Assembly: GCA_026388315.1 (NCBI GenBank)
Contig: JAPLKA010000035.1
Coordinates: 1 to 36,097 of the forward strand
Length of the DNA: 36,097 nt
Reading direction: 5' to 3'
DNA from: Pseudomonadota bacterium
Lineage (GTDB): Bacteria > Desulfobacterota > Syntrophorhabdia > Syntrophorhabdales > Syntrophorhabdaceae
Shown: positions 1 to 36,097 of the stretch, piece by piece
Numbering within the stretch: the first letter of the stretch is position 1
Layout of the letters: each line of letters starts with the position of its first letter
Position numbers and translations under genes: made by a program
Notes under the pieces: generated by a model
What the model saw: only the letters and a program-made list of their open reading frames with translations
Told to the model about the DNA's origin: nothing
Databases searched by the model: none

Positions 1-717
1 GGCATAGCTTCCAAGGTTTGAATTGGAGCTTGTGCCTGCATATTTCTCTTTCTTACCGCCACTACGGGCTGCATATTCCCATTCTGCCTCTGTGGGAAGA
101 CGATAGGATTTGCCAGTTCTGCTGTTGAGCTTTTGAATGAAGTTATGGACATCATTCCAGGAAACAGTCTCTACGGGGCATGTATCGCCGCAGGATGAAA
201 AACGTGAAGGGTTATTCCCCATGATGGCCTTCCACTGTCCCTGGCTCACCTCATATTTGCTTATGGAGAAATCAGAGACGCAGACATTGTGGACGGGCTT
301 TTCATTGGTGCTGCCGGAGGTATCCCCCATGTCGAAACAGCCGCCTTTGACGAAGACAAATTCCATACCGGTTACGGGGTCAGTAAATACCTTGGCTTTG
401 CCGCCAGCCAAAAGCTCCCAGTCAAGATTACCCTGTATACCCCTTGGGAAGTCCTGCAACACGTTCCAGTATATCTTCTTGCCCTTGCCGGGTTTGGTTT
501 TCGGGAAGTCCCCTTCAAAGTGAAGGTCTTTGTTATCGAGTGTTTTGCCGTCAATAGTACTGGTGAGCGTCAAGTCTTCTTCCTCCTGTGTATCGGAGAC
601 GACCTCAAACTCCCACACAGCCCTGTTACCTTCCTGCCTGGCGACAGCGTTCTCTACACTTGCGGCAAAGGAGGATGAAAAGAAGGTTAATAAAATTGTC
701 AGCACAGAGATGAACAT
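1..717 (-). CDS. Exported SUMF1/formylglycine-generating-enzyme-family protein, partial (3' end beyond window)
   Basis: The gene reads leftward and runs off the window. The visible 239 residues start with a signal peptide (hydrophobic MFISVLTILLTFFSSSFA). Next comes a beta-rich domain of about 110 residues containing GKGKKIYWNVLQDFP, as seen in front of many SUMF1 domains. The SUMF1 (FGE-sulfatase) domain then begins with GMEFVFVKGGCFDMGD and continues through EVSQGQWKAIMGNNPSRF, PVETVSWNDV and RLPTEAEWEYAARSGG, all hallmarks of the family. The catalytic cysteines of true formylglycine-generating enzymes lie near the C-terminus and are not visible, so enzyme activity cannot be judged; many bacterial members are only structural or binding proteins. 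The ATG at 717 was chosen because it starts the signal peptide, but no clear ribosome site is seen; a TTG at 735 is possible. It lies 40 bp after the DUF4384 gene on the same strand, probably in one operon. Confidence 0.85.
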   Translation of the reverse strand, partial: MFISVLTILLTFFSSSFAASVENAVARQEGNRAVWEFEVVSDTQEEEDLTLTSTIDGKTLDNKDLHFEGDFPKTKPGKGKKIYWNVLQDFPRGIQGNLDWELLAGGKAKVFTDPVTGMEFVFVKGGCFDMGDTSGSTNEKPVHNVCVSDFSISKYEVSQGQWKAIMGNNPSRFSSCGDTCPVETVSWNDVHNFIQKLNSRTGKSYRLPTEAEWEYAARSGGKKEKYAGTSSNSNLGSYA

Positions 718-757
718 ACGCGAATAACATGACAATTTGTTGCTGTTCTGAAAGCCC

Positions 758-1591
758 CTATCTGGCATCAATAACCTCATATGCAATGATGGTATCTTCG
801 CAATAATCCGCGATTTCTGAGTATCGTTTAAAGAATGCGGTGAAGTCTACCGGCTTCAGAGCGGTGAATATACTGGCGAATGCGCGGTTATGTGCAGGGT
901 CCATGGCAACGATAAAGAATGCCTCGGTGTCCCGTGAATGATTCGGGAGTGTGTGCATAATGAGTTCTGTCCGGGAATTTATATCTGGATAGATAAATTT
1001 TCTGCCTGCATTTAAAGCGTTTTCCTTGTCGTGGTCGTTGGGGTAAAACATAACCACTTTATCATCAGCGGTAATATTGAAGATTGCGATAAGCGCTGCT
1101 CGTGCTGTATTTACCTCAATAAATGCCTTTTCACCGTTTTTGTAGATGGAACTGTTTGCTTTAGCATTAAGACCGATTGGTTTTATTTTCAATTCGGGTG
1201 TTGACACATCAGCTGCAATCTTAACCCTGTATTCCGGTATCGGCGGGGTTGACGGGTCTTTCTGATACTGGGTAAGCGGCAGCCATTCCGCCTTTTCTTT
1301 TACAATGAATCCCTTTGCGTATGTCTTAATGAATTCAGCGGTGAGGGCCATATTGGTGACGAGGGTACTGGAAGTAACACTCACGCCTGCCGCCTGCTCA
1401 ATCGCTGATGATCGCGCCCGCTGGAGCGCAATCAACTGGCACTGCTCAGCGCTCATGCCTACGATGGCACAGGAACCTTCTGCCGCTATACTTTTGACAA
1501 GCCTTTCAGCATGGGCCATGCTCAGGCATATAAAGAAAAATAGACAATGTGAAACAGATAATAATATCAATAACCTTCGTGTATTGAGCAT
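758..1591 (-). CDS. Exported DUF4384 domain protein
   Basis: This 277-aa protein has an N-terminal signal peptide (hydrophobic LLILLSVSHCLFFFICLSMAHA). Residues about 30-130 resemble the LPP20/FlgT-like N-terminal domain, with the pattern GMSAEQCQLIALQRARSSAIEQAAG. The C-terminal half (about 140-240) matches DUF4384: AALIAIFNITADDKVVMFYPN followed by GRKFIYPD. DUF4384 proteins are periplasmic or surface proteins of unknown function, often found with SUMF1-domain or caspase-like partners, and the next gene here is SUMF1-type. A ribosome site AGGGGGAT sits 5 bases before the ATG. The two genes probably form an operon for an exported assembly; the biochemical role is unknown. Confidence 0.8.
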   Translation of the reverse strand: MLNTRRLLILLSVSHCLFFFICLSMAHAERLVKSIAAEGSCAIVGMSAEQCQLIALQRARSSAIEQAAGVSVTSSTLVTNMALTAEFIKTYAKGFIVKEKAEWLPLTQYQKDPSTPPIPEYRVKIAADVSTPELKIKPIGLNAKANSSIYKNGEKAFIEVNTARAALIAIFNITADDKVVMFYPNDHDKENALNAGRKFIYPDINSRTELIMHTLPNHSRDTEAFFIVAMDPAHNRAFASIFTALKPVDFTAFFKRYSEIADYCEDTIIAYEVIDAR

Positions 1592-1669
1592 TCAATCCCC
1601 CTATTTTACCCATTTTATAGAACAATTATCGTCATATTAATATGACCAGTCAAGTTTTAAATTTTGCAC

Positions 1670-1832
1670 GCCTAACCCTTCAAAAGATGAGATTCCCGTC
1701 GTCAGTATTGACTTTCCAGAGATTGCAGCAATTGCTCTAATTGCTTATAAAGGGGTTGGCCCGACCCCAATAGAATCGGATGGATTTCCAATTACCACCT
1801 TACTGCCCGCCCGCTGCATTTTTTTGTTCGGT
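1670..1832 (-). other. attC-like element with long spacer (weak), 3' of the cassette gene
   Basis: Read on the minus strand, the element starts with a left box ACCGAAC (1832-1826) followed by ATGCAGCGG. This is the same left half as the better site at 2847-2909 (CACCTAAC, six bases, ATGCAGCGG). A right box GTTAGGC (1676-1670) that fits the integron core consensus GTTRRRY closes it. The 163-bp span is longer than usual and the arms pair poorly, so it may be a rearranged or degenerate attC. No other gene is visible between 1592 and 1882. Confidence 0.35.
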
Positions 1833-1882
1833 GTTCTGATGATTGTCTACTCAGCGACCACATTTTGTCCCAACCAATGCGA

Positions 1883-2815
1883 TTACTTTTTGGCAAGCCA
1901 AGGCAGTTTCGCCACTTGGTAGTCAGCGAACTCGCTTACGAATCTCTCCGCCCAAAGGGCCGCCTGCTCAACAGCATGCCCAAGCTCACTGTCCAGATAG
2001 GTCAATTTATGCCAGTGTTTATGCTTTGCATAGGCGTCCTCGAACATCCAAGTGGCACCTTCCCCTTCTTCCTGTAGAACCACCGTCACGCACTCTGCCG
2101 CCTTTGTCACATGAGGAATTTCATAGAGGTGTCCAGATGCCTCGGTATTCTCGATCAATACAAACTTAGAGGAAAGGGCATACCGCATTACCTTCTGGAT
2201 GATACTCTCACCTGTTTTATCTGGTTGCTCTTTGATGATGTACGTATAGTAACCGAGTTCCTGTAGCTTGGATTCAATCCTCTTCAGTCGAGCCAGCGCA
2301 GGTCCAGCGTCCTTCCCAAGGACTAGAACCGAATCCGAGTTCTCCAAGATAGAATCCGCACGGTGCCACACCAAATCGAAGGCTGACTTGACCGACTCCA
2401 CGACTGACTTGGGCTGAGTGCTCCGTGGGAGCCTAATTTGCCACCGTACGAAGATGTGAACGTCTTCGTCATCCCTTATTGGATTCACGAAAGGATGACC
2501 CTCGTTGGCAAGGCGACGGACAGCGCGCTCCATGGCCTCAGCGAAAGCATAAGCTGAAAACTTATGCTCCCAATATTTGGTGTAAAGATGCTCTTGAATC
2601 TCGCAGACAAGGAATTCACCTTCTCGTGACACAGTTGTCTCCGGAAAGTAGTCGTCCAGCACCCATATATGGATATCTTCGGGCATGGCCTCTAAGTTCA
2701 GTCGCTCTAACTCCTTAACGCCGATAGTATCGTCATTTTCCCCACGGAATTTCTCCCACTCGTCTGCCGCTTCTGCAGCCTCGTGCCTGAATTCCTCGTG
2801 CTCGTCAGAATTCAC
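1883..2815 (-). CDS. Two-domain protein of unknown function in an integron-like cassette
   Basis: I do not recognise this 310-aa acidic protein. Residues about 1-150 form an alpha/beta region containing IHIWVLDDYFPET and HIFVRWQIRLPRS. Residues about 160-290 look like a separate Rossmann/TIR-like nucleotide-binding fold: SVLVLGKD then KLQELGYYTYIIKEQPD, KFVLIENTEASGHLYEIPH and CVTVVLQEEGEGATWMFED, a repeating strand-helix pattern with a conserved-looking SGHLYE segment. The TIR-like idea is inference from pattern only. No signal peptide or membrane segment is seen, so it is probably cytoplasmic. It lies between two attC-like sites and starts about 35 bp after the presumed recombination point, as cassette genes usually do. 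No strong ribosome site is visible before the ATG. Confidence 0.75.
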   Translation of the reverse strand: MNSDEHEEFRHEAAEAADEWEKFRGENDDTIGVKELERLNLEAMPEDIHIWVLDDYFPETTVSREGEFLVCEIQEHLYTKYWEHKFSAYAFAEAMERAVRRLANEGHPFVNPIRDDEDVHIFVRWQIRLPRSTQPKSVVESVKSAFDLVWHRADSILENSDSVLVLGKDAGPALARLKRIESKLQELGYYTYIIKEQPDKTGESIIQKVMRYALSSKFVLIENTEASGHLYEIPHVTKAAECVTVVLQEEGEGATWMFEDAYAKHKHWHKLTYLDSELGHAVEQAALWAERFVSEFADYQVAKLPWLAKK

Positions 2816-2846
2816 TTCTGCCCCCTTTGAGACTATGGTCTCTGCT

Positions 2847-2909
2847 ACCGAACGTGGGCATCAGCGGAAACCCGTAGTTTAGGCAATCCGCTGCATGCCA
2901 TGGTTAGGT
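2847..2909 (-). other. attC-like integron recombination site
   Basis: On the minus strand the site begins with ACCTAAC, which fits RYYYAAC exactly, and ends with GTTCGGT, which fits GTTRRRY with one mismatch. Between them the arms CATGGCATGCAGCGGA and TCCGCTGATGCCCAC pair almost completely, leaving one extra G in the left arm, the kind of unpaired base that sets attC orientation. The total of 63 bp is typical for attC. It lies just 3' of the DUF6953 gene and 5' of the 310-aa gene, both on the minus strand, which is the expected cassette order. No integron integrase gene is present in the window. Confidence 0.6.
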
Positions 2910-3015
2910 GCCCAGATGAAAAACAATGAAATATTTGCCGTAATTCGACTGAATATATCTATAATTCTTTTAGTAAGATAGGCTACCTGTAATGTTATCT
3001 GGAGTCATTGGAAAG

Positions 3016-3288
3016 TCAGTAATCCTGTCTCCTTCCCGGCTCATCCGTTTCCTCTCTGAAGCGCCAATACCGCTCACCGTTAATCCAGACGACAATGTCT
3101 TCGGAAATATTTTTGAATTCAGAGAGAACCTCCCCTGATATCGCCAAATTCCCGCGGTCATTCTCATAGACAAAGGACCCACCAAACTTCTCCTGGATTT
3201 CCCAGACCGCGGTTTCTTGATAGAGAATCTGCTCCAGGTTAAGTTCACCAAGCATCCATTTAGCCACCTCTAATGCTGTTGCCTTCAT
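3016..3288 (-). CDS. DUF6953 family protein
   Basis: This 90-aa protein matches my memory of DUF6953: TALEVAKWMLGELN at the start, then ETAVWEIQEKFGGSFVYEN, GNLAISGEVLSEFK and IVVWINGERYWRFRE, ending in a charged PGRRQ tail. The function is unknown; the size and fold pattern suggest a small cytoplasmic protein. Its ATG overlaps the stop of the upstream 45-aa gene as ATGA, so translation is probably coupled. The attC-like site at 2847-2909 follows about 100 bp downstream, so these two small genes could be one integron cassette. Confidence 0.75.
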   Translation of the reverse strand: MKATALEVAKWMLGELNLEQILYQETAVWEIQEKFGGSFVYENDRGNLAISGEVLSEFKNISEDIVVWINGERYWRFREETDEPGRRQDY

Positions 3289-3422
3289 GATACTTTCTCC
3301 TTGTTGTCAGTTGCCGGAACCGTCAGGGCATCTTCAGGAAAATGCCCGTCTTCCAGTCTGCTGCCACTGAACCATTTGCATGTGCAGTGGCTTTTGTCCA
3401 TCAATAGGTCACGCACGGTCAT
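3285..3422 (-). CDS. 45-aa Cys-containing small protein, coupled to DUF6953
   Basis: The 45-residue frame begins MTVRDLLMDKSHCTCKWFSG and contains a short CTC pair. It has a strong ribosome site (TTTGGAGG, 7 bases before the ATG) and its TGA overlaps the start of the DUF6953 gene by four bases. The ribosome site and the overlap make a real coding gene likely despite the small size. I do not recognise the family. The short C-x-C could bind metal with a partner, but there is no second Cys pair. It probably acts with the DUF6953 protein. Confidence 0.6.
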   Translation of the reverse strand: MTVRDLLMDKSHCTCKWFSGSRLEDGHFPEDALTVPATDNKEKVS

Positions 3423-3501
3423 TTTGGGACCTCCAAATTTTAGTTGTACGATGTCAACTTCTTTTGTGCTTGTTCATTTTTATCTCCTTTCAACAATAAA
3501 G

Positions 3502-3537
3502 GTTTTGTAAAAAGATTCTGATCTTTTTTCACAAAAC
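3502..3537. repeat. Inverted repeat / hairpin between cassette genes and IS
   Basis: GTTTTGT at 3502-3508 pairs with ACAAAAC at 3531-3537, and AAAAAGAT pairs with ATCTTTTT inside it, leaving only a 4-base loop. It could be a weak two-way terminator or part of the left border of the insertion sequence. I could not find a matching sequence beyond the transposase, so the IS-end idea is open. Confidence 0.4.
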
Positions 3538-3568
3538 TCTTTTAATTCCAAACTATTATTTCAAAATA

Positions 3569-3630
3569 GCTTGTCTCCCCCTACCGAAATAGGGTTTTTA
3601 TGTGTTTGCGAGACCATAAAGGAGACAAGC
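3569..3630 (+). promoter_or_regulatory. RBS-hiding leader hairpin with nested terminator-like stem
   Basis: GCTTGTCTCC (3569-3578) is a perfect complement of GGAGACAAGC (3621-3630), which contains the GGAG ribosome site of the transposase (ATG at 3636). Nested inside is CCCTA (3579-3583) paired with TAGGG (3590-3594) followed by TTTTTA, a small terminator-like hairpin. A transcript entering from outside would tend to end early or fold so that translation is blocked. IS200-type leaders are known to limit transposase expression in this way; here it is inferred from sequence only. Confidence 0.55.
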
Positions 3631-3635
3631 CCAAC

Positions 3636-5097
3636 ATGCCCAAAATAGCCCGTTTCATCATCTGGATATGCTCTAAATTCACCAAGAGTGAAATAGAACA
3701 AATTGTTTCCGGCCTTGCGGATAGCGGATATTCTCCAGAACCGCAATCCGGAAGTGAAACCAAAAGACGACTTCCAAGAGAAGTACCCCAATTACAGAAA
3801 CTTTGCTGTTCCGCCCCTGCCGCCCCTGACGGAGCCTCCACAGAAGGCTCAACCTCTTCAAAAGAACTACAAGAAACTCCTTGCAGAATATGAGCAGGTC
3901 CACAGCAAACCTCTTGTTCCCGTACGATATCGGGCCGGCTCTGTTCGTGTGCCTGACCTCGTGGTATGCCCCTGCTGTAATGCTCCCCATCAGTACATTT
4001 ACTACAACGACGGGAAGAAAAGGACCCAGCTTCTCTGCAAGGTCTGCGGGCAGCTCTTTCAGGCAGACAGGCGGTTCCAAAGAAAGACAAAATATTACTG
4101 TCCCTACTGTCACCATGCACTGTTTACGTGGAAGGAAAGGAAAGAGGTCGCCATCTACAAATGCCGCAATAATAATTGTGAGTACCGGATGCGGAAGATG
4201 AACAAACTCAACGAGCGGGAAAAGGAATTGGTAAAAATACGGAGTTCACAGTTCAAGCTTGCCTATCAGTACCGGGAGTATCATTTTGCACTTTACGATC
4301 TTACCCATTCTACGCCGGAGGATCAGTCCCTCAATCTCACAAGAACCCACAACGGCCCTAACATCCTTGGCCTTATCCTCGCCTTCTACGTCTCCTTTGC
4401 GCTTTCTGCCAGGAAGACCGCCCTTGTCTTGCGATCGGTATTTGGCATCTCCATTTCCCACCAGACAGTCCTGAACTATGCTGCTGCAGCTGCCTTCTAC
4501 TGTCATAGGTTCAACTTGAAGCATAAAGGGTCCATCGATCTTATAAGCGCAGGCGATGAGGCCTATATAAAGATTATGGGTAAACATCGCTATGTCTTCT
4601 TTTTCATCTCATCGGAGAATCTGAAGATCACCGCATACCATGTAGCCGACAGTAGGGAACCGCTTCCTGCGATCATCGCTATGAACGAGGCGATCCGCAC
4701 GGCAGAGCCGGGACAGACAATAATTCTTGTCACCGATGGCAACCCGTCATATCCTGCGGGGATACACTACCTGAACGAACAGAGAGGAAAAGATGCGTCG
4801 CTTACTCACAAGAAGGTGATAGGACTCCAGAACTTAGACAGCGAGTCGGAAGCCTACCGGGTTTTCAAGCAGCTTATTGAAAGACTGAACAGGACCTTTA
4901 AACATCATGTAAGGCCCTCGCACGGGTTTAACAGCCTCAATGGTGCGATATCACTCGTCACGCTATTTGTCACCCATTACAACTTCTTGAGGCCTCACAT
5001 GTCTTTGAATTGGAAAACACCCATTCACATGCCGGAACTGGAAGGGGTCAACACCATCCAGGGCAGGTGGCAGAAAATACTTTCCCTTGCTGCCTGA
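3636..5097 (+). pseudogene. IS6/IS240-like DDE transposase, frameshifted near the N-terminus
   Basis: The natural start is ATG 3636 (MPKIARFIIWICSKFTKSEI), with a ribosome site AAAGGAG upstream. After SGLAD the frame breaks because GCGGATA is duplicated (3717-3723 and 3724-3730); removing one copy joins SGLAD directly to ILQNRNPEV and gives a protein of about 484 residues. After the break the frame is open to 5097. A 464-aa product could start at a TTG (3703), losing about 25 residues. It has two zinc-ribbon-like Cys pairs groups (CPCC with CKVC, and CPYC with the CRNNNC segment). The DDE core is visible: GDEAYIKI, LVTDGNPSY and ERLNRTFKHHVRP. The catalytic domain is intact, so the shortened protein may still work or be supplied in trans. 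A programmed shift is less likely than a simple 7-bp duplication. Confidence 0.8.
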
Positions 5098-5374
5098 AGG
5101 GTAACTTCTCTTCGATTGTCAAAGAACAATAAAAAAACCTGCCGTTTCTCTATCTCGTTGCGGACATAAAACTCAGTTTATGTGCATGTTTGGCACATCG
5201 CATTGCGTCCGACTTCTTATGAATTCCTCTAAACATACTTGATGTTCCTGTTTTCATATCTCACATACTTCTTTTCATGAAACTTTTGACAATATCTTTA
5301 AATGGTGTTTGTAAGAATGTTTGAAATTGCGTTTTTTTCGGATAAACCTACTGAAGATTTTGCTTATGTATTAC
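5098..5374. other. Intergenic stretch with stacked hairpins after the transposase
   Basis: No gene is seen. ACATAAA (5164-5170) pairs with TTTATGT (5177-5183), directly followed by TGTGC (5181-5185) with GCACA (5193-5197), and flanked by CGGAC and GTCCG. This could be the right end of the insertion sequence or a two-hairpin terminator. A TTGACA at about 5286 is promoter-like, but no gene on the plus strand follows it. Confidence 0.35.
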
Positions 5375-5925
5375 TTATTTGCAAATTTGTTCAATTATTT
5401 TTGCACTTTTTCTCCACTCCCAGGGAGGGGTCGGGTTTGATTGCTTCCAAAGTCCTTTTCGTTCCTTTCGCGCCCGTTGCTCAGCGTTGTAGAACTCCGA
5501 GACATAAGGTTTGTCGACGTATTGCATATACGCCCAGGCATATCCCGATTCAACCATTTCAAGGTTGATATTGCGTCCGTCGAGAAAAACATAGCCGACA
5601 ACCCTGCCGAGACGGTCTCTTGTAAAACCAGGGATGCGAGCTTATCTTCCGCTTCCGGTCCGTATTCCTGGTTTTTTTCCGGTGAGTCTATGCCTCTCAT
5701 GCGGACCGGGACGAAACCGGTCTTACGATACTTTGAATCGAGAGGATATCGGTTTCGGTCATCGGGGACAACATGAATGGTGTCGCCATCTGTGATTCTT
5801 ATTACCTTTCCCGTAAAATCTGACGGATTAGCAGCATATACCGCCAAAGGGTATATGAAAACTACAAGGATGGCTGTTATGAAACCCCTCTGGAATATTT
5901 CTGAAACATTTTTTTGTTTACTCAT
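5375..5925 (-). pseudogene. Thermonuclease (SNase-like) gene, broken by internal deletion and frameshift
   Basis: The start ATG at 5925 (MSKQKNVSEIFQ) has a ribosome site GGGAGG seven bases upstream. A membrane/signal segment (FITAILVVFIYPLAVYAA) precedes the nuclease fold: GKVIRITDGDTIHVV, then VRMRGIDSPEKNQEYGPEAEDKLASLV, which carries the Arg and Glu active-site region of staphylococcal-type nucleases. Near 5618-5640 the frame changes, and the other frame continues TRDRLGRVVGYVFLDGRNINLEMVESG to the TAA at 5375. The usual strand of about 8-10 residues (typically GKTVKVEVV) between the two parts is missing, so this is a small deletion that is not a multiple of three. The family secretes or anchors a Ca-dependent nuclease; this copy is probably inactive. 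Confidence 0.8.
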
Positions 5926-6044
5926 GAGCCAACCTCCCTCTGTATGTTTCAATCATTTGAATTTGTATTACTTCTCGATGTTCAAGGAAGTAATACATTT
6001 CATAAGATGAAAATTTGTTTTCACATAAAAAAAAGGAGGAAATT

Positions 6045-6431
6045 ATGCTCAAATGGTATTACGAAGTCCTGAAAAATTATACGGGTTTTAGCGGAAGAGC
6101 AAGTCGGAAAGAGTTTTGGTATTTCACCTTGTTCAACGCCATCATCACCATTGTACTTGGCGTCTTAGACCTTGTAACAGGCAGTTACCTGACCGAATCC
6201 GGTATCTGGTTTTTGAGTGGCGGTTATGCCCTGGCCTTATTAATGCCAAGCATAGCCGTATCGATCCGGAGACTTCATGACACTGACCGCAGCGGATGGT
6301 GGGTGCTTTTTTCTCTGGTTCCCCTCATTGGTATTATTGTGTTTTATGTCTTCATGGCGCAAGACAGCGAACCCGGCGAAAATCAATATGGACCGAACCC
6401 AAAGAAAGTCGGCTTGCCCCCTGACAAGTGA
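6045..6431 (+). CDS. DUF805 family membrane protein
   Basis: The start ATG at 6045 (MLKWYYEVLKNYTGFSGRAS) follows a strong AAAGGAGG ribosome site. The 128-aa protein shows the DUF805 signature: FSGRASRKEFWYFTLFN, three or four membrane segments (about 27-50, 57-78, 90-112), IAVSIRRLHDTDRSGWWVL and a C-terminal GENQYGPNP. DUF805 proteins are small inner-membrane proteins without a settled function, common on mobile and phage-like DNA. It lies about 120 bp before the topoisomerase gene on the same strand. Confidence 0.85.
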   Translation: MLKWYYEVLKNYTGFSGRASRKEFWYFTLFNAIITIVLGVLDLVTGSYLTESGIWFLSGGYALALLMPSIAVSIRRLHDTDRSGWWVLFSLVPLIGIIVFYVFMAQDSEPGENQYGPNPKKVGLPPDK

Positions 6432-6548
6432 ACTTCCGTTATCACAACTGCCGTCATTTTACTATGGCCAAACAACAATTATTGATTCCACATCATTCAA
6501 CGCTGATTATATGCTTGATAAACTTCATTAAAAGAAGGAAAGTAAAGT

Positions 6549-8798
6549 ATGGCAAAAAGAATACTCGTTATTGCGGAAAAGCCCTCTGCGGCAAGGGATA
6601 TCGCAAATGGCCTCGCAGACAATTTCAAAAAGAAAGAGGGGTATCTGGAAGGGTCCAGATATATTGTTGCGTGGGCGAGAGGACATCTTGTTACTCCCAA
6701 AAACCCCGATGCTTACGGAGTCCAGTGGAAGAAATGGGATCTCGATACGCTTCCGATAATCCCGGAGAAATTTCAGTATGAAGTAATAAGAGCAACCACA
6801 GGTTTATTTAAAGTTCTCAAAAAGCTTATCAACGATCCCGATGTGGAAAGCATAGTAAACTGTGGTGATAGCGGAAGAGAGGGCGAGCTAATCCAACGCC
6901 TTATTTATATCATGGCAGGTAATAAAAAACCCGTTAAGAGGATGTGGACATCCGAGGCGTTAACGCCTGATGCAGTAAAGCGTGCTTTTGCCAACCTGAA
7001 AGATGCCGGGGAATATGACCGCCTGTTTAACAGCGCTATCGCAAGGCAGCATGCAGACTGGCTTGTTGGAATGACAAACACCCGGGCATTTTCCGTAAAG
7101 TACGGCGGGTTCAAAAATGTGTATTCTATCGGAAGGGTTCAGACAGCGACCCTTCGAATCATAGTTGACAGGGAAAAAGAAATACTGAATTTTAAGCCTG
7201 AAAACTACTGGCTCGTAAGGGCTAAGTTTAAACACAAAAGCGGTCAGTATGAGGGCCTTTGGTTTAATGCAAAAAATCATCCGGAAGAAAAAGAGGTTTC
7301 GCCCCGGCCCCCCGCAAAAGATAGTCCCGAGGATAAGATATCATCCAGGGTTTCGACAGAGAAGCTTGCAAAAGAGATCATTGATCGCGTTAATGGCAAA
7401 AAAGGGGTTGTGCAGTCTATTACCAAAAAATCAAAAGAAGACCCTGCGCCATTGTTGTTTTCCCTGTCTGTTCTTCAGCAGGAGGCGAATAAGCATTTTG
7501 GTTTCTTTGCAGAAAAAACCCTCAGCGTGGCCCAGTCACTCTATGAGAAAAAGGTTATCACCTATCCGAGAACCAGCAGCCAGCACCTCGGTGAAGAATT
7601 TGACAAAGATGCAAGCAAGATACTGGACAAGCTTTCTTCATCCGGACAGATAAATTTCGACATCAGAAAATGTACAGTTAACAAGAAAAACAAGAAGGTA
7701 TTTGATTCATCGAAACTCGCTGATCACCATGCATTAATTCCTACGGGGCTTACTGCCGGTTTATCGCCTGATGAGCAGAAACTTTACAACCTTATTTGTA
7801 CAAGGTTCATCGCTGCTTTTTATCCTACATTCAAATATACCACCACAACCGTTGTTACCCTTGTCGGAGCCGATACCTTTGAATCGAAAGGCAAGATAGT
7901 TCTTGACCCGGGCTGGAAAGCGGTATACGGATCCAAAGATCAGGACAAGATTATCCCGGATTTACTTAACAACGACCCTGTTGCCACAATAGGCGCGCAT
8001 ACCGAAGCAAAACAGACTACTCCCCCTGCACGGTACAACGATGGCACCTTAATCAATGCCATGACAAATGCCCAGAGGTTTATAACCGATGCAGCACTCA
8101 AAAAAATACTGAAGGAAACTGCGGGGCTCGGCACAGAAGCTACCAGATCAAATATTATCGACACAATAATCCATCGCTTTTATGTAAAACGTGAAGGCAA
8201 GCAGTTTGTTCCTACTGATAAAGGAATATTCCTTATTGATACACTTCTCGATGACCCCATTGCAAATATCGGCAATACGGCACTCTGGGAACAGACACTT
8301 GATGACATCGCCGCAGGAAAAGTGGCATCATCCAATGAGTTTATGGAAAGCATAAAAAAATACATTACGGGATTTGTTAAAAAGATCAGAGGTGCCAGCG
8401 CCGGTACTCCTGCTAAATCACAAAACAATAACTATTCAACAGATGCTTCTCCTGTTGGAAACGGAAACGCCCCGACAGGGCAGGATAGCATTGGTTCCTG
8501 TCCCGAATGTGGTAAAGATATTATTGAAACCGCAAAAGGATATTCCTGTTCGGGATACTCCAATGGCTGTAAATTTGTAATATGGAAAGATTCCCTTAAG
8601 AGACTCGGCGGGAGAGAGGTTACCGCATCCCAGGCAAGAAAACTTCTCAACAATGAGACTATAAAATTATCCGGACTCACTTCTAAAGCTGGTAAAAAAT
8701 ACGATGCTGGCGGCAAACTTAACAAACACATACAGTATGGATGGCAGATAGGCATTATCTTCGACAACAATGGCTATTCCAACAACAGCAGTTCTTAA
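6549..8798 (+). CDS. topB: DNA topoisomerase III (type IA), element-type
   Basis: The enzyme cuts and passes single DNA strands through a 5'-phosphotyrosine link, and decatenates DNA. The 749-aa protein starts with the TOPRIM domain (ILVIAEKPSAARDIA with the catalytic Glu; NCGDSGREGELIQ near 100-112). The motif reads DSGREGE rather than the DxDREG of E. coli TopB; a Gly here is common in element-borne TopB proteins. The active-site Tyr lies in VITYPRTSSQHL (about residue 339). GLGTEATRSNIIDTI is also typical. The C-terminus has one zinc ribbon (CPECGKD then CSGYSNGC) and a tail ending in an HIQYGW segment. The ribosome site AAGGA lies upstream. Such topB genes are common in integrative/conjugative elements, and the coupling ATPase at 10308-11759 fits that setting. 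Confidence 0.95.
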   Translation: MAKRILVIAEKPSAARDIANGLADNFKKKEGYLEGSRYIVAWARGHLVTPKNPDAYGVQWKKWDLDTLPIIPEKFQYEVIRATTGLFKVLKKLINDPDVESIVNCGDSGREGELIQRLIYIMAGNKKPVKRMWTSEALTPDAVKRAFANLKDAGEYDRLFNSAIARQHADWLVGMTNTRAFSVKYGGFKNVYSIGRVQTATLRIIVDREKEILNFKPENYWLVRAKFKHKSGQYEGLWFNAKNHPEEKEVSPRPPAKDSPEDKISSRVSTEKLAKEIIDRVNGKKGVVQSITKKSKEDPAPLLFSLSVLQQEANKHFGFFAEKTLSVAQSLYEKKVITYPRTSSQHLGEEFDKDASKILDKLSSSGQINFDIRKCTVNKKNKKVFDSSKLADHHALIPTGLTAGLSPDEQKLYNLICTRFIAAFYPTFKYTTTTVVTLVGADTFESKGKIVLDPGWKAVYGSKDQDKIIPDLLNNDPVATIGAHTEAKQTTPPARYNDGTLINAMTNAQRFITDAALKKILKETAGLGTEATRSNIIDTIIHRFYVKREGKQFVPTDKGIFLIDTLLDDPIANIGNTALWEQTLDDIAAGKVASSNEFMESIKKYITGFVKKIRGASAGTPAKSQNNNYSTDASPVGNGNAPTGQDSIGSCPECGKDIIETAKGYSCSGYSNGCKFVIWKDSLKRLGGREVTASQARKLLNNETIKLSGLTSKAGKKYDAGGKLNKHIQYGWQIGIIFDNNGYSNNSSS

Positions 8799-8811
8799 AA
8801 AGGTGGCAGCA

Positions 8812-9015
8812 ATGGCAAAAGAAAAAAAAGTGAGAAGACCAGTACTCAACGAAGTTCCCTTAAGTTCCACCATGAAACCTATGACTGTGAATATCACGAT
8901 GAGCCCCGGGCAATGGGATGGATTTCTCAAAGCAGCTTATGACAGCGGAGATAATTTAATTGAAGTGGAAAACGAGTTTCCGGTCAGAGCATACCGGAAA
9001 CTCCCTGACGCATAA
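8812..9015 (+). CDS. Small protein of unknown function (67 aa)
   Basis: The start ATG at 8812 (MAKEKKVRRPVLNEVPLSS) has an AAGGTGG ribosome site; an ATG at 8770 in the same frame would overlap the end of topB. The product is small and soluble, with a basic N-terminus and MSPGQWDGFLKAAYDSGDNLIEVE in the middle. I do not recognise the family. Its place between topB and the regulator, with 13 bp and 3 bp gaps, says it belongs to the same operon and mobile element. Confidence 0.7.
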   Translation: MAKEKKVRRPVLNEVPLSSTMKPMTVNITMSPGQWDGFLKAAYDSGDNLIEVENEFPVRAYRKLPDA

Positions 9016-9018
9016 TAT

Positions 9019-9786
9019 ATGGAACATCATCGTTTGTTGAGATTTGCAAGGGAGATGCAAGGAAAAAAACAAAGAGCAGTTGCGCAGGCAGCTTGTATTA
9101 CACAGCAATCTGTCAACGCCTATGAGCATGGATACGCTTCTCTTTCCGTGGATACCCTGAAGAAGATTGCAGTAACAATTGGCTTGAATCCAGAGTATCT
9201 TTCTGATCCAACCGTTAACCCTTTCAAGTCGGACGAATTGATAAAAATGGAACTGCCCGAGAGGTACATAAATTCTGGGATAGATTTCGAGATTTTTTAT
9301 TTTTTAGCAACGAATAACAAAAGACTTAGAATAATATTTTTATATTCGATGTCAACGAAATCAAAACAACTGTTACGCGGCACAATATTTGGAAACCCCG
9401 TTTGGGCAATAGCCTGCCAAGACACAGATGGTAATATTTTTCTTTTTAAACGTAAAAAAAGATTAATGGGCCCTGTTTTGGGGGACCAGGAGTTACGGAT
9501 TGAGATTGTCAAATATAGAAGCGCCAATAAATTGATATTAATCGAAGACAAGGAGATTGGCGATAAGCTTCTAACAAAAATCAGTGACTGGACGATAACG
9601 AAGAGTGACCTGGAAGGTATATTTTCTGTTGATGATGATATTCTCTTGGATGAATTAGATACGTTAGTAATTAAAACAATGAGGAATAAAAGGATAGGTC
9701 ATCGCAAAATGTTAGAAATTATTGAAAATTGTGATTCCTCCATCCTCATGAAAGATTTGCCAGAAGGATCTGACCCTCAAGAATGA
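9019..9786 (+). CDS. XRE-type HTH transcriptional regulator with long C-terminal domain
   Basis: Residues about 5-60 form a Cro/CI-type helix-turn-helix: LLRFAREMQGKKQRAVAQAA, ITQQSVNAYEHGYASLSVDTLKKIA and IGLNPEYLSD. The remaining 190 residues have no family I can name; they alternate strands and helices (IFGNPVWAIACQDTDGNIFLF) and may sense a ligand or bind a partner. The gene begins 3 bp after the previous stop, so it is in the topB operon. It probably regulates the mobile element. The lack of a clear ribosome site suggests translational coupling. Confidence 0.8.
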   Translation: MEHHRLLRFAREMQGKKQRAVAQAACITQQSVNAYEHGYASLSVDTLKKIAVTIGLNPEYLSDPTVNPFKSDELIKMELPERYINSGIDFEIFYFLATNNKRLRIIFLYSMSTKSKQLLRGTIFGNPVWAIACQDTDGNIFLFKRKKRLMGPVLGDQELRIEIVKYRSANKLILIEDKEIGDKLLTKISDWTITKSDLEGIFSVDDDILLDELDTLVIKTMRNKRIGHRKMLEIIENCDSSILMKDLPEGSDPQE

Positions 9787-9916
9787 CCCTGTGCAATCAT
9801 CGGGAGTACTCCTTTACCGGGACACGGACGGGACATGTCATAAGACAGTTAACGGGAGAACTTAAAAGAGTGCGTGCGGCTATATACTGATAAGAGCGTT
9901 TTGCACCATGAGGAAA

Positions 9917-9954
9917 AGAGGTTTTACTACTCTAATTCCACAAAGAAAACCTCT
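9917..9954. repeat. Inverted repeat, 9-bp arms, at the end of the minus-strand transfer operon
   Basis: AGAGGTTTT (9917-9925) is a perfect inverted copy of AAAACCTCT (9946-9954), with a 20-base loop. It lies between convergent genes and overlaps the end of the 52-aa gene. It could act as a terminator in either direction, though no long T-run follows. Nothing else is seen between 9787 and 9916. Confidence 0.4.
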
Positions 9955-10085
9955 ACGTGTAAAATCCGGTCAACCTCGAACACCTCCTTTACGTTGCCCT
10001 GTAATCGATTTAATTGAAGATAGATAGCTTTATACTCCTTCCGTTTAACTTTGTTTGTGTTTCCGGGCACTCCATATTTTTTCAC
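9927..10085 (-). CDS. 52-aa small protein, translationally coupled to the preceding membrane protein
   Basis: The GTG start (10085-10083) overlaps the TGA of the upstream 79-aa gene as GTGA. The frame runs 52 residues with a balanced, coding-like composition: a basic N-terminal half (NKVKRKEYKAIYLQLNRLQG) and a strand-like C-terminal half (KEVFEVDRILHVEVFFVELE). I do not recognise it. Coupling to the transfer-type genes suggests a role in the same element. There is no independent ribosome site, so certainty is moderate. Confidence 0.5.
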   Translation of the reverse strand: MKKYGVPGNTNKVKRKEYKAIYLQLNRLQGNVKEVFEVDRILHVEVFFVELE

Positions 10086-10321
10086 ATCAGAAATTTAAAA
10101 AACTCTGTGAGGTATGTAAGCACAAATGCGATTGCGTAGAATAATATCGCAACAATGATATTCGTTTTCTTCCTCACGACCATATATACAAATATAACCA
10201 GTGACAGGAACGCGAGGATTTTAAGAAGCGACCCGTGAAGAAAACCTTCGAAGAGCATATTAATAAATCCATCATACCCCTTGATATTGTCGGGATTAAA
10301 AAACTCGTTAAACGGCTTCAC
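10082..10321 (-). CDS. Small membrane protein (79 aa) downstream of the coupling ATPase
   Basis: The protein has a soluble N-terminus (MKPFNEFFNPDNIKGYDGF) and two membrane segments: about 32-49 (LLKILAFLSLVIFVYMVV) and 54-72 (NIIVAILFYAIAFVLTYL), with basic residues between them. Its start lies inside the end of the coupling ATPase gene (14-bp overlap), so the two are co-translated. I do not recognise the family. A two-pass membrane partner for a cytoplasmic DNA-pumping ATPase is a reasonable inference, since most VirD4 proteins carry their own membrane anchor and this one lacks one. Confidence 0.7.
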   Translation of the reverse strand: MKPFNEFFNPDNIKGYDGFINMLFEGFLHGSLLKILAFLSLVIFVYMVVRKKTNIIVAILFYAIAFVLTYLTEFFKFLM

Positions 10322-11759
10322 CGTGCTCCCCCTCTGACTCTGCCTGATGGGATACCTCGGGAAAGATCAGTTTCACGTAGGGATCCGGGACATTCGGTAC
10401 CATACACTTGTAGTAATCCCCTTCCCTTCTGAGATAGAAGTATCTCTTTTTAAGACGCAGTACCCTCTCCTTGAGGATAACCCGTTCGGTTTCCTCCCTT
10501 GATGATACACTCATGTTACCGCCGCCGGTGTTGACAACCTTTCTCCAAACAGTAACCAACGGCGATGATTCTTCTATAAATCGTGCCGTCCTCTCATCGT
10601 TTTCGTGCATAAAGACCCATGTATTGATATTATCCATGATGCTCTGTGTTGTATTCTCGCCGACAACTTCATCCATAGACGCCATGCTCTGTGTAAAGAA
10701 GTGCAGATATACGTTGGCCGCCCTACCCTTACTGAACATCTCTTCTATTCCGTTGTAAAGTATGTTATGCCCCTCGTCCATATAGACCGATAGAGGGGTT
10801 TCGAATACCCTTCCCGATGCAAGCACCCTTCCTAACGTACTCTGAATCATTGACATGAGAATCCTCGCAATAACAGAAGCGGTCTTTCTGGCAAGAAGGC
10901 TGCCTGTATTGCATATTAGAATAACCCTTTTGCCTTCTTCAAGCCTCTTGATGAATTCATTTTTGTAGGTCTTGCCGATGATCTGCCCGGTTGTTGACGA
11001 TGTTAACAGCGCAAGGACAGTTCCCAGCGATGATGATACCTTTGAGAAAAACTCCTGGGGATACTGAGTGATGTGGGAGACTGCTGTCAGCGCATCATCT
11101 ATCATGTTTCTCACTTTTATATCAGGATTATTTCTGAGCATTTTCAGGCTTTCGACAAAATCGAGCATCGCCTTATACGTAATCCTTTCTTTTACATCCG
11201 ACAGGTTGATAAGCGGTTTTTCACCTTTTGCCAGGAATTTCGCGATGAGTCCCGTAATGATGACCGTCGTGATATTGGTCGCAATATTCTCGAAGAATTC
11301 TTCTTTTGAGCGGATACCCGAGACGATATGGTGAATCAGTTCATCAGGGATATAATAATATGCCAAGGGGTCGATCTTGACCGATGCATCGGGATAGATA
11401 GGCGATATGAACATCAATTCATCGAGACGACCCGATTCAGCAGCAGACTGTATTACCGTGGCGATAAGGTTGTCATCACCTTTGGGGTCGAACAGGACGA
11501 CACTCTTGCCGGACAGGATATCCTGATATATGAGATGCGCCATAAATCGCGTTTTCCCTGCTCCGGTCGTGCCGAAACATCCGAAATGCCCTCCCCGGAG
11601 GTTGTCTGGAAGATACTGCCCCCCTAACTTGGAAAAGTTCTGTTGAATCGGTAGTTTTACCCCATCGCCCAGGTACAGACCCTTTTGATGCTGCGGCAGT
11701 ATCTTGCCCTGTTCATTGAGATTATAAAGTTCGGAAAGATCACTGGGCGAGGCTTTCAT
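10308..11759 (-). CDS. VirD4/TraD-like type IV coupling ATPase
   Basis: Coupling proteins bring relaxosome DNA to the conjugative secretion channel and pump it by ATP hydrolysis. The 483-aa protein has Walker A GCFGTTGAGKTRF (about residues 60-70), then SVVLFDPKGDDNL, Walker B LSVYMDEGHN (about 325), and the late motif YLHFFTQSMASMDEVVG, where most family members have Gln for strand sensing. The C-terminal part matches the TraD/TraG TraM-recognition region. No N-terminal membrane segment is seen, unlike classical VirD4/TraD; the next gene encodes a small membrane protein that may replace it. The ribosome site AAAGGAG lies 4 bases before the ATG. No relaxase or mating-pair gene is visible nearby, so the element may be incomplete or extend elsewhere. 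Confidence 0.85.
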   Translation of the reverse strand: MKASPSDLSELYNLNEQGKILPQHQKGLYLGDGVKLPIQQNFSKLGGQYLPDNLRGGHFGCFGTTGAGKTRFMAHLIYQDILSGKSVVLFDPKGDDNLIATVIQSAAESGRLDELMFISPIYPDASVKIDPLAYYYIPDELIHHIVSGIRSKEEFFENIATNITTVIITGLIAKFLAKGEKPLINLSDVKERITYKAMLDFVESLKMLRNNPDIKVRNMIDDALTAVSHITQYPQEFFSKVSSSLGTVLALLTSSTTGQIIGKTYKNEFIKRLEEGKRVILICNTGSLLARKTASVIARILMSMIQSTLGRVLASGRVFETPLSVYMDEGHNILYNGIEEMFSKGRAANVYLHFFTQSMASMDEVVGENTTQSIMDNINTWVFMHENDERTARFIEESSPLVTVWRKVVNTGGGNMSVSSREETERVILKERVLRLKKRYFYLRREGDYYKCMVPNVPDPYVKLIFPEVSHQAESEGEHGEAV

Positions 11760-12041
11760 TTGTCTCCTTTTTTGCTCATTATCTTGTAAGAGTATTACTG
11801 AAAAAGAGATATTACTGTCAGGGTTTGATGGAAACAGCCATCATAGCAAGCGCTTAATGGTCAGAGGATGTCATTGCATACAATAGCAGCTTTCACTCCG
11901 CAATGCGCAGAAATGACCAGCGTGAAAGCTAAATTTACCAATTATTTAGAGCACCTACAAACAAAGCATATGGCCTTTTGGCGCTGATAGTGGATAGCTG
12001 CAAGAAATGTTGGCTTTATGAACAGCATCATGGGTGAAGAC
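11760..12041. other. Intergenic region, no gene seen
   Basis: This stretch lies upstream of the coupling ATPase and should hold its promoter, but I cannot point to a convincing one. No plausible coding frame is seen in either direction. Confidence 0.4.
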
Positions 12042-12128
12042 TTATCGTTTTTTTGTCAATATCTCGAACTTCTGTTCCGGCGTGAAAATTCTTTTTTTGG
12101 CTTTTTGTGTGTTTCGTTCATTATCCAT
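12042..12128 (-). pseudogene. Remnant of an IS transposase OrfA N-terminus (28 aa)
   Basis: The frame starts with ATG at 12128 after a GGAGGG ribosome site. It reads MDNERNTQKAKKRIFTPEQK and stops eight residues later (FEILTKKR). The segment KRIFTPEQKFEIL is typical of the beginning of IS3-like OrfA helix-turn-helix proteins. The following DNA does not continue the protein in any frame, so only the start of a lost insertion sequence remains. Nothing else is recognised in 12129-12257. Confidence 0.55.
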
Positions 12129-12257
12129 TACCCTCCTACGCATAATTTTATCGCCAAAGTGCTCTCACGAAAATATTGTATTTTGTCCAATATCATAAAA
12201 AACAGGTCAGTCAATCGATCAATCGAAAAAGTGATTATAAACCGTTTATAGTTATCA

Positions 12258-15200
12258 CTAAACAGTTTGCGATATCATTAGCGAAAATGTTGTTCCGCCT
12301 GAATTGGCGCATATTTCCGGCGTCCCGCAGTGCTCACAGAGACTGATGCTGCCCGGGCACAGATCCTTTTCTGTCGGCAAATAAAGGCAACGCTGACTTT
12401 TCATTAAAAGATCGAACCCATGGTGCTGCGAATAGATCTTGATTTTCAGGAGACTCAACCCTTTTCCTCCTGCTCCGAATGAGTAAGGCATTTTTGAGGC
12501 ATAGAGTTCAGTCTCTCCTGTATGGTAGAGACCATCAAAAACATAACTCTGGCTTTCTTTTGTAATGCCGACGCCATAATCAGTCACATGCAGCCATGTC
12601 CGGTCGTTTTTCTTTTCTAATATGACTTTTATAAACCCTTCATCAGGGGTATTTTCAATAGCGTTTCTCAGGAGACTCTCGATGGTATCCCGTAAAACTA
12701 TAAAATTTACGGGCACTTCCTCCACCCCATCTCCTCCTTCAAGTTCAATGGTAACATTCCTTGTGTCAGCGATGTGCCTTGTCTTTTCAACAATCTCCCG
12801 CGTCAGCAGGTACAGATCGGCATATCTGGGTTCTGTGGCTGGTTCCCGAAAATGTTCACCGACCCACCCATGGATAGACTGCCAATTGGCTCGTACATTA
12901 TCCGGAACTTCAGAAACAGCTTCAATCCTCTCCCAGAGCCTCTCACAGTCAGCGGCAAGTGTGGTCTTTTCCATTTCCCTGGTAAGATTAAATATTTTTT
13001 CTGTTTCCTGCTGTATTTCTAAGAGCCTCCCCAGGTGCCTTTCCAGCATCTCTATGTTGCCGGACAGGGTGTTGTCGATGTTTGCAAATCGCTGGGTTTT
13101 CCGCCTGAGAAGCCGAAGGCTCCCCTGGATTACAGCAAGAGGGGTCTTGAGTTCGTGAGAAATATGATGCACAGCTTTTGTTTTGACTCTGTCCAGCCGC
13201 TCCAGTTCCAGCCTTGACTGTTCAAGGGCCCGTACGGCCCGTTTCTTGTCGGTAATATCATCCGAAACAGCAATCATTGAACCATTCCGGTTTTCAAGCG
13301 GAGCTACGCGTATCAAAACATCGATGATCGAACCGTCCTTCCGTACCCATTGCGCCTCCGATTCTCTTTTGATCATGAGGTCTTCCCGCACCCTCTCGCG
13401 CTCATCGTCGCTGAGATATAATATACGAAGGTCCTGGCCGTCGAGTTCACCATAATCGTATCCTAACATTCGGTATGCGGCATCGTTTGCCCAGCCCATG
13501 GTAAACTTGTCTATAAGTCCGATGCCGACAGGCGAAGCGGATAGAATCGCCCTTAATGTCTGTTCAGAAGCCTCAATAGCTTCCCGGGTGTGTACCCTTT
13601 CTGTTACATCCTCGCAGGTCATGATATGTTCATCCGTTTCCAGTCGAACAGGGATGAAATTTATTATTTTTCTGTTTCCGTCCTTGCTGGTAACACTGAA
13701 CGTCCACGGGTTCCCTTCGCCAATCTTAAATTGCTCCAGATCCTGCTTCCACGTTGATACTACCTTGTGCCTGTATTCCGCATCAGGGTAGGCCTTTCTG
13801 AACCATTCTTTCCCGTTCGGGACATCCTTTAGCGTATACCCGAAAATCTTTTTAAACTTTGGGTTGATATAATCAAACCTGCCATCGGAGCCAATCATAA
13901 CTATGCCAAAAGGTGCATCTTCAGAAAGAGCTCTGAACCTGTTCCGTTCGGCACACATGGCATCTTCCATCTGCTTATGCTCCGTGATATCGCTGAGAAC
14001 CCCGACCAAACCGGCGAGTTCCCCATCTTTATTGACAAAAGTCGCCTTTCTGACAACGATGTCATGTTTTGTATTGTCAGGCATATACAGAAAACTTTCA
14101 TATGCCTGGTTGCCGGGATTTTGAAATAGAGACCTGTCCCTGGAATTGTGAAAATCGGCAAGTTCACCGGGTAAAATGTCATAAACTGATTTCCCGATCA
14201 ATGCTTCGCGTGCAATCCCGTGATATGCCTCAAAAGCCTTATTGCACCCTATATAAAGGCCGTGTACATCTTTGAAATAAACCGGGTTGGGGACAGTATC
14301 GATTAATGTCTGGGCAAAGCGGAGCTGTTCCTTCAGCGTTTCTTCGATCTGCTTCCGTTTTGTTACATCTTCTATCGTACCCTCGTAGTATACAATGCAG
14401 CCCCTCTCATCAAAAACTGCCCTTGCGTTGATCAGAACCCATATTTTAATGCCGTCTTTCCGGTACATCTCGGTTTCGAATCCCTCGACAATGTCATACC
14501 CCTCAAAGAGATTTTTAAATCTCACGCGGTCATCAGAGTGGACATACTGCTGGGCACTGATGCTGTTTATGCAATTTATCATCTCATCAGGAGAATCATA
14601 GCCGAGCATTACTGCCAATGAAGGATTGGCACTTACAAACCGGCCGTCCACGGTTGTCTGAAAGATGCCTTCCACGGCATTTTCAAAGATGTCGCGATAC
14701 TTCTTCTCAGCCTTTTTTAAAGACTCTTCTGCGTGTTTCCGTTCGGTAATTTCACGAAAATAAGCGAGAATAGCCTCTTCATCATGATAGATAATGTTTG
14801 CAACGGAAACCTCTATATATATGACGATGCCATCCTTTTTTATGCCTTTAAACTCATACCTTGTCGGTGCCTCCTCCCCTCTTTGCCTTTTCGCCGCATA
14901 GTTCTGTACCATTTCCAGATCATCAGGATGTACGGTAAGCGACGTGGGTTTTCCAATAATATCAGCTATGGCGTCATACCCGAATATGGACGCAAAATTG
15001 CTGTTTACAAAAATGTGGATGCCGTTTCTTACGATTGAAACACCGTCATTCGAGTGTTCTATTGCTGTTCTGTAAAGTTCCTCCGATTCCTTCAGGGCCT
15101 TCTCCGATCTCTTCCTCTCTGTAATATCTGTAATGGTACCCTCATAATAAAGAATCCTTCCTTCTTTATCCTTCACTACACGGGTATTTGTCGAAATCCA

Positions 15201-15686
15201 GTTCAACGTGCCATCTTTCCGGTACATCATTGCTTCGAAGTTTTTTACAAAACCATTCCTTTCTAATAAACGCTTGTATTGAGCACGATGACCGGGATCA
15301 ACATGAAGCTGTTTTGCTATGTCACGCACAGACGTAATGAGTTCTTCTGGAGAATTGTAGCCATGAATACGGGCAAGGGCGGCGTTGGCACTTAAAAACT
15401 GCCCTTCCGGTGTTATCTGAAAGATACCTTCTGTGGCATTGTCGAAGATATTGCGATACTTTTCTTCGCTTTTTTTCAGGGCCTCGGCTTGCATGCGGAC
15501 TATCGCGTTTCCGGTGTTGGCTGCGATAATCTCCGGAGTGTTATTGCCGGTTGTGTAAATCTCATCAGTCACGCTGGCGGCAAGGTCTTTTTGAAGGATA
15601 GTCTCCTGCTCAATTGGTATTAGCTGCTGCTGCAATTCACATGTGGTGCAAATATTGTTTTTTTCATTATAATAAGCGTGTTCCAA
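12258..15686 (-). CDS. Multi-PAS sensor histidine kinase with Cys-rich C-terminal insert
   Basis: This 1142-aa kinase has no membrane segment and is probably cytoplasmic. After an N-terminal CTTC motif come six PAS domains, each ending in a linker such as DITERKR: about 72-195, 200-320, 328-450, 460-575, 590-700 and 710-815. The phospho-acceptor His lies in HHISHELKTPLAVIQ (about residue 843). The ATPase domain has the N box (LLRNAIENTPDEG), VTDYGVGI and FGAGGKGLSLL. Between the last motif and the C-terminus is a Cys-rich insert, RCLYLPTEKDLCPGSISLCE plus HCGTPEIC, then SGGTTF; this may bind metal or an Fe-S cluster. The start is TTG after GGGGAG. No response regulator is adjacent, so the partner is unknown. 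Repeated PAS domains with Cys clusters suggest redox or ligand sensing, by inference. Confidence 0.9.
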   Translation of the reverse strand: MEHAYYNEKNNICTTCELQQQLIPIEQETILQKDLAASVTDEIYTTGNNTPEIIAANTGNAIVRMQAEALKKSEEKYRNIFDNATEGIFQITPEGQFLSANAALARIHGYNSPEELITSVRDIAKQLHVDPGHRAQYKRLLERNGFVKNFEAMMYRKDGTLNWISTNTRVVKDKEGRILYYEGTITDITERKRSEKALKESEELYRTAIEHSNDGVSIVRNGIHIFVNSNFASIFGYDAIADIIGKPTSLTVHPDDLEMVQNYAAKRQRGEEAPTRYEFKGIKKDGIVIYIEVSVANIIYHDEEAILAYFREITERKHAEESLKKAEKKYRDIFENAVEGIFQTTVDGRFVSANPSLAVMLGYDSPDEMINCINSISAQQYVHSDDRVRFKNLFEGYDIVEGFETEMYRKDGIKIWVLINARAVFDERGCIVYYEGTIEDVTKRKQIEETLKEQLRFAQTLIDTVPNPVYFKDVHGLYIGCNKAFEAYHGIAREALIGKSVYDILPGELADFHNSRDRSLFQNPGNQAYESFLYMPDNTKHDIVVRKATFVNKDGELAGLVGVLSDITEHKQMEDAMCAERNRFRALSEDAPFGIVMIGSDGRFDYINPKFKKIFGYTLKDVPNGKEWFRKAYPDAEYRHKVVSTWKQDLEQFKIGEGNPWTFSVTSKDGNRKIINFIPVRLETDEHIMTCEDVTERVHTREAIEASEQTLRAILSASPVGIGLIDKFTMGWANDAAYRMLGYDYGELDGQDLRILYLSDDERERVREDLMIKRESEAQWVRKDGSIIDVLIRVAPLENRNGSMIAVSDDITDKKRAVRALEQSRLELERLDRVKTKAVHHISHELKTPLAVIQGSLRLLRRKTQRFANIDNTLSGNIEMLERHLGRLLEIQQETEKIFNLTREMEKTTLAADCERLWERIEAVSEVPDNVRANWQSIHGWVGEHFREPATEPRYADLYLLTREIVEKTRHIADTRNVTIELEGGDGVEEVPVNFIVLRDTIESLLRNAIENTPDEGFIKVILEKKNDRTWLHVTDYGVGITKESQSYVFDGLYHTGETELYASKMPYSFGAGGKGLSLLKIKIYSQHHGFDLLMKSQRCLYLPTEKDLCPGSISLCEHCGTPEICANSGGTTFSLMISQTV

Positions 15687-15997
15687 ATCATCTTCTCCCC
15701 TCAGGCGTCACAGGAATACGTAACGGTTATTTTTCTATCTTATTATTATCTACTCAAGGAGTGCTGTGTTTTGGTTGTTGCTGCAGGCCCCCCCTGCAGG
15801 CTCCTTGTAGAGTCATCAAACAAGCTGCATAAGTGTATACGAAATAGATAAAAATATGTTCTTAAATTATTGTGGTGCTAATATGGCAGCAATTACCATA
15901 TTTATGTAAGTGATCGGAGATACCTACAACTGAAGATTATCGCATAACATTCTTATAAGGGTAAGAGAAAATCTACATTCAGGCTATTCATTACCGC
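15687..15997. other. Intergenic region upstream of the kinase gene
   Basis: No gene is seen. A perfect short palindrome, CTGCAGG and CCTGCAG around a run of C, lies near 15780-15800. The kinase promoter should lie here, but I cannot assign it with confidence. Confidence 0.35.
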
Positions 15998-16291
15998 ATG
16001 AAAGCCATTATGAAAGTTAAATGCTGCCTGTGTGGATAACAGGAAGAAGCCCGGAATCCAAAGGAACAGAAAACAAGCCTTCGAAACATTGCGTATTTCA
16101 AACCGTATTCAATAAGCCCCCTCGAATGTGTATGGTGTAGATATTTGAAAGCGAGTTCACCTCGTGTCTGCCAAAAAACGATGCAGGAAGAAGTTTTATT
16201 CGCAGTCTTTCAGCATAATCATATATTTCTTATTATTTTTTTCACGTTGACATACTGTTGCCACTCATATGATATCAAGCCGGTAGGATAA
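15998..16291 (+). pseudogene. Possible degraded small Cys-containing gene with one in-frame stop
   Basis: The frame starts at ATG 15998 (MKAIMKVKCCLCG), meets a TAA at 16037-16039 and then stays open for 83 codons to 16291. The later part contains NIAYFKPYSISPLECVWCRY and a VCQKTMQEEVLFAVFQHNH segment. The spacing of CCLC and CVWC would suit a zinc-binding protein. One stop in an otherwise coding-like frame suggests a recently broken gene, but no homologue is recalled, and the hydrophobic last part (IFLIIFF) is less convincing. Confidence 0.3.
16247..16273 (+). promoter_or_regulatory. Promoter-like sequence ahead of a possible small RNA
   Basis: TTGACA (16247-16252) and TATGAT (16268-16273) are near-consensus boxes with a short 15-base spacer. 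No gene follows, but a strong terminator ends at 16349. A transcript of roughly 70 nt would contain a first hairpin (ATAAG paired with CTTAT) and the terminator stem. Confidence 0.4.
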
Positions 16292-16307
16292 GGTGTTGCT
16301 TATACCC

Positions 16308-16349
16308 ATCAAAAAGCCACTAACCGATTAAAGTTAGTGGCTTTTTGAT
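16308..16349 (+). terminator. Strong Rho-independent terminator-like palindrome
   Basis: ATCAAAAAGCCACTAAC (16308-16324) is perfectly complementary to GTTAGTGGCTTTTTGAT (16333-16349), with an 8-base loop. The A-run and T-run flanking the GC-rich core make it usable in both directions. On plus it would end a possible small RNA started near 16280. No protein gene ends close to it on either strand. Confidence 0.75.
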
Positions 16350-16449
16350 TGTCCCTTCCAAATGCGATCATCAAGCGAAAAAGGTTCCGGATCATCAACG
16401 GTAATCACCGGAAAATAAGTAAGAATGTTTCCTTAACTCGACCGATCTC

Positions 16450-16478
16450 TTGACAATAGTATCATTTAATGATACTAT
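16450..16478 (+). promoter_or_regulatory. hicAB promoter with embedded operator palindrome
   Basis: TTGACA (16450-16455), a 17-base spacer and TACTAT (16473-16478) form a near-ideal sigma-70 promoter. The spacer and -10 box are one perfect palindrome: ATAGTATCATT, a central T, AATGATACTAT (16456-16478). HicB antitoxins are known to repress their own promoters by binding such repeats, so this is a likely HicB operator. The ATG of hicA begins only 5 bases after the -10 box, which predicts a leaderless or near-leaderless mRNA. Confidence 0.75.
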
Positions 16479-16483
16479 TAATC

Positions 16484-16744
16484 ATGAGTAAGCGCCGGAA
16501 AATATTTGAGGCAATATTTCAGGAACCGGTACTATCAAATATTCCCTGGTCTGATATTGAGGCAATACTAACGGCACTTGGAGCACAGATAAGCGAAGGA
16601 AGAGGTTCCCGTATACGGATAGCATTAAGAGGAGTGAGAGCAACATTCCACAGACCTCATCCACAAAAAGAGACCGACCGGGGAGCTGTAAAATCTATGC
16701 GCAGATTTCTCCGGGAAGCAGGAGTAAAATATGATGACTTATAA
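16484..16744 (+). CDS. hicA: HicA family toxin (mRNA interferase)
   Basis: HicA is a double-stranded-RNA-binding-fold ribonuclease that cuts mRNA and stops growth when HicB is lost. The 86-aa protein matches the family along its length: SNIPWSDIEAILTALGAQIS, then EGRGSRIRIALRGVRATFHR and PHPQKETDRGAVKSMRRFLR. The GSR segment and the HRPHP motif are typical. The catalytic His of the family is often in an early G-x-H position, which here reads GSR, as in this longer subclass. The start at 16484 (MSKRRKIFEAIF) fits homologues. The gene overlaps hicB. It has no ribosome site, in line with the promoter lying just ahead. Confidence 0.9.
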   Translation: MSKRRKIFEAIFQEPVLSNIPWSDIEAILTALGAQISEGRGSRIRIALRGVRATFHRPHPQKETDRGAVKSMRRFLREAGVKYDDL

Positions 16745-17054
16745 AGGATATTTTGGAAAGGTTGAATTCGATGACGAAGCCATGTTGTTTCATGGGGAAA
16801 TCATCGGTATAAGAGATGTGGTAACATTCCAGGGAAAAACCGTCGATGAAATTCAAAAAGCCTTTCATGATTCGGTAGAAGATTACCTTGATTTTTGCAG
16901 GGAGAGAGATGAAGAACCGGATAAGCCTTTTTCGGGTAAGTTTGTGGTAAGAGTTTCCCCTGAAACACATCGCAAGCTTTTTATGTCGGCAAAAAAAGCC
17001 GGACAGAGCATCAATGCTTGGCTCAACGAAAATATTGTCAGGATTGTACCATAG
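16731..17054 (+). CDS. hicB: HicB family antitoxin
   Basis: HicB binds and blocks HicA and represses the operon. The 107-aa protein has the partial RNase-H-like fold of HicB (TYKGYFGKVEFDDEAMLFHG, then EIIGIRDVVTFQGKTVDEIQ) and a C-terminal ribbon-helix-helix DNA-binding part (SGKFVVRVSPETHRKLFMSA, then AGQSINAWLNENI). The gene overlaps hicA by 14 bp (ATG 16731; the ATG at 16734 is also possible), so production is coupled. The palindrome at 16456-16478 is the likely binding site. A related HicB lies at 35677-36012. Confidence 0.92.
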   Translation: MMTYKGYFGKVEFDDEAMLFHGEIIGIRDVVTFQGKTVDEIQKAFHDSVEDYLDFCRERDEEPDKPFSGKFVVRVSPETHRKLFMSAKKAGQSINAWLNENIVRIVP

Positions 17055-17094
17055 GATTTGTAAGGTGTTGAATGGTGAAAGTTTGCATTGTGCT

Positions 17095-17126
17095 TAATGT
17101 TGGCAGTAAATAATGTTGGCAGTAAA
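17095..17126 (+). repeat. 16-bp tandem duplication upstream of the DUF4160 remnant
   Basis: TAATGTTGGCAGTAAA occurs twice back to back (17095-17110 and 17111-17126). It lies between hicB and the DUF4160 start and may have altered that gene's upstream region. Confidence 0.8.
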
Positions 17127-17144
17127 TTAAGGAAAGGATATATT

Positions 17145-17404
17145 GTGCCCGAGATTTGCAGATTCTTTGGAATTATTATTAGGATGTTTTTTGATGAGCA
17201 CGATCCTCCACATTTTCATGCTGAGTATCAGGGCATTAGGCTGTTTTTGATTTCAACGGCAATGTTATGAAGGGTACTTTAATTTCCAGGACAGCAACGA
17301 AACTCGTGAGAGAGTGGATAGACTTGCATCTCGATAAACTCAAAGAGGATTGGGAATTGGCAGGGGCGGGCAAAGAAATGAAAAAGATTGCCCCATGGGA
17401 GTAA
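17145..17404 (+). pseudogene. DUF4160 protein, frameshifted
   Basis: The frame begins at GTG 17145 after an AAGGAAAGG ribosome site and reads VPEICRFFGIIIRMFFDEHD, then PPHFHAEYQGIR, the DUF4160 signature. At about 17238-17240 one base is missing; the neighbouring frame continues AVFDFNGNVMKGTLISRTAT and VREWIDLHLDKLKEDWELA to the TAA at 17404. Restoring one base gives a full-length protein of about 86 residues. DUF4160 genes are usually paired with DUF2442, as here, and the pair has been proposed to be a toxin-antitoxin-like module. This copy is probably inactive unless the missing base is a sequence error. Confidence 0.8.
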
Positions 17405-17414
17405 GGAGTCAACC

Positions 17415-17657
17415 ATGTGGAATATGAACGATGTAAAAAAAATAGAGTACAAAGGCGGTTTTGTTTATCGTATTATCTTTGATGATGGTCATAGTGGTGA
17501 AGTAGATTTTTCAGAATATCTTGGAAGAGGCCCTGTTTTTGAACTCTTGCGAGATATATCGTTTTTTAAGCAAGCCCGAATAGAAGACGGAACAATTTCC
17601 TGGCCAAATGGCACTGATATTGCTCCCGAAACCCTCTATGAAAAAATATGTCGTTGA
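17415..17657 (+). CDS. DUF2442 domain protein
   Basis: The ATG at 17415 ([20 protein letters not shown]) follows a GGAG ribosome site. The 80-aa protein carries the family pattern [27 protein letters not shown] and a C-terminal [20 protein letters not shown]2442 is a small alpha/beta domain usually encoded beside DUF4160; here it begins 10 bp after the broken partner. If the pair is toxin-antitoxin-like, this member is left alone. Confidence 0.85.
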
Positions 17658-17891
17658 CAGCTTGTGCAGTATACGCATTTACGTCTGTCTCTTCCATCGC
17701 CGCCGGTGATTTAATCTGTTTGCACAATTCTTCCGAGATTAGCGATAAAAACGTAGAAACTTTATCCCGAGAAAAATATCTTTTGCATAAAAATGCCCAT
17801 AACCACAATGTTTAGGGGGATCTGATCGGATTTAGTCAGCACCTTATTGCCGGCTTGATATGATATACCCTCTTTATAAAGGATGGTTACC

Positions 17892-18038
17892 ATGCCTCGA
17901 TATACCTTTAAAATAAATGAACTGGAATACCGGACGGTTGATGCCTCCGACCTTGAAGATGCCCTGGAAAGGGTCGGCATTGAAAAAGATGACCGTTATG
18001 AACTTGTGAAAGAGGAAGATGTCGTTAGTAATTATTAA
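17892..18038 (+). CDS. 48-aa acidic small protein, paralogue of the one at 26340
   Basis: The frame begins MPRYTFKINELEYRTVDASD and continues LEDALERVGIEKDDRYELVK to a TAA at 18038. It aligns closely with the 61-aa protein at 26340-26525 (YTFKIN, TVD, DALE, GI, KDD, YELV). Both are preceded by GGTTACC joined to the ATG and by a purine-rich ribosome site (AAGGATGG here). Two independent copies support real coding. The family is unknown; it is small, acidic and probably cytoplasmic. The 17658-17891 gap before it shows no other convincing gene. Confidence 0.7.
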   Translation: MPRYTFKINELEYRTVDASDLEDALERVGIEKDDRYELVKEEDVVSNY

Positions 18039-18202
18039 AATTTGTATAAATTAAGTAACCCCTCAATATAGAAAGCTAAGACCCGAATCACAAAGATTTT
18101 CTCCATATACAATCACAGACGACGGATGCCCGCATCGGTAAAATCTAATACAACATAAGATACATGATAACAAACAAAACATTCAAAACAAGGAGCTAAC
18201 AA

Positions 18203-18922
18203 ATGGGCGACACCGGTATTCAGTCAGGCAAAGGAGCGGGGTATCCGGGTCTTGCCGATATGAACCCGACCAGTCTTATTCATGCACTCAGCCAGATAGA
18301 GCATCTGTCAATGGTCGAGATGGACAGCGACCTTCCACCCGAATACATCAACTCGCTTAACACACTGCATTTTACGGAGATGGGGTTCAAAGCCGCATTA
18401 ACAAGTACGCTGTTTTGCTTCTCGGAATCCATCGTGACATTCATGGCGGTAAAGGGACACATTCCCATCTTTGGTTCTACCCGCCCTTCCCTTCTCGAAG
18501 AATTATATTCCTATACGATGAACCTAGCGCTGCCGCTGTCTTTTTCATTGCTTATCGGCATGATCCTTTTCAAGACGTTCAGAGGGGCAGCCACGAAAAA
18601 GGTTATCAATTCATTGCTTACCGGGTACGTGGCAAGCGTTGCCATATGGTCGGTAGTGTTTTTCCTCTTGATCAATATCATCCACTATAAACTTTTGACC
18701 CCTGAGTCAATCTCTAACATAACGTCCACATTGAACGAAGCGCTGAAAAAAGACTGGGTGTGGCCCTATGAGTGGCTTATGAAGATACGGAGTGTTCTGA
18801 TTCCGTCTGCTTTGTTCGCGCTGTTTTCGAGCATAGCAAGCGTATCGGTGATAGCGTCCCTCTGGTACATCGGTTTGAGGCGATCAGAAAAATTCAGAGC
18901 TTTTATACAGGAGTGGGAATGA
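18203..18922 (+). CDS. Multi-pass membrane protein, partner of the HD-domain protein
   Basis: The start ATG has an AAGGAG ribosome site 7 bases upstream. The 239-aa protein has a soluble N-terminus (about 60 residues) and about four membrane segments near 66-85, 107-125, 142-163 and 200-225. I do not recognise the family. Its stop overlaps the ATG of the HD-domain gene by four bases (ATGA), so the two products are made together and probably form a membrane complex. Similar gene pairs sit on conjugative elements, which fits the topB and coupling ATPase found 6-10 kb away, but the link is inference. Confidence 0.7.
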   Translation: MGDTGIQSGKGAGYPGLADMNPTSLIHALSQIEHLSMVEMDSDLPPEYINSLNTLHFTEMGFKAALTSTLFCFSESIVTFMAVKGHIPIFGSTRPSLLEELYSYTMNLALPLSFSLLIGMILFKTFRGAATKKVINSLLTGYVASVAIWSVVFFLLINIIHYKLLTPESISNITSTLNEALKKDWVWPYEWLMKIRSVLIPSALFALFSSIASVSVIASLWYIGLRRSEKFRAFIQEWE

Positions 18923-20283
18923 CATTAATAACCATACTTGCGATTGTCGCCGCTGCCCTTTTCGGGTATGCCGCATGGATTATCTTTTTCAGTTCTAAAA
19001 TATCAGCGGATCATCAGCGGATATCGGTTCCTCTCGAACAGCTTGCGGCTGATATCTGGCTGAAGCATAACGAGGAACACAGGAGCCTTCCTATTAAGAG
19101 CAAAGGGGTAGCCGACCTGTTTGCTTCCGGGAATTCTTCTGCAGGCAACAAGAAAAAGGCGGATTTAAAGACAGAGCCTTCCGAAACGGCTACGGCAGTT
19201 GCGGCATCAGAGACAACCGGTGACTCAAAGGTTACCAGTGATACCGATGTTACCGATGACACCAGCACTGAACCATGGTCTAAAACCTTGAAGTCTTTTC
19301 TTGACGACTGCTATTATCCGTATTTGAAAGTAATCGAGTTACAGGAGGGGGCGCTGCCGGTGATACAGACATTGCTCAATATTATCAGTCAGTACGGTTC
19401 GGCGCCATCGATTTTAGCGGGACAAACAAATGATAATGAGTCGATAGATTTGAGATCGGTGAAGGACTGTCTCGACAATGTATCATTGGAGGAACATACA
19501 TACAGCGTTACCAGAAATCTTATAAGTATCCTGAAGGAAAATAACGCCGATTACGAATTGTCTGTACCAAAGGCGCTCATAACAGGACTCGCCCATGATA
19601 TAGGCAAAATACCGGAATACGTGGCGAGCGGAAAATATAACACATTGAATCATTCGACGACATCTGCGGACAAACTGGCAGAACTGCTCACAGACGTTGA
19701 TGTTTTTTGGAAAAAAGAAGCCATTGCCACGGTAAAAGAACACCATGAATCGAGCAAGGATCAGTTCACCTTCTATTTGAAGGAGGCAGACAGAAGGGCG
19801 CGGGAGATGGAAATTGTGAGGTACACGAGCGGGTATGATATCGTACCGTTCAAAGAGTGGTTTAGTGTCGATGAGTTTCTTGAAAGACTTTTGCCCGATA
19901 TAAATATAGCGAAAGACCAGGGAAAATATAATGTGTTCTCATTCAAGGGGGTCGTCTATGCACAACATACTTATCTTTATGAGCTCGCCAGAAACCTCTG
20001 TAGTGATAAGATGGTAATAGACCTCATGTTCGTCTATAAATCAGAGCAAGAAGCGGCAACAAGGCTTGTCGTCAACCTGCTGAAGGAATCGGGGTTCATA
20101 ATGGATACCCTCTATCAGAACAGGTATTTTCAATCTTTTATTATTAAGACTGCGGGACACAAGAAGAATGAACATCTAACCCCGATAAAACCTGATATAA
20201 GATTTGACATGGAAGAGATCGAAAAAAGGAAAATGGGATATCTGGAGACAATAGACGATGTGGCGCCCGAAAGTAAAAAATGA
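18919..20283 (+). CDS. Membrane-anchored HD-domain protein
   Basis: The start at ATG 18919 (MTLITILAIVAAALFGYAAW) overlaps the upstream stop. One membrane segment (about 3-25) is followed by a low-complexity Ser/Thr/Ala/Asp linker (about 75-115). The HD domain follows (about 185-300): EEHTYSVTRNL with the first His (about 192), GLAHDIGKIPEY with the His-Asp pair (about 225) and VKEHHESSKD with further His (about 274). HD domains bind two metals and hydrolyse phosphoesters or nucleotides. MOBH relaxases (TraI) also use an HD-like fold, and the domain order and conjugative setting make a remote relation possible, but no relaxase-specific region is clear. The C-terminal 150 residues are unassigned. 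Confidence 0.75.
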   Translation: MTLITILAIVAAALFGYAAWIIFFSSKISADHQRISVPLEQLAADIWLKHNEEHRSLPIKSKGVADLFASGNSSAGNKKKADLKTEPSETATAVAASETTGDSKVTSDTDVTDDTSTEPWSKTLKSFLDDCYYPYLKVIELQEGALPVIQTLLNIISQYGSAPSILAGQTNDNESIDLRSVKDCLDNVSLEEHTYSVTRNLISILKENNADYELSVPKALITGLAHDIGKIPEYVASGKYNTLNHSTTSADKLAELLTDVDVFWKKEAIATVKEHHESSKDQFTFYLKEADRRAREMEIVRYTSGYDIVPFKEWFSVDEFLERLLPDINIAKDQGKYNVFSFKGVVYAQHTYLYELARNLCSDKMVIDLMFVYKSEQEAATRLVVNLLKESGFIMDTLYQNRYFQSFIIKTAGHKKNEHLTPIKPDIRFDMEEIEKRKMGYLETIDDVAPESKK

Positions 20284-20298
20284 AATACCATGGCAACT

Positions 20299-21702
20299 TT
20301 AAGAATTTGAGCTATGGCTTACGGCTTTATCCTTATGTACCAACAGGACATTATCCTTTCGGGCTAATTCAATCATCCCCCGGGTGAACCCGCTTTTGCT
20401 GAACAGCACAAACCGGCTGGTTCTTACATCGTTGAACCAGTCTGTAAGGCGTGATTTCCTTACAAGATTCAGATAAATGTCCTCACCTACCTTTTTATTG
20501 CTCCACTTACACTCGGCAAAATAAGCTGTTTTTGTTTCTTCATCGAGAGCTATGATGTCTATCTCCTCATTTCTTGACCACCATTTGCCTATTGTTGTGT
20601 ACCGCATATGCCCGTCAGACATGAGAACTCTGCATAGATCCCTGCATACGTCCTCGTAAACGCCGGAAGCATGGTGCTCGAAGGAGTCTTTTATGAGTGT
20701 CATGACATAATCGGCGTTGCCGATTTCTATTCTGCTCCTGTTGGGGAATATGTATTTGAACCAGAACGTAAAGAACTTGTCATGGAGCCTGTAGAAGCCC
20801 TGCTTGCTCTTTTCGGGGTACTTTTCTGTAGCCGGTATATCTTTCTCGACGAACCTGAGCCCTCTTAATGTGTCTATATATTTAGAGATGAGACTTTTTT
20901 CAAAACCTGTATCGTTGATGATTTCCGATAATTTTCTCTTCCCCTGGGCAATGGCTTTCAGAATCACAAAATAGTTACGTGGTTCCCGCAGTTCTTCCCG
21001 CAAGATGTATTCAACCTCATTGTAGAAAAAGCTTCCCCTGTCCAACACCAGATCTGTAATATTAGTAAAGATATCATCTTTTGCGTGGATCTTTTCCACA
21101 TATGCCGGCACGGTCCCGAAAACAGAGTATATCTTCACGAGATCATCGAAGTCCCTTCCGGGAAAGAATTCTTTGAGGGCAGGAAATTCCATTTCCCTGA
21201 CCTCCAGAGAGGCAGTCCTTCTCCCATAGAGAGGTGCCTTGTAAAAGAGCACTTCTTTTTCCATCATCCCGATGCTTGAACCCATGAGGACCAGGAAAAG
21301 CTTCGTTTCTTTCAAGTACTCGTCTATCCCTTTCTGGAATATCGAAGATATTGCGGGATTTGAATTGACGAGATAGGGGAACTCATCAATGACGAGAATG
21401 AGCTGCTCGGTGTTCTTTTCTTTCAGATAGGCGAAAAACTGGTACCAGTCCCTGAACCCGGCATCCCTCAGAATGGCATCATTAAAATGCTCTCCCATGG
21501 TCCGACCGAGGCTTTTAAGCTGCTCTGCCTCAGAGACGCTGTCAGCGAGAAAATATACGGCGTCTTTCCCCTTAATAAACTCCTGAATCAACCTGGTCTT
21601 GCCGATCCGGCGCCTTCCGTACACAGGGATGAACCGGAAACCGTCCTCACGATAATGCTTTTCAAGTATGGATAGCTCAGCCTTTCTGTTTACGAATTCC
21701 AT
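20299..21702 (-). CDS. Archaeal-type AAA ATPase with C-terminal DUF234 nuclease-like domain
   Basis: The 467-aa protein begins MEFVNRKAELSILEKHYRED, typical of the family. Walker A is YGRRRIGKTRLIQEFI (about 29-40), Walker B LILVIDEFPYLVN (about 101-113) and a later GSSIGMM motif. A winged-helix region follows (SEIINDTGFEKSLISKYIDT). The C-terminal DUF234 part has NEEIDIIALDEETKTAYFAE joined to CKWSNKK, a PD-(D/E)xK-like core with the Asp of IDI and the E-x-K of ECKW. These STAND-related ATPases are abundant in archaea and some bacteria; their role is unknown, and mobility or defence has been suggested. The ribosome site AAGGAGG lies 6 bases from the ATG. A promoter with palindromes precedes it. 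Confidence 0.9.
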   Translation of the reverse strand: MEFVNRKAELSILEKHYREDGFRFIPVYGRRRIGKTRLIQEFIKGKDAVYFLADSVSEAEQLKSLGRTMGEHFNDAILRDAGFRDWYQFFAYLKEKNTEQLILVIDEFPYLVNSNPAISSIFQKGIDEYLKETKLFLVLMGSSIGMMEKEVLFYKAPLYGRRTASLEVREMEFPALKEFFPGRDFDDLVKIYSVFGTVPAYVEKIHAKDDIFTNITDLVLDRGSFFYNEVEYILREELREPRNYFVILKAIAQGKRKLSEIINDTGFEKSLISKYIDTLRGLRFVEKDIPATEKYPEKSKQGFYRLHDKFFTFWFKYIFPNRSRIEIGNADYVMTLIKDSFEHHASGVYEDVCRDLCRVLMSDGHMRYTTIGKWWSRNEEIDIIALDEETKTAYFAECKWSNKKVGEDIYLNLVRKSRLTDWFNDVRTSRFVLFSKSGFTRGMIELARKDNVLLVHKDKAVSHSSNS

Positions 21703-21727
21703 CCTGCCTCCTTCAGACTTTTACTTT

Positions 21728-21782
21728 ATTATACTTACGATTAGTATAATATAAAGTATACTATATGTTTTGTGCGGGTCAA
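21728..21782 (-). promoter_or_regulatory. Promoter with inverted-repeat operator for the DUF234 ATPase gene
   Basis: On the minus strand TTGACC (21782-21777) and TATACT (21760-21755) are separated by 16 bases. Just downstream, ATTATACT (21728-21735) and AGTATAAT (21743-21750) form a perfect inverted repeat, and AGTATACT (21755-21762), itself a palindrome, overlaps the -10 box. The repeated AGTATA half-sites suggest binding of a repressor, possibly the ATPase's own winged-helix part or an outside regulator. Confidence 0.55.
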
Positions 21783-22282
21783 GAAAAAAACTGAAATTGT
21801 TCTACTTGGGGTAATACCAGAATCGGAATAAGCGTTATAATAATGTTGCAATATGTGTTTGCCCCCTACCCCATAATTGAGTATTACAAAAAAACAAAGA
21901 GTTGCTGCCGACAACCTGGAAATTCTTGGCACCGTCACTGACGCAACTGCAAAACAGTTCACACAACACTTTAAGTAATCACCACAAATAATTATAGATA
22001 TTGAATAATTTATGTTTATATTATGTCAATGACAGCTTTTGCGCCTCTTTGCTTCATGATAATATTTTTTATACCAACCAATTTAATACACCAATATATC
22101 GCACATTTATAGTCATTTTGCCGGTAAAAGTGGCGCTTTCGTAGATTTTGCCGATGACCATACCATCCCAACGGTAATTCGCTGTATGGGATAGACCATG
22201 AGTTTACATTGACAAAGAGCGTCTTCATGGATAGTATTTCAATACAGAACTAACATCGCGAAATAAAAAGGGGAAGAAAACA
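21783..22282. other. Intergenic region of about 500 bp, AT-rich
   Basis: No confident gene is seen. A short coding-like piece near 21890-21978 (plus) reads VAADNLEILGTVTDATAKQF and ends in a stop soon after; it may be a leftover C-terminus. A 70-codon minus frame at 22016-22228 has no ribosome site and no recognisable motif. Confidence 0.4.
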
Positions 22283-22393
22283 ATGAGAGACAAGAGCAAG
22301 AAGGACAAAGAAAAGGGCCAGAAACAAAACTCCGATAAACAGCAACAGAAGGCAAAAAAGAAACTGGATAAACAACCTAAAAAAGCCTCTTGA
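22283..22393 (+). CDS. 36-aa lysine/glutamine-rich small protein
   Basis: The ATG at 22283 follows an AAAAGGGGAAG ribosome site. The peptide begins MRDKSKKDKEKGQKQNSDKQ and ends QPKKAS; over one third is Lys, with many Gln and no hydrophobic core. I recall similar short Lys-rich proteins annotated as hypothetical in many bacteria, so it is probably real. It is likely disordered or a long helix that could bind nucleic acid. No partner gene is adjacent. Confidence 0.6.
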   Translation: MRDKSKKDKEKGQKQNSDKQQQKAKKKLDKQPKKAS

Positions 22394-22522
22394 CGGTTTT
22401 TGCAGTTATGTGTCAACGGATTCATATGGCTCATGCCGATAAACTATCCCGGCAAGGAAAGGTTATTGTAAATTCGGCCTATGCCTGGCACCATCGAATG
22501 AAACTGGACGGATGAACAGGGA

Positions 22523-22966
22523 ATGAGAGCGAAAAAAATAAAACATGAGAGAGCATTGACGTTAAACAAGAATTTCACACCTGTTTCTGTTGATGAAGGA
22601 GACGAGTTTTACCCTAATGGAATATTCCATTTTAACATCACGAAGATGCTCTCGTTCATTGATGATCATCGGGAAGAATTTATACATGAACGCGTTGCAG
22701 TGAAGGATTACGCAAAAGAGCATCCACATATCAATGAGGACTATATAAATTCAGCCTGTATTACCGATCCGGTAATATTGGCCGAAATAGCACCTGGGAG
22801 ATATAACCTGATTGATGGGCATCACAGAATGGAAAAAGCCCGCAGATCAGGAACAGCATATCTTATGGCATACAGATTTAATATGGAACAGCATATACAA
22901 TTTTTGACGTCATATGAGGCTTATGCTGCTTATGTTGGATACTGGAATGGTAAACTTAAAGATTGA
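22523..22966 (+). CDS. ParB/sulfiredoxin-like domain protein
   Basis: This 147-aa protein contains ITDPVILAEIAPGRYNLIDG followed by HHRMEKARRSG, the G-H-x-R box of the ParB N-terminal/Srx fold, which binds CTP in ParB and nucleotides in related proteins. No helix-turn-helix DNA-binding part follows, so it is not a full partition protein. Free-standing versions are common and poorly understood. The ribosome site is weak. A degraded copy of its last 27 codons lies at 23811-23894, beyond the disrupted HAD gene. Confidence 0.8.
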   Translation: MRAKKIKHERALTLNKNFTPVSVDEGDEFYPNGIFHFNITKMLSFIDDHREEFIHERVAVKDYAKEHPHINEDYINSACITDPVILAEIAPGRYNLIDGHHRMEKARRSGTAYLMAYRFNMEQHIQFLTSYEAYAAYVGYWNGKLKD

Positions 22967-22981
22967 AAAGAAGATGTGCCG

Positions 22982-23788
22982 ATGGAACAAAAGAGAATAG
23001 CGTTATTTGACATAGACAATACAATCTACAATGGATATTTGATTTTCCCTTTGGCCGAGTATTTCCTCAAAGAACGTATCATCGGCAGGGATATTGTCAT
23101 ACCACTTTGCTTTCATACGCTAAATTATAAATAACGTAAATTACTGATATAACGTATGATATATTTATTATAGTTTATTGAAGGTCAGCGAATTAGTATC
23201 AATAGCCTGAACCAGGACTTGCACATGTACCGAGCTAAGCAGGTTGACTACGAGACAACTGTTGAGAACTTGAATATACATATTGCCGACGGCCTAAAGG
23301 GCCATCATCTAAGTTCAATTTTAAGTGTAACGGCAACCTTTCTTGAGACGAAGGAAGGAAGCAATTTTTTTCCTTTTGCAAGGCCACTCTTAGAATTATT
23401 GAAGAAAAGGTACGATATCTATCTTGTCACCGGAGAGATGCAATGCATAGGTAAAGCAGTTGCTGATTATTTTTCTGTACACGGATACATTTCAACAGAA
23501 ATGGAGATTGAGAATGGTGTGTTCACCGGCAATATCAGCAAATCCCTGGCAAGAAAAGAAGGAAAGAAAGATGCGATCGAGGTTATCTTCGGCGCATATC
23601 CATACGAGAGTTCCATGGCTTTTGGTGATTCAGAGGGGGACATCGACATGCTCGATAAGACTGCAAAGGCTTTTTGCATAAATGCAACGGAAGGTCTCAA
23701 CGAGGCGGCGCTCTCAATGGGATGGCATATTGTTACCCCTTTGTCTATAATTGAAACAGTAAAAAGGGTGATACAGGATTTGCAGTGA
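22982..23788 (+). pseudogene. HAD-superfamily phosphatase (HAD-IB-like), interrupted by an AT-rich insertion
   Basis: The start ATG 22982 gives MEQKRIALFDIDNTIYNGYL, with motif I (DxDNT), then FPLAEYFLKERIIGRDIV. After about residue 39 the sequence turns AT-rich and hits stops near 23132. The same frame resumes at about 23200 with SLNQDLHMYRAKQVDYETTV and contains motif II (YDIYLVTGE), the ISTEMEIENGVFTG segment, motif III (Lys in ARKEGKKDAI) and motif IV (MAFGDSEGDIDMLDKT). The insert is about 100 bp, keeps the frame, and contains CATACG and CGTATG as an inverted pair. Before insertion this was a complete SerB/HAD-IB-type phosphatase. The 189-aa 3' part lacks the catalytic Asp and should be inactive. 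Confidence 0.8.
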
Positions 23789-23810
23789 TAAAAGACTTTG
23801 CATGTTGAAC

Positions 23811-23894
23811 ATTGGAACAGCATATATAATTTTTGACGTCATCCGGGGCTTATGCCGCCTATGTTGAATACTGGAACAGTAAACTGAAAGATAT
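23811..23894 (+). repeat. Degenerate duplicate of the 3' end of the ParB-like gene
   Basis: From GGAACAGCATATAT to the GTAAACTGAAAGAT stretch, this segment aligns with 22886-22966 with only about ten mismatches (for example TTTTTGACGTCAT in both). It has no beginning and the frame is lost (TAA after HI), so it is a fossil of a second copy. The arrangement points to tandem duplication of ParB-like plus HAD genes followed by loss. Confidence 0.8.
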
Positions 23895-23902
23895 GAGATA
23901 TA

Positions 23903-24403
23903 ATGAGCGTTAACAAGAGATTCTATCTGGGTATCATACTGCTTGTAATAGGTCTGATCATGCCCTTTGGTATGGTCTTTGTGGCAAAAGCCGATCTTCC
24001 GATTGCTGTTAAGACTGCTATAAGCGGGATTCTGTTTTTTGGTTTTGAGATCACGGCTGTACCTGCAGTTGCAGTGATGGGTAAGGAAAACTTCGACCGT
24101 ATCATGTCGAGGGTAAAGGGATGGCTGGGAAGCCTTAAGCCTGCCGGAAACATAGGAAAGATTAGGCATTGTGTTGGAATAGCGATGTTTCTCTTGCCTA
24201 TTATACCAACTTATATTATGTCATACGCGCCACGATGGCTGCCTGATAATTCCCCCTGGCGTCTCTGGGTAAGTATTGTTTCTGACGCTGTATTCCTTGC
24301 AAGCCTCTTTGTTCTCGGAGGTGGCTTCTGGGATAAACTGAGGTCGCTCTTTATACGGGAGGCGCGTGCAGTCTTTCCTGAAGATGTTTCACGAAAAAGA
24401 TAG
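23903..24403 (+). CDS. Membrane protein, transporter-suffix-like
   Basis: The 166-aa protein has four predicted membrane segments: about 7-28, 36-60, 89-107 and 124-142. The first half (MPFGMVFVAKADLPIAVKTA, then ISGILFFGFEITAVPAVAVM) resembles the small 'transporter suffix' domain found free-standing or at the end of transporters. The second half may be an additional copy of the same two-helix unit. The role is unknown. Its ATG comes just after the ParB-like fossil, with only a weak ribosome site. Confidence 0.65.
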   Translation: MSVNKRFYLGIILLVIGLIMPFGMVFVAKADLPIAVKTAISGILFFGFEITAVPAVAVMGKENFDRIMSRVKGWLGSLKPAGNIGKIRHCVGIAMFLLPIIPTYIMSYAPRWLPDNSPWRLWVSIVSDAVFLASLFVLGGGFWDKLRSLFIREARAVFPEDVSRKR

Positions 24404-24432
24404 TCTGGATTTATAAGGCGATCTTGCCGCTA

Positions 24433-25008
24433 TCAACCAACCTCTTTCTCTTGAATAATCTTCTCCAATCCTTTCATCACCGCATCCGCAATAACCTGAT
24501 GGCCTCTCTCATTGGGATACCTGGTATCAGATAAAGCGAGATCGGCGTTTTTCAGACCATGCTCTTCAAGATAACCTGCCCAATAGTAATGAACCGGCAT
24601 CAGTTCGCAGTCCAGATCTTCAGCCACTATTCTCAAAGACCGGTAAAAGATATAAATAGCATCCATATCATGGGGATCGTCAAAGGAATGTGAAGTTGCA
24701 AGAATAACGACAGGATTGAAACGACTGCGGGCCAACCTGATCATCTGAACCATATTCTCCTGGAATTCTGAGCGGTAGACACACTGGAAAGCGTCATCTA
24801 TGCCAAAATGGAAAAAGAGAATGTCAGGCTTGAAGAAATCTACGTCTTCAGAGAATGTGCCGATACCGTCAAATGTTGTTTCTCTGTATCGTGAGCGGTT
24901 GATGACTTCAATTCCTTTTGGGAAAAGATATTCTGTTATTATGTCAACATAACTTTTGGATACGCCGAAGCCGGCCGATATACTTCCCCCACGGACGAGA
25001 AGTCTCAT
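24433..25008 (-). CDS. SGNH/GDSL-family hydrolase
   Basis: SGNH hydrolases are Ser-His esterases or lipases. The start at ATG 25008 (MRLLVRGGSISAGFGVSKSY) overlaps the stop of the upstream gene (ATGA). Block I is GGSISAG with Ser as nucleophile, block III is FHFGIDDAF (Asp where others have Asn), and block V is SDTRYPNERGHQVIADAV with the Asp-His pair. The protein is 191 aa, with no signal peptide, so it is cytoplasmic. The substrate is unknown. The tight coupling to the DUF6933 gene suggests joint function. Confidence 0.85.
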   Translation of the reverse strand: MRLLVRGGSISAGFGVSKSYVDIITEYLFPKGIEVINRSRYRETTFDGIGTFSEDVDFFKPDILFFHFGIDDAFQCVYRSEFQENMVQMIRLARSRFNPVVILATSHSFDDPHDMDAIYIFYRSLRIVAEDLDCELMPVHYYWAGYLEEHGLKNADLALSDTRYPNERGHQVIADAVMKGLEKIIQEKEVG

Positions 25009-25517
25009 AAGCTGCTTATTGCCTTTTGCAGCATCTCTCTCGGCCATATGTATTTGTTGTTGAGCTTCATGACGGTACCTGCCGCCCGACTGTTGCCTTT
25101 ATCCATATCGATATTCGCAAGTCCTTCCTCCATTTCGCAGATGACCCTGAAATGGAAAATGAATTCGTTCATCGCTCCGAGGACTCTCCTGTCTGAAGTC
25201 TTGCACAATGTTATTTTTTCATAGTCTTTCAAAATTCTGTTTACGATTTCAGGACTGACCGATTCGGCCTGGAGGCGCTTCAGTAAATTTCTCCTGAACA
25301 TGTTGCCAATCTGTTCAATATCTTTTTTAGTCTGGTTGATGACGATGAAGGAGAACAGCGTCCTTGAGTTCACGAAGACAAGGCATTTCCTTCTCTCCAT
25401 AAGGAAAAGATTCACGTACCAAGGCCCGAGGATGGTAGAATCATTGTCCGGTATATACGTTTCAGGCACAATCTTCAGAAGATCGGTAATCTTTTTCGTA
25501 CAGCACAGAAAGCCCAA
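25005..25517 (-). CDS. DUF6933 family protein
   Basis: The 170-aa protein begins with TTG (25517) after GGAGG, giving MGFLCCTKKITDLLKIVPET. It continues with GPWYVNLFLMERRKCLVFVN and SRTLFSFIV, the pattern I associate with DUF6933. It is soluble with a strand-rich N-terminus and helical C-terminus. The function is unknown. The stop overlaps the SGNH hydrolase start by four bases, so the two are one operon. Confidence 0.75.
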   Translation of the reverse strand: MGFLCCTKKITDLLKIVPETYIPDNDSTILGPWYVNLFLMERRKCLVFVNSRTLFSFIVINQTKKDIEQIGNMFRRNLLKRLQAESVSPEIVNRILKDYEKITLCKTSDRRVLGAMNEFIFHFRVICEMEEGLANIDMDKGNSRAAGTVMKLNNKYIWPREMLQKAISSL

Positions 25518-25572
25518 TATTTCTTTCTCCTCCCGTTGAGATTTATTGTATCATAAGAGTTGCATCAGACAC

Positions 25573-26195
25573 ATGAGAAAGAAACAACCCATAACACAAA
25601 AAACCATCCGTCAAGCGGAACGTCATTTATCCAAAGCTGACCCCATAATGAAGAAGTTGATCTCTGAACATGGTCTTTGTCCTATGGCAGATTGGGAGAA
25701 TATCATCCGTTTCATCCCCTGGTAACTTCAATTATCAGCCAACAGCTTTCTGCAAAAGCCGCCGACACCATAGAAAACCGTATTGCAGAAATTGTTTCTA
25801 TACCATTTCTTCCGACAGAATTATTATCAACTCCAGTAGAGTTATTGCGTGCTGCTGGTCTTTCGTGGCCGAAGGCAAGGTATATCCATGAACTGGCTCA
25901 GCGCGTGTCTGATGGCCGGTTATCATTCTCCAATCTTGAATCAGAAAAAGATGATGATGTTATTGCCGCCCTTGTTGATTGTCCAGGTATCGGCCGCTGG
26001 ACCGCCGAAATGTTCCTTATTTTTGGACTCAAAAGGTTGGATGTTTTGTCGCTTGGTGATGCCGGATTACAGCGTGCAGCAAGGCTTCTTTATGGGGTTG
26101 ATAAAGAAAAGGACGGATTGCTGGCGAGTGTTGCAGATCTGTGGCGACCATACCGATCAGTCGCATCATGGTATTTGTGGCAGCACCTTGGGTGA
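25573..26195 (+). pseudogene. AlkA-type DNA-3-methyladenine glycosylase, frameshifted
   Basis: From ATG 25573 the frame gives MRKKQPITQKTIRQAERHLS and ADPIMKKLISEHGLCPMADW, then stops at 25724. The next frame carries the rest: YHPFHPLVTSIISQQLSAKA, LLRAAGLSWPKARYIHELA, the helix-hairpin-helix LVDCPGIGRWTAEMFLIFGL and DVLSLGDAGLQRAA with the catalytic Asp. The break lies in about 25670-25710. Joined, the parts make a normal bacterial AlkA of about 206 aa that removes alkylated purines. It is either a recent pseudogene or a sequence error. Confidence 0.8.
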
Positions 26196-26339
26196 TAGAT
26201 AGGAGAGACCTCATTTTTTTGAATATGCAAGGACCGTAAGGTGGTTTTGCCGGTCATCACACCATCCCAAAATAATATTTCTCAGGTTTTTACTGTTGTC
26301 ACCCTAATCTGCTATACTCACTTATAGAGGAGGGTTACC

Positions 26340-26525
26340 ATGGCACAATATACATTCAAAATAAACTACCTGGAAAACAGAACGGTTGATTCCTTTGACC
26401 TTGATGATGCCTTGGAAAAAGCCGGTATTGCAAAAGATGATCCTTATGAACTTGTGGAAGAGGACGATTTTGAGAACAAGTGTTTCATGACAGCCATCAC
26501 TGATGAGACGTTGTTCGGAGAATGA
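26340..26525 (+). CDS. 61-aa acidic small protein, paralogue of the one at 17892
   Basis: The ATG follows AGAGGAGGGTTACC, a strong ribosome site shared in form with the other copy. The protein starts MAQYTFKINYLENRTVDSFD, continues LDDALEKAGIAKDDPYELVE, and has a 14-residue C-terminal extension (CFMTAITDETLFGE) that the 48-aa copy lacks. A TATACT box at 26313-26318 may be its -10. The function is unknown; the repeated family in one window suggests a mobile or regulatory role. Confidence 0.75.
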   Translation: MAQYTFKINYLENRTVDSFDLDDALEKAGIAKDDPYELVEEDDFENKCFMTAITDETLFGE

Positions 26526-26731
26526 GAAGATTTTGGTAGGTATAGGTAAAAGTTGATATGGTGAGTGTTATTATAATGGAATGGTCTGGGGAGAAGATTG
26601 GGTTGATGGGGATGAGATAGTGGAGAGGAGGGGAAGAATTTTCTGATGTTCAGGATAAATCAGAGAGAGTGGTTGAATAGGTAAGATTTTGTTTGTCTAC
26701 AGCAAATATTAAAGTGTAAGATTATGAATAC
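26526..26731 (+). promoter_or_regulatory. G-rich, C-poor leader and likely promoter of the SNF2-Mod-Res operon
   Basis: From about 26526 to 26690 the plus strand is nearly free of C and rich in G and A (GGTAGG, GGGGAG, GGGTTG, GAGGAGGGG). No coding frame is convincing. TTGTCT (26693-26698) and TAAGAT (26717-26722), spaced by 18 bases, could be the promoter. The ATG at 26732 has no ribosome site and lies 9 bases after the -10 box, so the mRNA may be leaderless. Confidence 0.35.
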
Positions 26732-29548
26732 ATGCAGCTAACCCCTTATCATGCTAAATATTTTGCTTATGAGCTTACTAAGCGCTGTTCGTCAAATAGT
26801 TTGGAAAAACTTTCTTCCACACTTTCTAATGCTCAAGTTGACCTGAATCCACATCAAATCGAAGCTGCCCTTTTTGCTTTCCGCTCCCCATTGTCAAAAG
26901 GAGCTATTTTAGCTGATGAAGTTGGTTTAGGAAAAACGATTGAGGCCGGATTAGTTCTCTCACAGAAGTGGGCAGAAAGAAAAAGAAACATTCTCTTAAT
27001 CGTTCCAGCGAGTCTCAGAAAACAATGGAATGCCGAACTCCAAGATAAATTTTTCTTACCTTCGATAATTCTCGAAGCAAAGTCATTTAACCAATATATT
27101 AAAGACGGCAATCTGAATCCTTTCAATCAGGAAGGTAAAATTATCATATGCTCTTATCATTTTGCCAAGGCAAAATCACCTTACATAAGGCAGACTAAAT
27201 GGGATTTGGCGGTGATTGATGAAGCGCACCGTTTACGAAATGTTTACAAAACCAGCAATAAGATTGCCCGAGAGATCAAGCAGGCATTAGACGAAGTGCC
27301 AAAGCTTTTGCTTACTGCAACACCTCTTCAAAACTCGCTTCTCGAACTTTATGGCCTTGTGAGCATTATTGATGATCACGTATTCGGGGATCTTAAAAGT
27401 TTCAAAGCCAATTATGCCCGCGTTTCCCGTGAGCAGGATATATATGAAAATGAACTTGGACTTGTCGAACCAAAACAGGAAATGTTTATCGATTTAAGAA
27501 ATCGTTTAAAGCCGGTCTGTATTCGGACACTTCGCCGTCAAGTGCTGGAATACATTAACTACACCGAGCGTAAACCCATAACTCAAGATTACGTCCCGAC
27601 AGAACAGGAAGTCGAACTTTATAACGGAATGTCTGAATATCTCCAGCGAGCCAAACTTTATGCTTTGCCGTCCAGCCAGCGACAACTCATGACGCTGATT
27701 CTGCGCAAGTTGTTGGCTTCATCATCTTTCGCGATTGCCAGTACTCTGAATGGATTGGTGTATAAGCTGGAAAGATTGATCCAAGATGCCCAAGCTCAAA
27801 ACAATAAAGAGGCGCGAGATGAAGGCATTGCAGGGATCGAGGAAAACTTTGAAGCCTTCGAGGAAATATCCGATGAATGGATTGATGATGAAGAAGTAGA
27901 CAAGGAAGAAATAGAAAAAGATAACAAAGTCTTTACCGCGGAAGATATCACATCAATGAAACAGGAAAGAACCGATCTTGAGAACTTCCGGGATCTGGCC
28001 CAAAAGATCTATACCAATTCCAAAGGTGAAGCATTGTTGACGGCTCTTCAAAAAGGTTTTGAGATGGCTCAAGAACTTGGCGCCAAAAAGAAAGCCCTCA
28101 TTTTTACCGAATCCACAATTACCCAGAAATATCTGGCCGATACCCTGTTGGCCAATAACGGCTATAAAGACAAGATCGTTTTATTTAATGGTTCAAATAG
28201 CGATGAAAAATCCAAGGAAATTTATAGAAACTGGCTGATACAAAATAAGGATACCGACAAGATAAGCGGTTCAAAGACAGCCGATGCACGCGCTGCGCTT
28301 ATCGACTATTTCCGGGACGAAGCAGAGATAATGATTGCTACTGAAGCTGGAGCGGAAGGCGTTAATCTCCAATTCTGTTCGCTGGTGATTAACTACGATT
28401 TACCTTGGAATCCTCAAAGGATAGAACAGCGTATTGGCCGTTGCCATCGCTACGGCCAAAAACACGATGTAGTGGTAATTAACTTCGTTAATCGTAAGAA
28501 TGCTGCCGATCAGCGCGTCTATGAATTATTGGATCAAAAATTCAATTTATTCAAAGGAGTATTTGGGGCCAGCGATGAAGTCCTTGGTGCCATTGAATCG
28601 GGTGTGGATTTTGAAAAACGAATTGCCAGTATTTATCAGACCTGCCGGACTACAGACGAAATAAATAATGCCTTTGACCGTTTGCAGGATGAAATGGATG
28701 AGCATATCCAACATAGCTTATCAGATACTCGCCAAAAACTTCTTGAGAACTTCGACTCTGAAGTGCATGACAGGCTTAAAGTCAATCAAAGAGAAACCCG
28801 AGCCTACCTTGATACATATGAACGCTGGCTGTGGGATGTCACCAAATACTATTTAGGGAATAATGCTGATTTTGCTGAACATGAATATTCCTTTATGCTC
28901 AACAAAAATCCTTTTCCTAATGAGAAGATCGACCGAGGACCTTACCGAATTGGAAAGAACATAGAGGATGCTCACGTGTATCGCCCCGGACATTCGCTGG
29001 CACAGCAAATTTTAACTGAGGTAAAGAAGAAACGAGTTAGCGAAGCCGAGATTGTTTTTGATTATTCTAACAATACATCAATCATTTCTGTGCTTGAACC
29101 GTTGGTTGGCAAAAGCGGCGTGCTCAAAGTCTCAAACTATACTATTGAAGCATTCGAAGCTGAAGACACAGTAATTGTATCAGCCCTTGATGATGCCGGA
29201 GACCGCATTGAACCAGAGATAATAAAAAAGATATTTTCCCTTTCCGCTCAGTCGGTTGTAACGAAAACACTATCGCCAGAACAACATAAGAAATTGGATA
29301 GCATAGAACAGAGAAGCATTTCGATCGTATCTGCCGAGATTGCCGAAAGGAATGGAAAATATTTCGATGATGAAATAAACAAGTTGGACAGTTGGGCGGA
29401 AGATAAACGCCGAGCCTTAAAAGCGGAGTTGAAAGATTACGACGATCAGATAGCGCTATTCAAAAAAGAGGCGCGACTGGCCGTCAATCTCCCAGAGAAA
29501 CTGGCAACTCAAAAAAAATCCGTGATTTGGATGCTAAGCGCAATATAG
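26732..29548 (+). CDS. SNF2-family DEAD/DEAH helicase/translocase of a restriction-type locus
   Basis: The 938-aa protein is a SNF2/RapA-like double-stranded-DNA translocase. Motif I is LADEVGLGKTIEAGLVLS (about 63-80), Ia LIVPASLRKQW, II VIDEAHRLRN, III LLTATPLQNS, IV ALIFTESTITQKYLADTL, V IATEAGAEGVNLQF and VI NPQRIEQRIGRCHRYGQ. An acidic coiled-coil insert lies between the two lobes (about 350-430). The C-terminal 300 residues are helical and unassigned. The frame ends after an A8 tract; the neighbouring frame adds about 55 plausible residues. It leads a run with a type III Mod and Res, and its role there (translocation, damage or access control) is inferred. DISARM also has an SNF2 protein (DrmD), but its other genes are absent. 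Confidence 0.9.
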   Translation: MQLTPYHAKYFAYELTKRCSSNSLEKLSSTLSNAQVDLNPHQIEAALFAFRSPLSKGAILADEVGLGKTIEAGLVLSQKWAERKRNILLIVPASLRKQWNAELQDKFFLPSIILEAKSFNQYIKDGNLNPFNQEGKIIICSYHFAKAKSPYIRQTKWDLAVIDEAHRLRNVYKTSNKIAREIKQALDEVPKLLLTATPLQNSLLELYGLVSIIDDHVFGDLKSFKANYARVSREQDIYENELGLVEPKQEMFIDLRNRLKPVCIRTLRRQVLEYINYTERKPITQDYVPTEQEVELYNGMSEYLQRAKLYALPSSQRQLMTLILRKLLASSSFAIASTLNGLVYKLERLIQDAQAQNNKEARDEGIAGIEENFEAFEEISDEWIDDEEVDKEEIEKDNKVFTAEDITSMKQERTDLENFRDLAQKIYTNSKGEALLTALQKGFEMAQELGAKKKALIFTESTITQKYLADTLLANNGYKDKIVLFNGSNSDEKSKEIYRNWLIQNKDTDKISGSKTADARAALIDYFRDEAEIMIATEAGAEGVNLQFCSLVINYDLPWNPQRIEQRIGRCHRYGQKHDVVVINFVNRKNAADQRVYELLDQKFNLFKGVFGASDEVLGAIESGVDFEKRIASIYQTCRTTDEINNAFDRLQDEMDEHIQHSLSDTRQKLLENFDSEVHDRLKVNQRETRAYLDTYERWLWDVTKYYLGNNADFAEHEYSFMLNKNPFPNEKIDRGPYRIGKNIEDAHVYRPGHSLAQQILTEVKKKRVSEAEIVFDYSNNTSIISVLEPLVGKSGVLKVSNYTIEAFEAEDTVIVSALDDAGDRIEPEIIKKIFSLSAQSVVTKTLSPEQHKKLDSIEQRSISIVSAEIAERNGKYFDDEINKLDSWAEDKRRALKAELKDYDDQIALFKKEARLAVNLPEKLATQKKSVIWMLSAI

Positions 29549-29682
29549 CATGGAAACAATATGACGAATCAGCGAAGGTAATTGAACAGCAGAAGGATGG
29601 ACTATTGGATACTGTCGAAAAACGGTTGAAGCAAATAGCCGAAAAGGTGACGCTCTTTTCAATTAAGTGGAAAATAATCTAA
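29511..29682 (+). other. A8 tract and out-of-frame C-terminal extension of the SNF2 gene
   Basis: Eight A residues lie at 29511-29518. In the existing frame the protein stops at 29548. Shifted by -1, the DNA reads KIRDLDAKRNIAWKQYDESA and IEQQKDGLLDTVEKRLKQIA to a TAA at 29682, a coiled-coil continuation of the helical tail. Either one A was lost (real or sequence error), the tract is phase-variable, or the ribosome slips -1 at A-AAA-AAA. The longer product would end 19 bp before the Mod start. Confidence 0.7.
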
Positions 29683-29701
29683 AATATTAAGGAAAACTAT
29701 T

Positions 29702-31669
29702 ATGAACACAACACTTCAAAAAATGGGCGGTACATCACTGGATATATCCGCTGAAAACCGCGCTCAACTGAAACAACTATTTCCATCCGTTTTTACCGAA
29801 ACCGTAAACGATAAAGGTGAACTGGTGGAAAGCGTGGACTTTGAAAAATTGAAAGCCGAACTGGGGACTTTTACCGACTTATTTGAATCTCGCCGTGAAC
29901 GTTATGGTATGGACTGGCCTGGCAAGAAAGAAGCGCTCAAGCTAATACAAACACTTAGTGTCGCCACACTCAAGCCCTGCCGCGAGGAATCAGTGAATTT
30001 TGACACCACCGAAAACCTTTTTATCGAGGGCGATAATCTGGAGGTATTGAAGCTCTTGCAGAAGAGCTATTACGGCAAGGTTAAGATGATCTACATTGAC
30101 CCACCATACAACACTGGCAAGGAATTTATCTACCCCGACAACTACAGTGAATCGCTCGAAACCTATCTTGAATATGCAGGACTAATTGACGGTGATGGTA
30201 AAAAGTTCTCCACCAACACCGCCAACGAAGGCCGTTTTCATACGAAATGGCTCAACATGATGTACCCAAGATTATATTTGGCCAGAAATTTATTGCGTGA
30301 CGATGGGGTGATATTTATCAGTATTGATGATAATGAGGTGAATAATCTACGTAAGATGTGTGATGAGATTTTCGGAGAGGAAAACTACAAAGGAACAATC
30401 GTTAGATCAACTGGACAGACTACAGGACAAGACAGTGGTGGCCTCGGTTCGTCATTTGATTATGTTATTACATATTCAAAAAAAACCGATACCGAATTAG
30501 CTGGTTTACCTTTAAGCGACAGCGATTTAGAACGATATGAAGAAGAAGACGAGAAGGGAAAATATGCTTTATGGCAATTACGAAAAACTGGGAGCAATGA
30601 CAGGAGACAAGATAGGCCAAACATGTTTTTTCCGATAAAAGACCCGGATGGTAACTTAGTATTGCCAATAGGCCCAACTGGATACGAAAGCCGCTGGAGA
30701 TTTGATAGAAAAGGCTATGAGCGACTTGAAAAAGACAATTATATAGTTTGGAAAATTCGCAAAAAGAACGAAAGTAAAGAATGGTGGCCATATGTTAAAA
30801 CATATCTCGAAGGTAGGACAAAAAGACCATCCCCGCTTTGGACAGAAATTGATGGCAGTAAGAAGGCTAGCATTGATTTGCGCGAATTGATGGGAAATAA
30901 AGTCTTCGATAATCCTAAACCTTTACAAATGATAGAAAGACTCCTGCAGATAGTATCTGAATCAAACAAAAATTCTGATATTATTCTCGACTTCTTCTCA
31001 GGTTCCTGCCCTACCGCCCATGCTGTTTTCGACATTAACAAACAAGACAACCGCAACCGCAAATTTATCTGCGTTCAACTCCCTGAGCCGTGCGCCGAAG
31101 ACACCGAGGCCTTCAAAGCCGGGTATAAAACCATTTCAGACATAGGCAAAGAACGTATCCGACGGGTGATAAAAAAGCTGAATAAAGAGCAAGAAGGAAA
31201 ACTCGATCTAGAAGGAGCGTCAAAACAAGATCTCGGATTTAAAGTCTTTAAGCTCGACAAGTCTAACTTCAAGCAGTGGCAGAAGCTTGCACCAGATGCC
31301 CAGCCTGAAAAAGTTATTGAACAACTCGAACTGCACATTGATCATATCAGCCACAAGGCCACGCAAGAGGACCTGCTTTATGAAATTCTCATCAAAGCCG
31401 GGTTCACCGCTACGGAGAAAATTGAAACCAAAACCATGGCTGGAAAGCAGGTATTTTCTATTGCTGATGGCGGACTTTTGATCTGTTTGGAAAATGACAT
31501 TAACAAAGAACTTATTGATGCAGTGGCCGAAGCGGAGCCTATGCAGTTCTATTGCCTGGATAGCGCATTCCATGGTAATGACCAGCTTAAAGCCAATGCA
31601 GTACAGACTTTTAGCGCCCGTAATATGGGCCGCGAGAAGGCCAATCAAATTGTATTTAAAACTATATAG
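29702..31669 (+). CDS. mod: Type III-like site-specific DNA methyltransferase (Mod, beta-class N6-adenine)
   Basis: Mod recognises the target sequence and methylates adenine, protecting self DNA and giving specificity to Res. The 655-aa protein has the order of a beta-class enzyme: motif IV IDPPYNTGKEFIYPD (about 133-147) comes before motif I LDFFSGSCPTAHAV (about 428-441). Before motif IV is ENLFIEGDNLEVLKLLQKSY, typical of type III Mod. The target-recognition region lies between (about 240-400). A C-terminal domain of about 160 residues (GFKVFKLDKSNFKQW onward) is also common in this family. The ribosome site AAGGA lies upstream. It follows the SNF2 gene and precedes Res with a 20-bp gap, so the three form an operon. 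Confidence 0.93.
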   Translation: MNTTLQKMGGTSLDISAENRAQLKQLFPSVFTETVNDKGELVESVDFEKLKAELGTFTDLFESRRERYGMDWPGKKEALKLIQTLSVATLKPCREESVNFDTTENLFIEGDNLEVLKLLQKSYYGKVKMIYIDPPYNTGKEFIYPDNYSESLETYLEYAGLIDGDGKKFSTNTANEGRFHTKWLNMMYPRLYLARNLLRDDGVIFISIDDNEVNNLRKMCDEIFGEENYKGTIVRSTGQTTGQDSGGLGSSFDYVITYSKKTDTELAGLPLSDSDLERYEEEDEKGKYALWQLRKTGSNDRRQDRPNMFFPIKDPDGNLVLPIGPTGYESRWRFDRKGYERLEKDNYIVWKIRKKNESKEWWPYVKTYLEGRTKRPSPLWTEIDGSKKASIDLRELMGNKVFDNPKPLQMIERLLQIVSESNKNSDIILDFFSGSCPTAHAVFDINKQDNRNRKFICVQLPEPCAEDTEAFKAGYKTISDIGKERIRRVIKKLNKEQEGKLDLEGASKQDLGFKVFKLDKSNFKQWQKLAPDAQPEKVIEQLELHIDHISHKATQEDLLYEILIKAGFTATEKIETKTMAGKQVFSIADGGLLICLENDINKELIDAVAEAEPMQFYCLDSAFHGNDQLKANAVQTFSARNMGREKANQIVFKTI

Positions 31670-31689
31670 AGAATATAGAGAATGTTCAT

Positions 31690-34677
31690 ATGAAATTAAA
31701 ATTTGATGCCAACTTAGAATACCAGCAAGAAGCCACGCAAAGCGTTACCGACCTGCTTGAAGGTTTACCACAGGCACAAAGCGGCCTTAAGATCAATTTT
31801 GAAAACATCGGCGGCACTTTGTTCAATGAGCTTGGTATTGGTAATGATCTGATACTGCCATTTAATGAGATGCTTGCCAACTTGCACAAAATCCAGATGC
31901 GCAACAACATACCTAAATCACGGATGCTGATTGAAGAAGGATCGCCTTACAAGTTCCCCAACTTTTCGGTGGAAATGGAGACCGGAACCGGTAAAACCTA
32001 CGTATATTTGCGTACTGTTTTTGAACTCAATAAACTTTATGGATTCAAGAAATTTATTATCGTTGTGCCATCAGTAGCTATCCGCGAGGGAGTCACCAGC
32101 TCTATTAAGCTCATGAAAGACCATTTCAAGGGCCTATATGACAATGTGGCCTTTGATGATTTTGTCTATCAGTCAAAAGATTTGAGCCGGGTCCGCCAGT
32201 TTGCCGTTAACAACGAAGTGCAGATCATGGTTATTAACATTCAGGCTTTTCAGAGAGATGCCGGTGAAGATGTGGACTACGGGATGCTTTCCGATGCTGA
32301 GAAGAAAAAACTCAATATCATTCATCAGGAACAGGATAAGATGTCCGGTAGACGCCCGATAGAATATGTACAGGCCACTAATCCAGTGCTTATCATCGAT
32401 GAACCCCAGAGCGTGGATAATACACCAAAATCACAGAAAGCCATAAGTAACTTGAATCCCCTCTTTGCTTTGCGCTACTCGGCTACCCACACCAATCCTT
32501 ACAATCTCCTTTATCAGCTTGATCCTATCCGAGCTTATGATATGCGGATTGTGAAGCAGATAGAAGTGATGGATGCCAGCGGCGGCCAAAATTTCGGCAA
32601 GACCATGGTCCGTCTGGACTCGGTCGGCTACTGGCCAATAACATCCAAGACGCCTCAGGCAAAGATCACTATTTTTGAAGACACGCCTAACGGTCCGCGT
32701 GAAAAACAAGTCAAAGTAAAACATGGTATGGATTTAACCCAACAGACCAACAGAATCGACTATGAAGGGTACCTGTTAACCAATATCAATGCCGAGCCCG
32801 GCAATGAATATATCGAATTTCAAAATGGTGTGGTGGTGGAGCTTGCCCATGAAGCGGACGGTATGGGTGATGAAAGAATGAAAAGCCAACTCCGACAAAC
32901 CATCGACCAGCATTTTGCTAAAGAAAAGAGATTGAAAGACAAAGGAATAAAAGTCTTGTCCCTCTTCTTTATTGATCATGTCAAAAGTTACCGCCAGTTT
33001 GATGAGAACGGCAACAGGCAAAAAGGAAAACTGGCTACCTGGTTTGAAGAGTTCTATGCTGAAATCAGCAATATGCCGATGTATAAAGGGCTGATACCTT
33101 ATACCGCACAAGAAGTGCATGATGGCTATTTTTCAGCAGACAAGAAGAAAGGTAAGGTTGTCGAAGAGTTGGACACAACCGGAAGCACGGCAAAAGATGA
33201 TGAAACCTATGAATTAATCATGAGGGATAAGGAGCGCCTGCTTAACACCGAAGAACCGTTGCGATTTATCTTCAGCCATTCAGCGCTTCGAGAAGGCTGG
33301 GATAATCCTAACGTATTTCAGATCTGCACTTTGCGGGAAATGGGAACTGATCGAGAGCGTCGTCAAACCATTGGACGTGGTCTGAGGCTGCCCGTCAATC
33401 ATGATGGCGACCGCGTATATGATGAACAAGTCAATCGACTTACAGTGATTGCCAACGAATCATTTGAAAACTTTGCACGGGGCTTACAATCCGATATAGA
33501 AATGGCCATTGATCCAAGCGGTGGATTCAAATTTGGGCGTATCTTACAAATTGCTTTTACTCCCCTACTTAACACTGCCGGTACCGATTATCTTTCTCAG
33601 GAAGAATCAAAAGCTCTATGGGAACATATTCGCAAGGAAGGGCTCATTGATGATAGTGGCGATTTTACTCCAAAATTCAAACCGGACAAAGCCGGTTTTT
33701 CTTTAAATTTACCCAGTGACTTTTCCGGTATGGATGAAGCTGTTATCATCCGGATGAATCGTTTTCTTCCACGCGATATTGTCAAAGATGCTCGTAAGAG
33801 ACAAACTGTTTCCTATAATAAGCGTGTGGAACTGAATCCCGACTTTAAGATTCTTTGGGATAAGATCAGCCAGAAAACACGGTATTCAGTAGAGTTTAAA
33901 ACAGACAAATTGGTTGAACTTGCCTCGGCAAAAATCAAAGCGATGGCCGAAATCAGGAAGGTTCAGATAGAAATTACCAAACGGGATATTGAAATTAATG
34001 AATCGGGTGTCACAGGCGGCAGGATCACCAGCAACCGGACATATACCGTCAGCAATGAACAGCCGTTGCCAGATATCTTGGCATTTTTACAGAGAGAAAC
34101 AGAATTAACCCGCGGTACTTTAGTTAAAATTCTAAAACAATCTAACCGGATCAAGGATTTTACAGCCAACCCGGTGATGTTTATGGCGGAAGCAGCAAAG
34201 CTTATCAATAGGGCTCTGCACGAATTGATTATTGATGGTATAAAGTATGAGCCTATCGCTGGCCAGATTTATGATATGCGCCTTTTTGAGCAGGCTGAAG
34301 TCGAAGAATATCTAAACAGACTATACACCGTTACCAGCACAGATAACAGGACCCCTTTCGACTATATTGCCTATGATTCCGACACAGAGGAGAAAATCGC
34401 GAAACTTTTAGATTCCGAGGATAAAGTAAAATTTTTCTGTAAACTGCCTCGCTGGTTCAAAGTTGCTACACCTCTTGGGACCTATAACCCCGATTGGGCC
34501 GTGGTTGTCGAAGATACTCAAAAACTCTATCTGGTGCGCGAGACGAAGAGCACGTTTGATAGAGATAAGAGACGTGAGTCGGAAAATAAAAAAGTTGATT
34601 GTGGGAAAGCTCATTTTATAGCGCTCGGTGTCAACTTTAAGGACGCGACAAATATTCATGAAATTTTACAGGCATAA
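31690..34677 (+). CDS. res: Type III restriction enzyme Res subunit (DEAD/DEAH helicase-nuclease)
   Basis: Res uses ATP to move along DNA or switch state after Mod binding, and cuts unmodified DNA. The 995-aa protein has Walker A VEMETGTGKTYVYLRTVF (about 97-114), motif II LIIDEPQSVDN (about 235-245), LRYSATHTNPYNL, then SALREGWDNPNVFQICTLRE, then RRQTIGRGLRLPVN. The nuclease domain is at the C-terminus: YNPDWAVVVEDTQKLYLVRE and TKSTFD (about 934-960) give the PD...E-x-K core. All key residues of the family are present, so the gene looks active. The length is normal for Res. No strong ribosome site is seen ahead of the ATG. Confidence 0.93.
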   Translation: MKLKFDANLEYQQEATQSVTDLLEGLPQAQSGLKINFENIGGTLFNELGIGNDLILPFNEMLANLHKIQMRNNIPKSRMLIEEGSPYKFPNFSVEMETGTGKTYVYLRTVFELNKLYGFKKFIIVVPSVAIREGVTSSIKLMKDHFKGLYDNVAFDDFVYQSKDLSRVRQFAVNNEVQIMVINIQAFQRDAGEDVDYGMLSDAEKKKLNIIHQEQDKMSGRRPIEYVQATNPVLIIDEPQSVDNTPKSQKAISNLNPLFALRYSATHTNPYNLLYQLDPIRAYDMRIVKQIEVMDASGGQNFGKTMVRLDSVGYWPITSKTPQAKITIFEDTPNGPREKQVKVKHGMDLTQQTNRIDYEGYLLTNINAEPGNEYIEFQNGVVVELAHEADGMGDERMKSQLRQTIDQHFAKEKRLKDKGIKVLSLFFIDHVKSYRQFDENGNRQKGKLATWFEEFYAEISNMPMYKGLIPYTAQEVHDGYFSADKKKGKVVEELDTTGSTAKDDETYELIMRDKERLLNTEEPLRFIFSHSALREGWDNPNVFQICTLREMGTDRERRQTIGRGLRLPVNHDGDRVYDEQVNRLTVIANESFENFARGLQSDIEMAIDPSGGFKFGRILQIAFTPLLNTAGTDYLSQEESKALWEHIRKEGLIDDSGDFTPKFKPDKAGFSLNLPSDFSGMDEAVIIRMNRFLPRDIVKDARKRQTVSYNKRVELNPDFKILWDKISQKTRYSVEFKTDKLVELASAKIKAMAEIRKVQIEITKRDIEINESGVTGGRITSNRTYTVSNEQPLPDILAFLQRETELTRGTLVKILKQSNRIKDFTANPVMFMAEAAKLINRALHELIIDGIKYEPIAGQIYDMRLFEQAEVEEYLNRLYTVTSTDNRTPFDYIAYDSDTEEKIAKLLDSEDKVKFFCKLPRWFKVATPLGTYNPDWAVVVEDTQKLYLVRETKSTFDRDKRRESENKKVDCGKAHFIALGVNFKDATNIHEILQA

Positions 34678-34847
34678 TAAGAAGAGGGAATTCTTGGCCA
34701 TACAGAGAACGGCAAAGAGCATACTTACTGTCTTTCAAATCGTTTTGGCAGTACTTAACATAGCTACTTTCGTTGTGTTGTGGTCATTGTGAAACGTACC
34801 CTGAATAAATATGGATACCCGCCCTCCAAACAAAAAAATATATAATT

Positions 34848-34886
34848 GGTACCTACCCTCTCAGGCAGGTGCCTCTTTCTTTTTTC
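34848..34886 (+). terminator. Terminator at the end of the SNF2-Mod-Res operon
   Basis: GGTACCT (34848-34854) pairs with AGGTGCC (34867-34873), with one G-U pair, followed by TCTTTCTTTTTT. It lies 170 bp after res and between it and the convergent helicase fragment. No gene is seen in 34678-34847. Confidence 0.6.
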
Positions 34887-35573
34887 TTATCCTTTTATCA
34901 TTTCATCCAGAAATGTGGATATCTTCACCTGCTTCCCCATATACATTCGGGAATAGGTCAGGAACAACTTTCTCATTGCCCTGCTTGCTGCCACAAAGGC
35001 GACCCTTCTCTCTTCTTCAACATCGCCCCTTTTATTGGGCAATATCCCTTCCAGCATTCCAATCAGGAACACTGCCGGGAACTCTAAGCCTTTACTTTTG
35101 TGTATTGTCATCAAGGCCACTCCATTTTTGTCGTGGCTTCTATCATCGGTAAAGGTATCGGTATAAGCTAATAGCGCCTCGATATTGCTGTACCTCAGCG
35201 CAGCAAGCTGTAATTGATTGATATTTGCAATTTTTTCATCATCTGGCGACGGTATCTCGTCATCAGTTACAAACCGGTCGCAATCAAGCACCTCTCTCAG
35301 GATACCGATCATTTCAGCCTGTTCAATAGTTGCAACATCTTGTATCAACGGCTCTATGATAGCAATAAACTCCCTGACTAATTTCCTGATATAGGGAACA
35401 TCTATTCTTATCTTCTTCAGGGCGTCATAGAAACAAAGCCCTTTCTCTCCATCATATTCCTCCAGATCACCAATAAACTTTTTGCCGATATAACGATTGG
35501 AGTATTGTTGTAGCTGGGATTGAGAGAGATGAGAAGGAAGATGTGTTACGTATAAGCATCCGGTTATCAACAA
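34887..35573 (-). pseudogene. C-terminal fragment of a UvrD/PcrA-like superfamily 1 helicase
   Basis: The frame encodes the last part of an SF1A DNA helicase: motif V GVALMTIHKSKGLEFPAVFL and motif VI VEEERRVAFVAASRAMRKLF, followed by MGKQVKISTFLDEMI. The usual sequence between (LEGILPNKRG) and a helical 2B-like region before it are also present. Motifs I to IV, with the ATP-binding Walker A, are missing: upstream DNA (35574-35676) has no helicase sequence in any frame. Three short frames there look coding-like but do not join. The rest was probably lost when the hicAB module or other DNA came in. The product could not work as a helicase. Confidence 0.8.
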
Positions 35574-35676
35574 ATTCAGGCAAGGGCCTGATGTGCAGAT
35601 TTGTAACGGTTGATCTCTTCATAGGGTAAAAAATAATGACAAGAATAAGTTCTCCACACCATTCTGCCACTCTTTT

Positions 35677-36012
35677 TCAAACGTGGGCGGCTTTACTCAA
35701 GACATCTTCTGCCCATTGATTAAGGCTTTTCCCTGCGGTTTTTGCTGTGGAAAGAGCTCTGGCATGAATCTCAGGAGAAACACGGAGCATCAGCTTACCG
35801 GAAGCTGCCTTCAGTGGCCTGCGGCCTGTGGCAGCACAATCTGCTATATAATGATCAATTGCGGCCTGGAAATCGACCCGGAGTTCTATTACGGTTTCTC
35901 CATGGAATGTGATGCTATCCGCGATTCCTATAATCTTGCCGGTAAAAATATTATCCCTTTGATCAAATTCGATCCGGGCCGTATACCCCTTATAGGTCAT
36001 TACATTTTTCAT
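35677..36012 (-). CDS. hicB: HicB family antitoxin (second module)
   Basis: The start at ATG 36012 (MKNVMTYKGYTARIEFDQRD) has a GGAGG ribosome site 7 bases upstream; a start at 36039 would place that site inside the gene. The 111-aa protein has the HicB fold (IIGIADSITFHGETVIELRV) and a C-terminal ribbon-helix-helix (SGKLMLRVSPEIHARALSTA, then AGKSLNQWAEDVLS). It aligns along its length with the HicB at 16731-17054, but the two are clearly diverged. It overlaps its toxin gene by four bases. Confidence 0.9.
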   Translation of the reverse strand: MKNVMTYKGYTARIEFDQRDNIFTGKIIGIADSITFHGETVIELRVDFQAAIDHYIADCAATGRRPLKAASGKLMLRVSPEIHARALSTAKTAGKSLNQWAEDVLSKAAHV

Positions 36013-36097
36013 GGTGTCACCTCCAATTGTATCAACCACTCGCGCAGTTCTTCGACCTGATACTTTTTTGCTTCCTTGCCCGGGTGGGGTCGATGAA
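36009..36097 (-). CDS. hicA: HicA family toxin, partial (5' end beyond window)
   Basis: The last 28 codons are visible: HRPHPGKEAKKYQVEELREW followed by LIQLEVTP and a TGA that overlaps the ATG of hicB as ATGA. HRPHPGKEAKKYQV is the characteristic C-terminal motif of HicA. The order toxin-antitoxin and the overlap match the first module, though this HicA tail is of a different subtype (GKEAKKYQV rather than QKETDRGAV). Confidence 0.85.
   Translation of the reverse strand, partial: HRPHPGKEAKKYQVEELREWLIQLEVTP

Follow-up and report, generated by a model that had tools for sequence, protein, structure and literature searches.

The window analysed here, the whole 36,097-nucleotide contig C35 of the 3.8-Mb genome G000, carries a decayed, integrase-less remnant of integron cassettes, CALIN-like and thus of a known kind. 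The integron of which this remnant is a decayed outlier has its intI on a different contig of the same genome. This reading follows from the genome as a whole, which encodes an integron integrase on contig C46 (TIGR02249, 370 bits against a cut-off of 265) and holds 48 sites matching our attC covariance model R2 at E<=0.01 on 19 contigs, the seven training sites included. intI, attI and attC stand together on C46 and not in the window, where blastn and tblastn searches for an intI or attI remnant found none and an Rfam scan returned nothing at gathering cut-offs. The initial annotation had proposed integron cassettes without an integrase in the window: the kind of element was right, but the second of its two sites is only a left half, the genes beyond it are chromosomal, and the genome does have an intI.

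CALINs are arrays that lack an integrase; they are regarded as degraded integrons (PMC9024848), and they can be mobilised by an integrase acting in trans (PMC12444791). The window resembles a CALIN as defined by IntegronFinder 2.0 (PMC9024848) in that attC and cassette genes are found with neither integrase nor attI in cis and with an integrase elsewhere in the genome, but it holds one complete attC and one half site, below the default minimum of two attC sites. Single-attC cases can be true positives (PMC9024848).

Table 1. Positions of the features discussed, in the window and (with contig or locus names) elsewhere in genome G000
Feature	Position	Strand	Remarks
DUF4384 gene, ancestral chromosome	758..1591	-	orthologue at G002:C240 (87% identity), where the DNA is colinear
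Native chromosomal repeat at the downstream border, holding a false R' box at 1670	1597..1774		81-82% identity to G000:C23 and, to 1735, to G002:C240
Left half of second attC, right half missing	1811..1832	-	CACCGAAC-N6-ATGCAGCGG; exact motif only here; no fold, no model match
310-aa cassette cargo gene; C-terminal domain predicted to be DNPH1/NDRT/TIR-like, no match for the N-terminal domain	1883..2815	-	attC distance, distribution, predicted fold
Complete attC	2847..2909	-	R and L boxes, 6-nt spacers, extra base in L'', fold, independent covariance model
DUF6953 gene, 90 aa, probably carried as cargo by the cassette with the complete attC at its end	3016..3288	-	PF22266; missing from 59 relatives
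IS6-like transposase gene, adjoining the upstream side of the cassettes	3703..5097	+	NF033587 E 2.3e-21, below its cut-off; rve_3 and DDE_Tnp_IS240
Platform C128	L142:4367-4859		attI and first 42 codons of intI
Platform C125	L145:1346-1780		attI and 25 codons of intI
Platform C84	L133:12146-12571		attI present, intI deleted
Platform C105	L136:1251-1505		diverged N-terminal intI start, 85 aa
Hairpin copies on C46	L037:1961-2089, 4680-4806, 7942-8068		
Other hairpin copies	C54:68838, C84:9401, C105:35053, C125:26651, C128:20376, C128:18260/17724		

Origin of the remnant

The stretch from 1811 to about 3300 is very probably the fossil of a cassette insertion into a part of the chromosome that has neither intI nor attI. 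Against this stand the single complete attC of the window, the one position at which its R' box deviates from GTTRRRY, the failure to locate where the DUF6953 cassette ends upstream, the nearness of the contig start (position 1) and the many arrays of this genome that lie at contig ends, which leave the number of separate arrays uncertain. Together with the inflation of CALIN counts by draft genomes (PMC9024848), these contig-end clusters could mean that the window belongs to the C46 integron, or to the array of another platform, and looks integrase-less only because the draft assembly cut it off. We consider this quite unlikely: the DNA downstream of the half site is native chromosome common to the congener G002 and not further cassettes, and upstream an IS6-like gene is followed by 30 kb with neither intI nor attI. 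Nor does C35 look like a contaminant contig, given its colinearity with G002.

In recombination with attI, IntI acts on attC as a folded bottom strand (PMC8352920). For the fossil insertion, we suggest that one or two cassettes were placed here by the C46 integrase, acting on such a folded strand, or else by a platform that has since disappeared: a DUF6953 cassette with the complete attC at its end, and behind it a cassette with the 310-aa gene. The right half of the second cassette's attC would have been lost later. The route may have been a non-classical, attG-like site, or the place may be what remains of a platform that lost its attI and intI by deletion, perhaps through the adjacent IS; attG-like insertion and platform decay are indistinguishable here. 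Genomes can also receive cassettes at attG sites (Loot et al. 2024, as cited in PMC12444791). Compared with such insertions, the window is similar in having cassettes in ordinary chromosome, distant from attI, and differs in that the downstream attC is damaged and the insertion point of the cassettes could not be reconstructed. Because the right half of the second attC is missing, the 310-aa cassette should no longer excise by attC x attC recombination, which would leave its gene fixed in the chromosome.

The complete attC site

The 63-bp imperfect palindrome at 2847-2909, described in the initial annotation with attC-like ends, paired arms and one extra base, was confirmed at exactly these coordinates and, judged from its sequence, is a genuine attC. 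On the minus strand, from 2909 to 2847, it reads ACCTAAC-CATGGC-ATGCAGCGG-loop-CCGCTGAT-GCCCAC-GTTCGGT, where ACCTAAC, ATGCAGCGG, CCGCTGAT and GTTCGGT are the R'', L'', L' and R' boxes; the bottom (recombining) strand would be the plus strand. R'' matches RYYYAAC and R' departs from GTTRRRY at one position, six of the seven R-box pairs and all eight L-box pairs form, L'' carries one extra G and both spacers are of 6 nt. DNA folding gave -16.1 kcal/mol against -10.1 for shuffles (z -2.67, 4/200).

In a geometry scan the site scored highest in the window, at 18.9, but the best hits of 30 shuffled windows reached 15.2-18.9, so that the scan alone is marginal and was used only for finding sites. 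The independent evidence comes from model R2, built from the seven attC sites beside the C46 integrase with the window site left out, which scored the palindrome at 42.9 bits (E 4.7e-8 in 94 kb, 1.9e-6 genome-wide), the next-best match in the window reaching 10.8 bits. Among the eight sites, 9 of 15 pairs changed on both sides, a count not equalled in any of 500 shuffles and collapsing in slid versions, although it was helped by the sites having been found partly by pairing. That the palindrome is an unrelated structure (a terminator or REP-like element), attC-like by chance as the shuffled geometry scores would allow, is very improbable given this match to a model trained on other sites, an orientation and distance to the gene that suit a cassette, and the matching left half at the gene's other end.

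The covariance-model search that had been suggested for this DNA thus recovers the palindrome as an attC. The cassette reading was to be abandoned if no attC-model match and no similar palindromes by unrelated genes were found; it survives, as the site matches the model and many such sites lie beside unrelated genes throughout the genome.

The half site and the native downstream flank

The second site had been placed at 1670-1832, and only part of it stands. Its left half (1832-1811, CACCGAAC-AAAAAA-ATGCAGCGG) is real and repeats the left half of the complete site with identical spacing; the exact motif AAC-N6-ATGCAGCGG has two occurrences in 3.8 Mb of genome, and both fall in the window. A full attC has both R and both L boxes and can fold, and 1670-1832 offers R''-spacer-L'' only. 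Its supposed right end is chromosomal repeat DNA: window 1-1606 is 84% colinear with contig C240 of G002, the segment 1597-1735 picks up again at that position of C240, beyond a small insertion that G002 carries, and 1597-1774 recurs at another locus of its own genome (C23). Since this segment is shared with G002 and C23, the GTTAGGC at 1670-1676, a candidate R' box, is native chromosome, and the word is not conserved in the homologous copies. That 1670-1832 should be a complete long attC, with the 310-aa cassette still mobile, can hardly be maintained: GTTAGGC does fit GTTRRRY and five of seven R pairs form, but the L' partner is absent, the remainder of the site does not fold (z -0.03), no covariance-model match covers it, and its right-half stretch is the repeat just described. 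The comparisons place the junction between cassette and chromosome between about 1774 and 1811.

Within the genus, the repeat at 1597-1774 (TTGACTTTCC..GATT..GGCCCGACCCC) is interspersed; about 40 partial copies of it were listed from its own genome and G002. In G002:C240 (L131:6137-6898), a toxin-antitoxin-like pair (PIN-like and antitoxin-like by eye) is inserted at the place equivalent to window 1597-1606; this place, close to the cassette remnant, is a possible insertion hotspot.

The genes between and before the two sites had been read as cassettes. This holds for the 310-aa gene and probably for the DUF6953 gene, but the DUF4384 and FGE-sulfatase genes are ruled out by their 84% colinearity with G002 and belong to the ancestral chromosome. 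The DUF6953 gene, sought in 59 relatives and absent from them, probably represents the cassette to which the complete attC belongs. On the right-hand side an empty site was sought: window 5100-9800 has no long match in congeners, and the DUF6953 cassette could not be delimited upstream. The IS6-like element possibly caused the loss of an upstream part.

The 310-aa cargo gene

To judge from its surroundings and its distribution, the 310-aa gene is cassette cargo foreign to the phylum. It starts 36 nt past the GTT of the complete attC, and among 395 genomes of the phylum its product is found in its own genome and, as a partial match of 37%, in one other. Homologues with 56-77% identity occur in Acidobacteria, Verrucomicrobia, Omnitrophota and Stahlbacteria. 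On an Omnitrophota MAG contig (L119), the homologue lies behind a model-found site at 1029-1103 (E 5e-4), and a second attC-like site (1690-1749, geometry scan only) directly precedes the gene; no attC was found near the homologues in the other phyla. After the homologue on L119 (2661-2720) there is an apparent left half of attC only (CCTAACAATCGCATGCACACGG), as in the window, by chance or through a shared cause.

The AlphaFold model of the protein (pLDDT 81) has a predicted C-terminal domain (residues about 159-297) that resembles DNPH1, MilB and TIR domains with Z about 11-13, the best match reaching Z 13.1 over 136 aligned residues (rmsd 3.1; Foldseek E 5e-5); the search took the C-terminal domain and barely covered the N-terminal part. 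The predicted model thus shows the catalytic-domain fold of the DNPH1/NDRT/TIR-like N-glycosidases. A candidate Glu lies in SGHLYEIPHV, which we take to resemble the catalytic Glu motif of DNPH1/MilB hydrolases and TIR domains, and is conserved among homologues except for a K in L116 and the truncated L121. Alongside these similarities in fold and motif, the cargo differs from DNPH1, MilB and TIR proteins by an extra N-terminal domain, by an identity of 6-16% and by the L116 homologue with K for Glu. Searches against PADLOC, NCBIfam and PDB sequences gave no match. From the predicted C-terminal fold, a nucleotide or NAD N-glycosidase is to be expected, possibly acting as a defence effector.

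Integrase, attC sites and degraded platforms across the genome

More attention is due to the rest of the genome than to the window. The region beside the integrase, C46:1-8100, holds a cassette array that runs on the opposite strand, and orientation is uniform within the larger attC clusters of the genome. The C46 IntI (L037:8311-9759) is 482 aa long and is extended at its N terminus by about 170 aa; a related extension, of about 100 aa, precedes the usual SAM-like domain in most of the IntIs of the phylum that we examined. Across 60 genomes searched (its own included), attC hits were found in 30 and an IntI over the cut-off in 13, which indicates that integrase-less attC sites are usual in the family of this genome; G005, for example, is 99% complete and has 24 attC hits, with no IntI match at E<=1e-50.

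At least three further platforms hold attI yet have lost most of intI (Table 1), and between C46, C125 and C128 the attI-intI flanks share 86-88% identity. It is tempting, and we do so tentatively, to suppose that one intact integrase could serve several platforms in trans (C84, C125, C128 and the degraded C105), that a hairpin cassette (see below) may have spread to nine crossover points, and that the window might be a decayed outlier of this network. Integrase-less attC arrays are common and their origin is debated; in this genome an intact integron, platforms with truncated intI but retained attI, larger attC clusters, and an attC with a half site locked in native chromosome (in the window) appear side by side as stages.

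A gene-less hairpin element

A 127-nt gene-less hairpin is present in nine copies, eight full and one interrupted. Its left end always falls at G|TT (in six attC and three attI sites) and its right end at CCCCGA|TT, and on its own it is strongly structured (z -8.6). The attI of C84 is without the element and shows the crossover point with a different cassette. Since the copies are 97-100% identical whereas the platform flanks are 86-88% identical, either the element moved later than the divergence of the platforms or its copies were homogenised. Its circular form would have R''=GAGAATC and R'=GATTCTC, fully complementary, with AATC/GATT as the core in place of AAC/GTT. The attI and attC targets have little in common outside the core, which makes IntI the likeliest agent of the movement, and the element itself is likeliest to be a gene-less integron cassette.

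Cassettes without a gene have been described before, and some of them have promoter activity (PMC11014356, PMC6557892). Like these, the hairpin has no gene and sits at an attI or attC crossover; unlike them, it is 127 nt long, has nine near-identical copies, an AATC/GATT core and a perfect long stem. A limited literature search found no report of a gene-less cassette with this core. In the relatives searched, the element gave only a 27-nt, chance-level match, and none was found in viral contigs (exact 25-mer) or plasmids. With a small multi-copy gene-less element at integrase crossover points, it would become possible to test directly how much sequence variation the crossover triplet tolerates. 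The interrupted copy on C128 contains an insertion of about 480 bp (L142:1780-2261) with a 5-bp duplication (GCTTC) and TGTA/TACA ends, which resembles a small transposon.
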